NCBI RefSeq assembly: GCF_013402875.1
Contig: NZ_CP058579.1
Coordinates: 2,108,001 to 2,172,000 of the forward strand
Origin: Halorarum salinum
GTDB lineage: Archaea; Halobacteriota; Halobacteria; Halobacteriales; Haloferacaceae
Direction of reading: 5' to 3'
Length of the DNA stretch: 64,000 nucleotides
Below are positions 1 through 64,000 of the stretch, piece after piece. Each line of letters starts with the position of its first letter. The first letter of the stretch is position 1. The notes under the pieces were generated by a model. It searched no databases. It worked only from the letters and a program-made list of their open reading frames with translations, and was not told the DNA's origin. Made by a program: the position numbers and the translations under genes.

Positions 1-2
1 AC

Positions 3-803
3 GACCTCGTCGTCCGGCAGGTCCAGCGCCGGGCGAAGGGCTGTCTCGGCTACGTCGTCGGCTCGCGGGAGGCCGAGGAGGCGGTCGTCGTCGACGCGAC
101 CAGACAGACCGACCAGTTCAAGGTCACCGCGGCGGACGCGGGGCTCACCGTCGCCCGCGTGTTCGACACGCACGTCCACGCGGACCACATCTCCGGCGGC
201 CCGGCGCTCGCGGAGGAGGTCGGCGTCCCGTACCACCTGGGCGAGCCGGCCCACGACCGCGGCGTCGAGTACGAGTTCGACGCGCTCTCGGACGGGGAGG
301 TCGTCGAGGTCGGCGACGTTAGGGTCGAGGCGCTCCACACGCCGGGGCACACCTCGGAGATGATGAACTACCTCGTGGACGACGAACTCCTGCTCACGGG
401 CGACACGCTGTTCGTCGACTCGGTCGGCCGGACGGAGCTCCAGTTCGGCGAGGCGGACGCCTCCCGTGGCGCCGAACTCTTGTACGAGTCGCTCCACGAG
501 ACCATCCTCGAGTTGCCCGACGACGTCCGGATCCTGCCGGGCCACCTCACGATCACGAGCGACGGTCGCTACGAGAACGGGACGCCGGGCGAGCCGCTCA
601 CGGCCCGCCTCGGCGATCTCCGCGAGGAACTCGACCTCCTCGGGCTCGACGAGGCGGCGTTTGTCGAGCGGCTGACCGAGAACGCCCCCGAGAAGCCGCC
701 GAACTACGAGTCGGTCATCGCCATCAACACCGGCCGGGAGACGGTCGAGGACGAGAGCGAGGCGACCGAACTCGAACTCGGCCCGAACAACTGTGCCGCG
801 TGA
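3..803 (+). CDS. MBL-fold hydrolase, persulfide dioxygenase-like (5' partial)
   Basis: Metallo-beta-lactamase-fold metalloenzyme whose 5' end lies outside the window; the frame is open from base 3. Visible metal motifs in order are HVHADH, PGHTSEM, GDTLF and LPGH. The stretch VGRTELQFG after the Asp ligand resembles the GRTDFQ signature of ETHE1-type persulfide dioxygenases, which oxidise glutathione or protein persulfides to sulfite with mononuclear iron. Some relatives carry an N-terminal rhodanese domain, which cannot be checked here. The tail ends in NNCAA. The family assignment is good; the persulfide substrate is inferred. It lies just upstream of the DUF302/multicopper oxidase pair on the same strand. 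Confidence 0.85.
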   Translation, partial: DLVVRQVQRRAKGCLGYVVGSREAEEAVVVDATRQTDQFKVTAADAGLTVARVFDTHVHADHISGGPALAEEVGVPYHLGEPAHDRGVEYEFDALSDGEVVEVGDVRVEALHTPGHTSEMMNYLVDDELLLTGDTLFVDSVGRTELQFGEADASRGAELLYESLHETILELPDDVRILPGHLTITSDGRYENGTPGEPLTARLGDLREELDLLGLDEAAFVERLTENAPEKPPNYESVIAINTGRETVEDESEATELELGPNNCAA

Positions 804-923
804 GCGGGGTCACGTCCCCGTGGGTGCCCCCGCGGGGACACCGCGACTCTCGTCCGCTCGGTCGGACCCCGGGAGGACGCGTCCGTCAAAACAGTAATCA
901 CCGTTCGGAACGTCTTGCACGAT

Positions 924-1310
924 GTGTCCTATACTACACAAAAACAGGTGACCGGATCGTTCGACGACGTCGTCGAGCGGACGATCGACGCGCTGGAGGA
1001 CGAGGGGTTCGGGGTACTCTGTGACATCGACGTACGGGCCACGTTCGCGGAGAAACTCGACGAGGAGTTCCGCAACTACCGCATCCTCGGGGCGTGCAAC
1101 CCGCAACTGGCCTACCAGGGGCTCGAGGCCGAGATCGAACTGGGCGCGCTGCTCCCGTGTAACGTCGTCGTCTACGAGGCCGACGACGGCGACGTCGTCG
1201 TGAGCGCGGTCGACCCGGAGCAACTCGTCGGCATCACGGACAACCCGGAACTCGACTCCATCTCCGAGGACGTCGCGGGTCGGTTCGAGCGGGTGCTCGA
1301 CGCGCTGTGA
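924..1310 (+). CDS. DUF302 family protein
   Basis: A 128-residue protein matching the DUF302 pattern: an N-terminal stretch (SFDDVVERTIDALEDEGFGV), a central segment with GACNPQLAYQGLEAE, and LLPCNVVVYE. DUF302 is a small alpha/beta domain of unknown function often found with redox or metal genes. I chose the GTG at 924, giving MSYTTQKQV; an in-frame TTG three codons upstream is less likely. The stop overlaps the start of the multicopper oxidase by GTGA, so the two are almost certainly translationally coupled. Two cysteines (in GVLCD and GACNP) and one in LLPCN could bind metal, but this is inference. Confidence 0.85.
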   Translation: MSYTTQKQVTGSFDDVVERTIDALEDEGFGVLCDIDVRATFAEKLDEEFRNYRILGACNPQLAYQGLEAEIELGALLPCNVVVYEADDGDVVVSAVDPEQLVGITDNPELDSISEDVAGRFERVLDAL

Positions 1311-2743
1311 GCGGCCGGTCGTCCCTCGATCGACGGCGGCTTCTTCGTGCGCTCGGCGGGGCCGGTGTGAGCGCGCTCGCTGGCTGTTCCTCGCTCGGCG
1401 GCTCGCCGTTCGACGGCTCCGCGTCGACGTCGACTCCCCGTCCGGCCCCCTCGGGCCCGGCCGACACGACCGCGACGCTGCGGGCGACAGCCGGGACGGT
1501 CGAGCCGGGCCCGGGGGAGTCCACAGAGAACTGGCTCTTCGACGGCGAGTTCCCCGGCCCCGAACTCCGGATGGCCGAGGGTGAGGTGTTCGAGCTCGAA
1601 CTGACGAACGACCTCCCGGAAGGGACGACGATACACTGGCACGGCGTCCCCGTGACGAACGGGATGGACGGCGTTCCCGACGTCACCCAGGCGCCGGTCG
1701 AACCCGGCGGCTCGTTCACGTACCGGTTCCGGGCGGAGCCCCCGGGCACGTACTTCTACCACAGCCACGCCGGCCTCCAGCTCGACCGCGGGCTGCTCGC
1801 TCCGCTCGTCATCGAGGAGTCCGACCCGCACGTGGCGTACGACCGCGAGTACACCGTCGTCGTCGACGACTACCTCGACCGTGCCCCGCGACCGCTCTCC
1901 GCCGCCGACTCGGACCGGGGCCCAGGGGGCGGTCCCGGCGGCACGGGCGGCGGACCGATGGCGACGAGACGACCGCCGTACGCCGGCCCCCTCGTCGACG
2001 GTCGCCTGCCGGACGACCCGCGAACGTTCGGGGTTCGGGACGGCGAGCGCGTCCGCTTCCGGTTCGTCAACGCGAGCAGCGCGACGGCGTTCCGCGTTCG
2101 GATCGCCGGACACCCGTTGACCGTCACGCACGCCGACGGACAGCCGGTCGAGCCGGTCACCGTCGACTCGTTCGGCTTCGGCTCGGGCGAACGGTACGAC
2201 GCCGTCGTCGAGGCGGGCAACCCCGGGACGTGGGAGCTACGTGCCGACGCCATCGACGGCGACGAACCGCCGGGGAGGGCGATCATGTCGTACGAGGGTA
2301 CCGGGGCGTCCGAGTCGCCGACCGCTCCGTCGTCGGACGACCGGCGGCTGTCGTACGACGACCTCCGGGCGCTCTCGCCGTTGGACGGCGTCGGCGGGAG
2401 TCCGGATCGAACGTTCGACCTGACGCTCTCGGCGGGCCGTCGCTCGAACCGGTGGCTGATCGACGGGGAGGCCTACCCCGACGCGGACCCCCTCGAGGTT
2501 CGGGAGGGAGAACACGTCCGGGTCAGGATGACGAACCGGAGCCCCGTCATCCACCCGATGCACCTCCACGGGCACTTCTTCCGGGTCGGGGACGCGGTCA
2601 AGGACACCGTGGTCGTCCCCGGCCACATGGGCCAGGTGACGTTCGACTTCGTCGCCGACAACCCCGGGAACTGGCTGTTCCACTGCCACAACCTGTACCA
2701 CCTCGACGCGGGGATGGCACGCGTCGTGCGGTACGTCCAATGA
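1307..2743 (+). CDS. Multicopper oxidase, Tat-exported lipoprotein
   Basis: A 478-residue multicopper oxidase. The N-terminus has a twin-arginine run (DRRRLLRAL) and a lipobox ending at Cys27 (LAGC), so it should be exported folded by Tat and anchored outside the membrane. Copper ligands are complete: HWH at 110-112, HSH at 152-154, HPMHLH at 416-421 and HCHNLYHLDAGM at 459-470, the last supplying type 1 and type 3 copper ligands. A Gly-rich loop sits near residues 200-222. Likely roles are oxidation of Cu(I), metals or phenols at the surface. The GTG start overlaps the DUF302 stop. A CopB ATPase, a copper-storage protein and a halocyanin nearby support a copper role. Confidence 0.92.
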   Translation: MSGRSSLDRRRLLRALGGAGVSALAGCSSLGGSPFDGSASTSTPRPAPSGPADTTATLRATAGTVEPGPGESTENWLFDGEFPGPELRMAEGEVFELELTNDLPEGTTIHWHGVPVTNGMDGVPDVTQAPVEPGGSFTYRFRAEPPGTYFYHSHAGLQLDRGLLAPLVIEESDPHVAYDREYTVVVDDYLDRAPRPLSAADSDRGPGGGPGGTGGGPMATRRPPYAGPLVDGRLPDDPRTFGVRDGERVRFRFVNASSATAFRVRIAGHPLTVTHADGQPVEPVTVDSFGFGSGERYDAVVEAGNPGTWELRADAIDGDEPPGRAIMSYEGTGASESPTAPSSDDRRLSYDDLRALSPLDGVGGSPDRTFDLTLSAGRRSNRWLIDGEAYPDADPLEVREGEHVRVRMTNRSPVIHPMHLHGHFFRVGDAVKDTVVVPGHMGQVTFDFVADNPGNWLFHCHNLYHLDAGMARVVRYVQ

Positions 2744-2924
2744 TCCACGCGGTCGGAACACGCTTCCGTCCTTCCGCCCGGCCGCCTCCGGCGGTGCAGA
2801 TACGACCGAAGTACCGGGAGGTGGGGGGTTCCCGACGGAGGGACGCCGAGTCGCCCGGGTTCCCGCCCAGTACGTCGAACCCGCCGTCGTCCGGTCGCTT
2901 TCCGCCGGAAGGTCGACCGTGGGC

Positions 2925-4043
2925 TTACCCCGTGTCGTGGGGTTCGCGGCCACCTTCGGAACCCGGCCCGTACTCGTGTTCCGCGTACCACTGGGGCTCG
3001 GGCCACTGGAATCCACCCTCCCGGTAGACGTCGAACGCGCCCCGCTCGATGTCGTCTCCGATGATCGCCGCGGTTGCTTCGTCGACGCTCACGAAGTGAC
3101 AAAGCGGGTGGCCGGGGTACGCGACCGCGCTCTCGAGGACGCCGACGACGAGCCCAGTGGCGGGCGCGCGAACGACCTCGACGTCCTCCTTGAAGTGATC
3201 CGAGATCGTGAACAGCGGCTCCCCCTCCTCAACGAGCGGGTGAGGTCCCCACTCGATGTCGACGAGGCCGCCGGTTTCCGCGCGCACCCACGTCTTCTCG
3301 CCGTCGCGTGCGACCACTCGCGTCCAGCCGGGCCAGGAGACCGGTCGACCGGGAAGCACCTCGTGTTCAGCCAGCACGCTCGCGACACAGTGTAACGCCC
3401 GGTCGAGATGCGCCGTCTGGAACCGGTGGGCGCGGCCCATCTCCACCGTGACCGTCGGAATGCCGTCCCCGCAGGCGACACGCCGGAGCGTCCCGTCCGA
3501 CCCCTCGCCGTCCAGGATGACGCCCGTTCCGAACGCACGAGCGAGACGTTCGACGGCCGGATCGCGCATGTCCGCGCGGACGTGGTACATGGTCGTCCGG
3601 TTGCGCGTCGAGGTGTGGAAGTCGAGGCCGAGATCGCACTTCGAGACGAACTCCTCGTAGATCGTGTTCGCGAGCCGGCCGGCCATCGTCCCCCGTGCGT
3701 TCCCGGGGAACGACCGGTTGAGGTCCTCGTCGTAGATGGGGACGTAGCGCTGCTGGGCCAGAAACCCCGGGACGTTCAACACGTGGAGACAGACGAGCGC
3801 ACCGTTGACGTCGCCGGGCCCATAGCGATCTGCCACCTCCTGAACGATCTTGACGCCGTTCAGTTCGTCGCCGTGAACCGCGGCGGCCAGGAAGATCCGG
3901 GGACCGGCGGCGTCGCCGTTGACGACGGTGACGGGGATATCCAGCGCGTCGCCGTGATACGTCTCCCCGGCGTCGAAGCGGAACGTCCGCTTCTCGCCCG
4001 GATCGACGGAATGTCCACCGACGGTCACTGGTCCCGAGGTCAT
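2925..4043 (-). CDS. Succinylglutamate desuccinylase/aspartoacylase family protein
   Basis: A 372-residue zinc carboxypeptidase-like deacylase. Zinc ligands His57 and Glu60 are in HGDELNG and His143 in LDFHTS; the probable catalytic Glu201 is in TVEMGRAH. The last ~100 residues form a lipoyl-like barrel domain (VVRAPATGLVVG), as is usual in this family. It should hydrolyse an N-acyl amino acid or related amide in the cytoplasm, but the substrate cannot be read from the sequence. It follows the CopB gene on the same strand after 38 bases and may be co-transcribed, although no functional link to copper is evident. The following 181-base gap towards the multicopper oxidase shows no gene. Confidence 0.88.
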   Translation of the reverse strand: MTSGPVTVGGHSVDPGEKRTFRFDAGETYHGDALDIPVTVVNGDAAGPRIFLAAAVHGDELNGVKIVQEVADRYGPGDVNGALVCLHVLNVPGFLAQQRYVPIYDEDLNRSFPGNARGTMAGRLANTIYEEFVSKCDLGLDFHTSTRNRTTMYHVRADMRDPAVERLARAFGTGVILDGEGSDGTLRRVACGDGIPTVTVEMGRAHRFQTAHLDRALHCVASVLAEHEVLPGRPVSWPGWTRVVARDGEKTWVRAETGGLVDIEWGPHPLVEEGEPLFTISDHFKEDVEVVRAPATGLVVGVLESAVAYPGHPLCHFVSVDEATAAIIGDDIERGAFDVYREGGFQWPEPQWYAEHEYGPGSEGGREPHDTG

Positions 4044-4081
4044 GGTACAGATGGGTCAGCTGGGTGGCCCGGTCGGCACCC

Positions 4082-6319
4082 CTAATCCGCCGGCCGTACC
4101 TCCCCCGGCACCGACACGCCCGGGAGGCTCGGCAGGTCGAGGTCGACCCGGCGGAGGAACTGGGCGTTGATGGCGACGATCACCGTGCTGAGCGACATGA
4201 GCAGGGCACCGACCGCGGGCGAGAGGAGGATGCCGATGGGGGCGAGGACGCCGGCCGCGAGCGGGATGGCGAACACGTTGTAGCCCGCGGCCCAGACGAG
4301 GTTCTCCTGCATCTTGCGGTAACTCGCCTTGCTCAGTTTCACGAGGCGAACGACGTCCATCGGGTTGTTCTGGACGAGGATGATGTCCGCCGACTGGACC
4401 GCGACGTCCGTCCCCGACCCGATGGCGATGCCGACGTCCGCGCGCGTCAGCGCCGGCGCGTCGTTGACGCCGTCGCCGACCATCGCCACGAACTTGCCCT
4501 GGTTCTGCAGTTCCTGTACCTTCTCGTCCTTGTCCTCGGGCAGGACCTCCGCGAACACCGTATCGATGCCGAGCTCCTCGGCCACGGCGTCGGCCACGTC
4601 CTTCGAGTCGCCGGTCAGCATCGCCACCTCGATGCCGAGTTCGTGGAGCCCGTCGACGACCCGATAGCTCTCCTCGCGGATGACGTCCGCGAGCGCGAAC
4701 GCCGCGACCGGGTCCCCCGCGACGCTCGCGGCCCCGCCGCTCGCACCGCCCGAGGGCTCGCCGCGCTCGCCCTCGCGGACCAGGTAGACGACCGTCCGCG
4801 CGTTCTCCCCGGCCCGTTCCGCGAACGCCGTCAGTTCCGGCGGGACGTCGCTGTCGAGCTGCGAGAGGAGGTTCGGTCCGCCGACGTGGACCGTCCGTCC
4901 GTCGACGGTCGCGCGGACGCCGCGACCCTTGAGCGCCTCGAAGCCGGTCGCGCTTCGCGCCGCGACGCCCCGCTCGTCGGCCGCCTCGCGGATCGCCCGG
5001 GCGATCATGTGCTCGGAGTCGCCCTCGACGGCCGCGGCGAGCGCCAGCGCCTCGTCCTCGTCGACGCCGTCGACGGTCGCCACGTCGACGACGCCCTGTT
5101 CGCCCTCCGTGAGCGTCCCCGTCTTGTCGAAGACGATCGTGTCCAGTTCGCGGGCCTCCTCCATGGCGATCCGGTCCCGGATCAGCATCCCGTTCTGCGC
5201 GGCGAGCGACGTGTTGATCGCGACGACGAGCGGGATGGCGAGCCCGAGCGCGTGTGGGCAGGCGATCACCAGCACGGTCACGACCCGCTCTACGACCGTG
5301 GCGTCGAACGAGACGGCGACGGTCCACGCCACGGCGGTCACGGCAGCCGCGGCCACCGCGACGTAGAACAGCCACCCCGCCGCGCGGTCGGCGAGCATCT
5401 GGGTCCGGGACTCGCTCTTCTGGGCCTCCTCGACGAGACGCATGATGCCCGCGAGCGTCGTCTCCTCGCCCGTCGCGCTGATTCGGACGCGGAGGCTGCC
5501 GTCGCCGTTGATGGTGCCGCCGATCACCTCGTCGCCCGGGTCCTTCGAGACCGGTCTCGACTCCCCGGTGATCATCGACTCGTTCACGTCCGAGTCCCCC
5601 TCCTCGACGACGCCGTCGGCGGGGACGCTCGCACCCGGGCGGACGAGCACCAGGTCGTCCTCCGTGAGGTCGCTCACCGGCACCTCCTCTGTGTCGCCGC
5701 TTCCGGTGATGCGCTCGGCGGTGTCCGGGAGCAGTTTCGCCAGTTCGTCGAGCGCGCTCGAGGCCCGGCGGACGCTCCGCATCTCGATCCAGTGGCCGAG
5801 CAGCATGACGTCGATGAGCGTCACGAGCTCCCAGAAGAACGCCGACGTCGTCGGGAGGACCACGCTCGCCAGGCTGTAGACGAACGCGACGGTGATGGCC
5901 ATCGAGATGAGCGTCATCATCCCCGGCGCCCGGTCCCTGAGCTCCGGGACGGCCATCCGGAGGAACGGCACGCCCCCGTACCCGAAGACGACCACCGCGA
6001 AAACCGGGTTGATCCACTCGCTTCCGGGGAACACTGGGACCGAGAATCCGAGCCACTCCTGCAGCGTCTCGCTGTAGAGGAGGACCGGAATCGAGAGGAG
6101 CGTCGAGACGAAGAAGCGTCGTCGGAACATCTGCTCATGCCCTTCGTGCATACCCCCATGGTCTCCGTGGTCGTGGCTGCCATCTCCATGATCCATGTCG
6201 TGCTCGTCGTGCTCTGCAACCTCATGCTCCGCCTCGTCAGCGTCCTCGGCTTCCTCCTCAAGCAGCGACTGTTCTACTCGGGATTCTTCCTCGTTTGGTG
6301 AGTGATCGTGTTCGTCCAT
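4082..6319 (-). CDS. copB: CopB-type copper-translocating P-type ATPase
   Basis: A 745-residue P1B-ATPase. In place of an N-terminal HMA domain it has a His/Asp/Glu-rich tail (residues 3-62, including [15 protein letters not shown]). Key motifs are TGES at 251-254, the membrane metal site CPH at 354-356, DKTGT from 398, SEHMIA around 435 and GDGVND at 615-620. The CPH rather than CPC motif is typical of the CopB (P1B-3) group, which exports copper and sometimes silver across the plasma membrane. I chose the ATG that gives MDEHDHS; an upstream in-frame ATG at 6352 would add eleven unrelated residues. It lies downstream of the channel gene on the same strand. Confidence 0.93.
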
Positions 6320-6380
6320 GGGTGTCTTTATTGAACGGCCATACGGGACCAAGGATGATTGGTGTGTGGGCCATATGCGG

Positions 6381-6418
6381 AGCCCATTATGCTGATTCTA
6401 GCCCATTATGCTGATTCC
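6381..6418. repeat. Tandem 19-base direct repeat
   Basis: Two adjacent copies of a 19-base unit (6381-6399 and 6400-6418) differ only in the last base. The second copy contains the last codons and TAA stop of the channel gene; the first lies in the 86-base gap before copB. It looks like a recent slippage duplication, possibly affecting the copB upstream region. Confidence 0.85.
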
Positions 6419-7410
6419 CTCTGAGTTGGCCATTCTCGCAGGTCTGATTCTATGAGCCCCAGGAGTATTCGCCGGCGCTCGGTCATATCAGCCATCGAGG
6501 CGAGATACTCTTCGTCAGAAACGGTCGGGATTCCCACGTCGCGAAGGGTTTCGATCTCAGGTACGGGTGGAGAGCGATCAGCCGGTTCGATGTAGGCACT
6601 TCCGACTGTCTCAAGATAGCTCTCGACGCTAGCGCGACCTTCATTCATGAGGATCGCGTTCGGTCGGCTCCGTTCGTCGACGGCGAACTGAAGCAGTGTG
6701 AGCGCGTTGTCGAGGACTGCAATGCTTGTCGTCGGCGCTTGCGCTGATCGTCCGCTATAAAAGTAGTGGAGAATGGGGTACGCCTTGTGGTTTGATGTGA
6801 GCATATTGAGCTGTGTCGAAACGGTGTTGAGAGGGACTTCGAGCCCCTGAAACGCTTCACCGTCCCAGCTCGTCTGGAGAATCTCGGTGCCCTGCATGCC
6901 GAGTCCGCTCACGGTAGTCGCAAACGAGTGCTTCTGTGTGACCGCTCCGAGGACGGACAGGACGTACGTCACACTCAGGGTGATGAAGAGCATCCCGCTC
7001 GCGGACGCAAGCGTAGTTACGATCTGCCAGATGCTCCCCTGGGGAATGAAATCGCCGTTCCCCAGGGTGAAAATCGTGTAGCCGGTGTAGTAGACGAGGT
7101 CGGACCACGAGATACTCCGTCCGTTGACCGTGTCGAGCAGAGTGTTCTCGGCGCTCGCGAAGAGGAGCGTCCATCCGGCCCAGAGGAGTGCGATCCAGCT
7201 TGCGAGGCTCAGGACCAGGATTACTGGTCCTGAGAGCGTAAGGAGCCGGGAATTACGACCGCCGACCCTCCGCAGGACCGACCAGGTCCCCGCCATCAGC
7301 CACGACGTAAGCGGTCCGGCACCACCCTCCACCCAGAGCGTCGTCCAGAGGAGGTCTACGATGACGATGACGAGACAGAGGATTCCAAGGACGAGGGAGA
7401 AGACGTTCAT
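6406..7410 (-). CDS. Potassium-channel family membrane protein
   Basis: A 334-residue protein with N-terminal hydrophobic segments (about residues 1-25 and 60-90), a pore loop, and a second membrane helix (about 135-160), followed by a ~170-residue soluble C-terminal domain. The loop TIFTLGNGDF resembles the K+ channel filter (TVGYGD) with Asn replacing Tyr, so it matches the ion-channel-2 fold but selectivity is uncertain. The C-terminal domain is not an obvious RCK domain; it is all-helical and contains few recognisable motifs. It sits directly upstream of copB on the same strand. The base composition from about 6.4 to 11.6 kb is visibly less GC-rich than the flanks. Confidence 0.8.
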   Translation of the reverse strand: MNVFSLVLGILCLVIVIVDLLWTTLWVEGGAGPLTSWLMAGTWSVLRRVGGRNSRLLTLSGPVILVLSLASWIALLWAGWTLLFASAENTLLDTVNGRSISWSDLVYYTGYTIFTLGNGDFIPQGSIWQIVTTLASASGMLFITLSVTYVLSVLGAVTQKHSFATTVSGLGMQGTEILQTSWDGEAFQGLEVPLNTVSTQLNMLTSNHKAYPILHYFYSGRSAQAPTTSIAVLDNALTLLQFAVDERSRPNAILMNEGRASVESYLETVGSAYIEPADRSPPVPEIETLRDVGIPTVSDEEYLASMADMTERRRILLGLIESDLREWPTQRESA

Positions 7411-7640
7411 GCGGTTTCCTCCCCGGGAGTGGACCTACCCTGGTGGTAGGTGTATGAACGGGTGCTTCCGTTTGGTGCCGTGTTCACCCGGCCATGACGG
7501 CTCGAGTCCGGTGTTTTCACGCTCTCTTGGTCATTCTCCCGGACGGAAAATGCTCCTCCGTAGGCCACGGCGGGAAGCCGAAGAAGCAACGGCAGGGTAG
7601 CCCGAACACGGAAAGGCAACGAGGGACTAGAGCTGGTACT

Positions 7641-7946
7641 GTGACCACGGAGACACTCGAGGGCTACGTCATCGACGTCGGATGCATCCGGAAGAACGCC
7701 CGTGACGACCTTCTCGAGAAGGCCCGAACGCACACTCGGGAGTGTGCACTGATGGGCCACTGCGTCGAGAGCGGGTACGGCATCGTGACCGAGGACGATC
7801 GATTGACCGTCCTCGACCCTGAAGCGACCCCGAAGATCGTCGCCGTCGTCGGGGAGAGCGACACGGAGCAGGGGATTCGCCTCCGCGTCCAGCGGGACGA
7901 GCGAGACGGCGCGATGGAGACGACTGATATCGAGGAGAGTGGATAG
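7641..7946 (+). CDS. Small cysteine-containing protein with a GYVIDVGC motif
   Basis: A 101-residue protein from a GTG start at 7641. The fold signature is an N-terminal G-Y-V-I-D-V-G-C, then HTRECALMGHCVESGYGIV, then a short DRLTVLD strand. This spacing (G..x-D-x-x-C ... CA...C...G) matches a small domain widespread in bacterial and archaeal envelope or metal-associated proteins, of unknown function; the Cys/His residues could bind a metal. No signal peptide is seen. It is transcribed away from the channel gene and towards the operon at 8.0-11.5 kb. Naming a function would be guesswork; the copper context is only suggestive. Confidence 0.7.
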   Translation: MTTETLEGYVIDVGCIRKNARDDLLEKARTHTRECALMGHCVESGYGIVTEDDRLTVLDPEATPKIVAVVGESDTEQGIRLRVQRDERDGAMETTDIEESG

Positions 7947-8026
7947 CGGCCGCACGCCCGACGCCGACAACCTCCGGGGTTCTGACCGTGTACCCCCGAA
8001 CGTGGAATCGTAGGCCAGTGGGGAGA

Positions 8027-8530
8027 TCAATCGGTGCTCGACTCCATTGTTTCTGATCGGCGAGGATGCTCGTGATGCGTCACGGTTCCCTCAACAGCCG
8101 TTGCCCCGTGAGAACGAAGCAGCGCCTCCACGTCTTCGACTCGGTTATCCGGGACAGTCACTGCAGTCTGCGGTCGGTCCAACGCCGGTGGTCGTCGGTA
8201 TGTCCCAATCACGCCGCCGAGGAACCCTCCGCACGCCGCACCGAGGCCGAACCCGAGGAAGATCAGCATGTACCGTCCCGCGGTCATGATCGGACTCACG
8301 CGCGGTATCCAGAACACGTTCTGGTCCATGGCAAACAGGAGGACGGCGCCGAGTACTCCTCCCAGTAGTCCGCCCCAGAGGAGCCCCCGGGTCTCGGGCA
8401 TCGTCGCAGTGGGATCGAAGAACGGGTTATCGGTGTCCGGCTCTGTGGGCTCTAGGCCTGCATCACGAAGTACCTGCTTTGCCCCAGCTGCCGCATCTGT
8501 TTCATCGAATGTCGCGACGAGACGTCTCAC
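8027..8530 (-). CDS. Gly-rich two-helix membrane protein
   Basis: A 167-residue protein starting at GTG 8530. An N-terminal ~45-residue soluble segment (VATFDETDAAAGAKQVLRDAG) and a C-terminal one (VTVPDNRVEDVEALLRSHGA) flank two Gly-zipper membrane helices (LLWGGLLGGVLGAVLLF and LGFGLGAACGGFLGGVIG). The soluble halves look like the split ferredoxin-like domain seen in stress-related membrane proteins, but I do not recognise the family precisely. Its start overlaps the previous gene's stop by GTGA, so it is the third gene of the operon that begins at 11534. Confidence 0.75.
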   Translation of the reverse strand: MRRLVATFDETDAAAGAKQVLRDAGLEPTEPDTDNPFFDPTATMPETRGLLWGGLLGGVLGAVLLFAMDQNVFWIPRVSPIMTAGRYMLIFLGFGLGAACGGFLGGVIGTYRRPPALDRPQTAVTVPDNRVEDVEALLRSHGATAVEGTVTHHEHPRRSETMESSTD

Positions 8531-9750
8531 TGTCCACCTCCAGGTTCCTGTAGCATCGTGTGGAGCCGTGCTTGAACTCGCTGGCTAATCTGGTTCGTGT
8601 CACCGACGATCCAGCCGTGGTTGTACTTGCGATCGTACGGTGCAGCCTCGTGTGGCCGCGTGAGGTTCGTCAGATAGTTCCCCACCGCTGCCGGGATGGT
8701 ATCCGACTCCACGAGGAGCATTGGACCGTGTTTCCCGCGATGGCTTTCGACGCAGGCGGGGAGTGCAGTCTGCCAGTTCTCGGGATTGGCGAAGATGAAG
8801 TTGTGCCCGCTCTCGGCGATGCCCCAGCCGATGTTCCGTGGCCACTCGCCGAACACCCACCCCTGGTTCCGGCCGAGGTCCTTGTAGCCGGCGAACCCGA
8901 CGCTCAGCTTGTACGGATCAGATCCCTGCGGAATCCGCTGGACGTGGCCGAACTGTGCGAGCTCACGGGCGACCTGCGCACTGATTCTGCTCTCGTCGCC
9001 GAGGAGGTACATGTACGCCTCGTCGAACCGGGCGTCGAGCTGGCGGCGTGTCACCTCCGGAATACGATCACCGTCGACGTAGAGGAAGCCGTCACCGCCA
9101 TGAGCGTTCCAAGATTGGGCCGGGATAGCCGTCCGGAGGTCGTCGAGATCGGCGATGAACGTGGTGTCCCGATGGTTCGCGTGGATCGTACTGAGGTACT
9201 GGTCGACGTTGGCCGCTACCTCTGCCGGGCTGTCACCCGGAATGCGACTCGTCTTCAGACCCATCCCCTCGATGGTTTGCCGGACGCCACTGCTGATGTA
9301 TCGCTCACCGCCGACGAGGTACACCTGCACGTTCCCGTCGACGTGAACTCCCTCCGGATGAAGCCGCTCGATCTCCTCACGAGTTGCTTCCGGCAGGGAG
9401 TCCTGCTCCGTTAACAGGACAGCGCCATCGATCGGATGATGGATGACGGCGACTCCCGGGAGCGCTGCACCCAGATCGCTATCGTTGATGAGTATCGCCG
9501 CACCCGGCCGGGTGTGCTCGTTGATCGCCGTGTAAACGTTCTGCGTGAACGCCGTCGCGGTCTCGTACTCGTTGCTCCCGGCGAGGCGGGTCGTCATGGT
9601 CGTGGCGGTCCACTCATCGAAGTCAGCACTTTCCGGCCCCGATTGGCTCCCCTGCTGGGACGTCCGGGCCAAGGTAACTCCGGCAAGGCCAGTTCCGACT
9701 GGCAGTGCGGCGAGATCGCGCAGGAACTTCCGGCGACTGCGATCACTCAT
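8527..9750 (-). CDS. Tat-exported protein with three cell-wall-binding (CWB2) type repeats
   Basis: A 407-residue protein. It starts at ATG 9750 with a Tat leader (SDRSRRKFLRDL followed by a hydrophobic stretch). Three units of about 90 residues follow the cell-wall-binding repeat 2 pattern: a strand ending in a small-residue ALP, a 'LL..DSLP' step, and a VYLVGGE...IS..V closing strand. Unit 1 contains AILINDSDLGAALPG and VYLVGGERYISS; unit 2 TFIADLDDLRTAIP and YLLGDESRIS; unit 3 NFIFANPENWQTALP and GWIVGDTNQIS. In bacteria this fold binds anionic wall polymers; haloarchaea lack such walls, so the ligand is unknown. The start overlaps the upstream stop by ATGA, and the downstream gene overlaps by GTGA. 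Confidence 0.82.
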   Translation of the reverse strand: MSDRSRRKFLRDLAALPVGTGLAGVTLARTSQQGSQSGPESADFDEWTATTMTTRLAGSNEYETATAFTQNVYTAINEHTRPGAAILINDSDLGAALPGVAVIHHPIDGAVLLTEQDSLPEATREEIERLHPEGVHVDGNVQVYLVGGERYISSGVRQTIEGMGLKTSRIPGDSPAEVAANVDQYLSTIHANHRDTTFIADLDDLRTAIPAQSWNAHGGDGFLYVDGDRIPEVTRRQLDARFDEAYMYLLGDESRISAQVARELAQFGHVQRIPQGSDPYKLSVGFAGYKDLGRNQGWVFGEWPRNIGWGIAESGHNFIFANPENWQTALPACVESHRGKHGPMLLVESDTIPAAVGNYLTNLTRPHEAAPYDRKYNHGWIVGDTNQISQRVQARLHTMLQEPGGGQ

Positions 9751-11534
9751 AGCGCACCACCCGGTTTGAGATTCCTCCGGACGAGCAGGCCGTTCACCGG
9801 CCAAGCGATGAGGAACCCGACGAGCGTGGCAAACGCCATCACGCCGAACCAGAGGATGTTATCGTCTCCTGGCATCATCTCCAGATTGAGCATCATCAAC
9901 ACCCACATCCCCCCCATCATCCCGATGGAGACACTGGTCATACTCACGGCAACGATTTTTGCGCCTTGTTCCGCTGCGGACCTGGTGTCGAGGCCCTGGG
10001 AGTCCATCAGCATGGGGATGTGGAAGACGAGCCACGAGACGAGGAACGCGACGACGTAGACGATGACGATGAGGAGCGTCATCGCGTTCCCGAGCCAGAA
10101 GAGCGGGCCATCGATGACGAGCATCGGGATTCCAAAGTAGTTGAGGAGGAACGCAGTGGCGATCATCGTGCTGGCGGCGAAGCCGACGCCCATAGCGGTC
10201 GCTGTAGCTGCTCGGAGCCAGTATGGACGCAGGACGCGTGGACCCTGATCGGTGGTAACGATCTGTCTCCCACGGTAGGACAGCCAGTAGAGCCCGAGTC
10301 CGAACGGACCAAGTACGAGCGTGAACAGTGGCCAGACCATCTTCGTCCAATCGTTCATCTCGGGGAGTCGATGGCGTGAATGGGCGAACACGAATGACGA
10401 ACCGAGGAGGCTGAATGCCGCCCACACTGCAGCAAGGGACTCAAGTGGGCTTAGCCCGGCCCCCTGATGACGGTACTGCGTAATCTCGACCGCGTAGTCG
10501 AGACGGCCCTGTGACACCCAGGACACCTCCTCCGTCGATCCCATCGCGAACAGGTGGTTGAACGGTCCTTCTGCAGGCGTCGAGAACCACGCCGGCTGGG
10601 TCTGCCAGGCGTAGTTTTCAGTGACAGCCGGTAGGCTTCCGTCCTCGTTTACAAGCAAGATCGGCCCGGCCTTCCCATATTGAAGGTTTGCCGTCGAGAC
10701 GCCGTGTTCCCATTCGCCAGGGTTCACGAGCATGAAGTTGTAGTACCCCACTTTGTCGCGTTCGTGAATCCCCCAGCCGAAGTCGCGGGACTCGTCCCGA
10801 AACTCCGCGACCTCGACTGCGTGTGCCTGGGGAGTCTGCCCTGCAACGCGGGTCCACCGGACGTCAAGCTCCGAAAGCGCATCGTCGCTGACGAGGCGGG
10901 GCGGCGCGAGGACGTATGCATGGGATGCGTTCGTCTCCTCGATTGCCCGTTGAGTGGCGTCCGGAGTCCCGTTCTGGTTCGCGTACAGAATCGGGTCGCC
11001 GGAATACGCGCTCCATGCCGCCGCCGGAAGCGCCCATCGGGGCGCTTCTGAACTCACGATGATGACGTTGTTCGGACTGACGTCGTCGGACGAGTTCCCG
11101 CGAGTCGCGATCTCTGCTGCCGTCTCAGCAGAGTTCCCGCCGGAGACAGTCACCGTGGAGACGTTTGCGTCATCCGTTCCGTTACCGCCGTTTGGAGCAC
11201 TGGCGTTCCCGAACAGGAGTATCGCATCTTCACTCGCCCGCAAGCGGGATGCTGCAACTGCTGCCTGCCAATCGTTCTCCGGAACGCGAACGACCGTCGA
11301 GTACTCCAACCCGGACCCGGCCGGCCGAGCTGCCTGGGCTGTAAGTTCACTCTGGCGCTGTGGGTTATCGACGGGGAATCGGCTGACGTCTTTCGTCTGC
11401 ATCGTCGAGTACGACGCGTCAGGGGTCTGTCCGTAGTCGAACAGCGTCAACCCGACCACGTAGAGGGGTTGCGTTGCGACAAGAATCGCCACGACGGCGG
11501 CGACACCGATTGCTATCGTTTTCCAGAGGTCCAT
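9747..11534 (-). CDS. Membrane protein: CWB2-like ectodomain fused to DUF4396
   Basis: A 595-residue protein. One N-terminal membrane helix (about 5-30) is followed by a ~340-residue outer domain with two or three degenerate units of the same fold as the next gene (NNVIIVSSEAPRWALPAAAW; NFMLVNPGEWEHGV with GPILLVNEDGSLPAV). The last ~220 residues hold about six membrane helices resembling DUF4396, including WPLFTLVLGPFGLGLYW. One helix is strikingly Met-rich (SIGMMGGMWVLMMLNLEMMP), and another stretch reads HIPMLMD. Met-rich helices often handle Cu(I), so a copper role is inferred, not shown. It is the first gene of the overlapping three-gene operon and is related to its partner by the shared outer fold. 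Confidence 0.8.
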   Translation of the reverse strand: MDLWKTIAIGVAAVVAILVATQPLYVVGLTLFDYGQTPDASYSTMQTKDVSRFPVDNPQRQSELTAQAARPAGSGLEYSTVVRVPENDWQAAVAASRLRASEDAILLFGNASAPNGGNGTDDANVSTVTVSGGNSAETAAEIATRGNSSDDVSPNNVIIVSSEAPRWALPAAAWSAYSGDPILYANQNGTPDATQRAIEETNASHAYVLAPPRLVSDDALSELDVRWTRVAGQTPQAHAVEVAEFRDESRDFGWGIHERDKVGYYNFMLVNPGEWEHGVSTANLQYGKAGPILLVNEDGSLPAVTENYAWQTQPAWFSTPAEGPFNHLFAMGSTEEVSWVSQGRLDYAVEITQYRHQGAGLSPLESLAAVWAAFSLLGSSFVFAHSRHRLPEMNDWTKMVWPLFTLVLGPFGLGLYWLSYRGRQIVTTDQGPRVLRPYWLRAATATAMGVGFAASTMIATAFLLNYFGIPMLVIDGPLFWLGNAMTLLIVIVYVVAFLVSWLVFHIPMLMDSQGLDTRSAAEQGAKIVAVSMTSVSIGMMGGMWVLMMLNLEMMPGDDNILWFGVMAFATLVGFLIAWPVNGLLVRRNLKPGGAL

Positions 11535-11666
11535 CTCAGTGTTCGTCGTTTTCGTCTAGAGGTGACGGGGGTCGGAAGCGTCGTGTCCACTCTACGAAGC
11601 GGACAGGCTCGGCCGAAGGAGGGTTTATCATGGCTCAATCCCCCCCATAAACCTCGATCGAAGCGA

Positions 11667-12020
11667 TTACGCCGACATCATGTCCCGACAGCTCTCCGCG
11701 CACTCGCGGAGGACCTCGGCACACACCTGGCAGTGCTCGGCGTCGTGGCGCTCGCACTCCTCGGCGCACTCCTCGCAGGCGCCGGCGCAGACCTCGGCAA
11801 GCTGGGCGCTGTAGTTCGAATCGCGCGCCATGAAGCGTGCGTGGAGCGTCGTGAGGTCGGCGACGTCCCGACAGAGCCTGAGACACTCCGCCATCTCCTC
11901 GCCCTCGCCGGCGCACTCGTCGGCGCACCACTCGCACGCCTGCGCGGCCTCGAAGCAGTTGTCGATGCACTGTGCCATCCGTTCGTTCTCGCCCACGTGG
12001 TCGATCTCTGTCAGTGCCAT
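11667..12020 (-). CDS. csp: Four-helix-bundle copper-storage protein (Csp/DUF326)
   Basis: A 117-residue protein with 15 cysteines in helical spacing (for example CIDNCFEAAQACEWCADEC near residues 18-36 and CAGACEECAEEC near 78-89). This matches the Csp/DUF326 family, four-helix bundles that line the core with Cys thiolates and store many Cu(I) ions. No signal peptide is visible, so it should be a cytosolic Csp3-type store, buffering copper before export by an ATPase such as the CopB encoded 5.3 kb away. Strong acidity suits the cytoplasm of a halophile. It lies upstream of the CWB2/DUF4396 operon on the same strand with a 132-base gap. Confidence 0.9.
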   Translation of the reverse strand: MALTEIDHVGENERMAQCIDNCFEAAQACEWCADECAGEGEEMAECLRLCRDVADLTTLHARFMARDSNYSAQLAEVCAGACEECAEECERHDAEHCQVCAEVLRECAESCRDMMSA

Positions 12021-12351
12021 TCCGGTTCGTCCGTTCGCCGCGGAGCCGTTTTGTTATCATCCTCCCAAGGACGGTCGAGTAACTAGTGAGGTGCCGGGTC
12101 CGGGCGGTAACTCGGCCGTTCTCCGCGGCCGGTCGGGACGGACTCCCGGGTCTGCCGTCCCGTCGCCGCCGGCCGCGCTCACGGTAGAGCGCCGTCGGGC
12201 GCCGTCGAACGAACCCGGCGTCCTGCCTCCGCGTGCTCGTACGGTCTCCCTGTTCGGCGGTAGGTCACCCCCTACCCGGTCGGCCCCTGTACGGTCCCGC
12301 CCGCAACGGCCGGCCAGTACATTAACGCTCGCACGTCACGTACGCTAGCCC
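12021..12351. other. Intergenic region between divergent genes
   Basis: A 331-base gap between the copper-storage gene and the membrane/regulator pair. An AT-rich patch at about 12050-12060 could serve as the TATA element of the leftward gene, and a weaker one near 12320-12325 for the rightward pair. I see no further coding frame, repeat or RNA gene. Confidence 0.6.
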
Positions 12352-12663
12352 GTGACTGACACGCTCCTCCACGCGCTCAGCGTTCCGTTCGCGCTCGTCG
12401 CCGGAACCGGTGCGGGAGTCCTCGCCGTGCTCTCGTGGCGCCTGCTGCGGGGATCGCCGCTGGGGACGGTGATGGGCGTGGCGTCCGCGGCGATGGCGGT
12501 GATCACCGCCCACCACGCCGTCCTGCTCGTGATGGGGCCGGACACGCTCGTCACTGAGTTGTTCGGGAGCGGAACGTACACAGCCGTCGCCGTCCTCGTG
12601 GCCGTGGCGATCAGGGGGCACCGACGACGGGAGCGGGCCGACGCCGCGACCGATCCGCCATGA
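12352..12663 (+). CDS. Small three-helix membrane protein
   Basis: A 103-residue protein from a GTG start with three hydrophobic segments (about 8-32, 38-62, 75-92) and a basic then acidic tail. I do not recognise the family. The stop overlaps the start of the next gene by ATGA, indicating that the two are made together. Two adjacent His residues (TAHHAVLL) in the second segment could be functional. In this context it may be a sensor or accessory membrane partner of the downstream tethered regulator, which is inference. Confidence 0.7.
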   Translation: MTDTLLHALSVPFALVAGTGAGVLAVLSWRLLRGSPLGTVMGVASAAMAVITAHHAVLLVMGPDTLVTELFGSGTYTAVAVLVAVAIRGHRRRERADAATDPP

Positions 12664-13235
12664 CGGCGCTTTCCCCGTTTCACGCGTACGACCTCCTCGT
12701 GAGCCTCGTGGTCGGGATCGAACTCCTCTACTTCCTCCGCCTGGCGTCGCCCGCCGTGGAGCACCGACGGCGCCTGCTCGCGACCGTCGTAGGACTGGTC
12801 GCCTTCGTCGTCGGCGGACCGGTCGCGGAGACGGTCCTGCCGGACGCGGTCCACTGGGTCCACGGCGGGGCCGCGCTCCTCGTCGTCCTCGGCCTGTACA
12901 GCCCGGTCCGCGACGACCTTCGGGCGGTCGAGCGGGCGGGGAGACCGTCGAACGCGCCGGATCGAATCCGTGACGCCGCCGACTGGACGACGCCGCTGGA
13001 CGGCGAGATACTCGCGCTGTTCGACTCCTCGGAGCTCATCCTCACCCCGGCGATCGTCGCGGTGAACATCGGCTACAGCCGGGAGGAGGTCAACCGTCGG
13101 CTGCGGACCCTGGAGTCCCACGGCCTCCTCGAGCGCGTGGAGCGCGGGAAGTACCGGCTGACCGACCGGGGCGAACGGTGCCTCCGGGGGGACCGCGAGG
13201 CGACCCAGTCGACGGGGCCGGCCGGCGGGAACTGA
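12660..13235 (+). CDS. Membrane-tethered winged-helix regulator
   Basis: A 191-residue protein with three N-terminal membrane segments (about 9-30, 40-62, 66-84) and a C-terminal winged helix (about 118-180: DGEILALFDSSELILTP, VNRRLRTLESHGLLERV, KYRLTDRG). The DNA-binding part resembles the phage PhiH1 repressor-like winged helices common in haloarchaea. A membrane-bound one-component regulator is the simplest reading: an envelope signal modulates DNA binding. It sits between the copper-storage gene and a halocyanin gene, so control of those is a reasonable hypothesis. The start overlaps the upstream stop by ATGA. Confidence 0.78.
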   Translation: MTALSPFHAYDLLVSLVVGIELLYFLRLASPAVEHRRRLLATVVGLVAFVVGGPVAETVLPDAVHWVHGGAALLVVLGLYSPVRDDLRAVERAGRPSNAPDRIRDAADWTTPLDGEILALFDSSELILTPAIVAVNIGYSREEVNRRLRTLESHGLLERVERGKYRLTDRGERCLRGDREATQSTGPAGGN

Positions 13236-13333
13236 CCGCTTCCGCCCGGCGCACGTGATGCCGGCCGACGGCCGACGCAACGGGCCGAGCCGAAGTCGGC
13301 GCAGTCAAACCCCCCGGTCGCGTACGCCCCCCG

Positions 13334-13807
13334 ATGACGGACTCGACCGGGACCACGACGCGGACCGAGCGGCGACCGTTCCTGCGGGCGATCGGCGCCA
13401 CGGCCGTCGCCGGGACCGCCGCGCTCGCCGGGTGTGCCGGCGCCGACGGGGGTTCGGGCGACGGCGAGTACGACGGCTGGATGGAGAGTGCCGTCGGGTA
13501 CGACGGCGAGACCGCGGACCGCACGGGCGAGGACGAGGTGACCGTCGAGGTGGGCGCGGGCGACGGCTACTCCTTCTCGCCCGCTGCGGTCCGCGTGACG
13601 GACGGAACGACGGTGGTCTGGGAGTGGACCGGCCGAGGGAGCCGGCACAACGTCGTCGACGAGGGGGGAAGCTACGAGAGTCCGTACTACCGGGCCGAGG
13701 GGGAGACGTTCGAGCACGCGTTCGAGGAGGTCGGCACGTCGAAGTACGCCTGCGACCCGCACCGGAACATGGGGATGAAGGGCGTCGTCGACGTGGTCGA
13801 GGGGTAG
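13334..13807 (+). CDS. Halocyanin-type blue copper lipoprotein
   Basis: A 157-residue cupredoxin. The N-terminus has a twin-Arg leader (TERRPFLRAIGA) and a lipobox at Cys34 (LAGC), followed by a flexible Gly/Asp linker. The plastocyanin-like domain shows type 1 copper ligands His105 (GSRHNVV), Cys140, His143 and Met148 (YACDPH then GMKG). Halocyanins are membrane-anchored mobile electron carriers facing the outside and may pass electrons to terminal oxidases. It is transcribed alone, 98 bases after the regulator gene. Together with the multicopper oxidase and copper ATPase it adds another copper-dependent protein to this region. Confidence 0.92.
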   Translation: MTDSTGTTTRTERRPFLRAIGATAVAGTAALAGCAGADGGSGDGEYDGWMESAVGYDGETADRTGEDEVTVEVGAGDGYSFSPAAVRVTDGTTVVWEWTGRGSRHNVVDEGGSYESPYYRAEGETFEHAFEEVGTSKYACDPHRNMGMKGVVDVVEG

Positions 13808-13895
13808 CGGGGCGGCCGGTCGACGCGTCAGCAGGCGGTACCGCCCCTCCGGGTCTCCACAGGCCTTTCACTCCGTCGCCCCGATGGGACGGTAG

Positions 13896-14624
13896 ATGGT
13901 CTCCAGACGAACGGTTCTCTACGTCGCGGGCTCGGCCGGGGTCGCCGGCTGGCTGACGCGGGAGGGGTACGTCTCCGTCGACGCGGACGAGCCCTCGGTG
14001 TCCGTGGACGCCGGGGCGGTTCCCGAACTCGACGACGTCGTCGACGCGAGTCGGTTCGACCGCCCGTCCGACACGTCCCCCGGAGCGTCGCCGAACGACG
14101 GGGCGGACGGCCGGGACGCCGACGAGGAGTGGTCGACGCCCTCGGCCGACGGCGACTGGGACCCCGTCGCCTCGGGGCGGGCCGCACACGACGAGGTGAA
14201 CGAGCGGCGCGCCGACGCGGGGGTCGCCGAGGTGGCCTGGGACGACGCGCTGTTCGGGATCGCCCAGCGGTACGCCGAGCGGATGGCCGAGGAGGAGTTC
14301 TTCTCCCACACGGACCCGTCGGGCGGGGACTTCAGCGACAGGTACGAGGACGCCGGGTACGCATGTCGCGTCGACGCGGGCGACGACGGGTACGCGACCG
14401 GCGGGGAGAACCTCGCGCGGACGTGGTGGAAGCGGCGCGTCCGGACGGAGTCCGGGACGGCCGTCCACTCCACCCCCGAGGAACTGGCCGAGGGGGCCGT
14501 CGAACAGTGGATGAACTCGACCGGCCACCGCGAGAACCTCCTGCGCGACTACTGGAACAACGAGGGGATCGGGTTCGACAGGGACGACGAGGGGAAGGTG
14601 TACGCCGTCCAGAACTTCTGTTGA
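13896..14624 (+). CDS. CAP (SCP/PR-1) domain secreted protein
   Basis: A 242-residue protein with a short leader (VSRRTVLYVAGSAGVAGWL) that looks like a Tat signal, a low-complexity Asp/Ser linker to about residue 95, and a C-terminal CAP domain. The domain has AHDEVNERRADAG, the His of FFSHTDPSGG, and later GENLART plus STGHRENLL, the characteristic CAP signature with its second His. The CAP fold in prokaryotes is extracellular, with poorly defined activity. The final residues (YAVQNFC) end in Cys. It lies 88 bases after the halocyanin gene and may share its transcript. Confidence 0.85.
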   Translation: MVSRRTVLYVAGSAGVAGWLTREGYVSVDADEPSVSVDAGAVPELDDVVDASRFDRPSDTSPGASPNDGADGRDADEEWSTPSADGDWDPVASGRAAHDEVNERRADAGVAEVAWDDALFGIAQRYAERMAEEEFFSHTDPSGGDFSDRYEDAGYACRVDAGDDGYATGGENLARTWWKRRVRTESGTAVHSTPEELAEGAVEQWMNSTGHRENLLRDYWNNEGIGFDRDDEGKVYAVQNFC

Positions 14625-14891
14625 GCGGCGGTCCCGCCGGATCCCGATCGCGGTCCACCCTCCGACCCGTCGGTCGGTTGCTACGATTTCGCTCGACCGG
14701 CTCGGTTGAAACTCCACCGAACGGACGCTGTTCCGTGTGACACGGCCGGGAAATAGGACTGCCAACGTACCCTCGGTGGACCCCTCAGGTAGAGCCGTTG
14801 TGTTCGCTAGCCTGCACTGTCGACAGGAAGCGGCATCGGGACGCTCGCCCTGACCCGAATCGGACCGAAAGACGGGGAGGCAGGAACTACG

Positions 14892-15377
14892 CTAGGCTGC
14901 CCTCGACGACGGTGACGACGTCTCGTCGCCGCTTTCTCGGTTCCTCCGTCCTCGCAATCCGACGATTCCGGCGCCAACGAGGAGGCCGCCGCCGGCGACG
15001 AGCAGGAACGGCTCGGCGCCGAAGACGAACATGATCGGTTCACCGGAGAACCGATACGTCGTTTCCGTGTAGAGCGGGTAGGGTAGCGAGCGCGCCGCGA
15101 TGATCATCGTCCGGCACGCCTCGAACAGGACGGCTCCACCGACCGCCGCTGGCACGATGGAAAGACGCTTCCTTCGGAGGGAGACGGCTGCCCCACCGAT
15201 TCCGATGACTCCCGTTCCTGTGAGCAACCACTCTCTCCGCCCGAGTACTTCCCCACCGGCATTGATCGTTCCCTGGTACCCCGGTGCAACGTGCAGAACT
15301 CCCTGATGAATCCCGACTACGATCGCCGCGTATCCAGCGATCGCGAGGACGACGGGGACCACCGTGTCGTCTCTCAT
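14892..15377 (-). CDS. Four-helix membrane protein of unknown function
   Basis: A 161-residue protein with four hydrophobic segments (about 7-27, 52-68, 76-97, 116-140) and a charged, Arg/Ser-rich C-terminus. No family is recognised. A clear TATA element lies about 25 bases before the ATG, which supports the start and a leaderless transcript. It stands alone: the preceding 267 bases and the following ~250 bases show no gene. Confidence 0.65.
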   Translation of the reverse strand: MRDDTVVPVVLAIAGYAAIVVGIHQGVLHVAPGYQGTINAGGEVLGRREWLLTGTGVIGIGGAAVSLRRKRLSIVPAAVGGAVLFEACRTMIIAARSLPYPLYTETTYRFSGEPIMFVFGAEPFLLVAGGGLLVGAGIVGLRGRRNRESGDETSSPSSRAA

Positions 15378-15398
15378 GGAATAATTACTATAGGTGTG

Positions 15399-15406
15399 AT
15401 ATTTAA
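15399..15406 (-). promoter_or_regulatory. TATA box of the 15377 gene
   Basis: Read on the minus strand this is TTAAATAT, centred about 25 bases before the ATG at 15377. It stands out in otherwise GC-rich DNA and fits a leaderless haloarchaeal promoter. Confidence 0.7.
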
Positions 15407-15623
15407 TCGTAGCGCTGGGATTCCGAAGTGACCGAGGTTCTCACTGGTCAGTGGCCCGATTCACGTCCCGGTGAGCACGGACGAGGACCTTCGAACGGCA
15501 CCCCTCCGCCCTGCCGAACGACTCCTCCATGCTTCCCTCTTGAAACATCAAATCCATCACGCGCCGAGGATTTCGACGGAGTCGCTCGCCGCGAACGCAC
15601 CCGACCCCGACGGCGACGGCCGG

Positions 15624-16748
15624 TCACACGAGCCCCTCGAACGCCTCCCCGGCGAGCCCCGGGCCGTCCGGCACCGCGACCCGGCCGTCGACGACGGGTA
15701 CCGGATCGTCGGCGACGTCGGCAGCAAGCAGGTCCCCCGTCGCGAGGCCGTGGGCGCGCTCGGCCCCGCCGGGGATCGCCGCGGCGAGGTGGACGGCCCC
15801 GGCCCGGGCGACCGCCGCGTCGACCGTCGTCGTGACCACCGGGTCGACCCCGCGGCGGGCCGCCGCGCGCGCGACCGCCGCCGCCCGTTCGAGTCCGCCG
15901 ATCGCCATCGGCTTCAGCACCAGGGCGTCCGCCGCGTCGGCCGCCAGCGCCGCGAACGGGCCGCACGCGGCGAGCGACTCGTCGAGGGCGACGGGCGCGC
16001 CGACCCCACGGAGCGCGGCGTGGCCCGCCAGGTCCCCCGCGGAAAGGGGCTGTTCGACGTACGCGACGACCCCCTCCAGCGTCCGGAGCGCCCGGGTCGC
16101 CGTCTCCCGGTCCCACGCACCGTTCGCGTCCGCCCTGAGGGTCGCCGTCGCGTCGTCGGCGTCCGCGTCCTCGCCGACCGACGCCCCGTCCGACGCCGCA
16201 TCCGGCGGCGTCGCCCCCACGGCGTCGGCGACCGCTTCGATCCGTTCGAGGTCCTCGGCCAGCGGTCGCGCGCCGACCTTCACCTTCAGGGTCCGGAACC
16301 CCGCCGCGACCGCCGACTCGGCCGCCGCGACCGTCTCGGCGACCGGACCGTCGCCGACCGTCGCGTTCGCCGGCACCGACTCGGCGGGGTCGGGCCGACC
16401 GTCCCCTTGGCGCGCGAGCGTCGTCGCGACCGAGTCCCCCCGCCGCCTCGCGAACGCGTCCCGGAACGCGAGCGTGACGGCGTGGCGGGCCGCGGGCGTG
16501 TCGACCCCCGGCAGCGGCCCGTCCGAGGCGGCGCGGAGCGCGTCGCGACAGGCGTCCGGCGCCTCCGTCCACCCGGGGAGCGGCGCCGCCTCGCCGACGC
16601 CGCTCGTCCCGCCCGCGTCGACCCCGACGAGGAACCCCTCCCGTTCGGTTATCCCTCCCCTGGCGGTGGCGAGCGGGCGCTCGAGGCCGACGGCGAACTC
16701 CCGGCAGCGGAGGCGCCCCGACCCGCGGTCGCCCCGGGGTCGGCTCAT
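15624..16748 (-). CDS. menC: o-Succinylbenzoate synthase
   Basis: A 374-residue enolase-superfamily enzyme that dehydrates SHCHC to o-succinylbenzoate in menaquinone synthesis. Motifs in order are LKVKVG (catalytic Lys), RADANGAW (metal Asp), YVEQPL (metal Glu), VALDES (metal Asp) and LVLKPMAIGG (second catalytic Lys). An Asp/Ala-rich insertion (about residues 190-210) interrupts the barrel. The start (ATG 16748) overlaps the stop of the adjacent prenyltransferase gene by ATGA, so menA and menC are co-translated. The neighbouring menA, menB, menD and isochorismate synthase genes make menC far more likely than dipeptide epimerase, a related activity. Confidence 0.9.
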   Translation of the reverse strand: MSRPRGDRGSGRLRCREFAVGLERPLATARGGITEREGFLVGVDAGGTSGVGEAAPLPGWTEAPDACRDALRAASDGPLPGVDTPAARHAVTLAFRDAFARRRGDSVATTLARQGDGRPDPAESVPANATVGDGPVAETVAAAESAVAAGFRTLKVKVGARPLAEDLERIEAVADAVGATPPDAASDGASVGEDADADDATATLRADANGAWDRETATRALRTLEGVVAYVEQPLSAGDLAGHAALRGVGAPVALDESLAACGPFAALAADAADALVLKPMAIGGLERAAAVARAAARRGVDPVVTTTVDAAVARAGAVHLAAAIPGGAERAHGLATGDLLAADVADDPVPVVDGRVAVPDGPGLAGEAFEGLV

Positions 16749-17680
16749 AGCGCGAGTCCGAGCGCGAACAGCGCCGAGAACGCCGCGAGGAGCTTCCCGG
16801 TCCGTTCGAGCGCGGGGTTCAGCGCCTCCCCCGACGTCTCGGCGAGCAGGGTTCGCGCGACGAGGGCGGCGTACGGGAGCGTGAGGAGCGGGAGCAGCGT
16901 CGTCGGGGCGGACGTGGCGGCCGCGAGGCCGACCGGGACCGCGTACGCCAGCGCCAGCAGTGCGAGGAACTGGGCGCGTGCGACGCCGTAGCCGAACCGG
17001 ACGACCAGCGTGCGCTTGCCGGTCGTGGCGTCCTCCTCGCGGTCGCGGACGTTGTTCACGACGAGGATGTCGGTGGAGATGGCGGCGACCGGCAGCGACG
17101 CGACCACCGCGACGAGGGGGACCAGTTCCGGCCGGGGGACGAGCGTGAGGAATTCGACGCCGAGGCGGGCGGCCGCCTGCACGTAGTAGGTGCCCGTGAC
17201 CGCGACGAGGCCGAAGAAGACGAACACGAAGAGGTCGCCGAGGCCGTGGTAGCCGAGCGGGTACGGCCCGCCGGTGTAGGCCACCCCGGCAGCGACCGAC
17301 AGCAGGCCGACGATCAGGATCGGAAGCCCGCCGACGGCGACGAGGTAGGTGCCGACGACGATCGCGGCCGCGAACGTGAGCCACATGGCCCGCTTCACCT
17401 CGGCCGGGTCGATGAGTCCCCCGGCCGTCACGCGGGTGAACCCCTCCCGATCCGCGGTGTCGGCGCCCTGGACGGCGTCGTAGTAGTCGTTCGCGAAGTT
17501 CGTCCCGATCTGGATCAGGACGGCGCCAAGCAGCGCGACGAGCGCCGGGAGCGGCGCGAACACTCCCCGTCCGACCGCCAGGCCCGCGCCGACGAGGACG
17601 GGCGAGACGGCGGCCGGCATGGTCTGCGGGCGCGCGGCCATGAGCCAGGCCCGCGACCGCGACACCTCCCGAGTACTCAT
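16745..17680 (-). CDS. menA: 1,4-Dihydroxy-2-naphthoate polyprenyltransferase
   Basis: A 311-residue UbiA-type membrane prenyltransferase that attaches the isoprenoid chain to DHNA, the first membrane step of menaquinone synthesis. It has eight or nine hydrophobic segments. The two Asp-rich motifs are NFANDYYDAVQGAD (about residues 61-74) and NNVRDREED (about 189-197), which bind the Mg-diphosphate substrate. I chose the ATG giving MSTREVSRSRAW; earlier in-frame starts would add an Arg/Pro-rich stretch with no homology. The stop overlaps the menC start by four bases. The divergent neighbour at 17829 leaves a 148-base shared promoter region. Confidence 0.92.
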   Translation of the reverse strand: MSTREVSRSRAWLMAARPQTMPAAVSPVLVGAGLAVGRGVFAPLPALVALLGAVLIQIGTNFANDYYDAVQGADTADREGFTRVTAGGLIDPAEVKRAMWLTFAAAIVVGTYLVAVGGLPILIVGLLSVAAGVAYTGGPYPLGYHGLGDLFVFVFFGLVAVTGTYYVQAAARLGVEFLTLVPRPELVPLVAVVASLPVAAISTDILVVNNVRDREEDATTGKRTLVVRFGYGVARAQFLALLALAYAVPVGLAAATSAPTTLLPLLTLPYAALVARTLLAETSGEALNPALERTGKLLAAFSALFALGLAL

Positions 17681-17828
17681 TGCCGGTGGTTCGGCCGACC
17701 CGTCCCTGAAAGTTACCATCGACGGCGGGGCCGGCGCGGACCGTCGGACCGCCGGACGGGACCGACCGGCGGGCCTCCGCCCGCCGGGCCGCCGGCAGGA
17801 TGACGTACCGCCGGCGCGAGCGGCCGCC

Positions 17829-18374
17829 ATGGCCCGCGTTCCCTACACAGCCCCCGACGACGTGCCCGCCGAACACCGCGACCTGCTCGTCTCCGCGCTG
17901 CAGGACCGTCCGCTCAACGTGTACCGCGCGCTCGGGAACAATCCGGCCGTGCTCGCGGGGCTCCGCGGGTTCCTCTCGTCGCTGTGGGCCGACACCGGCC
18001 TGTCCGAGCGCGAGCGCGAACTCGTGATCCTCGCGACCGCACGGGAGGTCGGGAACGAGTACGAGTGGCACCAGCACGTCCGGATCGCCCGGGGGATCGG
18101 CATCCCCCACGACGAGGTCGCCGCGATCGGCGCGGGCGACTTCGCCCCGTTCGAGGGGCACGAGGCGGCGCTGCTGGCGTACGCCCGCGCGACCCTCCGC
18201 GGGGAGGTCGACGACGACCGACACGATGCCGTCGCGGGGGCGTTCGACGACGCGACGGCCGTCGGGGTCGCGGCGCTGGCGGAGGGGTACGCCGCCCTCG
18301 GCGGGGTGATCGACGCGCTCGACGTCGAACTCGAGGACGGGGAGGCGTTCGTCGGCTGGGACCCGCGGGAGTGA
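17829..18374 (+). CDS. Carboxymuconolactone decarboxylase/AhpD family protein
   Basis: A 181-residue helical protein of the CMD family (LSERERELVILATAREVGNEYEWHQHV, here split across residues 60-85). The catalytic CxxC of AhpD alkylhydroperoxidases is absent; the EWxQH motif is kept, as in peroxidase-related or lactone-decarboxylase members. The reaction is therefore not predictable. I chose the ATG preceding ARVPYTAPDD. It diverges from menA. Its neighbours give no clear pathway. Confidence 0.8.
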   Translation: MARVPYTAPDDVPAEHRDLLVSALQDRPLNVYRALGNNPAVLAGLRGFLSSLWADTGLSERERELVILATAREVGNEYEWHQHVRIARGIGIPHDEVAAIGAGDFAPFEGHEAALLAYARATLRGEVDDDRHDAVAGAFDDATAVGVAALAEGYAALGGVIDALDVELEDGEAFVGWDPRE

Positions 18375-18518
18375 CCCTGCCGCCGAACCGGCGTCGGCAG
18401 GGTGCCGCCGTGAACGGCCGCGCTGGGGCGCGACCACGACGTCCCCCGGCAGTTCCACGGCGGGGTTGACCGGGACCGGCAGGTACTCGGCGCCGCCCGG
18501 CAACCTAGCGCCGACCAA

Positions 18519-19793
18519 GTGCGCTCCCCGTCCAGCCTCGTTCGCGCCGTCCCGCGCGAGACGGTGTTCGTCGTCGGCATCGTCAGCGGTTCCCACGTCG
18601 TGAACCACATGTACCTCGTGCTGTTCCCGCCCATCCTCGGCGTCCTCGCGGCGGACTTCGACGTGAGCCTCGCCCAGCTCGGCGTCGCGCTCGGCCTTCA
18701 GGCGTTCGTCAACACGGTCATGCAGCTCCCGTACGGCCACCTCGCGGACGCCCGCGACCGGACGCTGACGCTGGGGCTCTGTCTCGGCGTCGGCTCGCTC
18801 GGCGTGCTCGTCGTCGCCGCGGCGCCGACGTTCGAGTGGGTGCTCGTCGGCCAGGCGCTGCTCGGGCTCGGCATCGCCGGGCACCACCCCGCACACTTCC
18901 CCCTGCTGGCGGACGCGACGCCGGAGGCGACCCGCGCCCGCGCGTTCAGCGTCCACGGCTTCGCGGGCAACCTCGGGTTCGCGACGCCGCCGGTGCTCAT
19001 CACCGCGATCGTCGCGGTCCCCGGGCTGACGTGGCGTCACGCGTTCGGGCTCATCGGCGGCGTCGGGCTCCTGTACGGGCTCGTCGCGGTCGGGGCGCTC
19101 CGCCGCTTCGTATCCCCGTCCGTACGTATCCCCACCCGCGAGACGGACCAGGAGCCATCCTCGACGGTCTCCCTCCGCTCGCGACTTCGCGCGGGGATCG
19201 ACTCGATGCTCGCCGCGCCGGGCATCCTGGGGCTGGGGGTGTTCGCGCTGGTCGCCTCGACGGTGATGTGGGGCGTGACGACGTACGTCGTCGTCCTTTT
19301 GACCGACGGCTACGGGCTCGGGTCGGGGCTCGCGAACCTCGCGCTGTCGGCGTCGTTCGTCGTCGGCGCGGGGTTCATCCTCGTCGGCGGGGACCTCACG
19401 GACCGCTTCAGCCCGGGGCCAATCCTCGTCGGGAGCTACGTGCTGGTCGCGACGTTCGTCTTCGCGCTCGCGTCGCTGGTCGTCCCGCCCCTCGTCGCCG
19501 CCGTCTGTGCGGTCCTCGCCGGCAGCGTCGGCAGCCTCGGAATGCCCGCCCGCGACAAACTCGCGGACGCGCTCTCGGCCCGCGGCGACGTGGGGAAGAA
19601 CTTCGCGGTCATCACCGTCGGCATCATGGTCGGCAACACGCTCGCCGCGCCGGTCTTCGGCGCACTCATCGAGTCGAACGGGCTGCGGACGACGTTCGGC
19701 ACGGTCGGCGCCGTCGCCGTGCTCGCCGTGCTGGTGGTCGGCGCGCTCGTCAGCCGCGTCGACCCCGACGGGACCGAGGCGGCGACCGCGTAG
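18519..19793 (+). CDS. MFS transporter
   Basis: A 424-residue major facilitator with 12 hydrophobic segments. The loop between helices 2 and 3 carries GHLADARDRT, a variant of the MFS motif A, and the central cytoplasmic loop (about 200-225) is charged. The pattern GIAGHHPAHFPLLAD in helix 4 resembles the fosmidomycin-resistance type (Fsr) of MFS exporters. Substrate unknown. The start is GTG 18519. The gene converges on menB, with a long stem-loop between them. Confidence 0.85.
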   Translation: MRSPSSLVRAVPRETVFVVGIVSGSHVVNHMYLVLFPPILGVLAADFDVSLAQLGVALGLQAFVNTVMQLPYGHLADARDRTLTLGLCLGVGSLGVLVVAAAPTFEWVLVGQALLGLGIAGHHPAHFPLLADATPEATRARAFSVHGFAGNLGFATPPVLITAIVAVPGLTWRHAFGLIGGVGLLYGLVAVGALRRFVSPSVRIPTRETDQEPSSTVSLRSRLRAGIDSMLAAPGILGLGVFALVASTVMWGVTTYVVVLLTDGYGLGSGLANLALSASFVVGAGFILVGGDLTDRFSPGPILVGSYVLVATFVFALASLVVPPLVAAVCAVLAGSVGSLGMPARDKLADALSARGDVGKNFAVITVGIMVGNTLAAPVFGALIESNGLRTTFGTVGAVAVLAVLVVGALVSRVDPDGTEAATA

Positions 19794-19958
19794 AAACGTT
19801 AGCGAGCGCGGAGCCGTAGCGAAGGCGGTGCGGTGGCGGAACGAAGGCGGTGCGGGAGCGGGGCGGTGGCGGTGCGGAGCACCAGTTCACCCACCGCGAA
19901 CGAGGGAGGCGGGGCGCAGCCCCGCCGACCGAGCGAGCGGGATTTTGGCATGAACGGG

Positions 19959-20021
19959 TTTTGCCGGGGGTCGACGAGCGAGCGCGCCTCCGGCGCGCGA
20001 ACGAGGACGCCCCCGGCAAAA
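19959..20021. terminator. Large stem-loop between convergent genes
   Basis: A perfect 12-base inverted repeat (TTTTGCCGGGGG at 19959-19970 and its complement at 20010-20021) encloses 39 bases that contain a second hairpin (GCGCGC arms at 19982-19987 and 19993-19998). It lies between the convergent MFS and menB genes, so it may act as a two-way terminator or transcript end-stabiliser. The upstream flank (19800-19950) is a GC-rich purine run with 'GAGCGAGCG' style repeats and no gene. Confidence 0.55.
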
Positions 20022-20029
20022 GAGGTTCT

Positions 20030-20956
20030 TTAATAGTGCCAGGGGTACCCCGAGAAGTCCTGCTCTCTCCCCTCGAGGAACGCGTCCCGCCCCTCCCGTG
20101 CCTCGGGGGTCATGTACGCCAGCCGCGTCGCCTCGCCGGCGAACACCTGCTGGCCCACCAGCCCGTCGTCGGTCATGTTGAACGCGTACTTCAGCATCCG
20201 CATCGCGGTCGGCGACTTGCTCGTCATCTCGTCGGCCCACTCCAGCGCCACCGATTCGAGGTCCTCGTGGGGGATCGCCTCGTTGGCCATCCCCATGCCG
20301 ACGGCCTCCTCCGCGGAGTACGTCTTCCCGCGGAAGAACACCTCGCGGGCCTTCTTCTGGCCGACCTGCTTCGCGAGGTACGCCGAGCCGAAGCCGCCGT
20401 CGAAGCTGGCGACGTCGGGGTCCGTCTGGAGGAACTTCGCGTGCTCCTCGCTCGCGAGCGTGAGGTCACAGACCACGTGCAGCGAGTGGCCGCCGCCGAC
20501 CGCCCAGCCGGGGACGACCGCGACGACGGGCTTCGGCATGAACCGGATGAGCCGCTGCACCTCGAGGATGTGGAGGCGGCCGGCCTTCGCCTCCCTGACG
20601 AGCGGGTCCTCCGACTCGTCGGCCTGGTCGCCCTCGCGGTACTCGTAGCCGGACTCGCCCCGGACCGACTGGTCGCCGCCCGAGCAGAACGCCCAGCCGC
20701 CGTCCTTCGGGGACGGGCCGTTGCCGGTGAGGAGAACGCAGCCAACGTCCGCCTGCTTGCGCGCGTGGTCGAGCGCGGCGTACAGTTCGTCCACGGTGCC
20801 GGGCCGGAACGCGTTGCGCGTCTCCGGCCGGTCGAACGCGATGCGGACCGTCGGGGAGTCGACCGCGCGGTGGTAGGTGATGTCGTCGAACTCGTCGCTC
20901 CCGTCGACGGGGGTCCAGCGGTCCGGATCGAAGATCTCGGAGACTGCGTCGGTCAT
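20030..20956 (-). CDS. menB: 1,4-Dihydroxy-2-naphthoyl-CoA synthase
   Basis: A 308-residue crotonase-fold enzyme that closes o-succinylbenzoyl-CoA to DHNA-CoA. Family features are RPETRNAFRPGTVDEL, the oxyanion-hole segment FCSGGDQSVRG, the GGGHSLHVVCDLTLAS block and DGGFGSAYLAK, then PEAREGRDAFLEGR near the C-terminus. These match MenB rather than generic enoyl-CoA hydratases (compare the gene at 57004). I chose ATG 20956 (MTDAVSEIFD). It is transcribed leftward like menD, from which it is separated by the opposite-strand PQQ-repeat gene. Confidence 0.93.
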   Translation of the reverse strand: MTDAVSEIFDPDRWTPVDGSDEFDDITYHRAVDSPTVRIAFDRPETRNAFRPGTVDELYAALDHARKQADVGCVLLTGNGPSPKDGGWAFCSGGDQSVRGESGYEYREGDQADESEDPLVREAKAGRLHILEVQRLIRFMPKPVVAVVPGWAVGGGHSLHVVCDLTLASEEHAKFLQTDPDVASFDGGFGSAYLAKQVGQKKAREVFFRGKTYSAEEAVGMGMANEAIPHEDLESVALEWADEMTSKSPTAMRMLKYAFNMTDDGLVGQQVFAGEATRLAYMTPEAREGRDAFLEGREQDFSGYPWHY

Positions 20957-21129
20957 GTCCCCAGACGGGGTCGGAGCGCGCAAAAAGGTGTACGCCTCGC
21001 GGCCGCGGCTCCCCTCGATTCCGCCCGCCCTGCTCGCTTCCATCCGGTCACCTCGCTCCCGTCCGCTTCCCTACCGTCCCTCACCACCCCTCCACAACAC
21101 CCTTACCGCCGACTCGTGACGCTCCGCGT

Positions 21130-22461
21130 ATGGTTTCCCGCAGAACCGCCCTCCGACTCGCGGGCGCCGGCTTGGTCGGTCTCGCTGGCTGTACCGACCG
21201 CCGCGGCGCCGGAACGCCCACCGCGACCGAATCCGACGCGCCGGACGAGACGACGCCGGGCGGCGGAACGCCGGGGGACGGAACTCCCGACGACCCGAAT
21301 CGAAACACGGACGTCGAACTCGAGGGGGCGACCCCCGCATGGGCGAGGGTCCTCGGGGAGGACCTGTCGACCGACCCGGCGTACGCGGACGGCCACGTCG
21401 CCGTCGTCGTCGGAACCACGGCGTACGGCCTGGACGCGGCGACCGGCGAGACCGCGTGGACGTTCGAGTCGCCCGTCTCGCCCGGGGGCGACTACGGTCG
21501 CCCGACCGCGACCCTCGCGGCCCACGACGGGGTCCTCTACGCCCTCGTCGGCGTCAGCGTCGGCACCGGCGCGCACGACCACGTCCTCCACGCGCTGACG
21601 CCGTCGGGCGAGGAGCGCTGGACGTACGAGTCGGGGATCGGCGGCTTCCACGAACTGGTCGGCTTCGGCGACGGCGCGGCGGTCCTCGGGACGAGCGACG
21701 ACGCCGTCGGAGGCCCGGACTCGGGCGGCCACGCGACGATCGCCGTGGACCTCGCCGCCGGACGCGAGCGCTGGCGTACGGAGACTGCGGACGTGCTGGG
21801 CGGAACAGTCGGCGACGACGTCGCCGTAGTGCGGGTGAACGGCGCGGTCGACTGCCTCGCCCTCGCGACCGGCGAGCGTCGGTTCCGATTCGCCCCGGCC
21901 GTCGACGGTCGGATCTCGGCCAGCGCGGTCGGCGGCGGACGGGTGTTCGCGGGCCTGCTGCGGTACGAGGGCGACGGACCGACGGCGTACGCGCTCTCGG
22001 CCGAGGACGGCACCGAGGACTGGACGGTCGACGGGACGGTCGTCACCTCACTGCGCTACCTGGACGACCTCTACGTCGGCGGCGAGCACGTCGTCCGCTA
22101 CGGGCCGGACGGCACCGAACGCTGGCGCTACGACGGCGGCGGCCTCGTCGCGGACGTGCCGTTCTACGACGACGCGCTCTACACCAACAGCGGCTCGCGC
22201 GTCGTCGCGGTCGATCGGCAGGACGGCCGGGAACTGTGGGGGACGGCGGCGACCGACCTCGCGATCCCCCGCGCCCGGGACGGCGACGCCGTCGTCTCCT
22301 CCGACGGCCAGGCCCGGACGGTGTTCGCCCACTCGGCGGGGGACGGGATCGAACGGTGGCGGGCGACGCTCCCGGACGAGTACCCGCCAACGCCCGCGGC
22401 CGGCGGCGACGGCGCGTACCTCGCGACCGTCGGCGGCGACCTGGTGATGGTCCCGCTCTAG
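21130..22461 (+). CDS. PQQ-type beta-propeller lipoprotein
   Basis: A 443-residue protein with a Tat leader and lipobox (VSRRTALRLAGAGLVGLAGC), a Pro/Thr/Gly linker, and a propeller of about seven 40-residue blades. Blade signatures include YGLDAATGETAWTFES, HALTPSGEERWTYESG, AVDLAAGRERWRTET, YALSAEDGTEDWTVDG and AVDRQDGRELWGTA, the tryptophan-docking motif of PQQ-binding-like and BamB-like repeats. It should be anchored outside the membrane. Most such haloarchaeal proteins are scaffolds rather than PQQ enzymes, and no catalytic site is evident. Its TAG stop shares a CTAG with the opposing menD stop. Confidence 0.85.
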   Translation: MVSRRTALRLAGAGLVGLAGCTDRRGAGTPTATESDAPDETTPGGGTPGDGTPDDPNRNTDVELEGATPAWARVLGEDLSTDPAYADGHVAVVVGTTAYGLDAATGETAWTFESPVSPGGDYGRPTATLAAHDGVLYALVGVSVGTGAHDHVLHALTPSGEERWTYESGIGGFHELVGFGDGAAVLGTSDDAVGGPDSGGHATIAVDLAAGRERWRTETADVLGGTVGDDVAVVRVNGAVDCLALATGERRFRFAPAVDGRISASAVGGGRVFAGLLRYEGDGPTAYALSAEDGTEDWTVDGTVVTSLRYLDDLYVGGEHVVRYGPDGTERWRYDGGGLVADVPFYDDALYTNSGSRVVAVDRQDGRELWGTAATDLAIPRARDGDAVVSSDGQARTVFAHSAGDGIERWRATLPDEYPPTPAAGGDGAYLATVGGDLVMVPL

Positions 22462-24227
22462 TCGAGCGCCGCGACCCGTTCCGCCACCTCGTCGGCCAGC
22501 CGCTCGCGAATCCGGTGGCTCGCCTCGGCGTCGGTCGTCACCTCGACCACCGTCGTCCCGTCGCTCGCGACCGCCTCCGCGTAGGCGTCCCGGAACCCCT
22601 CCCGGTCCGCGCCGTCGACCCGCTCGAACGTCAGGTCGTACAGCCCTTCGGTGTGCGAGAAGTCGAGGCCGTGGGGCGTCTTGAACTGGCCCGTGAACGG
22701 CGGGTCGTACTCCTCGATGGGGAGCATGTGGAAGATGCCGCCGCCGTCGTTGTTGAGACAGACGACCGTCGCGTCCACGTCGCAGCGCGAGAGCGCGAGC
22801 AGGCCGTTCATGTCGTGGTAGTACGCCAAATCGCCGGTGACGAGCGTCAGGTCGTCGGTCGTCGCCGACCCGGCACCCAGCGCCGTCGAGACGACGCCGT
22901 CGATGCCGGAGGTGCCGCGGTTGCCGAGCACCGTCAGCCCCCTCGCGCGCGGCTTCGCGAACCGGTCGGCGTCGCGGACGGGCATCGAGTTCGAGACGAA
23001 GACGGTCGCCGGTTCGGGACACAGTTCCGCCACGTCGGCGAGCACGCGCCCCTCGAACGGCTCCTCGGCCGCGACTGACTCGACGGCGTCCCAGTGTGCC
23101 GCCTCCGCCGCCTCCCAGCGGGCGCGCCAGTCGGCCGAGGACGGTCCCGAGACGTGCCGCGCGACCGCCGCCGCGAGCCGCGAGGGGTCGGCCACGACGA
23201 GGTCGGTCGCGGTGAACTCCGCCTCGCGCCACCCTGCGGCGGGGTCGACGAGGAGCTGCCGGGCGCCGGTGTCGGCGAGGTACTTCCGGAGCGGCTTCGA
23301 CGTGGGCGAGGCGCCGATCCGGAGGACGACCTCCGGGTCCGGCCAGTCGGCGACCCCGTCGCCCGCGAGGAACCCGTCGTAGCCGCCGAGCACGGGGGCG
23401 ACGCGGGTGGCCGAGCCGAACCGGAGCCCGGAGAGCGGGTCCGCGAGCACCGGGAAGCCGGTGGCGTGCGCGAGCGCCGTCAGCGCCTCGGGGTCCGGGC
23501 CCGGCGGGTCGGCCGGCCCGGCGACGACGAGCCCCCGTTCGGCCGACAGCGCGCGGGCGACCTCGTGGACCGCCTCCTCGTCGGGGACGACGTGGCCCGG
23601 CGTCGTCGAGACGAAGGCGCCGTCGCGGCCCTCGGCGGCGAGTTCGGGGAGGTCCTCGGGGACGTCGCCCTCGACGGGAACCGGCTCCAGCGGCTTCGCG
23701 AACGGGAGGTTAAGGTGGACCGGACCTGCGGGCGTACCCTCCGCCTTCGCCACGGCACGGGCCGCGGTCGTCCGGAGCGAGCGGAGCTTCCGGGGCGTCG
23801 CCTCCGGTTCGGCGACGTCGGCGTACCACCGGACCGCGTCGCCGTAGAGCTTCTCCTGGTCGACGGTCTGGTTCGCGCCGGAGTCCCTGAGTTCCGGGGG
23901 TCGGTCGGCGGTGAGGAGCAGCAGCGGCGCCCTCCCCCGGTCGGCTTCGAGGACGGCGGGGTGGAAGTTCGCCGCGGCGGTCCCGGAGGTGCAGACGAGT
24001 GGCGTCACCCTGCCGGTCCGGCGGGCCCGCCCGAGCGCGAAGTAGGCCGCCGAGCGCTCGTCGAGGTGCGAGAACGTCTCGACGTCGGGATGCTCGTCGA
24101 ACGCGACGGTCAGCGACGTCGAGCGCGACCCCGGGCAGAGACAGACGGCGCGGACCCCGGCCCCGTGGAGTTCGTCCGCGAGCGTTCGGGCCCACAGCGC
24201 GTTCCGATTCGGCGCTCGTCCGGTCAT
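22458..24227 (-). CDS. menD: SEPHCHC synthase (MenD)
   Basis: A 589-residue thiamine-diphosphate enzyme that joins isochorismate and 2-oxoglutarate in menaquinone synthesis. N-terminal features are LCPGSRSTSL and HLDERSAAYFALG with the catalytic Glu; CTSGTAAANFHPAVLEA and LLLLTADRPPEL follow, and the ThDP/Mg site appears near the C-terminus as LVTGDLAYYHDMNGLLAL plus NNDGGGIFHMLP. I chose ATG 24227 (MTGRAPNRN). The gene ends in a four-base CTAG shared with the convergent PQQ-repeat gene. The isochorismate synthase that would feed it is 6.7 kb away on the other strand. Confidence 0.94.
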   Translation of the reverse strand: MTGRAPNRNALWARTLADELHGAGVRAVCLCPGSRSTSLTVAFDEHPDVETFSHLDERSAAYFALGRARRTGRVTPLVCTSGTAAANFHPAVLEADRGRAPLLLLTADRPPELRDSGANQTVDQEKLYGDAVRWYADVAEPEATPRKLRSLRTTAARAVAKAEGTPAGPVHLNLPFAKPLEPVPVEGDVPEDLPELAAEGRDGAFVSTTPGHVVPDEEAVHEVARALSAERGLVVAGPADPPGPDPEALTALAHATGFPVLADPLSGLRFGSATRVAPVLGGYDGFLAGDGVADWPDPEVVLRIGASPTSKPLRKYLADTGARQLLVDPAAGWREAEFTATDLVVADPSRLAAAVARHVSGPSSADWRARWEAAEAAHWDAVESVAAEEPFEGRVLADVAELCPEPATVFVSNSMPVRDADRFAKPRARGLTVLGNRGTSGIDGVVSTALGAGSATTDDLTLVTGDLAYYHDMNGLLALSRCDVDATVVCLNNDGGGIFHMLPIEEYDPPFTGQFKTPHGLDFSHTEGLYDLTFERVDGADREGFRDAYAEAVASDGTTVVEVTTDAEASHRIRERLADEVAERVAALD

Positions 24228-24713
24228 GGCCCGGGGTTCGGGGCGGGAGGTGAAATAGGGCTTCGGAATCGGCGCGGCGAGCGCGGGCGGGTTGGCGCGA
24301 GCGACGCAACCGACCGACTCGGACCCCCGGCGGGGACGCATCGGGCGGGGAAGTCGCGTGGCGCGTGCCGGCGCGGACGAACACGTTCCACGTGTCGAAT
24401 CGGGGATCGAGGACCGTCTCCGCGTCACCAGCATCGAGGGACCGGGACGTCTACCGCCGTGGCCTGCATCTCCCTAGTCGACACCGAGCGAGCGAGGAGA
24501 GGGGGAGGTTCGATCCCGGTAGCGGACTCGTCGGAAGGGGTCAACGGTCGCCGTCCCGGTGATTCGAGCGTATTCCGCTCAGGTCCGGACCGAGCAGTCG
24601 GTACCACGATTTCGACGAAAGCACCCGGAATTACTTCCGCGGAAGCTACACCGGACCGAGAGCCAGCCCACGTTCGGACTCCATAGCAGTACCCTTCGAA
24701 GCGATACCGGTAC
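24228..24713. other. 486-base region without a recognised gene
   Basis: Nothing coding is convincing here. Open frames are short, Arg-rich and on both strands. The part from about 24560 to 24720 is less GC-rich and could be the residue of an insertion boundary, but I found no inverted repeats or target duplication. It marks the junction between menD and the TauE/FAD oxidoreductase block. Confidence 0.5.
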
Positions 24714-25703
24714 TTAGCGGGTCAGTGGCGGCCCATGCTCTCGATTCTTCCTGAGCGCATCGATCGACGCATGGACGATCGTACCACCGACCAGGGCGGC
24801 AGTTCCAGAGACGAGGACTGCGCTCGTCGTCCCGAGCGTCTCGACGCCGTACACGACACTCGCCCGCTTACTCGCGGTGGCGACACCCCCAGCGAGCAGC
24901 ATACCCGCGAAGCATCCCGTGAAGTCGCCTTCGCCTACGAGACGCGTCGCACCTGCACCGATACGAGCGCCGAGTGCGCTTCCGGCGAGCAACGCGGTGA
25001 CGACGGGGACGTCGACGGCGTTCGACTGGGCGTAGACGAACGTCCCGAACGCGCCCGACGCCACGATCTGGAGGCTGCTGGTCCCGGCAGCGATCGCACC
25101 GGGAACGCCGAACCCGTATGTCATGACGGGGAGCAGAGGGAACCCCCCACCGACGCCGAGCCATCCGGAGAGAACGCCGATGGCCGACCCGACGACGAGG
25201 ACGACCCACACCGAGACGGTCCCACCGCCGGGTAGCGACAGCATCGGTGGGAGTTCGATGGCCGGAACCCTGGGAGTGACTTCGATCGTGCCTACGTCGG
25301 TGCCGCCAGTGCGGGCGTCCCGGAGCACGAAGAGACCGACCGCACCGAGAAATCCGACGTAAACCACGCTGATGACGAGGTCGGCGCTGCCGAGGTCCTC
25401 GAGCAGAAACACGACTCGCGCTCCGACCTCGACGCCCAACGTCGTTCCGAGGGCCATCACCGTAGCCAGTGGATAGCTGACCTGGCCGTGATCGCGGCGT
25501 CTGAGCGCACCGATGACGCTGGTGCCGAACACGAACGCGAGGCCGCTCCCGACGGCCGCCGGTGCCGGATATCCCAGCACCAACAGCGCTGGCGTCACGA
25601 GGAACGACCCGCCCATCCCGAAGAACCCGAAGAGGATGCCGATGAACGTGCCGAATCCGACGAAGAGAGCGATCAACGCGATACCGAGCCCGAGGGGTTC
25701 CAC
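24714..25703 (-). CDS. TauE/SafE family sulfite exporter-like protein
   Basis: A 329-residue membrane protein with eight hydrophobic segments in two related halves. Each half begins with the family signature: GFGTFIGILFGFFGMGGSFL near the N-terminus and IGVLSGWLGVGGGFPLLP in the middle. TauE/SafE proteins export sulfite, sulfoacetate or other organosulfur anions. The GTG start lies two bases after the tiny membrane gene at 25706, a pairing common in haloarchaea. The sulfite-oxidase-like gene at 30180 and the persulfide-dioxygenase-like gene at the window start are other possible sulfur-oxidation genes, but they are not contiguous. Confidence 0.9.
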   Translation of the reverse strand: MEPLGLGIALIALFVGFGTFIGILFGFFGMGGSFLVTPALLVLGYPAPAAVGSGLAFVFGTSVIGALRRRDHGQVSYPLATVMALGTTLGVEVGARVVFLLEDLGSADLVISVVYVGFLGAVGLFVLRDARTGGTDVGTIEVTPRVPAIELPPMLSLPGGGTVSVWVVLVVGSAIGVLSGWLGVGGGFPLLPVMTYGFGVPGAIAAGTSSLQIVASGAFGTFVYAQSNAVDVPVVTALLAGSALGARIGAGATRLVGEGDFTGCFAGMLLAGGVATASKRASVVYGVETLGTTSAVLVSGTAALVGGTIVHASIDALRKNREHGPPLTR

Positions 25704-25705
25704 GG

Positions 25706-25888
25706 TCAGGTACCCACGAGCATCTCACGGGCGGCCGGGCCGGCGACCCGCGTCAGCGCCCCGTATCCGACGTACAGCACGAGTGCTTCCGTCAGCACGA
25801 AACAGACCGTGGCAACAGCCCGCCCGGCCTCGCCGAACACTGGAGCGACCAGCAGGACGCTCACGAGCGCCACGAGCGTACCCGTCAT
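25706..25888 (-). CDS. Two-helix mini membrane protein upstream of TauE
   Basis: A 60-residue protein with two hydrophobic segments (about 3-16 and 24-45) and the phrase LYVGYGALTRVAGPAAREML near its end. Similar tiny proteins (the DUF7512-type) commonly precede TauE/SafE genes in haloarchaea, so it may be an accessory subunit. The start ATG overlaps the TGA of a 21-codon frame that itself begins within the end of the FAD oxidoreductase gene. The stop is two bases before the TauE start. Confidence 0.8.
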   Translation of the reverse strand: MTGTLVALVSVLLVAPVFGEAGRAVATVCFVLTEALVLYVGYGALTRVAGPAAREMLVGT

Positions 25889-25942
25889 ACGACCCGGGGC
25901 GTCGACGACTGCCCCCGGACTGCCGCGAGTTCGGCGGCCCGA

Positions 25943-27376
25943 TCACTCATGGCATTTCCCGCCGTCGGTCTGTGCGCTTCCGGACGGCGTGATGTTCTGG
26001 TTGAGGCTGAACAGGTTCGTCGGGTCGTACTCGTTCTTCAGCGCGACCAACCGCTCGTACGTCGGTCCGAACGTGGACCGCATCAGTTCGTCGCCCCCTT
26101 CGAGGAACCCAGGGAAGTTCAGGTACACCGAACCGTCCGAGAACTGGCGCATGTCGTCGAGACAGTCGCGCACCCACTCGACGTTGGCGTCGTCGTCCTC
26201 CGGGCGTTCCCAGTTCGCCTCGACGCCCAGCAGGAAGGGAGCGTGCCGCCCCGCGAACGCGCTGTCCTCGACGTCGACCCGTTCGATCGCGCCCCCCAAC
26301 TGCCAGACGTCGACGGTCGAGAGCGGCGAGGGTGCCACGTCGGTCCAGTACGCGATCCGCTCGATGGCGGACCCCGACAGGCCGTCGAGGTACAGCGACT
26401 TCCAGTAGTAGCGCATCCCGTCGGGGTAGTCCTCGTCGAAGAGCCGCTGTAACTCCACGTACGGCATCGACCCGCTGAAGTCGGCGATCGGCTCGTCGAG
26501 GTCCCGCAGGGGTGTCAACGCACGTTGGCCTTCTCCAACCGGCCCCGCGTGACAGCCAACGATCCCGATCTTGGCTTCGTCCACCGCGTCCGCGGGGAAG
26601 AGTTCCTCGTCCGGCATCACGCCCGCCGTCGTGAGCGTGCTGACTTCCTCGGGCGCGGATGCGACGTACTCGCGGTACGCTCTCAGGCACTCGGCCATCC
26701 GATCCCCGGAGTAGAACGCCAAACACATCGCCACCTCGGGTCCGACCGGATGAAGGTCGAACTCGAAGCCGGTGACCACGCCGAAGTTACCACCGCCACC
26801 GCGCAGTCCCCAGAAGAGGTCGGCGTTCTCGTCCTCGCTGGCAGTCAGGTAGTCGCCGTCCGCCGTGACCAGGTCCATGGACGAGAGGTTGTCACAGGTC
26901 AGACCGTGCTTGCAGCGGAGATGGCTTAACCCACCACCTAGCGTCAGCCCCGCGACGCCCGTCTCCGAGACGAGGCCACCCGGTGTCGCCAACCCGAACG
27001 CCTGCGTTTCGTGATCGACGTCCGCCCACGTCGCACCGGCCTGGACCCACGCCGTCCGTGCGTCGGGATCCACCCGCACACCCCGCATCTCCGAGAGGTC
27101 GACGACGAGTCCGTCGTCGCAGACTGCGGTCCCGGCGACGTTGTGGCCACCGCCACGTACCGCCACGAGGAGGTCGTTCTCGCGCGCGAAGTTCACGGCA
27201 GCGATGACGTCCCCGACGCCACGACACCGGGCGATCAGGGCGGGATGCCTGTCGATCATCCCGTTCCACACCGTGCGCGCGTCGTCGTAGTCGACGTCGC
27301 CGGGACGAATCAGGTTTCCGTGGAGTCCCGCTTCGAACCGTTCGATCCGTTCATCGGGGATGGCGCGTCGTGCCAT
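25943..27376 (-). CDS. FAD-binding oxidoreductase (berberine-bridge type)
   Basis: A 477-residue flavoprotein of the PCMH/BBE family. The FAD domain includes VAVRGGGHNVAG, whose His is the usual covalent FAD attachment site, then GATWADVDHETQAFGLATPGG, GLTLGGG and LFWGLRGGGGNFGVVT. The C-terminus has the BBE signature YDPTNLFSLNQNI. Such enzymes oxidise alcohols, sugars or aldehydes and pass electrons to O2 or a carrier. I chose ATG 27376; an ATG at 27415 would add 13 residues. A divergent regulator gene starts at 27526. The end overlaps a 21-codon leader-like frame preceding the mini membrane protein. Confidence 0.88.
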   Translation of the reverse strand: MARRAIPDERIERFEAGLHGNLIRPGDVDYDDARTVWNGMIDRHPALIARCRGVGDVIAAVNFARENDLLVAVRGGGHNVAGTAVCDDGLVVDLSEMRGVRVDPDARTAWVQAGATWADVDHETQAFGLATPGGLVSETGVAGLTLGGGLSHLRCKHGLTCDNLSSMDLVTADGDYLTASEDENADLFWGLRGGGGNFGVVTGFEFDLHPVGPEVAMCLAFYSGDRMAECLRAYREYVASAPEEVSTLTTAGVMPDEELFPADAVDEAKIGIVGCHAGPVGEGQRALTPLRDLDEPIADFSGSMPYVELQRLFDEDYPDGMRYYWKSLYLDGLSGSAIERIAYWTDVAPSPLSTVDVWQLGGAIERVDVEDSAFAGRHAPFLLGVEANWERPEDDDANVEWVRDCLDDMRQFSDGSVYLNFPGFLEGGDELMRSTFGPTYERLVALKNEYDPTNLFSLNQNITPSGSAQTDGGKCHE

Positions 27377-27478
27377 GCGGAACCGAACGACGGCACGGGT
27401 GTTGGCCTCACCCATCGAGCAGCGTTCGGCGTCGGGAGCACCGTCTCGGGCAGCGAGACGGATCTCGGAGCGTGCACG

Positions 27479-27495
27479 GGATAGAGTTACTATCC
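27479..27495. promoter_or_regulatory. Palindrome in a divergent promoter region
   Basis: GGATAG, five bases, CTATCC: a perfect 6-base inverted repeat in the 149-base gap between the divergent FAD oxidoreductase and regulator genes, 31 bases before the regulator start. It may be an operator of the regulator at 27526. Confidence 0.4.
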
Positions 27496-27525
27496 GTGAT
27501 AGCCTCCGTCTAGCGAGTGGGTCAC

Positions 27526-28437
27526 ATGACGTCTGACAAGGACCACCGCCTGGACGACGATGGCCGCCCCCCGCCTGGCTCACCCGTCTTCGAGGCCATC
27601 CTGGAAAACGAACGGAACCGCCGCTACCTCGGCGAGCGCCTGGACGCCGCGGGCGACCGCATCGACACGGACCTCCTCGGGGACGTCGTCCGGCACGGTC
27701 CCGTCCTCGAAGCGCTGCTGGAAGAGCCGCTCGATCGCCGGGGGATCGAAGCACGACTCGACGTCTCGCGGGCGACGAGCCACCGCTACACGCAGTGGCT
27801 CGACGAGCAGGGATTCGTCGAGAAGGCCGATGGCCGGTTCCAGTTGACCTGGCGCGGCGAGGTCGTCGCGGAGGAGGTGCTCCGGTTCGAGGCGAACGTG
27901 CGGACCGCACACAGACTGACCCCGCTTCTCGATGCCATCTGTGAGGACCACCGGGAGTTCGTCGTCGAACCGTTCGTGGACGCGACGATCACCGTCGCCG
28001 AACTGGACGATCCCTACGGACCCGTCGAGCGGTTCCTCTCGCTCGTCGACGAGTCGGAGGCCTTCCGGGGGTTCAACACGACCCACATGGCTCCGCTGGT
28101 CCTCGGCGAGTTCCACCGGCGCGTGTTCGACGAAACCGACACTGAAATCATCCACCTGCCTGCCACCGTGAGGAAACTCTTCGAGACGTATCCCGAGCGC
28201 GCCCGGGAGGCGATCGATCGGGGGCACCTGGCGCTCCGGACGCGTGACGACCTGCCGTACGGCCTCGCCCTCTTCGACGAGCGCGTCGGAATCGGAGGGT
28301 ACGACGAGACCACCGGCCTCATGCAGGTGTTCGTCGATACGGACGCGCCGATCGGCCGCGAGTGGGCCGAGCGCGTCTACGCGTCGGTCAGGGCCGATTC
28401 CGAACCGCTCGGGGAGCGGAAGGATCTGATCCGGTAA
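27526..28437 (+). CDS. Helix-turn-helix transcriptional regulator
   Basis: A 303-residue cytosolic regulator. The N-terminal third carries a winged helix (about residues 50-100: LLEEPLDRRGIEARLDVSRA, HRYTQWLDEQGFVEKADGRF, LTWRGEVVAEEVLRFE). The long C-terminal domain (about 110-300) resembles the ligand- or signal-sensing domain of a common haloarchaeal regulator family (for example MQVFVDTDAPIGREWAERVY near the end). It is divergent from the FAD oxidoreductase, which is a likely target. I used the ATG at 27526 (MTSDKDHRL); a GTG nine bases upstream is also possible. Confidence 0.82.
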   Translation: MTSDKDHRLDDDGRPPPGSPVFEAILENERNRRYLGERLDAAGDRIDTDLLGDVVRHGPVLEALLEEPLDRRGIEARLDVSRATSHRYTQWLDEQGFVEKADGRFQLTWRGEVVAEEVLRFEANVRTAHRLTPLLDAICEDHREFVVEPFVDATITVAELDDPYGPVERFLSLVDESEAFRGFNTTHMAPLVLGEFHRRVFDETDTEIIHLPATVRKLFETYPERAREAIDRGHLALRTRDDLPYGLALFDERVGIGGYDETTGLMQVFVDTDAPIGREWAERVYASVRADSEPLGERKDLIR

Positions 28438-28462
28438 CTCGATCTCGGCGTGGCGGACTCGT

Positions 28463-28917
28463 TTGCGGACCGGGGGAGCCCGTGGCGAAGTCACTATTCG
28501 GGGGCTCGACCTCGGTACGAACCCGGAGGCGGAAGAACTCCGCCTCCGGGTCGACGCCGTCCGCCGACGCGGTATCGAGCAGACGACGCTCGGCGTCGCC
28601 GACACCCTTCAGCATGCCGAGGACGAGATGGATTCGCGGTCGGCGTTCGACTCGCTCCGGTTCTACTCCGAGGCCCTCCGATCTACGACGTCGGCGACGT
28701 ACACGAGCGGCTTCGTGACGTCGATCCGCCTCACGTTCGGTGGACGGTTGCTGGCCTGGTAGACGCCCTCGTCGACGTCCTCGAACGCGGACCCGTGTCC
28801 GTCGGGCGTGCTGCGATCCGGCCGCTCGGCGTGGAGGCGACGGGGACCCGGATTCGGGACGTCCACCGATCGGTCCTCGGAACGCGGCTCGCTCGCTATC
28901 CGACACGAGCGACGTAG
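28463..28917 (+). pseudogene. Frame-broken gene of unknown family
   Basis: Two consecutive reading frames look coding by codon composition. The first runs from about 28463 to 28680 and includes NPEAEELRLRVDAVRRRGIE and SAFDSLRFYSEALR; the second, one base offset, runs from about 28681 to the TAG at 28917 and includes IYDVGDVHERLRDVDPPHVR and WTVAGLVDALVDVLERGPVS. They read as one protein broken by a small indel near 28680. The family is not recognised. An assembly error is an alternative. No gene is evident from 28918 to 29032. Confidence 0.4.
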
Positions 28918-29032
28918 CGGAGGACGGTCGAACGCTCGGGAAGCGGACCCACTTGGCGGCCGTTTCGCGTTAGATCGCATCCGAAACCGGGGTTTCGGCG
29001 GATTCGGAGGGAACGATCCCCCCGATCGCCGA

Positions 29033-29413
29033 CTACGCGTCCGCGACGACGGCCCGTTCGAGCAGGTCGGCGTTCCGTTCGTTCGTCTTCCAGGCGACGT
29101 CGACGGCGTCGCCGAGGACGGGGACGCTCCCGGCACCGGCGTCGACGCCGACGTTGACGAGCATCCTGGCGAGCGTGCGGCGGTCGGCGCCGAGGCGGTA
29201 CGCCTCGACGACGACGAGCAGCGAGAGGGCCGCGGCGGCGAGGTCGCCGGCGACCGGAAGGAGTCCCAGGAGGGGGTCCAGACCGACGCGGACCCCGAGT
29301 CCGGGGACGCGGAGGGACGAGTCGAGAAGCTCCGCGAGCCGTCGGACGCGGTCGACCCGGCGCGCGACCGCGTCGGGGGGCCCGGCCGCGCCGGCGGCCC
29401 TCGATGCGGCCAC
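29033..29413 (-). CDS. DUF4112 family protein
   Basis: A 126-residue protein matching DUF4112: RRLAELLDSSLRVPGLG, VGLDPLLGLLPVAGDLAAAA, then VDAGAGSVPVLGDAVDVAWK and NERNADLLER. Two helical, membrane-associated segments flank the VPVLGD turn. Function unknown. It starts at GTG 29413, two bases after the stop of the UPF0058 gene, so the two are probably one transcript. Confidence 0.85.
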   Translation of the reverse strand: MAASRAAGAAGPPDAVARRVDRVRRLAELLDSSLRVPGLGVRVGLDPLLGLLPVAGDLAAAALSLLVVVEAYRLGADRRTLARMLVNVGVDAGAGSVPVLGDAVDVAWKTNERNADLLERAVVADA

Positions 29414-29415
29414 GG

Positions 29416-29694
29416 CTACAGCTTCGACTCGGCGTCGTCGGCGAGTTCCTCCATCCGCTTTCCGACGCGCCCGGCGTTGGAGAATTCGTCCTCGGTCATC
29501 GCCGAGGCGAGCGCGTTGCCGAGCACGAAGACGGCGTGTTTGTGCTCGCTCTTGGACTTGTGGACGTGGGACGGGTCGACGTCGAGCTGGTGGTACGGCT
29601 CGAACAGCTCCGACTGGACGTCCTCCCGGTCGTTGAAGTGCTCCATGATCGTCACCATCTGCTCGTGGAGTTCGAGGAGCTCGTCCTTGTGCAT
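29416..29694 (-). CDS. UPF0058 family protein
   Basis: A 92-residue helical, acidic protein of the archaeal UPF0058 family (MHKDELLELHEQMV, EPYHQLDVDPSHVHKSKSEH). Function unknown. A TATA-like element lies about 27 bases before the ATG. It is followed directly by the DUF4112 gene. Confidence 0.88.
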   Translation of the reverse strand: MHKDELLELHEQMVTIMEHFNDREDVQSELFEPYHQLDVDPSHVHKSKSEHKHAVFVLGNALASAMTEDEFSNAGRVGKRMEELADDAESKL

Positions 29695-29718
29695 GGACGC
29701 GCCTATGCGGCAAGCCGA

Positions 29719-29724
29719 TTTAAG
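29719..29724 (-). promoter_or_regulatory. TATA-like element of the UPF0058 gene
   Basis: TTAAAT on the minus strand, about 27 bases before the ATG at 29694, fitting a leaderless promoter. Confidence 0.6.
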
Positions 29725-29781
29725 GATTGTCCGGCAGGCGGTACCACGGCGACGGCAGCGGGCGTAGAAGGGGGTCCGCGG

Positions 29782-29997
29782 TCAGAAGACGTACTCGTCC
29801 TCGTGGCCCATCATCCCGTCGTCCTCGAACCCGGGCTCGGTGTCCTCGTCCTGCGGGCCGCTCGTCTTGTACGCCTTCATCCCGGTTGAGATGAGCTCCT
29901 CGATCGCCTCCTCGCGATTGACGAACTCGCCCTGTTCGACCATCTGGGCGATCTGCATCTCGAGGTGCTCCGGGATGGTGATCTCGACTTTGGGCAT
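29782..29997 (-). CDS. Ribbon-helix-helix (CopG-like) protein
   Basis: A 71-residue protein: PKVEITIPEHLEMQIAQMV forms the strand and first helix, FVNREEAIEELISTG the second helix of a CopG/Arc/MetJ-type ribbon-helix-helix DNA-binding domain. An acidic Asp/Glu/Met-rich tail follows, as in related small haloarchaeal regulators. Its targets are unknown. A strong TATA element precedes the ATG. Confidence 0.85.
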   Translation of the reverse strand: MPKVEITIPEHLEMQIAQMVEQGEFVNREEAIEELISTGMKAYKTSGPQDEDTEPGFEDDGMMGHEDEYVF

Positions 29998-30021
29998 CTA
30001 CCCGGTGCTAATCCCAGATGC

Positions 30022-30029
30022 TATTTAAA
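30022..30029 (-). promoter_or_regulatory. TATA box of the ribbon-helix-helix gene
   Basis: TTTAAATA on the minus strand, centred 28 bases before the ATG at 29997. One of the clearest TATA elements in the window. Confidence 0.72.
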
Positions 30030-30179
30030 ACCTACGGGGGTGTTTTCCGGCCGCACAATCGACGTTTCCGACGGGCGAGGGTACGGTTCGCCGTCGGAAA
30101 TAGAAGTTGTCCGTTCCGTTCGTTCGCCGCTTCGGGTCCGAGTCGATACCCTTTGGTGAACGCGACCCCTGCGTCCGGT

Positions 30180-30773
30180 ATGGTCACGGACGTTACCGGC
30201 CTCCACGAGGAGTACGACGGCGACCGCCTCCCGCCGGGCCAGCGGAGGACGGAACGCTTCCCCGTGCTCTCGAAGTCCGGAACGCCCGACTGGAACCCCT
30301 CGACCTGGGAGTTCGAGGCGTGGGGCGCCGTCGAGGAGCCGCCGTCGCTCTCGTTCGAGGAGTTCACCGACCTCCCGAGCGAGACCCAGCGGCAGGACTT
30401 CCACTGCGTCACGGGGTGGTCGAAGTTCGACTGCGAGTTCACGGGCGTCACCTTCCCGACCGTCGCCGACCTGGCCGGCGTCGAGGACGACGCGACCCAC
30501 GTGCTGTTCCACGCGCTCGACGGCTACACCACCGACATCCCGCTGGCCGACTGCATGCGCAGGGAGGTGCTGTTCGCGTACGAGTACGACGGCGAGCCGC
30601 TCCCCGAGGACCACGGCGGCCCCCTCCGCGTCGTCACCCCCCACAGGTACGCCTACAAGGGTGCCAAGTGGGTGACCGGGGTCGAGTTCCTCACCGACCC
30701 CGAGCGGGGCTACTGGGAGAAGCGGGGCTACTCGGACTCCGCGAACCCGTGGAACGAGGAGCGGTACAGCTAG
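30180..30773 (+). CDS. Sulfite-oxidase-like molybdopterin protein
   Basis: A 197-residue single-domain protein of the oxidoreductase molybdopterin-binding family (SUOX/MsrP fold). The Mo-ligating Cys is probably Cys76 in DFHCVTGWS; Cys85 (FDCEFTGV) follows. Other conserved parts are HALDGYTTDIPL and YAYKGAKWV. There is no signal peptide, no heme domain and no dimerisation domain, so it is a minimal cytosolic form. Substrate unknown; MsrP-like sulfoxide reduction or sulfite oxidation are options. I chose the ATG giving MVTDVTGLHEEY. The isochorismate synthase gene follows on the same strand after 106 bases. Confidence 0.85.
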   Translation: MVTDVTGLHEEYDGDRLPPGQRRTERFPVLSKSGTPDWNPSTWEFEAWGAVEEPPSLSFEEFTDLPSETQRQDFHCVTGWSKFDCEFTGVTFPTVADLAGVEDDATHVLFHALDGYTTDIPLADCMRREVLFAYEYDGEPLPEDHGGPLRVVTPHRYAYKGAKWVTGVEFLTDPERGYWEKRGYSDSANPWNEERYS

Positions 30774-30879
30774 CGCACGGGTCCCGGACCGGCGCCCGGG
30801 TCGGGACCGGGAACCGACCCCGGCCGAACGACGACCGCCAACCAGAGAGGTCAAAACCCGCCCCCCCGAATCCCCGCCG

Positions 30880-32232
30880 ATGACCCCTCCCGAGCGCGAG
30901 GCGCTGGCGTCGGCGCGACCCGCCGCCGACGCGGCGCTCGTCAGCCGGAGCCGCGAGGTCTCCGACGTCTCCTTCCGCGCGTTCCTCGCGGCCCGGGACC
31001 CTCCACGAGTCCACTGGGCCTCGCCGGGCGGGCTGGAACTCGTCGCCGGCGGCGCCGCGACCCGGGTCGCGGCGGGGGGCCCGGACCGATTCGCGTCGCT
31101 CCGCACCGACGCCGCGGCCGTCTTCGAGGGGGCCGACCACGCGGGGCCTCCCGGGGCGCGTCCGCGGATGCTCGGCGGCCTCTCGTTCGAACCGGACCAC
31201 GAGCCGGGGGGCTCCTGGGGGAGCTTCCCCGCGGCCCTGTTCGTCCTCCCGGCGGTCCAGCTCACCCGGACCGACGACGGGACCTGGCTCACGGTCGCGC
31301 GGTACGACGGGGACGCGACGCCGGCCGCGGTGGAGGCGGCGCTCGACGACGCGGCTGCCGCGCTGGAGTCGCTCCCGATGATGCGCCCGAGCGGCGGGAA
31401 CCCGGGCGTCCGGGGGACGCGCTGGCGGACGCCCAAGGACGAGTGGACCGACCAGGTCGAGGACGTGATCGAGCGAATCCGGGCGGGGGGGCTCTCGAAG
31501 GCGGTCCTCGCGACCGCGCTGGACGTCGACCTGGCGACGGAAGCCGACGTCCCCGACGTGCTCGAACGCCTTCGACGGACGTACCCGGAGTGCTACCGCT
31601 TCCTCGTCCAGCCGATCGGCGGCGACGCGTTCGTCGGCGCCCCGCCCGAACGGCTGGTGAAGCGCTCGGGGGACGCCGTTCGGACCGAGGCGCTCGCGGG
31701 GTCGATGCCGCGGGGGGACGCGCCGGAGGCGGACGCGTCCCACGCCCGGTCGCTGCTGGAGAGCGCGAAGATCCGCCACGAGCAGGGACTCGTCGCGGAC
31801 ACGATCGCCGCGCAGCTCTCGGCGTTCGGGGCGGTCCGCGAGGGCGAGCGGGGCGTCAGGAAGCTGACCAACATCCAGCACCTCCACACGCCCATCGAGG
31901 CCACCCTCGAGGACGACGTGCACGTCCTGACGCTCGTGGAGGCGCTCCACCCGACGCCCGCCGTCGGCGGCCTCCCGCTCGCGGAGGCGCTGGCGACCAT
32001 CCGCGGGACCGAGTCGTTCGACCGCGGCTGGTACGCCTCGCCGGTCGGCTGGTTCGACGCGGACGGCGACGGCGAGTTCGCCGTCGGCATCCGCTCGGGC
32101 GTGGTCGGCGGGACCCACGCGACGCTGTTCGCCGGCAACGGCATCGTCGGCGACAGCGACCCCGACGACGAGTGGGAGGAGCTCCAGCCGAAGGTACGGC
32201 CGCTCATGGACGAACTGGCGTCGGACGAGTGA
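30880..32232 (+). CDS. menF: Isochorismate synthase
   Basis: A 450-residue chorismate-binding enzyme that converts chorismate to isochorismate, the entry to menaquinone synthesis. Features are the SKAVLATALDVDL segment, RTEALAGSMPRG, ESAKIRHEQGLV, NIQHLHTPIEATL and GWYASPVGWFDADGDGEF with Mg-binding acidic residues. The Lys in GLSKAV and the Glu near HEQG are the expected acid/base pair. menF rather than entC is chosen because menD, menB, menC and menA are nearby. Its TGA stop overlaps, by GTGA, the start of a beta-helix fragment. Confidence 0.9.
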   Translation: MTPPEREALASARPAADAALVSRSREVSDVSFRAFLAARDPPRVHWASPGGLELVAGGAATRVAAGGPDRFASLRTDAAAVFEGADHAGPPGARPRMLGGLSFEPDHEPGGSWGSFPAALFVLPAVQLTRTDDGTWLTVARYDGDATPAAVEAALDDAAAALESLPMMRPSGGNPGVRGTRWRTPKDEWTDQVEDVIERIRAGGLSKAVLATALDVDLATEADVPDVLERLRRTYPECYRFLVQPIGGDAFVGAPPERLVKRSGDAVRTEALAGSMPRGDAPEADASHARSLLESAKIRHEQGLVADTIAAQLSAFGAVREGERGVRKLTNIQHLHTPIEATLEDDVHVLTLVEALHPTPAVGGLPLAEALATIRGTESFDRGWYASPVGWFDADGDGEFAVGIRSGVVGGTHATLFAGNGIVGDSDPDDEWEELQPKVRPLMDELASDE

Positions 32233-32843
32233 ACTGTATCGACGTCGTGCTGGCGTCGAACGTGACCGGCGAGGACAACACACTCGCCAACCCAGGCGAG
32301 GCGCCGGACGAGTCCATCAACCTCGACGACGCGGGTGACGTCACCGTCCGGAACAACGCGATCACGGGCGCGAACGCCGGAATCGCGATCGAGAACCGCG
32401 CGGAGGGGAACTCGATCGTCGACAATCGGGTGACCGACAGCGAGGTCGGCGTCGGCATCGAGGACGGTTCGGTGAACAACGCCGTCGAGGGGAACGTCCT
32501 CGCGAACAACGGGAACGGCGTCGAGGTCTCCCTCGTCGACTCGTACGGCGACGGGACGAACTACGTCCGCGGGAACGACGTCGTGAACGACACGAACGGC
32601 CTCCTCGTCGAGGCGACGGACCAGCCGCTCGTCGTCGAATCCAACGACGTCCGGGACAACGAGAACGGCGTCCACGTCCGGAGGTCCGGCGTCTGTTCGC
32701 CCGGCGCCGAGGGCGCCGAACTCGTCTCGGTCCACGACGACGTCCTCGCGGAGAACGCGGCGTACGGCGTGCTGAACGGGAACCAGAACGCCCTGAACGC
32801 CCCGGGGAACTACTGGGGCGCGAGCGACGGGACGGCGTCGTAG
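32229..32843 (+). pseudogene. Right-handed beta-helix (NosD-like) fragment
   Basis: A 204-residue frame from a GTG overlapping the menF stop. It consists of 22-24-residue parallel beta-helix turns (VTVRNNAITGANAGIAIENR, NSIVDNRVTDSEVGVGIED, NVLANNGNGVEVS, NDVRDNENGVHVR), ending NALNAPGNYWGASDGTAS. Such NosD/PbH1 repeats are normally in exported proteins of 300-1000 residues, but here there is no signal peptide and the repeat starts immediately. It is most likely the C-terminal remnant of a truncated secreted gene, now riding behind menF. It could still be translated by coupling. Confidence 0.65.
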
Positions 32844-32896
32844 CCGGCGGCGTCCCCGACCGGGACGGTGAAGTGCCGGGGGTACCCAGCGGCCCC

Positions 32897-34570
32897 ATGG
32901 ACCTGGAGACGGCGGGGATGCGCGCGGCGGTCGTCGTCGCCGCGCTCGTCGCCCTGCTCGCCGTCGTGCTCCTCGAACGAGCGCGGGGGGACGGCGAGGG
33001 CGTCGGCGACGTCCTCCGGCGGCGGTTCGTCCTCGGCGTCCCGTGGGGGACGCTGACGACGGTCGCGGTCGTCCTGGCGGTGTACCTGCACGTCCAGGGC
33101 GGGCTGACCCACTGGTACGCGCCGGTCACGCTCCCCTTCTACGCCTGGACGTACCTCGAACCGCTCGGGATGCTGTTCGCGGGGCTGGCACACGGCGGCC
33201 CCGGGCACCTCCTCGGGAACCTCGTGGGGACGCTCGTGCTCGCACCCCTGGCCGAGTTCGCGTTCGGCCACTTCGCCGCCCGACGCGGCGAGTCCACGTT
33301 CGGGTCACGGCGGCGGAACCCGTACGTCCGGGCGTTCGTCCTCTTCCCGGCCGCCGCCGTCGGAGTCGCGGTCCTCACCGCGCTGTTCTCGCTCGGGCCG
33401 GTCATCGGCTTCTCCGGGGTCGTCTTCGCGTTCGCGGGCGCCGCGCTCGTCTACTACCCGCTCGCGACCGTCGTCGCGCTCGCGGGCGCCCGCGTGCTGA
33501 ACCTGACCTATCAGGTGCTTCGCCAGCCGGTCGTCCAGGCCTCGGGCCGGCCGTCGTACGTCACCCCCTGGTGGGCCGACATCGCCGTCCAGGGCCACGC
33601 GTTCGGCCTGCTCGTGGGCGTCCTGCTCGCCGCCGGGCTGGCGGCGCGGCGGGGCGACTCGCTCCCGCGGCCACGTCGCCTGCTGCTCGGGACGCTGCTG
33701 TTCGGCGTCGCCCAGTCGCTCTGGGCGGTGTACTGGTACCGCGGCGGGGAGTCGTACGTGCTGTACCGGGCCGTGGGGCTCGCGCTCGTCGTCCTCCTCG
33801 GCGTCCTGGTGGCGACGCTCGCGGTCGGGGAGCGGCGGACGCTCCGCGTCGGGAGCGTCCGCGAGTTCCTCGCCACGCTCACGCCGCGGAACGCCGCCGT
33901 CGTCTGCCTGCTCGTCGTCCTCGCGGCGATCGCCGGCCCCGCCATCCCGGTGAACCTGAACGCCGTCGACGACGAACCGCTCCCGGGCGACCCCGTGGAG
34001 GTCCGGGGCTACAGCGTGACCTACGCCGAGGACGTCCGGAACGGGATGGTGTCGATCGTCGACGTGGAGGCGTTCGGCGAGACGACGAACGTGACGACCT
34101 CGGGGGTCGTCGTCCGGAACCCGGACCGGGGGGTGTGGACGACCGCGACCACGAAGGGGAGACTCGCGTTCGCCGGCCGGTCGACCGTCGTGGTCGGCGG
34201 CGTCGGCTGGCGCGACACCGTCACCGCGGTCCGCGAGGGGTACGAGACGGTCGGCGGGGACGCGGCCTACCGGGTCACCCTCCGTCACGACGGCGACGAG
34301 CGCGTGGCCTACACCTCCCCCGCGGCGACCGCGGAACCGCGACTCGGCGGTCGGAACGTCTCCGTGAAGCCGACCGAGGAGGAGTTCCTGCTGGTCGTGA
34401 CGCGGGGCAACGAGACGGCCGAGGTGTCCGTTCCGGGCGAGAACGAGACCGCGACCGCCGGCGGCCTCGCGTTCGTCAGGGACGGACGGGCGGTGATCGC
34501 GGTGACGGACGGGAACGAGACGCGGGTCAGAGTCGCGAACAGGGAGACGTACGACGGGCGCCGCGGCTGA
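32897..34570 (+). CDS. Rhomboid intramembrane protease with C-terminal ectodomain
   Basis: A 557-residue protein. The rhomboid core has His104/Asn108 (HLLGN), the catalytic Ser173 (IGFSGVVFAF) and the catalytic His234 (VQGHAFGLLVG) within six or seven membrane helices. After a further helix (about 330-350) a ~200-residue Thr/Val-rich domain follows (from about 355), probably on the outside, with several N-x-T sites. Rhomboids cleave membrane helices; the extra domain may select substrates. I chose the ATG giving MDLETAGMRA. The gene stands alone, 53 bases after the beta-helix fragment. Confidence 0.87.
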   Translation: MDLETAGMRAAVVVAALVALLAVVLLERARGDGEGVGDVLRRRFVLGVPWGTLTTVAVVLAVYLHVQGGLTHWYAPVTLPFYAWTYLEPLGMLFAGLAHGGPGHLLGNLVGTLVLAPLAEFAFGHFAARRGESTFGSRRRNPYVRAFVLFPAAAVGVAVLTALFSLGPVIGFSGVVFAFAGAALVYYPLATVVALAGARVLNLTYQVLRQPVVQASGRPSYVTPWWADIAVQGHAFGLLVGVLLAAGLAARRGDSLPRPRRLLLGTLLFGVAQSLWAVYWYRGGESYVLYRAVGLALVVLLGVLVATLAVGERRTLRVGSVREFLATLTPRNAAVVCLLVVLAAIAGPAIPVNLNAVDDEPLPGDPVEVRGYSVTYAEDVRNGMVSIVDVEAFGETTNVTTSGVVVRNPDRGVWTTATTKGRLAFAGRSTVVVGGVGWRDTVTAVREGYETVGGDAAYRVTLRHDGDERVAYTSPAATAEPRLGGRNVSVKPTEEEFLLVVTRGNETAEVSVPGENETATAGGLAFVRDGRAVIAVTDGNETRVRVANRETYDGRRG

Positions 34571-34627
34571 CCGGGCGGCGAAGGCCGAGCACGAACCGGC
34601 TGAAGCGCCCGACGGGGCGGCGACCGT

Positions 34628-35332
34628 CTACCGCCACTCGATCCGGAAGACCTCGGCGTCGAGTTCGCGCCGCTCGTCCGTGTGGTGGTCGAACCGGTGG
34701 TCGAGGTGGAACGTCGCGCGGAAGGCTTCGGTGACCTCGCCGCCGGCGTCGGCGGCGAACGACTCGACGAACGCCTCGCTGCCGGCGTTGTGCAGCGAGT
34801 AGGAGACGTCCGCGAACGAGGAGACCGCCTCGAGGAAGCGACGGTCGGCGTGTTCGTTGCCCGACTGGGCCCCGAACGGCGGGTTCATGAGCACGGTGAC
34901 GGGGGCCGGCGCGGGAGCAGAATCGTGATCCGCGTCGGCGTCGCCGTTCGTGTCGTCGTCGCTGCCCTCGTTCGCATCCGCACCGGCGTCGTCGAAACAG
35001 AGGGGCGTTCGGGTCGCGTCGGCGTGAACCCAGTGGACGGGCGTCCGCGCGCCGACGCGCCGTTCGTTGGCGCGGGCGACCGCGAGCGCGTCCGGGTCGA
35101 GTTCGACCCCGACGACGCGCCCGGCCCCGCGGAGCGCGGCGCCGAGCGCGAACATGCCGGTCCCGGCGCCGAGATCGACCACCGTGTGGCCGGCGAGGTC
35201 CCCCCGGAGGTCGGCCAGGTGGACCACGTGGGCGGCGACGTCCGGCGGCGTGGGGTACTGCTCGAGCGCCGCGGTCGGATCGGTGAACCCGGCGACGACG
35301 GCGAGTTGTCCCTCGAGTGCCCGCTTACTCAC
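34628..35332 (-). CDS. METTL5-like N6-adenine methyltransferase
   Basis: A 234-residue SAM methyltransferase: QYPTPPDVAAHVVHLA, the SAM-binding VVDLGAGTGMFALGA, GVELDPDAL and the catalytic MNPPFGAQ, typical of N6-adenine enzymes that modify rRNA or other RNA in archaea and METTL5 in eukaryotes. A highly acidic insertion (about residues 123-148) precedes the catalytic motif. The GTG start overlaps the stop of the upstream gene by eight bases (GTGAGTAA), showing translational coupling. Confidence 0.88.
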   Translation of the reverse strand: MSKRALEGQLAVVAGFTDPTAALEQYPTPPDVAAHVVHLADLRGDLAGHTVVDLGAGTGMFALGAALRGAGRVVGVELDPDALAVARANERRVGARTPVHWVHADATRTPLCFDDAGADANEGSDDDTNGDADADHDSAPAPAPVTVLMNPPFGAQSGNEHADRRFLEAVSSFADVSYSLHNAGSEAFVESFAADAGGEVTEAFRATFHLDHRFDHHTDERRELDAEVFRIEWR

Positions 35333-35729
35333 GGTCGAGGGAGACGGGCCCCTCCACCGTGAGCGTGACGCCTTCCCGCTCGGCCCGTTCGGCCAGCGCG
35401 GCGAGTGCCGGTTCGACCTTCGTCGGGTCGGCGACCGGCTCCGCCCGGACCGTAACCCGGCCGACGCCCAGGAACGAGGCCGCACGCACCAGTCCGCGGA
35501 GCCTGTCGCACTCCGCCTGCGTCTCGATGGAGCAGTTCTCGGAGAAACACGCCTCGACGCCCAGTCCGGCGGGGAGGTAGCCGGCCTCGGACAGGTCCGC
35601 CTTCAGGTCGCGGAGGTACTCGGGCGCGGTCGACTCCAGCGCCGCCGCCTCCAGCGTCACCGGTTCGACGTCCGCCGGTTCGCTCGCCGCAACCGCCCGC
35701 TCCACGCTCGGCTTCGCGCTCGTACTCAT
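35325..35729 (-). CDS. Conserved haloarchaeal protein coupled to the METTL5-like gene
   Basis: A 134-residue protein (TLEAAALESTAPEYLRDLKADL; ACFSENCSIETQAECDRLRG). The Cys pattern CFSENC...C suggests a metal site. I do not recognise a characterised family, but similar proteins appear beside this methyltransferase gene in haloarchaea. A strong TATA element lies 27 bases before the ATG, and the stop overlaps the methyltransferase start, so the pair is one operon. Confidence 0.75.
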   Translation of the reverse strand: MSTSAKPSVERAVAASEPADVEPVTLEAAALESTAPEYLRDLKADLSEAGYLPAGLGVEACFSENCSIETQAECDRLRGLVRAASFLGVGRVTVRAEPVADPTKVEPALAALAERAEREGVTLTVEGPVSLDRE

Positions 35730-35750
35730 GTCGAAGGCACATACAGCTTG

Positions 35751-35760
35751 ATAATACAAA
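35751..35760 (-). promoter_or_regulatory. TATA element of the 35729 gene
   Basis: TTTGTATTAT on the minus strand, about 27 bases before the ATG at 35729. An AT-rich island fitting a leaderless promoter for the operon with the METTL5-like gene. Confidence 0.68.
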
Positions 35761-36005
35761 AGAGTTCGTAAATGCACGATAGTAATCAAACGTGGGGACG
35801 TTCGCGCCGAAAGCGTCAGGTGCGGTCGCCCCCTCCTGGACGACGGACCGGGTCGTTCCGACGTCGAACGGCCGTACGAAGCGTCAGACGCGCCGCTTGC
35901 GGTCGGAGGACATGCCTGTCGGTTCCCCCCGTGGCCGGGATCGCCGGTCTGCGCCCGAACGGCCGAACGTGGGGCCGAAATCGGGGGCGAACGGGCGGCC
36001 CAACA

Positions 36006-36013
36006 TTTATATA
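36006..36013 (+). promoter_or_regulatory. TATA box of the TFB gene
   Basis: TTTATATA centred 27 bases before the ATG at 36037, preceded by a CAACA flank where a BRE would sit. A near-ideal archaeal promoter in a GC-rich setting; the transcript should be leaderless. Confidence 0.8.
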
Positions 36014-36036
36014 CCATCGTCACCACAAGCCTTATA

Positions 36037-36993
36037 ATGGAAGGTCCGAGTCGACAGCGACAGCGAGAGGCGGGCGAGTCGGAGACGCAGTCGGACGAGA
36101 CGGTCACCTGTCCGGAGTGCGAGTCGGACGAAGTCGTCATGGACGCGGACCAGGGGGAGCTCGTCTGCGACGACTGTGGACTGGTTCTGGACGAGCGTCA
36201 GATCGACCGCGGGCCGGAGTGGCGGGCGTTCAACCACTCCGAGCGGCAGTCCAAGTCCCGCGTCGGCGCGCCCGTCACCGAGACGATGCACGACAAGGGC
36301 CTCACCACCACCATCGACTGGAAGGACAAGGACGCCTACGGCCGCTCGCTCTCCTCGGAGAAACGCTCCCAGATGCACCGCCTCCGCAAGTGGCAAGAGC
36401 GCATCCGCACCAAGGACGCCGGCGAACGCAACCTCCAGTTCGCCCTCTCGGAAATCGACCGCATGGCCTCCGCGCTCGGCGTGCCCCGCTCGGTGCGCGA
36501 AGTCGCCTCGGTCATCTATCGCCGCGCGCTCAAAGAGGACCTCATCCGCGGCCGCTCCATCGAGGGGGTCGCGACCGCCGCCCTCTACGCCGCCTGTCGC
36601 CAGGAGGGCATCCCCCGCTCGCTCGACGAGGTGGCGGAGGTCTCGCGGGTCGAACAGAAGGAGATCGGCCGGACGTACCGCTACATCTCCCAGGAACTCG
36701 GCCTCGAACTGAAGCCGGTCGACCCCAAGCAGTTCGTCCCGCGGTTCGCCTCCGCGCTCGGCCTCAGCGAGGAGACGCAGGCCAAAGCGACGGAGATCAT
36801 CGACGTCTCCGCCGAGCAGGGCCTGCTGTCGGGGAAGTCGCCGACGGGCTTCGCGGCGGCCGCGATCTACGCCGCCTCGCTCTTGTGTAACGAGAAGAAG
36901 ACCCAGCGGGAAGTCGCCGACGTCGCCCAGGTGACCGAGGTCACCATCCGCAACCGCTACCAGGAGCAGATCGAGGCGATGGGATTCCGGTAG
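36037..36993 (+). CDS. tfb: Transcription initiation factor TFB
   Basis: A 318-residue TFIIB homologue. The zinc ribbon has Cys25, Cys28, Cys44 and Cys47 (CPECES ... CDDCG), the B-finger/linker includes [20 protein letters not shown], and two cyclin repeats follow (about 125-215 and 220-310). The second repeat ends with the helix-turn-helix [16 protein letters not shown] that contacts the BRE. It recruits RNA polymerase to TATA-bound TBP. Haloarchaea carry several TFB paralogues, and this sequence alone does not show which set of promoters it serves. Codon use differs slightly across its middle, where AT-ending codons are more frequent. Confidence 0.96.
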
Positions 36994-37102
36994 GACGCCG
37001 GAGTCGCCCTCGTCCGACTCGAATCGGGACGCCGTCCGCCCCGCCGTTTTGCTCGCGTCGCCCACCGACGAACTTTTGGCGGGTGCCCGTGACGACGGAT
37101 CG

Positions 37103-38005
37103 ATGCTCGACGCCCTCCCCGCTCACGACGACCACGAGTACCCCGTCCTCCGCGAGTTCGCCGTCCTGGTCGGCGTGCTGGCCCTGCTCACGCTGTGGCT
37201 CGACGCCGTCTCGGCGCTCTCGAACGCCCTCCTGCCCGCCGACGGGGGCGTCCACCGAACGCTCGCCGCCGGCACGGCCGTCTACCTCGCCGCGTTCGTG
37301 GCGCTGGCGGTCGCGTACGCGCTGGCCCGGGACCTCCCGCTCGCCCTGAGGCCGCCGTCGTTAGCCGACCTGCCGACCGTCATCGCCGCGCTCGTCGCCC
37401 CCGTCGCGCTCGTCGCGGCGACCGAACTGCTGGCGGGTCTCACCGGGGTCGCCTACGCCGACCTGCTCCGGACGTCCTACGGCCCCGGAACCGGGCTCGA
37501 GGGGTTCGTGCTGACGGGCGTCGCGCTGCCTGTCGTCGGCGGCGTCGCCCTCGCCCTGCTCGTGCAGGGCGTCGTCCAGGCGAGTTTCCGCCGGGTCCTC
37601 CCCGCCCGGCGGGCGGCCGCGGCGACGGTCGCGCTCGCGGGCGTCCCGCTGGTCGACGGGGTCGGATTCGACCCGGTCCCGGGACCGGGCGACCTGGCGT
37701 TCCTCCTGGCCGCGTTCGTCGCGCTCGCGGTCGCCGCGTACGGCCGCGACCGGGTTCGCGACCCGCGACTGTCCGCCCTACCGGCCCTACCGTTGCTCCT
37801 GCTGGTCGGGGTGACGGTCGGCGAGTGGCTCCTCCGAGCGGCCCCCGCGGAGGTGGGGTTCACGGTCGTCGGCCTCGCCGTCGTCGCACTGGCGGCCGCC
37901 GTCTACGACCGTGCGGGGTCGCTGTGGCCGCCGGCCGCCGTCTACGCCGCCTTCTCCGTGACGGGGCAGGCCGTGGTGTTCCTGGAGACGGGACCGTTCG
38001 GGTGA
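37103..38005 (+). CDS. Polytopic membrane protein
   Basis: A 300-residue protein with eight or nine hydrophobic segments and a short acidic N-terminus (MLDALPAHDDHEYPVLREF). The layout somewhat resembles CPBP-type membrane proteases, but I see no EExxxR or HxxxN catalytic motifs, so no function is assigned. I chose the ATG at 37103, 110 bases after TFB on the same strand. Confidence 0.7.
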   Translation: MLDALPAHDDHEYPVLREFAVLVGVLALLTLWLDAVSALSNALLPADGGVHRTLAAGTAVYLAAFVALAVAYALARDLPLALRPPSLADLPTVIAALVAPVALVAATELLAGLTGVAYADLLRTSYGPGTGLEGFVLTGVALPVVGGVALALLVQGVVQASFRRVLPARRAAAATVALAGVPLVDGVGFDPVPGPGDLAFLLAAFVALAVAAYGRDRVRDPRLSALPALPLLLLVGVTVGEWLLRAAPAEVGFTVVGLAVVALAAAVYDRAGSLWPPAAVYAAFSVTGQAVVFLETGPFG

Positions 38006-38122
38006 GACGAAGCCAGCGCGTGCGGTAGAGACGCGGAAGGCAGTAGGGACGCGGAAAGTGGACGGTGAAGACGCGATGCGCAGAGGTGCCGAACCCGACC
38101 CGGAAGCCACACGCCGAACGGC

Positions 38123-39781
38123 CTAGCGCGCGACGTACACGACGACGTCCCTGTTCCACAGCCCCAGTCTGAGGTCGAACTGCTCGTAGCCGTCGCCGAG
38201 TCGCTCGTCCACCGCGACGCGGTGGGCCGGCTTCGTCACCACCACCGGCGGGTCACCGCCCGTGATCTGCCCGGCCTCCCGGACGCTGGTCACGTCCGCG
38301 TCGAGCCGCTCGAAGTACCACTGGAGCGGGAGCCGTGCGCCCCAGGCCGCCTGATCGGAGTACTCCACCGGGGGCCGCTCGTACTCGTTCGTCGTGTCCA
38401 GTTCCTCGCCGACGTACACCACGTCGGGCCCCTCCGCGTCGCCGGCCATCGCCCGCTCGGCCGCCGCGAGCATCGGCTCGGGGTCGTCGACCGGCTGGGC
38501 GAACTGCGAGAAGGGGGATCCGGGTTCCGGCGCGGCGTAGGACGCGCCGACCGCGGTTCCGGCCCCGGCGGCGACGACGGCGACGACGAGCAGGACGGTG
38601 ACGAGGCGGGCCGGGTCGGCCGCGTCCGCGCGCCGCACGAGCAGCCGTACACCCGCCGCGAGCGCGACGGCCCCCGGGAGCGCGAGCGCCGGGAGGACGT
38701 GGACGACGCTCCACGGCTCGGACCCGGTCGAGGCGACGGCGAAGAGGAGGGTCCCGAGCCCGGCGAAGTAGGCGCCGAAGGCGACGACGCCGCGGGCGTC
38801 CCGGCGGTAGCGCTCGTACAGGAACCCCACGAGTCCGAGCGCGACCAGCGGCCACGAGGTCGCGACGAGCGTGCGGACGTAGCCGACGACCGCCGGCAGG
38901 AACTCGCTCCCGCCGGGGTACGCCGGGGCGAGCCGAGCGACGACGCGGAGCCGCGAGAACGACTCGGCCGACCCGGCGAAGGCCATCGTCACGACCTCGG
39001 GGAACGTTCCGAGGTCGTACAGCCCCGGCCCCATCCCGCCGGCCCGGGGGGCGAACAGGAACAGGAAGGCGGCGAGGAAGACGAACAGCGCCCGGGCGAA
39101 CGGGGTGGCCTGGGCGTCCAGCCGGTCGGGCGCCCCGCCGAGTTTCGAGCGGATGGCGCCGGGCGCCCCGCGGACGCGCGCCTCGTCGACCACCAGCAGG
39201 CCGGCCGCGAGCCAGAGGAGCGGGTACGCGACCGCGAAGCCGGAGGCCGACAGCGCGAGCGCGACCGCGGCGGCCGCGAGGTACAGGGCCCGGCGCTCGC
39301 CGGTCCGTCGGTACCGGACGGCGCCGCCCACGGCGACGAAGCCGAACGCGGCGGCCGGGAGGTCCCCGCGGAGGAACCGCGAGTAGTAGAGCAGCAGGGG
39401 TTCGAACGCGAGCAGGCCCGCGAGCGCGACCGTCTCGTCCTCGCGGAGCGTCCCGCGGAACAGCAGCGCGGCGAGCGGGAACAGGCCGCCCACGAGCGCG
39501 ACGACGGCGCGGGCGGAGGCGTCGGAGGCGCCGACCAGCGCGAAGACGTGTCGGTTCACGAGGTAGAGGAACGGCCCGCCGGCCGCGGGGCGGTACGAGT
39601 ACGCGCCGGTGTCGAGATAGCGGAGCGTCCAGTACCCCACCCGGCCCTCGTCCCAGTGGAACGGCCGGTCGCCGAGGGCGACGAACCGCGTGAGGAGGGC
39701 CAGCAGCGCGAGGCCCGCGACCGCGAGCGCGACGCGGTCGGGACCGCGCCGGGGGGACCCGCGGTCCGCGGTGTCGGACAT
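38123..39781 (-). CDS. Agl23-like (TIGR03663) membrane glycosyltransferase-family protein
   Basis: A 552-residue protein with about ten membrane helices. The first outer loop carries FHWDEGRVGYWTLRYLDTG, the GT-C/PMT-type acidic motif shared by TIGR03663 proteins, which include haloarchaeal Agl23, reported to be associated with flippase activity in N-glycosylation. The C-terminal ~150 residues form an outer soluble domain (about 400-552) ending in NRDVVVYVAR. No other glycosylation gene flanks it. The 414 bases before the next gene contain a repeat element described separately. Confidence 0.82.
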   Translation of the reverse strand: MSDTADRGSPRRGPDRVALAVAGLALLALLTRFVALGDRPFHWDEGRVGYWTLRYLDTGAYSYRPAAGGPFLYLVNRHVFALVGASDASARAVVALVGGLFPLAALLFRGTLREDETVALAGLLAFEPLLLYYSRFLRGDLPAAAFGFVAVGGAVRYRRTGERRALYLAAAAVALALSASGFAVAYPLLWLAAGLLVVDEARVRGAPGAIRSKLGGAPDRLDAQATPFARALFVFLAAFLFLFAPRAGGMGPGLYDLGTFPEVVTMAFAGSAESFSRLRVVARLAPAYPGGSEFLPAVVGYVRTLVATSWPLVALGLVGFLYERYRRDARGVVAFGAYFAGLGTLLFAVASTGSEPWSVVHVLPALALPGAVALAAGVRLLVRRADAADPARLVTVLLVVAVVAAGAGTAVGASYAAPEPGSPFSQFAQPVDDPEPMLAAAERAMAGDAEGPDVVYVGEELDTTNEYERPPVEYSDQAAWGARLPLQWYFERLDADVTSVREAGQITGGDPPVVVTKPAHRVAVDERLGDGYEQFDLRLGLWNRDVVVYVAR

Positions 39782-39922
39782 ACCCGGCCGTGTCGCTGCC
39801 TCGGTAGTATGTCTTCGGGTTCTCGTTCGAGGTGCTGTTCGTTACGTCGTGTCCGAAAGCTCGGAGGTCAGTCCGATCGTCGTGACGACGTTCCCGAAAG
39901 GGGCCGCCCACCGCACCTCGTC

Positions 39923-40147
39923 CTCCCTTACCTCGGAGCGAACTCCTCGGAAGTCACCCTCGCTCGCAAGCTCGCTCGCGTGACCAGCCTCCTGCGCTCC
40001 TCGGCTCGCTCCCTGCGGTCGCTCACGCTGCGGTGCTCGTCCCTCGCGCGCGTGTGCTCGCTTCGCGGGACTCGCTGCGCTCGACCCGCGTGCTCTCGTT
40101 CGCTTCACTCACGAGACCCCCACGAGGGGGCTCGCGTCGCGCGCGCC
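39923..40147. repeat. Dispersed intergenic repeat, copy A
   Basis: A 225-base GC-rich element between the Agl23-like and MFS genes. It is nearly identical to the element at 50090-50301, with an 82-base identical core (39943-40024). Relative to that copy it has a 12-base insertion near 40110-40125 that duplicates a CACGAG unit. It contains many CTCGCTCG-like short repeats. No protein or RNA gene is recognised. The rest of the 39782-40195 gap shows no gene. Confidence 0.85.
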
Positions 40148-40195
40148 CGGCGGCGGTTTCAGCGACGTTCGAAGACCGTGGCCGAACCGAATCGC

Positions 40196-41581
40196 TCAGT
40201 CCGCGACGGTCGCGTCGACGTCGGCGCCGTTCTCCGCCGCGGACACCGACCGCTCCAGGCCCAGCAGCGCGACGACCACGAGCAGGCAGACGACGACGAG
40301 GATGCCCCACCAGAGCCCCGAGTGGCCGTAGTCGAAGAAGACCCCGCCGAGGAACGCGCCCAGCCCCATCCCGACCCGCTTGGCGATCTCGAGCACCGAG
40401 AGCTGGGTCCCGCGCTCGTCCGCGGTGCCGAGCGAGGACATCAGCGAGGAGGCGAGCGGCGAGTGCAGGATCTCCCCCAGGGTCCGGACGACGAGGTGGC
40501 CGCCGACGAGCGCGACGCCGACCGCGACGGGGGCCAGCCCCGCGTCGGCGCCCCACGCGAACAGCATCGACAGGCCCCAGAGCCCGGCCGAGACCGCCAG
40601 CCCGCGGGTCCGGCGCCAGCCCGAGACGGCGTCGACGAGCGGGATCTGGAGCAGGGCGATGGTGAGCGGGTTCAACACGAACAGCGTCCCGAGCTGTGCG
40701 GAGGTGAGCCCCAGCCCCTCCTTGGCGACGACCGGGACCGTCGTCTGCATCTGGGCGTACATCGCCGCGAAGGCGACGTTGATGGCGGCGAGCACGAGCA
40801 CCCGGCTGCGGGTCGCGGCCGCCCACCAGCGCGAGAGCGCCGAACCGCGGCCCGATTCGTGCACCGGGCCGTCCGCCGTGTCGCCGGCCGACCCGACCGC
40901 CGACCCCGCCCCGGCGTCGCCGTTCGGGTCGGACCCGCCGCCCGCCCCGTGAACCCGCGGGACGAACAGGAACAGCACGACGGCGACGACCGCCGAGGTG
41001 GCCCCGTCGAGGAGGAACACCGCGACGCTCGCGACCGAGTAGAGAACCCCGCCGACGGCGAGCCCCGCGCCGAAGCCGAGGTTGTTCGTGAACTTCAACA
41101 GCGCGTACCCCCGGTCCCGGTCCGCGTCCGTCGTCAGGTCCGCGGTCATCGCGGACGCGGCGGGAGTGTAGAGCCCGACCACCAGCCCGGCGACGACGCA
41201 GACGACGACGAACCCGACGCCGATCCGGGACACCCCCGTGAGGGCGGCGACCGAGGGCGGCACCGCGGCGGCGACGGTCGGGACGAACGCGAACGAGGCG
41301 AGCGCGACGGCCGTGAGCGCCATCGAGGCCACCATCACCGGCTTCCGTCCGACCCCGTCCGCGAGGAACCCGCCGACGCCGGTGCCGACGGCGGTCGCGA
41401 CGCTCTTGGCGCCGAGGCCGAAGCCGACGACCGAGAGCGCGATGCCCACCTCCAGGTGGAAGTGGACGGTCGCGAACGGGTAGACCAGCCCGGAGCCGAA
41501 GACGTTGATGAGCTGGCCGAGGGCGACGACGTAGACGGCGCGGTCGAAGCCGCGGACGGCGTCGAGCGACGGACGCTTCAC
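40196..41581 (-). CDS. MFS transporter
   Basis: A 461-residue major facilitator with 12 helices. The loop 2-3 motif GGFLADGVGRKPVMV is a good MFS motif A. A Gly/Ser/Asp-rich loop (about residues 210-250) joins the two halves. FFDYGHSGLWWGILV lies in the last helices. Likely a drug or metabolite exporter of the DHA type, but the substrate is not predictable. It is in line with the small membrane gene at 41917, 81 bases upstream. Confidence 0.86.
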   Translation of the reverse strand: MKRPSLDAVRGFDRAVYVVALGQLINVFGSGLVYPFATVHFHLEVGIALSVVGFGLGAKSVATAVGTGVGGFLADGVGRKPVMVASMALTAVALASFAFVPTVAAAVPPSVAALTGVSRIGVGFVVVCVVAGLVVGLYTPAASAMTADLTTDADRDRGYALLKFTNNLGFGAGLAVGGVLYSVASVAVFLLDGATSAVVAVVLFLFVPRVHGAGGGSDPNGDAGAGSAVGSAGDTADGPVHESGRGSALSRWWAAATRSRVLVLAAINVAFAAMYAQMQTTVPVVAKEGLGLTSAQLGTLFVLNPLTIALLQIPLVDAVSGWRRTRGLAVSAGLWGLSMLFAWGADAGLAPVAVGVALVGGHLVVRTLGEILHSPLASSLMSSLGTADERGTQLSVLEIAKRVGMGLGAFLGGVFFDYGHSGLWWGILVVVCLLVVVALLGLERSVSAAENGADVDATVAD

Positions 41582-41662
41582 GCGACGGCGTTCGCGGACC
41601 GGTCACGTGAACGCCCCGTTTCCGGCACGCCGCGCGCGGCCGCCGACCCGTCCCGGCCCAGG

Positions 41663-41917
41663 TTATCCGTGTCGCTCCCCGTTCGGTCCGTCCTCCTCCA
41701 CGAGGTCTCCCTGGAGCGACTCCATCGTGCGCCGTCCGCCGACCCACAGCAGCGGAAAGGCGACGACCATGAGCACGAGCAGCGCGAACGAGTAGGCGGT
41801 CGTGTCGACGAACGGCAGCCCCGGCGCCGCGACGGGGAGCACGGCGAGGGCGAACAGCGCGAGGAGGGTGAGCGCGGCGACGGCGAGGTAGACGAGCCCC
41901 TTCGTCCGGCCGTTCAT
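41663..41917 (-). CDS. Small two-helix membrane protein
   Basis: An 84-residue protein from ATG 41917 (MNGRTKGLVYLAV) with two hydrophobic segments (about 8-30 and 38-60) and an acidic tail (ESLQGDLVEEDGPNGERHG). Family unknown. It precedes the MFS gene on the same strand and may share its transcript. Confidence 0.68.
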   Translation of the reverse strand: MNGRTKGLVYLAVAALTLLALFALAVLPVAAPGLPFVDTTAYSFALLVLMVVAFPLLWVGGRRTMESLQGDLVEEDGPNGERHG

Positions 41918-42015
41918 GCCACGGCCTACGGACGGCCCGGCAAAAACCCGCCGGGGTTGCATCACGCGTACACCGGAGCGGTGGCGTTATTCCGCGACCG
42001 CCCGATGGGGGAGCC

Positions 42016-43443
42016 ATGTCCGACCCGTTCGTCGTCGTCGGCGGTGACGCGGCCGGCCTCAGCGGGGCGAGCAAGTGCGCCCGCGAGTCCGACCGCGAGG
42101 TCGTCGTGTTCGAGCGCGGGCGCTGGGTCTCCTACGCTCACTGCGGGACCCCGTACTACGTGAAGGGCGAGGTCGAGAGCCTCCTCGACCTGACGTCGCT
42201 GTCCCCCGCCGAGATCGAGGGGCGCGGCATCGACCTGCGCCGCGAACACGAGGTGACGGGCGTCGACGTCGACGCCGGGACAGTCACGGTCCGATCGCCG
42301 GACGGGACGGTGGAGCAACCGTACGGCGACCTCCTGATCGGGACGGGCGCGCGGGCGGTCGACCCCTTCGGCGGCGCCGACCTGGACGGGGCGTTCACCC
42401 TCCACCACCTCGACTCCGCGGCGGCGATGCGCGCGTTCCTCCGGGACCCGGGAACCGTGGACCCGGCGTCCGTCGGTGACGGCTTCGTCGACGAGGCGCT
42501 GGTGGGCCGCTACGCCGAGCGCGACCCGCCCGAGCGGGCCGTGATCGTCGGCGGGGGCTACGTCGGCGTTGAACTCGCGGAGGCGTTCTCGGCGTGGGAC
42601 CTCGACGTCCACCTGTTCCAGCGTGGAGACCGGCTGCTCCACCCGTTCGGGGAGGCGGTCGGGGAAGCCGTCGCGGACGAACTCCGAAAGGAGGGCGTCA
42701 CGCTTCACCTCGACACGCCCGTCGCGGAACTCCGCGGGGACGGCGACGGGAGGCTGGAGGCGGTCGTCTGCGAGGGCGAGGAACGCGAGACTGAACTCGC
42801 CGTGGTAGGCGTCGGCGTCGAACCGAACGGCGAACTCGCCGCGGGCGCGGGCGTCGCGCTCGGCGACTCGGGCGCGGTCGCCGTCGACGAGTACGGGGAG
42901 ACCTCCGTCCCGAACGTGTACGCCGCGGGCGACTGCGCCGAGGACCGCCACGCCGTCACCGACGAACCGGCGTGGGTGCCCCTCGGGCTGACGGCGAACC
43001 GCGCCGGCCGGGCCATCGGCGCCACGGTCGCGGGCGACCCGACGCCGGTCGGACGGATCGCCGGCACCGCGGTCGTGAAGGCGTTCGACCGGGAGTGCGG
43101 CCGGGCCGGCATCCTCGACCACGGCGACGCCCGCGAGGCGGGGTTCGACCCGGTGAGCGAGACGATCACGGCGGGGTCGCGCTCGGGCTACTACCCGGGG
43201 AACGCGGAGACGACGGTGACGCTGTGTGCCGACCGGGGGTCGGGGCGCCTGCTCGGCGGGAGCGTCGTCGGCACCGACAGGGCGGCGGTGCGGATCGACA
43301 CCGTCGCGACGGCGCTGGAGGCGGGGATGACCGTCGGGGAGGTCGAGCGGCTGGATCTGGCGTACGCGCCGCCGTTCTCGCCCGTCTGGGACCCGGTGCT
43401 CGTCGCCGCGAAGGTGCTGAACGGGACGCTGGCGGAGGCGTAG
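42016..43443 (+). CDS. FAD-dependent pyridine-nucleotide disulfide oxidoreductase (CoA-disulfide reductase/Nox-like)
   Basis: A 475-residue flavoprotein. FAD-binding VVGGDAAGLSGAS, the single redox Cys43 (YAHCGTPYY), GTGARA, NAD-binding GGGYVGVELAE and FAD site YAAGDCAE are in order, followed by the dimerisation domain. The single active Cys places it in the CoA-disulfide reductase/NADH oxidase/NADH peroxidase class rather than glutathione-reductase types. An insertion (residues 140-175) between the FAD and NAD domains is rich in acidic residues. Probably maintains thiol balance, but the exact substrate is open. Confidence 0.87.
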   Translation: MSDPFVVVGGDAAGLSGASKCARESDREVVVFERGRWVSYAHCGTPYYVKGEVESLLDLTSLSPAEIEGRGIDLRREHEVTGVDVDAGTVTVRSPDGTVEQPYGDLLIGTGARAVDPFGGADLDGAFTLHHLDSAAAMRAFLRDPGTVDPASVGDGFVDEALVGRYAERDPPERAVIVGGGYVGVELAEAFSAWDLDVHLFQRGDRLLHPFGEAVGEAVADELRKEGVTLHLDTPVAELRGDGDGRLEAVVCEGEERETELAVVGVGVEPNGELAAGAGVALGDSGAVAVDEYGETSVPNVYAAGDCAEDRHAVTDEPAWVPLGLTANRAGRAIGATVAGDPTPVGRIAGTAVVKAFDRECGRAGILDHGDAREAGFDPVSETITAGSRSGYYPGNAETTVTLCADRGSGRLLGGSVVGTDRAAVRIDTVATALEAGMTVGEVERLDLAYAPPFSPVWDPVLVAAKVLNGTLAEA

Positions 43444-43523
43444 CCGCGGGAACGGTCGCGCCGCGGAAACCCGTCGCGCCGCGGACCGGTAGCGACAAAG
43501 GCCCGCCGGTCGACGCGACGGGT

Positions 43524-45305
43524 ATGCGACTCGAGGACTACTGGGGCGTCGGGCCGAAGACCGCGGAGACGCTCCGGGCGGCCCTCGGCGAGGAGCGGGC
43601 CATCGCGGCCATCGAGTCGGCGGACGTCGCGGCGCTGGCGGACGCGGGGGTGTCCCGCGGGCGGGCGACGCGCGTGCTTCGCCGGGCGAACGGCGAGGCG
43701 GCCATGGACCTGTTCGGCACCTCGGACGCCCGGGACGTGTACGACCGCCTGCTCTCGCTGGCCGCCGGGTTCGCGGTCACCGAGCACGCCGCGGATCGAA
43801 TCAGGGTGTTGACGCCGCTCTCGAACGTGGGGGAGCGACGCGAACGGCTCGATGACGTGCTGGCGGCCCGCGACGCGTGGCGCGACCTCGACGAGGGGGA
43901 GCGCGAGGCGGTCCTCGCCGCCTTCCGCGAGTTCGACGAGGCCGGCGGCACCGACCCGGCGGCCGTCGAGACGGCGCTGGCGCTCCGGGAGGCCGGCCTC
44001 CGCGGGGACACCTTCGCCGCACTCGACGGCGTCGACGAGGCCGCGCTCCGGGAGGCGGGCGAGGCGCTCGCGGCGTTCTCGGCCGAACCAACCGGATCGG
44101 CGGGGGACGACGGCGGGGACGGGTCGATCGCCCCGGGCGCGGACGACGAACTCGACCGGCTCCGCGAGCGCCGCGACGCCGCACGCGACCTGTCGGATTC
44201 GGCGCTCGACGTCATCGAGACGGTGCGGGGGCGCGGGGTCCGGGACGCCGACGCGTTCCGCTCCTCGGTCGTGGAGTACGTCGCCGACGAGACGGGCCTG
44301 ACCCGCGGGCGGGTCGAGTCGGCGGCCCCGTCGGACGCCGTCGACTCGGCGGACTTCGTGAGCGGGACGCTCCGGGGGCTCGTCCGGGACCTGGAGGCCG
44401 ACGTCGGGGAGCGGGAGGCGGCGGTCCGCGAGGAACTGGAGGCGGCGGTCGCGGAGGCTGGCGGGGACGTCGACGCGGCGGTGTCGGCCGTAGGCGACGT
44501 CGCGTTCCGCCTCTCGCTCGCACGCTTCGCCGAGGCGTACGACCTGACCCGCCCCGACCTCGGCGGCGAGGACGGCGGACCGGGTGGCGTCGCGGTGCGG
44601 AACGCGCGGAACCTCCTCCTCGAGGGCGACGTCCAGCCGGTGACCTACGCGGTCGGGGACCACGACCTCGAGGCCGACGCGCCGAGCGGCGACCGGGTGG
44701 CGGTGCTCACCGGGGCGAACTCGGGCGGGAAGACGACGCTGCTGGAGACGCTGTGTCAGGTGACCGTGCTCGCCTCGATGGGACTGCCCGCGCCCGCGGA
44801 GGCGGCCGAGGTCGGCTCGTTCGACACGGTCGTGTTCCACCGCCGACACGCGTCGTTCAACGCGGGCGTGCTGGAGTCGACGCTGAAGTCCATCGTCCCG
44901 CCGCTGTCGGGCGAGGGCCGCACGCTGATGCTCGTCGACGAGTTCGAGGCCATCACCGAACCGGGGCGGGCCGCGGACCTGCTGAACGGCCTCGTCGAAC
45001 TGACGGTGGATCGGGGCGCGCTCGGCGCGTACGTCACCCACCTCGCGGACGACCTCAGCCCCCTGCCCGACGCCGCCCGGATCGACGGCATCTTCGCCGA
45101 GGGGCTGACGAACGACCTCGCGCTCCGGGTCGACTACCAGCCGCACTTCGGCACGGTCGGCAAGTCCACGCCGGAGTTCATCGTCTCGCGGCTGGTGGCG
45201 AACGCCTCGGACCGCTCCGAGAAGGCGGGGTTCCAGAAGCTCGCGTCGTCGGTCGGCGAGGAGGCTGTCCAGCGAACGCTCTCGGACGTGGAGTGGACGG
45301 GATGA
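43524..45305 (+). CDS. MutS2-like DNA-binding ATPase with N-terminal HhH
   Basis: A 593-residue protein. The N-terminus is a helix-hairpin-helix (YWGVGPKTAETLRAALG, ALADAGVSRGRATRVL); the middle is a long acidic coiled region with a low-complexity patch (about 190-215); the C-terminal ATPase has Walker A TGANSGGKTTLLE, Walker B LMLVDEFEA and the ABC-like SNAGVLESTLKS block (here FNAGVLEST). This matches archaeal MutS-related proteins. The C-terminal Smr nuclease domain of bacterial MutS2 is missing. It probably recognises branched or recombining DNA; mismatch repair is not implied. Confidence 0.85.
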   Translation: MRLEDYWGVGPKTAETLRAALGEERAIAAIESADVAALADAGVSRGRATRVLRRANGEAAMDLFGTSDARDVYDRLLSLAAGFAVTEHAADRIRVLTPLSNVGERRERLDDVLAARDAWRDLDEGEREAVLAAFREFDEAGGTDPAAVETALALREAGLRGDTFAALDGVDEAALREAGEALAAFSAEPTGSAGDDGGDGSIAPGADDELDRLRERRDAARDLSDSALDVIETVRGRGVRDADAFRSSVVEYVADETGLTRGRVESAAPSDAVDSADFVSGTLRGLVRDLEADVGEREAAVREELEAAVAEAGGDVDAAVSAVGDVAFRLSLARFAEAYDLTRPDLGGEDGGPGGVAVRNARNLLLEGDVQPVTYAVGDHDLEADAPSGDRVAVLTGANSGGKTTLLETLCQVTVLASMGLPAPAEAAEVGSFDTVVFHRRHASFNAGVLESTLKSIVPPLSGEGRTLMLVDEFEAITEPGRAADLLNGLVELTVDRGALGAYVTHLADDLSPLPDAARIDGIFAEGLTNDLALRVDYQPHFGTVGKSTPEFIVSRLVANASDRSEKAGFQKLASSVGEEAVQRTLSDVEWTG

Positions 45306-45369
45306 CCGCGGAGGCGGACCGGCGACCGCGTCCCGGTTCGAACCGGAGTGACGCTTCGACGGGACCGCG

Positions 45370-45747
45370 TCAGCGACCGTCCTCGTCGCCGAGGTCGTAG
45401 ACGTCGGAGTCCAGGTCGGTCGGGGCGCGCAGCGGGTCCGCGTTGTAGCTGTAGATCGACAGGAGGAGCAGGCCGAGTCCGACGGTGATCAACGACCCCT
45501 CGAGGATCTGTAGCTCGAGGAGTTCGAGTCCGCTGATCGAGTAGTCCCCCTTGATCCAGAGCTGGTACACCGGAGCGAGGACGCCCCCGACCGTTATCAG
45601 CAGGAAGCCGAGCGTCGAGTTCCGGAACGACGCCTTCCGGCCGCTGGACCGGTACGCGAGGTAGCTCAACCCCGTGATTGCGACGCCGACGGTGAACTGG
45701 AGGAGGTTCGCGACGAGGTACGTGCCCAGATGCGCGAGTTCGTTCAT
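45370..45747 (-). CDS. Three-helix membrane protein paired with an HTH regulator
   Basis: A 125-residue protein with three or four hydrophobic segments (about 8-30, 44-62, 78-100) and a short cytosolic tail (DLDSDVYDLGDEDGR). It resembles the DUF7521-type membrane proteins encoded next to winged-helix regulators in haloarchaea. Its ATG overlaps the stop of the regulator gene by ATGA. A sensing or signalling role with the regulator is inferred. Confidence 0.75.
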   Translation of the reverse strand: MNELAHLGTYLVANLLQFTVGVAITGLSYLAYRSSGRKASFRNSTLGFLLITVGGVLAPVYQLWIKGDYSISGLELLELQILEGSLITVGLGLLLLSIYSYNADPLRAPTDLDSDVYDLGDEDGR

Positions 45748-46169
45748 GACGGGTGCGTCTCGTCGCGCCCCTCCCCGGCGTCGACTCGATCCGTGGAGCC
45801 GCGGTTTCCGTGCGGTCGCGCACGTTCGAGATCGGACCAGAACGCCTCGAACCGGTCGGTGATGTCCCGGCGCATCCCGATGTCGACGTCGTAGCCGCCG
45901 TCCTCCACGCGGAACTCGATCCGTCGGAGCGTCGTCTCGAACACCCGGTACTGGTTCCCGTCCCCGTCGATCCGGCGGCGTTCGGCGAGGAACTCGTGTT
46001 CGAGCAGTTCGTTGATCCGCCGGTAGACGGTCGGCGGCGAGACGTCCAGTCGGTCGACGAGTTCGTTGGCGGAGACCGGCGCGTCGCTCGCGACGACGAG
46101 GATGCGGCGGACGACCGCGTCCCCGAACAGGTCGAACACCGTGGCGGGGTCCCAGTTCTTGTCTCCCAT
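45744..46169 (-). CDS. ArsR-like winged-helix regulator
   Basis: A 141-residue regulator. The winged helix spans about residues 8-80: ATVFDLFGDAVVRRILVVAS, ANELVDRLDVSPPTVYRRIN and FLAERRRIDGDGNQYRVFE. The remaining part (FRVEDGGYDVDIGMRRDITDR) is a usual extension of haloarchaeal HTH proteins in this class. No metal-binding Cys pair is evident, so it is not an obvious metal sensor. It is co-translated with the membrane protein downstream. Confidence 0.84.
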   Translation of the reverse strand: MGDKNWDPATVFDLFGDAVVRRILVVASDAPVSANELVDRLDVSPPTVYRRINELLEHEFLAERRRIDGDGNQYRVFETTLRRIEFRVEDGGYDVDIGMRRDITDRFEAFWSDLERARPHGNRGSTDRVDAGEGRDETHPS

Positions 46170-46408
46170 CGGACTGCACCTCTCCGGTGGGTGCCATTGT
46201 AATGAACAGCGTTCGGCCCGGAAACGGCACCCTTCGCGGGCTGAAAGGGCCGGCTACCCGGACGGCGGTGCCGCGGTGGCCGTTCCGGCGCGTGATCGTC
46301 ACGGTCCGGGGACGGCGGTTTCACACCGTGTAACCGAGAGCCGCGTTGAAGGCCGTGAATGCCCTCGTTACTACTGGACCGCCCCGGTCTACCACCGCCC
46401 TCGCTTCC

Positions 46409-47335
46409 ATGAAACCGGAACTTCCCGGGTACGACGTACTGTCGAACGCCGCGCATCTCCGTCCGGCTCGGATCGAACGAGCGATCCGGTCGTTCGGCGG
46501 GGCGCTGGTTCGGGAGAACCCCTCCGTGCGCGACCCGATCCTGCGACTCTGGGACGGCTACATCGTGGCGTACGCTCGGCTCGTGAGCGCGAGGCACGCC
46601 CTCGTTCACGCCCGCCGGAGCGGGCTCCCGCCGTTCGAGGTCGTCGACGTCGACCCCGACGCGATCGAGTACACGGTCGAGCGCGACGGCTACCCGTCGC
46701 AGGCCCGCCCCGGGACCGTGTTCCCCGGGCCGAAGTTCAAGCTCGCCGGCACGGTGCGGGGCGGCGGCTGGGACGCCAGGGAGGTCCGGTTCGAGGAGAC
46801 GGAGCTGTACCGGTCGTTCGAGGCGCACTTCGAGCGCGGCGTCGACTGGGCGGACACCCCGTTCTTCCGGCGCTCGCTCGATCTCATCGCGGACGGCGTC
46901 GAACTGTGGGGGTGCACGGACCGGGACGCGTTCGAGCGCCGGTGCGAGGCGGTCGACGCGCTGTACGAGCGGATCGGGGACGAGGGCTACCGCTCACAGC
47001 GGGAGCTCTGCGCGGACGACGTCGAGGACCCGCTCGAGGATCCGGACGACTCGCGGACCGTCCGACTCGTGCACGACGAACTGACGGTCTGTGTCGGCCG
47101 CGAGGGGGACCTGCTCTTCCTCGACGGCCGGAACCGGCTGGCGATCGCGAAGCTCCTCGACCTCGACTCGGTTCCCGTCTGGATCCTCGTGCGACACGAA
47201 CGGTGGCAGGCGTTTCGGGAGGAACTCGCCCGTAACCCGTCGCTCCGGGAGGCGCTCCCGCCCAGCCTGCAGGACCACCCGGACCTGCGGGGGATCTTGG
47301 AGCGGCGCGGGTCCGACCCCGTACGGTCCACGTAG
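46409..47335 (+). CDS. ParB/sulfiredoxin-fold-like haloarchaeal protein
   Basis: A 308-residue protein. The C-terminal third (RTVRLVHDELTVCVGREGDL then FLDGRNRLAIAKLLDLDSVPVWILVRHERW) resembles the ParB-like nuclease/sulfiredoxin fold, with the G-R-N/H-R core. The N-terminal two thirds are helical and unlike anything I recognise (YDVLSNAAHLRPARIERAIR, GTVFPGPKFKLAGTVRGGGW). Similar proteins in haloarchaea sit in sulfotransferase or surface-polymer loci, but that link is not visible here. I chose the ATG giving MKPELPGYDV; a TTG at 46346 is possible. Confidence 0.6.
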   Translation: MKPELPGYDVLSNAAHLRPARIERAIRSFGGALVRENPSVRDPILRLWDGYIVAYARLVSARHALVHARRSGLPPFEVVDVDPDAIEYTVERDGYPSQARPGTVFPGPKFKLAGTVRGGGWDAREVRFEETELYRSFEAHFERGVDWADTPFFRRSLDLIADGVELWGCTDRDAFERRCEAVDALYERIGDEGYRSQRELCADDVEDPLEDPDDSRTVRLVHDELTVCVGREGDLLFLDGRNRLAIAKLLDLDSVPVWILVRHERWQAFREELARNPSLREALPPSLQDHPDLRGILERRGSDPVRST

Positions 47336-47371
47336 ACCGCCCCCCGTCCTCGACTCGATTCCGGCTCGCCC

Positions 47372-48208
47372 TCACCCGAACGCGCCGAGGCTCGACTGGA
47401 GGTCGCGTCCGGAGCCGCCCTCCTCCAGTTCGTAGCCGACCAGGTCCCGCATGTCCACCGCGTAGGTGCTGCCGCCGTTCTCCAGCACCAGCACCCGGCC
47501 CTTCGTCCCGACCACGGTCCCGGTCGCGAGCGTCTCGGGCACCGGGCGCCCGGCGAGGTCGAGCCCGTAGTCGAACGAGAACGTCTCGATCGGATCGAAC
47601 TCCGCGAGCGTCGCCTCCCACGTCGCCTCGTCGACGGTCCCGCCCAACCCCTCGATCTTCGTCGGGACCCGCACGCGGTCGGGGATCTCCTCCGCCAGCC
47701 CCGACTCGATCTCCCGGGCGATCCGACCGTTCTCGACGGTCCGGAGGTGGGCGGCGCGGTCGGCGCCCTGCTCCCGCAGGCGGGTCTCGAGGCGCCACTC
47801 CTTCGTCACACCCACCTTGACGACGTCGGGGGCGAACGCCGCGAGGTACACGGCGTGGTCGTCGAAACAGTCCATCTCGTCCTTGAGGCACGTGCCCGTA
47901 CAGCGGGCACACACCCACGTCGACCGATGGTCGCGGCAGTAGGGCGCGTCCCCGTTCGGACAGGCGACGTGACCGCCGTCGTGGACGGTCCCCGCGCAGT
48001 GGCGGTCGCCGAGCGACCACGAGAGTTCGGTCCCGGGGTCCAGCGCCACGCGGTCGACCGATCCGGCGTCGCTCCCCCGGGCCGCGACGGCGCCCGGTTC
48101 GTCGCGACCGTCCGCGCCGGATCCGGCGACCGCGCCGGGTTCGCCGCCCCCGGCGCGGTCGCTCACCAGCAGCGCGCCGGCCGGCGTCCCGTACCCCACG
48201 ACCTGCAC
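47372..48208 (-). CDS. DUF2797 protein with Cys-rich centre
   Basis: A 278-residue protein of the DUF2797 family. An N-terminal low-complexity Ala/Gly/Asp region is followed by a Cys/His block (CAGTVHDGGHVACPNGDAPY, then HRSTWVCARCTGTCLKDEMDC) and then AVYLAAFAPDVVKVGVTKEW...RLREQGAD, which recalls a GIY-YIG-like fold. Zinc binding is likely; activity is unknown. GTG 48208 (VQVVGYGTPAG) was chosen as start. Confidence 0.78.
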   Translation of the reverse strand: MQVVGYGTPAGALLVSDRAGGGEPGAVAGSGADGRDEPGAVAARGSDAGSVDRVALDPGTELSWSLGDRHCAGTVHDGGHVACPNGDAPYCRDHRSTWVCARCTGTCLKDEMDCFDDHAVYLAAFAPDVVKVGVTKEWRLETRLREQGADRAAHLRTVENGRIAREIESGLAEEIPDRVRVPTKIEGLGGTVDEATWEATLAEFDPIETFSFDYGLDLAGRPVPETLATGTVVGTKGRVLVLENGGSTYAVDMRDLVGYELEEGGSGRDLQSSLGAFG

Positions 48209-48332
48209 GCGTCGGACTAGTCGTCTGTCGGCAATAGGCGTGTCCATCCTCGGCCGTCCCGTCCGGGTGACGCCTCCAGCGAGACCGTATCGAACAGCGG
48301 GTGAGGGAGATAATTGAATGGATGATATGAAA

Positions 48333-48342
48333 AGATTAAAAG
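48333..48342 (+). promoter_or_regulatory. TATA-like element of the subtilase gene
   Basis: AGATTAAAAG in a strikingly AT-rich stretch (48310-48350), 28-36 bases before the ATG at 48369. It fits a leaderless promoter and shows that ATG codons further upstream are in the promoter, not the gene. Confidence 0.65.
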
Positions 48343-48368
48343 CACATTGGATTGGCTTACCATGCGCC

Positions 48369-49511
48369 ATGGTGTACCATCCCACCGGCACGACGCGACG
48401 CGACGTACTGAAAGCGACCGGCGGCGCGGTCGCCGGGCTCGGCCTGGCCGGGGCCACGTCGGCGGCTCCGGGCACGGTCGAGGTGAACGTCGGCTACGGC
48501 GCCGAGAGCGGACGGCGCGCGGCGCTGGCCGAGGCGAGCGACGTGGTCCGTGAGTTCGCCTTCGACGCGCTCACGGTCCGCGTGAACGAGAACGCCGTCG
48601 AGGGGCTCTCGAACCGACCGGACGTCCGGTACGTGGAACTGAACGGCACGATGCGCGCGCTCGACCAGCAGCTCACGTGGGGCGTGGACCGCGTGGACGC
48701 CGAGGTCGCGACCGCGAACGGCTCGACCGGCGCGGGCGGGGACGTCGCCATCCTCGACACGGGCATCGACTCGGACCACCCGGACCTCGTCGACAACCTC
48801 GGGGAGGGCCGGGCGTTCGTGAGCGCAAAGGGGCCCTACGCGGAGGACTGGGACGACGACAACGACCACGGCACCCACTGTGCCGGCATCGCGGACGCGG
48901 TCGACGATGGCGAGGGCGTGCGCGGCGTCGCCACGGAGGCGACCCTGCACGCCGTGAAGGTGCTCGACAAGCGGGGCTCGGGGACCTTCTCCGACATCGC
49001 GGCGGGCGTGGAGTACGTCGCAGACCAGGGCTGGGACGTCGGCTCGATGAGCCTCGGCGCGTCGTCGGGCTCCCGGACGCTGAAGGACGCCTGCACCTAC
49101 GCCGACGGAAAGGGCGTGTTCCTCGTCGCCGCGGCCGGCAACAGCGGGCCGTGCTCCGACTGCGTCGGCTACCCGGCCGCCTACGAGGAGTGTCTCGCCG
49201 TCTCCTCGTCGGCGGAGGGCGACTCGCTCTCGGGGTTCTCCTCGACCGGACCCGAGGTGGAGCTCATCGCGCCCGGGACCGACGTCTACTCGACGGTGCC
49301 GGGCGGGTACGACACGTTCTCGGGCACCTCGATGGCGACGCCGCACGTCGCCGGCGCGGCCGGGTCGCTCATGGCCGAGGGCTACACCGACTCGGAGGCC
49401 CGGTCACGGCTGAAGAGCACGGCCGAGGACGTCGGCCTCTCCTCGAACGAGCAGGGGTCCGGCCTCCTCGACGTCGCCGCGGCGCTCGGCTACGATTCGA
49501 GCGACGACTGA
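48369..49511 (+). CDS. S8 family (halolysin-like) secreted serine protease
   Basis: A 380-residue subtilase. The N-terminus has a Tat-like leader (TRRDVLKATGGAVAGLGLAG), then an I9-type propeptide (about 37-93: VNVGYGAESGRRAALAEASD to VRYVELNG). Catalytic residues are Asp130 (AILDTGID), His167 (NDHGTHCAG) and Ser321 (GTSMATPHVAG), with oxyanion Asn258 (AAAGNSGP). Cys262 and Cys265 could form a disulfide. The propeptide and Tat leader indicate export and self-activation. It lacks the C-terminal extension of larger halolysins. The start is supported by the TATA element upstream. Confidence 0.92.
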   Translation: MVYHPTGTTRRDVLKATGGAVAGLGLAGATSAAPGTVEVNVGYGAESGRRAALAEASDVVREFAFDALTVRVNENAVEGLSNRPDVRYVELNGTMRALDQQLTWGVDRVDAEVATANGSTGAGGDVAILDTGIDSDHPDLVDNLGEGRAFVSAKGPYAEDWDDDNDHGTHCAGIADAVDDGEGVRGVATEATLHAVKVLDKRGSGTFSDIAAGVEYVADQGWDVGSMSLGASSGSRTLKDACTYADGKGVFLVAAAGNSGPCSDCVGYPAAYEECLAVSSSAEGDSLSGFSSTGPEVELIAPGTDVYSTVPGGYDTFSGTSMATPHVAGAAGSLMAEGYTDSEARSRLKSTAEDVGLSSNEQGSGLLDVAAALGYDSSDD

Positions 49512-49566
49512 GGGCGGGCGTCGACGGAGACCAGACCGCCGGACGGCCCGACGTCGGGTCGTCCGA

Positions 49567-49743
49567 TCACTCCCCGTCGGTCGCCCGCAGGTTCGCCGAC
49601 CCGCAGTCCGGACAGCGGACCCGCATCATGTGGTTGGCAGCGCGGTCGAACGCCGTCCCGCAGTCGCGACACTCGTATCTGACCACGTTTCCCCGTCCCT
49701 CCTCGCTCGAAAGCGCGTCCGCGATGGCGCTGACGAGACCCAT
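49567..49743 (-). CDS. Small zinc-ribbon protein
   Basis: A 58-residue protein with two CxxC motifs (YECRDCGTAF and VRCPDCGSANL) forming a zinc ribbon. I chose ATG 49743 (MGLVSAIADALSSEEG); longer frames upstream are not supported. Function unknown; it may bind nucleic acid or act as an adaptor. It converges on the subtilase gene. Confidence 0.75.
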   Translation of the reverse strand: MGLVSAIADALSSEEGRGNVVRYECRDCGTAFDRAANHMMRVRCPDCGSANLRATDGE

Positions 49744-49959
49744 TCGGGCCGGGGCTTGCGGCGTGGGGTTTGTGAAAGTTGTCCCCGTCCTGTCGGTGGC
49801 GTTCGAATCTCGAGGGGGGTGTACGGGACGGAAACGATTTCGAACGCCGCTGTAGCGCTCGGCTCGGTGGTCCATCGGTCATGGAGCCGTTCCCGAAAGC
49901 CCCCATGTGTCCCGGCTTCGCCGTCAGGTCGGTCTCCGGGAAACAGTCCCCGAAAGCCC

Positions 49960-50056
49960 CCGCGGCTGTCGACTCCCGCGACCCACGCTGCGCTCCTCGC
50001 GCTCGTTTCACTCGCGCTGCGGTGCTTTCGGGGTCGGGGTTCGTCGACAGCCGCGG
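49960..50056. repeat. 14-base inverted repeat around a 69-base loop
   Basis: CCGCGGCTGTCGAC at 49960-49973 and its exact complement at 50043-50056. It lies in the long gap between the zinc-ribbon and BsuPI-domain genes, upstream of a repeat-family copy. A cloverleaf or terminator is possible; no mobile-element gene is present. Confidence 0.6.
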
Positions 50057-50089
50057 CCCCTTTCACTCCCACCCGACTGCAGCCTCACC

Positions 50090-50301
50090 CTCCCTTACCT
50101 CGGAGCAAGCTCCTCGGAAGTCACCCTCGCTCGCAAGCTCGCTCGCGTGACCAGCCTCCTGCGCTCCTCGGCTCGCTCCCTGCGGTCGCTCGCCTGCGGT
50201 GCTCGTCCCTCGCACGCGTTGCTCGCTTCGCGGGACTCGCTCCGCTCGACCCGCGTGCTCTCGTTCGCTTCACCCACGAGGGGGCTCGCGTCGCGCGCGC
50301 C
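50090..50301. repeat. Dispersed intergenic repeat, copy B
   Basis: A 212-base element almost identical to 39923-40147 (82-base identical core at 50110-50191), with a handful of substitutions and a 12-base deletion relative to that copy. It fills part of the 49744-50371 gap. A short CGAAAGCCCCC motif occurs at about 49894 and 49951, and a related one precedes copy C near 57925. No gene is recognised in this gap. Confidence 0.85.
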
Positions 50302-50371
50302 GAGTCGCCGGTCAACCATTCGAAGCCGACCGACCCTCGAAGTTTTACTCCGCGGTGCGGAACCCGGACCC

Positions 50372-50716
50372 ATGCTCGATTCGACGCTCACCGTGACGCC
50401 GACGCCGGACGGCTTCGACCTGACGCTGGCCGTCGAGAACGCCGGCGGCGACGCGGTCGAACTCCCGTTTTCCGACGGCCAGCGCGCCGAGTTCGTCGCC
50501 GAGCGCGGCGACGAGGAGGTGTGGCGCTGGAGCGACGACCGCGGGTTCACGATGGCGCTCGGGAGCGAGGAACTCGCCCCCGGCGAGGCGGTCAGCTACG
50601 ACGCGACGTTCCCGTCGCCCGATGCGGGCGAGTACGAGGTCCGGGCGTGGCTCACGACGACCGACGCGGACGCCCGCGCCGAGTCGGCGGCGACGACGAC
50701 CCTCGTCGTCGAGTGA
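50372..50716 (+). CDS. BsuPI-type (intracellular protease inhibitor-like) domain protein
   Basis: A 114-residue single-domain beta-sandwich protein: LTVTPTPDGFDLTLAVENAG, DAVELPFSDGQRAEF and EVWRWSDDRGFTMALGSEEL match the BsuPI domain first named from a Bacillus proteinase inhibitor. No signal peptide. It may be a general protein-binding domain. The start ATG (MLDSTLTV) follows the repeat region; it converges on the epimerase gene. Confidence 0.8.
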   Translation: MLDSTLTVTPTPDGFDLTLAVENAGGDAVELPFSDGQRAEFVAERGDEEVWRWSDDRGFTMALGSEELAPGEAVSYDATFPSPDAGEYEVRAWLTTTDADARAESAATTTLVVE

Positions 50717-50726
50717 CCCGGGCCGA

Positions 50727-51662
50727 TCAGGTCAGTTCCTCGACGAGGTCCCGAGCAGCGCGGCGGACGGCGTCGTCGCTGGATGCGGGCGGCTCCCAGC
50801 CGAGCGCCGAGAGCTTCTCGACCGAGAGACGCATCTTCGGCACGTCGCCGGTCCAGCCGCGGTCGCCGCCGGTGTACTCGTACTCGGGGTCGAGCCCCAT
50901 CTCGTCGGCGACGATGTCCGCGATGCGGTTCACCGAGGTCGTCGTCCGCGAGCCGAGGTTGTACGTGTTCAGGTCGCGCTCGCCGTGCTCGACGACGTGG
51001 GTGATGGCGTCCACGCAGTCGGAGACGTGGAGGTAGGACTTCTCCTGGCGCCCGTTCCCCAGAATCTCGAGGGTGTCGGGGGTCTCCCGGAGCTTCTGGA
51101 TGAAGTCCGGGATCACGTTCCCGCGCTGGCGTGGACCGACGATGTTGGCGAAGCGGAACGCCCACGACTGGACGCCGTAGCTCTTCGCGTACGTCGAGAT
51201 CAGGGCCTCGTCGGCGAGTTTCGAGGAGCCGTAGATGCTGATGGGTTCGAGCGGCGCGTAGTCCTCCGGCGTGGGCCGGGGCGCCTCCCCGTACACCGTC
51301 GAGGAGGAGGTGAACGCGAAGCTGTCGACGCCGACCTCGGCCATCCGTTCGAGGACGTTGTACGTCATCCCGGTGTTCTCCTCGAACAGCGTCCGGTCGT
51401 CCTCGAAGTTCGTGTCCGTGTACGCCGCGAGGTGGAAGACGACGTCAAGGTCGGGCGTGACCGCCTCGGCCACCTCGTCCGGGTCGGTCACGTCTGCCCG
51501 GACGAACTCGACGTCGTCGGGGACGCGCTCGCGGTCGCCCTTCGAGAGGTCGTCGGCCACGCGCACGTCCGCGTCGTACTCGTCCTCCAGCGTCGCCGCG
51601 AGGTGCGAGCCGATGAGGCCCGCCCCGCCCGTGACGAGCGCGGAGGTGCCGGTGAGGTCCAT
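50727..51662 (-). CDS. NAD-dependent epimerase/dehydratase (GalE-like)
   Basis: A 311-residue extended SDR enzyme: TGGAGLIGSHLA (NAD binding), VFHLAAYTDT, TSSSTVYGEA and the catalytic YGSSK. Later parts (RFANIVGPRQRGNVIPDFI, GNGRQEKSYLHVSD) match UDP-glucose 4-epimerase and related nucleotide-sugar epimerases/dehydratases. Substrate is uncertain; no sugar-polymer genes adjoin it, so the role in surface glycans is only likely. Confidence 0.86.
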   Translation of the reverse strand: MDLTGTSALVTGGAGLIGSHLAATLEDEYDADVRVADDLSKGDRERVPDDVEFVRADVTDPDEVAEAVTPDLDVVFHLAAYTDTNFEDDRTLFEENTGMTYNVLERMAEVGVDSFAFTSSSTVYGEAPRPTPEDYAPLEPISIYGSSKLADEALISTYAKSYGVQSWAFRFANIVGPRQRGNVIPDFIQKLRETPDTLEILGNGRQEKSYLHVSDCVDAITHVVEHGERDLNTYNLGSRTTTSVNRIADIVADEMGLDPEYEYTGGDRGWTGDVPKMRLSVEKLSALGWEPPASSDDAVRRAARDLVEELT

Positions 51663-51757
51663 GTGTGGACGGCGGGCGAGACCGGAAAGTGTCTTGCGGT
51701 CGGCGGGGACCCCGATCTACCGCCCGTACCGGTCGCTCCCCGATCGAGTCGCGTCGC

Positions 51758-52663
51758 TCACCACTCGAGTCCCGTCAGTTCCTCGCTCAGGGTCCGGAGG
51801 GCCCGGCGTCGGGCCGCACTCCGCGCGATGCGTGCGGGCTGGATCCGCTCGCAGTCCACGTAGTAGCCGCCGTCCGCGTCGGCGGCGTCGGGCGAGGCCG
51901 CCAGGTACGTCGGGGTCGCTGCGGCCGCCGCCGCGCCGTCCACGATATCGGGCGTGAGCGGGGCGGGGAGCCGGTCGAGGCCGCCGACGGCCAGGCGGAC
52001 GGGGAGCGACGCGTGCCGCCAGAGCCCGCTCCCGGGGACGAACCCCGGGTGACACGACGCGACCGCGACGCCGTCCAGCCGCGTCGCCGACTCCCGCGCG
52101 AAGAGGACGTTCGCGAGCTTCGACCGGGCGTAGGCGTCCAGCCCGTCGTAGCCCTCGACCGACCGGACGTCGAACTCGCCGTCCGCCCGGCCGTGGACCG
52201 CCGAGGCGACGACCACGACGCGCGCCCGGGACGGCAGAACTCGACGCAGGCCGTGGGTGAGCCTGAACGGGGCGAGGTGGTTCACGACGAAGGTCTTCTC
52301 CGCACGCTCGGTGCCAGCGTCGACCAGTTCGCCCTCGCCGAAGTGCGCGCCCGCGTTGTGGACGAGCAGGTCGAGCGAGCCGACCCGGTCGCGGACCGCG
52401 CCGGCGAGTCGGTCCACGTCGTCAGGGTCCGCGAAGTCGGCCGGGAGGAACGTCGCCTCGCCGCCCGCCTCGCCGGCCTCGTGCGCGACCCGTGTGCCCG
52501 CCGTGCGGTCGCGCCCGTGGACGAACACGTCGGCGCCGAGGCGGGCGAGCGCGAGCGCGACCTCGCGACCGACCCCGGAGGTCGACCCGGTGACGAGCGC
52601 GGTTCGCCCGCCGAGGTCGACGCCGGCGACGTCGGCGGCCGCCTCCGGGCGGTCGGTGGCCAT
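51758..52663 (-). CDS. Short-chain dehydrogenase/reductase
   Basis: A 301-residue SDR of the retinol-dehydrogenase-like type. Motifs are TGSTSGVG (NAD(P)), LVHNAG, VVASAVHG with the catalytic Ser, and YARSK (catalytic Tyr and Lys). A lipid, sugar or aldehyde substrate cannot be chosen. I chose ATG 52663 (MATDRPEAAA). It diverges from the tRNA methyltransferase gene, leaving a 160-base shared upstream region. Confidence 0.85.
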   Translation of the reverse strand: MATDRPEAAADVAGVDLGGRTALVTGSTSGVGREVALALARLGADVFVHGRDRTAGTRVAHEAGEAGGEATFLPADFADPDDVDRLAGAVRDRVGSLDLLVHNAGAHFGEGELVDAGTERAEKTFVVNHLAPFRLTHGLRRVLPSRARVVVVASAVHGRADGEFDVRSVEGYDGLDAYARSKLANVLFARESATRLDGVAVASCHPGFVPGSGLWRHASLPVRLAVGGLDRLPAPLTPDIVDGAAAAAATPTYLAASPDAADADGGYYVDCERIQPARIARSAARRRALRTLSEELTGLEW

Positions 52664-52823
52664 GGACCACCGTCGGCGTCCTCGGGCAAAACGGCGTCGG
52701 CGGTCGGGCCGACCCCCCTCGCCGCCGGGTCGTACCCCACGCCGTCGCGGGATCGACTGGGCGGGGCTGGCCGCGCGCGGCCGAAGCGAAACGCCCTCAC
52801 GGCCGCGGGACCTCACCCGACCC

Positions 52824-53420
52824 ATGCAGGAGTCACACGGGACGGTCGTCCTCCGGTACGGCCACCGTCCCGGCCGGGACGACCGGATGACGACCCACGT
52901 CGGCCTGACGGCGCGAGCGCTCGGCGCCGACCGCGTCGTCCTCCCGGACAACGCGGGCCAGTCGGCCGAGACGATCCGGGACATCACGGACCGCTTCGGC
53001 GGCCCGTTCGCGGTCGAACTCCGGGACGACCAGCGCGCGTTCACGGGGGGATGGGACGGGACCGTCGTCCACCTCACGATGTACGGGGAGCCGGTCCAGG
53101 ACGTGGAGGGCGAGGTCCGTGCCGCACACGCCGACGGTCCCCTGCTCGTCGTCGTCGGCGGCGAGAAGGTGCCGTTCGACTTCTACGAGGAGGCCGACTT
53201 CAACGTCGCCGTGACGAACCAGCCCCACTCGGAGGTCGCCGGCCTCGCGGTGTTCCTCGACCGCCTGTTCGAGGGCCGGGAACTCGAGCGCGAGTGGGCG
53301 GACGCGGACCGCCGGGTGGTGCCGATGGAGACGGGCAAGCGGGTGGTCGAGACGGGCGAGGCTGACGGGAGCGACGGAGGTGCCGGTGGGGACGGGAGCG
53401 ACCGGGGTGGCGGGGCGTAG
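52824..53420 (+). CDS. trm56: tRNA (cytidine(56)-2'-O)-methyltransferase
   Basis: A 198-residue archaeal Trm56-type SPOUT enzyme that methylates the ribose of C56 in the T-loop of tRNAs. The N-terminal VLRYGHRPGRDDRMTTHVGL and the C-terminal trefoil-knot residues (VVVGGEKVPFDFYEEADFNV, NQPHSEVAGLAVFLDR) are family-specific. The last ~25 residues are a Gly/Asp-rich tail. It is followed after two bases by a small zinc-ribbon gene, suggesting one transcript. Confidence 0.93.
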   Translation: MQESHGTVVLRYGHRPGRDDRMTTHVGLTARALGADRVVLPDNAGQSAETIRDITDRFGGPFAVELRDDQRAFTGGWDGTVVHLTMYGEPVQDVEGEVRAAHADGPLLVVVGGEKVPFDFYEEADFNVAVTNQPHSEVAGLAVFLDRLFEGRELEREWADADRRVVPMETGKRVVETGEADGSDGGAGGDGSDRGGGA

Positions 53421-53422
53421 CG

Positions 53423-53674
53423 ATGGTCTCCTCGCGCGCCCTCACCGCGCTCGTCGGGATCGGACTCTCGATCGCGGTCAGCGTCGCCGCCTGGGTCTAC
53501 TTCGACACCCTGCTCGTCTTCCTCCTGATCCCCTTCGTCCCGTTCCTCCTCCGGGGCCGCGGGGACGACTCGGCCCGAACGGCTCCGAGGGCGTGCCCGG
53601 AGTGTGGCTTTCGGACCCGGGACCCGGAGGTGCGGTACTGTCCGCGGGACGGAACCGAGCTTCGAGGGGACTGA
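53423..53674 (+). CDS. Small membrane protein with C-terminal zinc ribbon
   Basis: An 83-residue protein with two hydrophobic segments (about 7-25 and 27-43) and a cytosolic CPECGFRTRDPEVRYCPRDG zinc ribbon. The family is common but uncharacterised in haloarchaea. It begins two bases after the trm56 stop. Confidence 0.77.
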   Translation: MVSSRALTALVGIGLSIAVSVAAWVYFDTLLVFLLIPFVPFLLRGRGDDSARTAPRACPECGFRTRDPEVRYCPRDGTELRGD

Positions 53675-53712
53675 ACTCCGACGGAACTGAACTCCGGCCG
53701 GAGCGGCGGCCG

Positions 53713-55086
53713 TCAGTGGTCGGCGTGGAACCACTCGGCGAGCGCTTCGATCGCGCGCGTCTCGACCCCGCGGGGCACGAAGACGAACGGGATGGGGCTG
53801 TCGAACGCGCGGTCGCCGTAGAGCCCCAGCTCGCCGACCGACCGGGTGGTGCCGCCGTACGCGATGGGGATGTCCCGGAGCTCCTGGGGTTCGTACTCGG
53901 GGACGTACGACTGTTCGATCCAGACCTCGTGTGCCGGGACGTCGAGTTCGTCGGCGAGCGCGACTTCGAGCCGGTCGTCTTGGTCCACGAGCCACTCGCC
54001 GAACGCGTCGAGGGGGGCGTCCACCCGGTCGGCGTACGCGATGCGGTGCTTCCAGCACGTCTCCGGGAACCGCCGGGTACGGAAGCGGTCGTAGAGGTCG
54101 GCGAGCGTGGAGTCGGGGTGCTCGCGCGCGGCGACGCGCAGCCGTTCCATCAGCGTGGTGTCGTCGATGCGCTCGTCGAGCACGCGGTCGGCGGTGACGG
54201 GCGACCCGTCCACGAGGCCGTCGAGCCTGTCGAGCAGTTCGCCCAGCAGGACGTTCGCGTACACCGACTTGTGGTGCTGTGTGACCCACATGTACACGGC
54301 GATCCGCCCCTCGAGGTAGTTCCCGATCGTGCTGAGCGCCTTGTCCGAGAGCGCCAGCCCCTCCTCGGGGTGGGCGGTGTAGGCGTCGATCATGCGGTCG
54401 GTGTCGAAGCTCAGCACGTCCGCGCCGGTCATCTGGTTGTCCCGCGTGATGTAGTCGAGCCGGTCCACGTCGATGGGCGAGTGGAGGATCTGGGCCGCGA
54501 CGCCGTGCTGCCAGCGGCCGCCGCGCTCGAACGCGAGGCTGTAGCCGAGCACGTGCGCGCACACGTCGTACGGGTCGACGCCGAGTTCGCTGAGCGGCTC
54601 GTCGTACTCCTCGAGCACGATCAGGCAGCCGAGGAGTTCGTGCGGGCTGGCGGTCGCGAGGGGCCGTGCGTCGACGCCCGCTTCCTCGAACGTCGAGCGG
54701 AGGCCCCGGTCGGCGAGCCGGTCGCGGAGGTCGTCCGCGTCGAGCACGCGCTCGCCGAGGTGCGAGAACGGCGGGTGGCCGACGTCGTGCAGGAGCGCCG
54801 CACACTCGAGCGTCCGCTGGACCTCGTCGAGTTCGGCTTCGGGGGCGTTCCGGGTGAAGTACGGTTGGGACCGCAGGTTCTCGAACACCGTGCGCGCGAG
54901 GTGGTAGACGCCGAGGCTGTGTTCGAAGCGCGTGTGGTTCGCCCCGGGGTAGACGAGGTTCGTCGCGGACAGCTGTCGGACGTGGCGGAGCCGCTGGAAC
55001 GCCCGCGTATCGAGGACATGGTCGACTAGCGGCTGTTCGAGTTCGACGTAGCCGTGGACGGGATCCTTGATCTGTGTGGGTGGCAT
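53713..55086 (-). CDS. HD-domain phosphohydrolase (SAMHD1/dGTPase-like)
   Basis: A 457-residue HD protein. The opening IKDPVHGYVELEQPLVDHVL and NHTRFEHSLGVYHLA (His), CAALLHDVGHPPFSH (HD) and PIDVDRLDYITRD (Asp) are the metal ligands of the SAMHD1-like dNTP triphosphohydrolase family. It probably hydrolyses dNTPs to control their pool; specificity is not shown. I chose ATG 55086 (MPPTQIKDPVHG). Confidence 0.87.
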   Translation of the reverse strand: MPPTQIKDPVHGYVELEQPLVDHVLDTRAFQRLRHVRQLSATNLVYPGANHTRFEHSLGVYHLARTVFENLRSQPYFTRNAPEAELDEVQRTLECAALLHDVGHPPFSHLGERVLDADDLRDRLADRGLRSTFEEAGVDARPLATASPHELLGCLIVLEEYDEPLSELGVDPYDVCAHVLGYSLAFERGGRWQHGVAAQILHSPIDVDRLDYITRDNQMTGADVLSFDTDRMIDAYTAHPEEGLALSDKALSTIGNYLEGRIAVYMWVTQHHKSVYANVLLGELLDRLDGLVDGSPVTADRVLDERIDDTTLMERLRVAAREHPDSTLADLYDRFRTRRFPETCWKHRIAYADRVDAPLDAFGEWLVDQDDRLEVALADELDVPAHEVWIEQSYVPEYEPQELRDIPIAYGGTTRSVGELGLYGDRAFDSPIPFVFVPRGVETRAIEALAEWFHADH

Positions 55087-55252
55087 GGTGAACGACGGCC
55101 CCGCGAGACGAGGCCGCCCTCTTACGTTCCCGGAACGGGTCGGTGTTTCGGTTCGCGGGTCCGGAACGCCGGTCGCCGTTCGACGGACGTCCCGCGCGCC
55201 GTCGGTCGGCCCGTCGTCGGAACGTGAACGGCCCCGCACCCGGGCTACCGGT

Positions 55253-55579
55253 TCAGTGGTCGTCCTCGCGCCACTTGTGTCCGCACTCGGTACACGTGAA
55301 GAAGCGCGTCTCGGACTCGTCGGCCGAGCGGATCTGCTTCATCTCGTAGCGGACCGACCGAACCTCGTCGCACTCGGGACACTTCTGCTCGACGGTCGGA
55401 CCGATCTCGGCGGCGTCCACGTCGGACATGTCGACGAGTTCCCCCTCCTCTTGCCCCTGCGTCGTCGTCATCGCCGCCTCCTTCGCCTCGTCGCGGAGCT
55501 TCTCGAAGCCGCAGGAGTCACACACCCACATGTCGCCTTCCGTCTTCATCATCGAACCGCACTCGTCGCAGAATTCCAT
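55253..55579 (-). CDS. tfs: Transcription factor S (TFS)
   Basis: A 108-residue TFIIS/RPB9-like cleavage factor. The N-terminal zinc ribbon uses Cys4, Cys7, Cys20 and Cys23; the C-terminal ribbon uses Cys67, Cys70, Cys96 and Cys99. The acidic tip RSADESET (about 85-92) is the catalytic loop that helps RNA polymerase cleave backtracked RNA. A TATA-like element precedes it. The two ribbons are joined by an acidic linker. Confidence 0.94.
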   Translation of the reverse strand: MEFCDECGSMMKTEGDMWVCDSCGFEKLRDEAKEAAMTTTQGQEEGELVDMSDVDAAEIGPTVEQKCPECDEVRSVRYEMKQIRSADESETRFFTCTECGHKWREDDH

Positions 55580-55604
55580 TTCCCCGTACTCGGCCGTCGG
55601 CGTA

Positions 55605-55610
55605 CTTAAG
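55605..55610 (-). promoter_or_regulatory. TATA-like element of the TFS gene
   Basis: CTTAAG on the minus strand, about 28 bases before the ATG at 55579, consistent with a leaderless promoter. Confidence 0.55.
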
Positions 55611-55667
55611 CGCCGGGGATTGCCGATCGACGGACGGCGCCGACGTGGGCTGCGGTCAGATCTCGCC

Positions 55668-55922
55668 TCAGGCGTCCCCCTCCGACTGGCCGGGTTCGCC
55701 GAGCGCCTCCACGGGGAGGATGTTGTACAGGTCGGAGACGAGCTCGTCGAGGTCGGCGAACGACTCGCTCCGGCAGTCGAGAATCCGGTCGCCGAGGTTC
55801 TCCTCGCCGTCCGCGTAGGTCAGCGTCGTGTCCGCGAAGTGTTCGGCCGCGTCCTCGCGGCTGATTGGGTACTGGAGGTCGTCGAGGCGCGATTCGACGC
55901 GGGAGAGTCTCACTCGGTCCAT
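55668..55922 (-). CDS. DUF5789-type protein
   Basis: An 84-residue acidic helical protein (VESRLDDLQYPISREDAAEH, DELVSDLYNILPVEALG). It resembles haloarchaeal DUF5789/DUF2795-like proteins, small regulators or adaptors of unknown role. It is transcribed in line with TFS, 88 bases upstream of it. Confidence 0.78.
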   Translation of the reverse strand: MDRVRLSRVESRLDDLQYPISREDAAEHFADTTLTYADGEENLGDRILDCRSESFADLDELVSDLYNILPVEALGEPGQSEGDA

Positions 55923-56228
55923 GGAAACGGGTACGCGCTACACTGACCTAATCGTGGCGCCGGGAGAGTAGCCAGATGGTTTTCGGCCCGTCCATCGGTA
56001 GTTCCTGGGCCTTCCGCTTTTCCAAACCGTCGTTCGTGAATCCACTGTGGAGTCGGTCAACTAACGGTCGAAGAACTAACCCATTTCCGCGAAAAGTGGG
56101 GATCATCGTGGGGAAACCGGACGACCGTACTCTCCCGCCACTCCGAAAACTACACGGGTAGAGCATCGTCCTACTCTAATTATCAGTAGTTTGATCTAAA
56201 GGGGGTTCCAGGATCAGCCCTCACTGAA
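55923..56228. other. 306-base region with lower GC content and no clear gene
   Basis: Composition is visibly less GC-rich than the neighbours, especially at 56160-56210. Short frames on both strands are not convincing. No terminal inverted repeats are seen. With the following reductase gene it may mark acquired DNA. Confidence 0.5.
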
Positions 56229-56786
56229 CTACCGCACCTCGTAGGTGAGAACCGCAAAAACGTCGCCACGTTTTCGCACGTCAGCAAGTTCGAGGGGCGG
56301 GGTGGTGATCCTGCGCGGCAGGAGTGGCGCACCCGAAGCGAGCATGACGGGAGCGACGCTGAGAATGATCTCGTCGAGAAGTCCGTGATCGTGGAACTGT
56401 CCTACGAGGTCACCACCACCCACAAGCCAGATGTTCTCGCCGTCCGCGGCCTTCACCATGTCCGCATGGACGGGCGCGACGTCCCCCTGCACGAAGCGAA
56501 CGCTCGCACCATCGACCACCGGTAATTTCCGACCGCTAAACACCCAGGCCGGAACCTCGTACGGCCATCTTTCCGGGTCCTCCAGCAGGCTTTCGTGTTC
56601 GATGATCCACTCGTAGGTCGTCGAGCCCATGGCCACGGCCCCGACCTGGTTTACGAACTGCGGGTAGTCGTCCTTCACGCCCTCGATCTCCTCGATGTCT
56701 CCGAACTGGAAGAGCCAGTCGAGTGAGTCGTCCTCGTCGGCGAGATACCCGTCGATGCTCGTCGACGTGTAGTATTGGGTCTTCAT
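56229..56786 (-). CDS. Dihydrofolate reductase family (RibD C-terminal-like) protein
   Basis: A 185-residue reductase-fold protein: STSIDGYLADEDDSLDWLFQ, GAVAMGSTTYEWI, PAWVFSGRKLPV, NIWLVGGGDLVGQFHDHGLL and DEIILSVAPVMLASGAPLLP. The family includes DHFR- and RibD-like enzymes but also many of unknown activity; this one lacks enough hallmarks for true DHFR. It sits in a lower-GC pocket (about 55.9-56.9 kb) unlike its neighbours, which suggests acquisition. Confidence 0.82.
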   Translation of the reverse strand: MKTQYYTSTSIDGYLADEDDSLDWLFQFGDIEEIEGVKDDYPQFVNQVGAVAMGSTTYEWIIEHESLLEDPERWPYEVPAWVFSGRKLPVVDGASVRFVQGDVAPVHADMVKAADGENIWLVGGGDLVGQFHDHGLLDEIILSVAPVMLASGAPLLPRRITTPPLELADVRKRGDVFAVLTYEVR

Positions 56787-57003
56787 CCGTTCGATCGCCG
56801 TTCAGGAAGCGTTCGGGGGGCATAAACGCTGCACACCACCAACCCGCCATGGGCCGTAGCGTCCCCGTAACTCCGAAGTGGAGCGTGAACACTGTTCACG
56901 AACTACGTTTCGGATTTCACCGAAATCCACCGGCAGCGTCGGAACGTCCGGGAATCCGACGGGCGGGCGACGCGGGCGAGGAGGACCCGGCTAGAGGGGA
57001 TCG

Positions 57004-57780
57004 CTACTCGAACTCGGGGTCGCGCTTCTCCAGGAACGCGTCCATCCCCTCGCGCTGGTCGTGGGTGCCGAACAGGCCGGCCCACGCGCGGCGCTCGTAG
57101 GTGAGCCCCGCGCCCTGGGGTTCCTCGTGGACGGCGTTGATGGCCTCCTTCGCGGCCCGGAGCGCGAACGCGGGCTTCGCCGCGAGATCGCCCGCGAGGT
57201 CGGCGACGCGGTCGTCCAGCTGGTCGTGGGCGACGACCTCGCCGACCAGCCCGTACTCCCTCGCGTCGGTCGCGTCGACGCGCTCGCCAAAGAAGATCAG
57301 CCGCCTCGCGGCCTCGTCGCCGACGAGGCGGGGGAGCCGCTGGGTGCCGCCCCAGCCGGGGATGATGCCGAGGTCGATCTCAGTCTGTCCGAGCACCGCG
57401 CGCTCGGAGGCAACCCGGAGGTCGCAGGCGATGGCGAGTTCGCAGCCGCCGCCGAACGCGTACCCGTTGATCGCGGCGATGGTCGGCGCGGGGAACGTCT
57501 CCAGCTTCCCCGCGACGCGGTGGCCCAGTTCGGCGTACGCCTGCGCCTCGGGCGTCGAGAGGTCCCGCATGTAGCTGATGTCCGCCCCGGCGATGAACGC
57601 GTCCTCCCCGGCGCCCGTGAGCACGAGCGCGCGGACGTCGGCGGATTCGGCCTCGTCGACCCCCCCGTCGAGCGCCTCCAGGGTCTCGACGTTCAGCGAG
57701 TTGAGCGAGTCCGGTCGGTCGACGGTGATCGTGGCCACGTCGTCCTCGATCTCGAGCGTCACCGTGTCGGATTCGGGCAT
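57004..57780 (-). CDS. Enoyl-CoA hydratase/isomerase family protein
   Basis: A 258-residue crotonase. The oxyanion-hole Ala-Gly-Ala-Asp (FIAGADISYM) and both catalytic glutamates are present: one in GGGCELAIACD, one in GQTEIDLG, followed by GIIPGWGGTQRLPRL. Both glutamates make true 2-enoyl-CoA hydratase activity likely, in fatty-acid or amino-acid degradation. No beta-oxidation neighbours are seen. Confidence 0.88.
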   Translation of the reverse strand: MPESDTVTLEIEDDVATITVDRPDSLNSLNVETLEALDGGVDEAESADVRALVLTGAGEDAFIAGADISYMRDLSTPEAQAYAELGHRVAGKLETFPAPTIAAINGYAFGGGCELAIACDLRVASERAVLGQTEIDLGIIPGWGGTQRLPRLVGDEAARRLIFFGERVDATDAREYGLVGEVVAHDQLDDRVADLAGDLAAKPAFALRAAKEAINAVHEEPQGAGLTYERRAWAGLFGTHDQREGMDAFLEKRDPEFE

Positions 57781-57929
57781 GCGCGGGGTGTCGGCGGCCC
57801 GGGCCGTAACTGTTCCCCCCGACGGCGCTTCGGTATCGACCGGTTCGTCCGTCGTGAAGTGGCTCGAGAGCGTTCCGCGGCGCTCGGCTTCGGTGTCGGG
57901 TCGGTCGCCGTGGAGCAGTTCTCGAAAAG

Positions 57930-58175
57930 CCCCCGCGGCCTACGCTGCGCTCCTCACGCTCCCTGCGGTCGCTCGCCTGTGGTGCTCGTCCCTCACACGA
58001 GCGGCCGCGCGCCGCGTGGATTTGCCGGTGCAGTGGCGCGTGCCGGCTGGTATCCGGTCACGCGAGGGTGAGCTCACGGGACCGCAGGCCCCGGGTAGTG
58101 CCAGCCGGACGCGCGCGAGGCTCGCGTGAGCGCAGCGAACGTGAGTTCCGAGGGGTTCACTCCGAGGTGAGATGG
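57930..58175. repeat. Dispersed intergenic repeat, degenerate copy C
   Basis: The left part (about 57945-58005) matches the core of copies A and B in the same orientation, while the right part (about 58105-58175) resembles the left end of those copies in reverse orientation (TTCCGAGG ... CTCCGAGG). It therefore looks like a rearranged or decayed member. It lies in the 602-base gap between the hydratase and DUF5797 genes, which shows no gene. Confidence 0.65.
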
Positions 58176-58382
58176 GACGCGCAGCGAGCCCGCGACGACT
58201 GAACTAGCCCCGAACTGAAACCCGCGGGGGATTCCGGGACCATCGTCACGACGCACTGTCGGCTCGGAAGTCGACACACGGGCCATCGAGATACTTCCGA
58301 ACGGAGGATGCGAAACACCATCACACCACCACCGTCGTCCGAACCGGTAGGCCGAAATAGCATCGGGGGAAACCGTCGGTCG

Positions 58383-58886
58383 ATGAGCCTCACCGACGAG
58401 GAGCTGGAGCGACTGGCGGACGTCGTCCGCCTCCAGCCGACGAAGAACTCGGAGTTGGGCGAGCGGTGGGGGCTGGAGAGCGGCAGCGACGTCCACGGCT
58501 ACCTCGAGAACCACCTCTCGGACTACTACTACCGGGACGACGACAGCCTGATCCGTGCGACGGACGAGGCGGCCGAGCTAACGGGCGTCGAACCCGGCGT
58601 GGAGGACGACGGCGAGGAAGGAGGCGTCCCGGATCGCATCCGCGTCCCCGAACTGCACGGCCAGGTGTTCGCGGTGCTCGCCGGCCCCGACGAGCGCTCG
58701 GAGTCGGTGGTGTCGGTGCTCAACAAGCTCCGGGAGCGCTTCGAGGTCGACCCCGAGGTGGGCGACGTGCGGCGGGCGCTCCAGAGCCTCCGCCGGAAGA
58801 AGGTCGTCGAGGTGGAGTACCGCACCGTCCCGACGTTCCGGCTCGCCGTCGAGCGCGACGCGGTGGACGTCGAGGTCAGCGAGTAG
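58383..58886 (+). CDS. DUF5797-type haloarchaeal protein
   Basis: A 167-residue acidic protein: an N-terminal helix-turn-helix-like part (LADVVRLQPTKNSELGERWG, DVHGYLENHLSDYYYRD), an acidic linker, and a second wing-like domain (VVSVLNKLRERFEVDP, VRRALQSLRRKKVVEVEYRT). It matches the DUF5797 architecture. A two-domain winged-helix DNA- or RNA-binding role is plausible but not established. The 3' end overlaps the convergent DUF5787 gene by 11 bases. Confidence 0.78.
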   Translation: MSLTDEELERLADVVRLQPTKNSELGERWGLESGSDVHGYLENHLSDYYYRDDDSLIRATDEAAELTGVEPGVEDDGEEGGVPDRIRVPELHGQVFAVLAGPDERSESVVSVLNKLRERFEVDPEVGDVRRALQSLRRKKVVEVEYRTVPTFRLAVERDAVDVEVSE

Positions 58887-59907
58887 CTTCGGTCCCCGTC
58901 CCGGCGGCGCCGCCGGGGTCGGCTCCTGCGCGTTCCGCGCGCTCCCGTTCCCGCTCGCGACGTCGGCTCAACAGCGCCCTGATTCCCTTGCCCGGGCCGC
59001 CCTCGATCGGCCAGCCGTTCGTCCGCCACTGGGGCGGTTCGGGTGAGAACTCCGAACAGCCGCCGGAGCACTCCGCGGCCGTGGGAACGCGTCCCTTCGC
59101 CCCACAGTGCGGCACCAGCGCGCGGCCCTCCCGACGGAGTTCGAAGTGCCGACAGTCCGGCCGCATCGTCTCGCGGAACGAGCGCCACCCCTTGCCGTAG
59201 GCGCGCTCCGCGAGCTCCAGCCGCTTGTCCGGGTCGCCGTCGGCGTCGAGCCGCGTCGGGTGCCAGACCACCTCCGCGGCGTCGGCGTCGACGCCGTCGT
59301 CGAAGTCGAACTCCAGCACGCCGACCTCGACGGGCATGTCCTCCAGCAGCGCTGGCGAGACGCGCTCGCCCGTCGCGCCGGTCGCGACCCACACCTCGTC
59401 GGCGAGCCCCGCGTCGAGGTCGTGCCGGAGCTGGCCGGCGAGCGCCCGCGCGGCGCTCGCGTCGAGGTCCGGCTTGTTCTCGACGACGACGACCCGCTCC
59501 ACCCAGTCGGGGTACTCCCGGACGCGGCGGAACTCGACGCGGCCGTTCGGGCCGCGCCGCTTCTCGACGAGGTCCCGCCCGGCGGCGCGGTGGACCGCCG
59601 CGCGGACGTAGCGCCACGGGAACCCGGGGTCCTCGAGCGCGTCACGGTACCACGCGAACGCCGGGGGTGCGCCCCGGACCACCCGCAGGAGGTCCGAGTC
59701 GAGCCCGCGTTCGCCGAACAGCCGTCGGCGTGCGAACGCGTCCCGGTCGACCTCGAGGATCACCGTGTCCCAGCGTCGCTCCTTCGTGCCGAGCTGTCTG
59801 GCGACGACGACGGGCCGCCGGCCGTCGGTCGGGTGCCAGGCCAGTTCGGCCCACCGGCTCACGAGCAGTTCGAACGCGAACTCGCTGTCGCCCGCCCCGG
59901 GGAACAC
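58876..59907 (-). CDS. DUF5787-type protein
   Basis: A 343-residue protein matching DUF5787. The N-terminal domain (SEFAFELLVSRWAELAWHP, RRWDTVILEVDRDAF) and VVVVENKPDLDASAARALAG suggest a PD-(D/E)XK-like nuclease fold, with Glu and Lys in the ENK core. The C-terminus has Cys/His residues (RPDCRHFELRREG, PHCGAKG, ECSGGCSEF) that could bind zinc or an iron-sulfur cluster, and a charged Arg-rich tail. A nucleic-acid-processing role is inferred only. Confidence 0.75.
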   Translation of the reverse strand: MFPGAGDSEFAFELLVSRWAELAWHPTDGRRPVVVARQLGTKERRWDTVILEVDRDAFARRRLFGERGLDSDLLRVVRGAPPAFAWYRDALEDPGFPWRYVRAAVHRAAGRDLVEKRRGPNGRVEFRRVREYPDWVERVVVVENKPDLDASAARALAGQLRHDLDAGLADEVWVATGATGERVSPALLEDMPVEVGVLEFDFDDGVDADAAEVVWHPTRLDADGDPDKRLELAERAYGKGWRSFRETMRPDCRHFELRREGRALVPHCGAKGRVPTAAECSGGCSEFSPEPPQWRTNGWPIEGGPGKGIRALLSRRRERERERAERAGADPGGAAGTGTEATR

Positions 59908-60043
59908 GTCGGGGAGGACGCCGGAGGGGTGGAAATCGGTTTCGGTGGCCGACGGGCGGGGCGCCGACGCCCCCGTCTCCGGGACCGCCTGGCGGTCGCT
60001 CCCGACGGATGCGCGTGCGGGGAGTCGCGGGCTCCGTCGCGAC

Positions 60044-60508
60044 TCAGTCCCCCGACCGCTGGAGCACGTACTCCTCGCTCTCGGCCGCCTGGAGGTCGTT
60101 CAGGTAGTCGTGTGCCTCCCTGAGGATGTCCCGCGGGCCGTCCTGGGTGATGGTGTTGAGCGCCTGCTCGTAGTCGCGCCACTGGAGGTCGCGATGCTCT
60201 GTGGACAGTTCGGCGGACGCCTCGAACGAGTGGGCGATGAACAGGTGCACCGTCTTGTGGATGGTGTTCCCCCCCGCCTGGAACACGTAGTCGTACTGCT
60301 CTCGGAAGCCGTCGACGAGTCTGAAGTCGCCGATTCCGGCCTCCTCCTCAACCTCGCGGATCGCCGTCTGCTGGAGCTCCTCTTCCCCCTCGACCCCGCC
60401 CTTCGGGAACTCCCAGTCCCCGGGTCGGCTCTTCAGGAGCAGGTACTCCCTGTGGCCGCGGGTGTCGCGGAAGAGGATGGCTCCGGCACTGGTCGCTTCG
60501 ACCGGCAT
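60044..60508 (-). CDS. Nudix hydrolase (Ap4A hydrolase-like)
   Basis: A 154-residue Nudix protein. The Nudix box spans about residues 37-59 (GGVEGE... ending REVEEEAGI). SAGAILFRD and KSRPGDWEFPKGG resemble bis(5'-nucleosyl)-tetraphosphatases, which break down dinucleoside polyphosphates. A Cys is absent. A TATA-like element lies about 27 bases before the ATG. Confidence 0.87.
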   Translation of the reverse strand: MPVEATSAGAILFRDTRGHREYLLLKSRPGDWEFPKGGVEGEEELQQTAIREVEEEAGIGDFRLVDGFREQYDYVFQAGGNTIHKTVHLFIAHSFEASAELSTEHRDLQWRDYEQALNTITQDGPRDILREAHDYLNDLQAAESEEYVLQRSGD

Positions 60509-60531
60509 TACCGTGGAATAAGCGACCCTGC

Positions 60532-60537
60532 GTTAAG
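60532..60537 (-). promoter_or_regulatory. TATA-like element of the Nudix gene
   Basis: CTTAAC on the minus strand, about 27 bases before the ATG at 60508. Confidence 0.5.
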
Positions 60538-60710
60538 AGAATGTCGGACCACGGAACGCCTGAACGACGCGAATCGTGGCGGCGGCGCTCGGAACGCCCC
60601 ACGAGTGACCGCCGGCGAACCGAGGTTCGTGGCATCGACCCACGCGGACCCGAGCGGTAGATGTGCTTTAGTGCTCGGGCGTACTCGTTCCGCACGGATC
60701 CCAGCCCACA

Positions 60711-61040
60711 ATGACCTTCGTCACCAAACTCCGCTTCCAGAGCGGGGACAGGAACGCCCTCGACGACACCGTCGAAGGGCTCCGGAACATGCTCGAACGG
60801 AAGGGCGCCGAGTGCAAGGGCCCGCACACGGAACCCTCCGAACACGTCCGCGTCCCGCTACACGACAGGCTCGCCCCCGGAACGACGCTCGGCGAGTGGA
60901 GCTACGAGGTGTTCTCCCGCCGCCTCGAGATCCACGGCAACGACCACATCGCCCGGGAGGTCGGCCACATGGAGTTCCCGGACTCCGTCCACGTCGAGAT
61001 CGAGGTCGAGCAGAAGAAGCCGCTCGGCTACCGGAACTGA
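60711..61040 (+). CDS. uS10/mL48-type ribosomal protein paralogue
   Basis: A 109-residue protein with a uS10-like fold: VTKLRFQSGDRNALDDTVEG, PHTEPSEHVRVPLHD and EVFSRRLEIHGNDHIAREVG. It is not the canonical rpsJ, which normally sits beside the elongation factor 1A gene. Its role in haloarchaea is unknown; a non-canonical ribosomal or RNA-binding function is possible. It is followed after four bases by the riboflavin-pathway reductase gene. Confidence 0.83.
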   Translation: MTFVTKLRFQSGDRNALDDTVEGLRNMLERKGAECKGPHTEPSEHVRVPLHDRLAPGTTLGEWSYEVFSRRLEIHGNDHIAREVGHMEFPDSVHVEIEVEQKKPLGYRN

Positions 61041-61044
61041 CCCC

Positions 61045-61704
61045 GTGTACGTCCACGTCAACGCCGCCGTCTCCGTCGACGGCAAACTCTCCACCCGCCG
61101 ACGCGAGCAGGTCGCCATCAGCGGCCCGGAGGACTTCGACCGCGTCGACCGGGTTCGCGCGGCGGCGGACGCGGTGATGGTCGGCGTGGGCACGGTGCTC
61201 GCGGACGATCCGCACCTGACGCTCGACGAGGACGACCGGCGGGTCCAGCGCCTCCGGAGCGGCCGCGACGGGTTCCCGGCGAGAGTCGTCGCCGACTCGC
61301 GGGCGCGAACGCCGACGGACGCGCGAATCCTCGACGACGAGGCGACGACGTACGTGCTGGTGAGCGAGGACGCGAGCGCCGACGACGTCTCGGCGCTCCG
61401 ATCGGCCGGCGCCGGGATCGTCACGGCCGGAACCGAGCGCGTCGACCTCGCGGAGGCGTTCGATGAACTCGAAGCCGAGGGCGTCGAACGACTCATGGTC
61501 GAGGGCGGGGGAGAACTCCTCTTCTCGCTGTTCGCCGCGGACCTGGTGGACGAACTGACCCTCTACGTCGGATCGATCGTCGTCGGCGGCCGCGACGCGC
61601 CGACGCTCGCGGACGGGGAGGGGTTCCTCGACGGGTTCCCCGAACTGGACCTCGTCGACGTCGCCCGCGTCGACGACGGAGCGGTGCTCTCCTACGAAGT
61701 TTAA
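61045..61704 (+). CDS. 2,5-Diamino-6-(ribosylamino)-pyrimidinone 5'-phosphate reductase
   Basis: A 219-residue RibD-C/RIB7-type reductase. NAAVSVDGKLSTRRREQVAI, MVGVGTVLADDPHLTLDED, VVADSRARTPTDARIL, MVEGGGELLFSLF and LTLYVGSIVVGGRDAPTL match the archaeal enzyme (arfC) that reduces the ribosyl side chain in riboflavin and F420-related synthesis, using NAD(P)H. The GTG start lies four bases after the uS10-like stop, so they are probably co-transcribed. It is related to the reductase at 56229 only by fold. Confidence 0.92.
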   Translation: MYVHVNAAVSVDGKLSTRRREQVAISGPEDFDRVDRVRAAADAVMVGVGTVLADDPHLTLDEDDRRVQRLRSGRDGFPARVVADSRARTPTDARILDDEATTYVLVSEDASADDVSALRSAGAGIVTAGTERVDLAEAFDELEAEGVERLMVEGGGELLFSLFAADLVDELTLYVGSIVVGGRDAPTLADGEGFLDGFPELDLVDVARVDDGAVLSYEV

Positions 61705-61869
61705 GCATCAGGACGGGACCACGGCCGCCGTGCGCTGACGAGCGACTGCACGTCGGCTCGCGGGTGCGCGGCCGACCGACGTGCACGGTAATCGGCCGCC
61801 TGTCCGCCACCTGTTCCCGCCCGGCACTCGGCCGGCGCTCGTGCGTCGGTTCGACACGCACGTGGAACT

Positions 61870-61877
61870 GTTATACG
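61870..61877 (+). promoter_or_regulatory. TATA element of the thioredoxin gene
   Basis: GTTATACG about 27 bases before the ATG at 61900. A GGAGGG run at 61892-61897 sits too close to the ATG to be a typical ribosome binding site, so a leaderless transcript is more likely. Confidence 0.6.
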
Positions 61878-61899
61878 CCGGACGCCCGTACGGAGGGTC

Positions 61900-62235
61900 A
61901 TGAGCAGCCAGACCGCCGCCGCGGAGCCGGTGCACGTCGAGAGCCGCGACCAGTTCGAGGAGCTGACGGACGAGGGCATCGTCCTCGTCGACTACTGGGC
62001 CGACTGGTGTGGCCCGTGCAAGATGCTGGAGCCGACCGTCGAGGAACTGGCCGACGAGGTCGAGGACCTGCTCGTCCTGAAGGTCGACGTGGACGAACAC
62101 CAGGCGCTCGCGGGGGAGGCCGGCGTCCGGGGCATCCCGGCGCTCCAGTTCTACGCCGACGGCGAGGAGGCCGAGCGGCTGGTCGGGGTTCAGGAGAAGG
62201 GAGACCTCCTGCGCGTCGTCGAGTCGCTGCAGTAG
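61900..62235 (+). CDS. trxA: Thioredoxin
   Basis: A 111-residue thioredoxin with the active site ADWCGPCKML, the cis-Pro region GIPALQFYADG and a short N-terminal tail (SSQTAAAEPVHV). It reduces protein disulfides in the cytoplasm with electrons from thioredoxin reductase. It converges on the inositol-monophosphatase gene with only six bases between stops. Confidence 0.94.
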   Translation: MSSQTAAAEPVHVESRDQFEELTDEGIVLVDYWADWCGPCKMLEPTVEELADEVEDLLVLKVDVDEHQALAGEAGVRGIPALQFYADGEEAERLVGVQEKGDLLRVVESLQ

Positions 62236-62241
62236 CCGGAC

Positions 62242-63045
62242 TCAGTCGGACGACGGTCCGAAGGAGGCGACGAGTTCGTCGTGAGCGGCGCCGCCGGAGG
62301 CCAGCAGCCCCGTCGCGCCGGGAACCCATCGATCGCCGTGGACGTCGGTGACGACGCCGCCCGCCTCGCGGATCAGGCAGACGCCGGCCGCTGTGTCCCA
62401 GTCGTGGAGCTCGACCGTCGAGACGGCCGCGTCGAGCTCGCCGCAGGCGACTCCCGAGAGCGCCGCCTGCGCGCAGCCGAACCGCCGGAGGTCGCCGAAC
62501 GAGGACAGCACCGTCCCGGCTGCCGCATGGAGTTCGCGGCGGTGATCCGGCGAGGTACCGAACAGCGGATTCACGAGGAAGGCCTCGGGGTCGGTCGTCG
62601 TGCTCGGCGACGCCGACTCTCCGTTCCGAGTCGCGCGACCGGGACCAGCCGCGTACAGGTCGCCGGTGACGGGCGCGTAGTTCGCGCCGGCGACCGGTTC
62701 GCCGTCCCGACAGAACGCCACGCTGGTCACCCAGTTGGCGTTACCGGACGCGTAGTTGGTCGTTCCGTCGATGGGATCGACGACCCAGGCCGGCCCGTCG
62801 TCGGGGACTCGCTTCGACGCGTCCGACTCCTCGCCCACGACGGGATCGTCCGGGTACTCCGCACGGAGTCCGTCGAACACGTGCCGCTGGACGGCTCGGT
62901 CGACCTCCGTGACGGCGTCCATCGGTCCCCGCTTGGTGTCGACGGCGAGTTCCGAGCGGAACGACTCGAGCGCGAGGTCTCCCCCGCTCTCGGCCGCCGC
63001 CACGCAACGGTTCAGCCGGTCGGCGTCCTCGCCGGTGCTCGTCAT
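62242..63045 (-). CDS. Inositol monophosphatase family protein
   Basis: A 267-residue Mg/Li-sensitive phosphatase: VGEESD (metal Glu), VVDPIDGTTNYASG (metal Asp) and VELHDWDTAAG (metal Asp). In archaea this family includes IMPase and fructose-1,6-bisphosphatase activities, so the substrate is open. The 5' end is 30 bases from the small gene at 63076, on the same strand. Confidence 0.88.
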   Translation of the reverse strand: MTSTGEDADRLNRCVAAAESGGDLALESFRSELAVDTKRGPMDAVTEVDRAVQRHVFDGLRAEYPDDPVVGEESDASKRVPDDGPAWVVDPIDGTTNYASGNANWVTSVAFCRDGEPVAGANYAPVTGDLYAAGPGRATRNGESASPSTTTDPEAFLVNPLFGTSPDHRRELHAAAGTVLSSFGDLRRFGCAQAALSGVACGELDAAVSTVELHDWDTAAGVCLIREAGGVVTDVHGDRWVPGATGLLASGGAAHDELVASFGPSSD

Positions 63046-63075
63046 GGGACGACCGACGGTCGCCCCGCCAATACG

Positions 63076-63219
63076 TCACTCGATCCGCCCGACCGCCACC
63101 GAGTGGTCGGTGTCGGCCGCGTGAGTCGTCGCCAGGTCCTCCGCGGCGTTCGAGGAGTCGCGTAGCGACTCGGTCGGACACTCTCGGCACACGACGTGGT
63201 ACACGGGTCCATCGGTCAT
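63076..63219 (-). CDS. Small two-Cys haloarchaeal protein
   Basis: A 47-residue protein from ATG 63219 (MTDGPVYHVVCRECPTESLR) with a single CxxC and a His-rich tail (DTDHSVAVGRIE). Tiny proteins of this kind are common in haloarchaea. It may be a zinc-binding peptide. Real translation is not proven. Confidence 0.6.
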   Translation of the reverse strand: MTDGPVYHVVCRECPTESLRDSSNAAEDLATTHAADTDHSVAVGRIE

Positions 63220-63334
63220 GTTCCGACGATGTGGTCCCATCGGTAAGGTTATGATCCCGTTAACGGCCGATATCGGGCGACCTACCGAGGCCGACGAGCG
63301 GGCGAGATCGGACCGTCGGCCCCGATCGCGCGGC

Positions 63335-64000
63335 TCAGGTCGAACCGGCTTCGATGCCGCGTTCGATCTCCGCCGCACGCGCCCTGACCTGCTCGACCAC
63401 GGGGAGCGGCGCCTCGAACTCCAGCGTGACCGTCTCCCCCTCCTCGTCGTAGCGCTCGCGCTCGACGTGCCCGTTGTCGTGGATCCACGAGACGAGGCTC
63501 ATCGTCCCGTCGGAGAGCGGCAGGAGAAGCCGCTCGTGCTTCCAGTCGGGGAGCTCCGCCTCGATGCGGTCGCGGAGGACGTCGACGTTCTCGCCGGTCA
63601 GCCCCGACACGGTGACCGGGTTCGGGGCGAGCGCCGAGAGCGCCTCCCGCTTCTCGCGGAGTTCGTCCGGGTCTAGCTGGTCGACCTTGTTGAACACGGT
63701 GACGAGCGGGGCCTCGTTGCGTTCGTACAGCGTGTCGTGACTCGTGACGAGCTTCTCGCGCATCTCCCGAATCGGCTCGCTCGCGTCGACCACGAGCAGC
63801 ACGAGGTCGGCGTAGTACACCGACTCGAGGGTGGACTGGAACGACTCCACGAGCCAGTGCGGGAGATCGGAGATGAACCCGACAGTGTCGGTGAGGAGCA
63901 CGTCGCGCTTCCCGGTGTCCGCCCGGCGGGTCGTCGTGCCGAGCGTCGTGAACAGGTCGTCCTCAGACTCGGCCGTCGCGTCGAGGTCCGGATGTCTGTC
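63335..64000 (-). CDS. hflX: GTPase HflX (5' partial)
   Basis: A GTPase whose 5' end lies beyond the window. Visible are ATLG-like LFTTLGTTTRRAD (switch I), LLTDTVGFISDLPH (G3 with Gly/Phe), VVDASEPI, FNKVDQLD (G4) and VSGLTGENV (G5), then a C-terminal domain (LLLPLSDGTMSLVSWIHDNG). HflX binds the large ribosomal subunit and splits or rescues stalled ribosomes. The frame continues to base 64000 without a stop. Confidence 0.9.
   Translation of the reverse strand, partial: DRHPDLDATAESEDDLFTTLGTTTRRADTGKRDVLLTDTVGFISDLPHWLVESFQSTLESVYYADLVLLVVDASEPIREMREKLVTSHDTLYERNEAPLVTVFNKVDQLDPDELREKREALSALAPNPVTVSGLTGENVDVLRDRIEAELPDWKHERLLLPLSDGTMSLVSWIHDNGHVERERYDEEGETVTLEFEAPLPVVEQVRARAAEIERGIEAGST

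Follow-up and report, generated by a model that had tools for sequence, protein, structure and literature searches.

A conserved three-gene unit of CWB2-type and DUF4396 proteins in haloarchaeal copper islands: a candidate copper-responsive membrane complex

In a 64,000-nucleotide stretch of the Halorarum salinum genome (NZ_CP058579.1, positions 2,108,001 to 2,172,000; hereafter the window), three overlapping genes, here P1, P2 and P3, join proteins with CWB2-type outer domains to a methionine-rich DUF4396 membrane domain in the midst of copper genes. We suggest, tentatively and at somewhat less than an even chance, that their products form a copper-responsive complex that binds or transfers Cu(I) or Ag(I), as an analogue of CopC–CopD made from unrelated folds. 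The suggestion starts from gene order, gene overlaps, homology between the outer domains, linkage to copper genes, a shared promoter-like element and the conservation of methionines; from these we infer metal binding, transport and its direction, and the formation of a complex.

Architecture and conservation of the three-gene unit

All three genes lie on the minus strand. P1 (9747–11534, 595 aa) has an N-terminal TM segment, a truncated CWB2-like outer domain and then the DUF4396 membrane domain; P2 (8527–9750, 407 aa) has a Tat-type leader and three CWB2 repeats; P3 (8027–8530, 167 aa, GTG start) is a Gly-rich protein with two TM segments and a short, weakly ActD-like N-terminal domain. The P1/P2 and P2/P3 junctions are ATGA and GTGA, 4 nt each; the three reading frames and both overlaps reported in a first-pass annotation of this DNA are all present in the sequence. 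P1 and P2 are the sole CWB2 and DUF4396 matches in the Halorarum salinum genome. We sampled 394 genomes from the order and obtained P1 matches in 48, most of those that are not full-length being stand-alone DUF4396 proteins. Full-length P1 occurs in ten genomes including that of the window, in 11 copies from four families, and the ten non-window copies, found in nine genomes, are 69–84% identical to the window P1. Every one of the 11 haloarchaeal copies keeps the order P1-P2-P3, and the two overlaps measure exactly −4 nt each throughout; conservation of the ordered trio, on which the first-pass annotation had staked its proposal, extends to ten further copies in nine other genomes. The named carriers are Halobaculum roseum and Halomicrobium urmianum, where the copies are plasmid-borne, and Haloarcula amylovorans, Halosimplex aquaticum and Halobonum tyrrellensis. 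Near one intact trio we also observed a further copy of P1, decayed and containing an in-frame TAG (L035, G250:C7:41210-41488).

Both P1 (34.9 bits, 2e-8) and P2 (47.4 bits, 3e-12) match PF04122 (CWB2) above the curated cut-off of 24.9 bits. Their outer domains had been described as related, and we find them homologous by BLASTP (26% identity, E=1e-19) and by hhalign (99%, E=2.2e-18), the homologous parts being P1 residues 127–347 (10494–11156, minus strand) and P2 residues 167–398; this likeness was judged by profile comparison, the P1 model having a pLDDT of 35. When segments are tested separately, the P2 repeats are mutually similar, and the two later segments of P1 match P2 repeats 2 and 3, the first CWB2 repeat of P1 being short and truncated. 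The predicted structure of P2 (pTM 0.76) consists of three beta-alpha repeats, and in a Foldseek search against the PDB the only matches at E<=1e-3 were the CWB2 modules of C. difficile Cwp6, Cwp8 and SlpA (2e-15 to 5e-11, TM about 0.6–0.65). P2 is predicted on the strength of this model to adopt the three-repeat CWB2 triad fold of those proteins; three tandem pseudo-threefold repeats are seen in P2 (as modelled) only. An ILL motif is a feature of CWB2 repeats (PMC4973711), and ILL-like segments can be read from both P1 (AILL, PILY, PILL) and P2 (AVLL, GFLY, PMLL), the match being only approximate in one repeat of each. An A-x-[FY]-[KR]-D motif followed by GWG is common to 12 aligned relatives (with M for F/Y in one row); in P1 it ends in FGWG within the homologous outer region, and in P2 the GWG lies in an insertion loop of repeat 3 (8800–8880, minus strand, residues 291–317), where model confidence is low. 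There is no Cys cluster in the outer domains of P1 or P2. The P2 leader, RRKFLRDLAA, is Tat-like, with a TIGR01409 score below the cut-off and with R6 and R7 invariant in 11 orthologs.

P1 has about seven predicted hydrophobic or TM segments, and its membrane part includes the DUF4396 domain (PF14342; residues 439–590, 9765–10220, minus strand), which scores 72.7 bits (5e-20) against a curated cut-off of 27. Within it lie a Met-rich helix and loop (residues 527–554, 9873–9956, minus strand), the helix having been noted at first pass together with the fusion to a CWB2-like domain. M532, M539, M540, M543, M547, M548, M553, M554 and M566, nine Met in 45 residues, are invariant in 11/11 orthologs, and they include a double MX3M, M539-x3-M543-x3-M547. 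Clustering of the P1 Met on one face of the helix was not significant (P=0.08). Stand-alone haloarchaeal DUF4396 proteins instead carry HCYSGCGAGE and have no Met-rich helix; the corresponding HCxxGC motif is absent from all P1 orthologs, and is a feature of a subgroup, not of the DUF4396 family as such.

P3 is harder to place. The Gly-zipper assigned to it at first pass stays below threshold in the window protein, although it recurs weakly in 8/11 orthologs, and ActD of alternative complex III, the other candidate, reached 16.3 bits against a cut-off of 25.7, with a weak match in 6/11 orthologs; since both matches are sub-threshold, we assign P3 to neither.

Copper genes, distant relatives and mobility

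The window contains, as the first-pass annotation had listed, a CopB-like P1B copper ATPase with a CPH motif and a His-rich N-terminus (4082–6319, minus strand), a multicopper oxidase, here with a DUF302 protein (924–2743, plus strand), a plastocyanin-type protein (then called halocyanin), and a Csp (DUF326), a copper-storage protein of the Csp-type four-helix-bundle class with no evident export signal, encoded upstream of P1 on the same strand (11667–12020, minus strand). Genes or gene fragments for CopB-type ATPases occur within 10 kb of 6/11 copies, against 0.12 expected (P about 3e-9, a Poisson estimate that ignores the shared ancestry of islands), and Csp lies on the same strand upstream of P1 in most copies, at 66–512 nt in nine listed loci. 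In the G247/Halobonum copy the tested copper genes are absent within 10 kb, except for a weak ATPase fragment. At two loci (L033 and L034) the Csp matches fall in two separate pieces just upstream of the trio, which suggests decay or a frameshift.

Two further neighbours deserve mention. An ion-channel family protein (6406–7410, minus strand), with TLGNGD as its filter in place of TVGYGD, is common in haloarchaeal copper islands and repeatedly found beside CopB; as the family is present in 135/394 genomes of the order, it is not a trio-specific neighbour. A small orphan protein (7641–7946, plus strand) with conserved Cys and His and no Pfam or NCBIfam match is likewise recurrent in haloarchaeal copper islands. 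Both have homologues in a copper island on a plasmid of Pontibacter actiniarum (49% identity for the orphan), and this plasmid (L053) and the haloarchaeal islands have at least six gene families in common.

The Pontibacter plasmid carries two diverged trios, with a P1-P2 overlap of −4 in both. One adjoins homologues of the window Csp, multicopper oxidase, ion channel and orphan protein, and the second has no adjacent copper genes. Pontibacter and haloarchaeal P1 profiles align over P1 residues 154–593 (E=3e-81); the Pontibacter P1 proteins keep several of the invariant Met, not the double MX3M, and the third proteins match P3 at 97% by profile, a value that may partly reflect Gly composition. 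The gene families common to this plasmid and the haloarchaeal islands suggest that an island was transferred across domains long ago. Outside the order, a genome inferred from gene content to be Methanosarcina-like has a P1-P2 pair with no P3 and no copper neighbours; its P1 keeps FGWG, not the full A-x-[FY]-[KR]-D motif, and retains fewer Met. In Bacilli, plasmids encode single CWB2-type lipoproteins related to P2, two of which (Alkalihalophilus, Paenibacillus sp. Cedars) have clear His/Met-rich tails, and which have as neighbours CopZ and an ATPase, a copper oxidase and Csp, CopC/CopD-like ORFs (named from sequence), or ArsR and an ATPase. The bacterial sampling covered plasmids and one scan of genome contigs; scans of viral contigs gave no relative.

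The copies with no copper genes beside them, namely the Methanosarcina-like pair and the second Pontibacter trio, speak against a copper function and fit better with what we regard as the main rival to it, that the CWB2-type domains bind a surface glycan or glycoprotein and anchor a membrane complex for envelope protection or repair under copper stress, with no copper binding of its own. The triads of C. difficile do bind an anionic polymer, PSII (PMC4973711), and P2, with its ILL-like segments, is predicted to be such a triad. Nonetheless, envelope maintenance would leave unexplained why Met replaces Cys in the DUF4396 domain, why the genes co-occur across domains with those for Csp, multicopper oxidase and the channel, and why the Bacilli relatives have His/Met-rich tails, and we consider it rather improbable.

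Linkage to copper genes could also arise from carriage on islands alone. Copies from different families intermingle in the P1 tree, which together with the plasmid copies and the low GC3 of the trio (~0.75, against ~0.9 in most neighbours in the window) points to horizontal spread; the same observations, along with the patchy distribution, fit the view that the three are mobile genes that ride on metal islands as passengers with an unrelated function. Against this, functional linkage is favoured by the fixed Csp-trio order, by the promoter-like element described below and by the presence of the same gene set on a plasmid from the distant Bacteroidota, and we hold mere carriage to be unlikely, more so than envelope maintenance.

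A promoter-like element and a divergent regulator

A promoter- or operator-like element, TCACTAGT-N24-ATAACAA, lies at 12051–12089 on the minus strand and is the only match in the genome. The two words, TCACTAGT and ATAACAA, were found by comparing intergenic regions, and across loci the bipartite form is TCACTAGT-N22–24-ATAACAA. Eleven genomes were searched with this pattern; six gave one match each, always just upstream of the Csp-trio unit, and a reversed-control pattern gave zero matches in the same eleven. As the pattern was derived from these loci, the test lies in its absence elsewhere and not in its presence there. Over the 394 genomes, 11 have a match, of which four are background-like (the reversed control also gave four), and three of these four have no query genes nearby. 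The seventh real site precedes Csp beside the same regulator in a genome with no trio (G078), and in G192, which has no Csp at this locus, the element is directly in front of P1.

Divergently from the operon, the window encodes a small membrane protein (12352–12663, plus strand), a conserved partner of the likely regulator that follows (12660–13235, plus strand). The latter has an N-terminal hydrophobic (TM) region, a C-terminal winged helix and an invariant VHWxHG, and this membrane-anchored protein is possibly a one-component metal sensor. That P1 and P2 themselves detect outside copper and signal across the membrane to this regulator is the least probable of the alternatives, and quite unlikely: at least six copies have the regulator and its partner on the divergent side of the operon, and most of these have the element, yet G078 has regulator, element and Csp with no P1 match, and no regulator match was found near the copies in G267b, G303, G247, G266 and Pontibacter. 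The first-pass annotation had proposed a copper-handling or envelope-sensing complex; the link to copper stands, as a statistical one that extends beyond one locus, while envelope-sensing has lost ground, since one genome has the regulator-Csp module with no trio and others have the trio with no regulator.

Proposed function and relation to known systems

We propose that P1-P2-P3, coupled in translation, would form a single unit that was joined to a Csp operon. Exported P2 and the outer half of P1 would place CWB2-type domains outside the membrane, where they probably act jointly, and P3 may pack with P1. At the end of the P1 Met helix is an MMPGDD loop; if segment 400–418 is re-entrant, the positive-inside rule would place this loop on the outside. 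The complex would probably bind Cu(I) or Ag(I) outside, or accept the metal from a partner, and might convey it, through the Met helix or along its length, in the direction of the cytosolic Csp and the CopB exporter. Outside capture with passage along a Met helix would make the trio a functional analogue of CopC-CopD/YcnJ from unrelated folds, and, given an adjoining Csp-type store that has no export signal, it may plausibly serve controlled uptake or hand-over, as has been suggested for PcoD/YcnJ (PMC7558416).

In the open-access literature searched we found no description of this trio or of a copper-handling complex of this kind, and nothing that links cell-wall-binding repeats to copper handling; within that literature DUF4396 is mentioned in one paper only, at the edge of a metal-resistance cluster of Acidihalobacter (PMC7760498). 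The trio could represent an undescribed copper membrane system of haloarchaea and Bacteroidota, in which CWB2 triads have been repurposed as extracytoplasmic copper receptors that feed a Met-lined DUF4396 permease for Cu(I)/Ag(I), a fuller version of our proposal that we regard as doubtful. Such a system would give copper resistance a conserved cross-domain component, and would offer a testable role for DUF4396, a domain of unknown function, and for CWB2-type domains in organisms with no peptidoglycan wall. The promoter-like element, the regulator and the Met positions make the hypothesis directly testable.

Haloarchaea lack a peptidoglycan wall, unlike the C. difficile hosts of CWB2 modules. 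P2 resembles the modules of C. difficile SlpA SLPH, Cwp6 and Cwp8 in its three repeats and ILL-like segments; the GWG loop motif is an addition common to the copper-linked relatives, and P1 differs further in that its first repeat is cut short and its outer domain is fused to a membrane domain. P1 shares its Pfam family with the stand-alone DUF4396 proteins, scoring well above the cut-off, but it lacks the HCxxGC of the haloarchaeal ones and differs by its Met-rich helix and by the outer domain at its N-terminus. In Ctr1, MX3M methionine triads form a Cu+ filter (PMC6437178); Ctr1 and P1 both have MX3M in a TM helix, yet no sequence relation between them was detected, P1 has no Ctr Pfam match, and P1 has about seven TM segments against three in Ctr1. 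The closest comparison in terms of working is with CopC-CopD and YcnJ. The families are unrelated, with no match to CopC or CopD Pfam families in P1 or P2 at E<=1, whereas the plan is alike: an extracytoplasmic domain and a multi-TM protein encoded in copper operons, with one version in which the two are fused.
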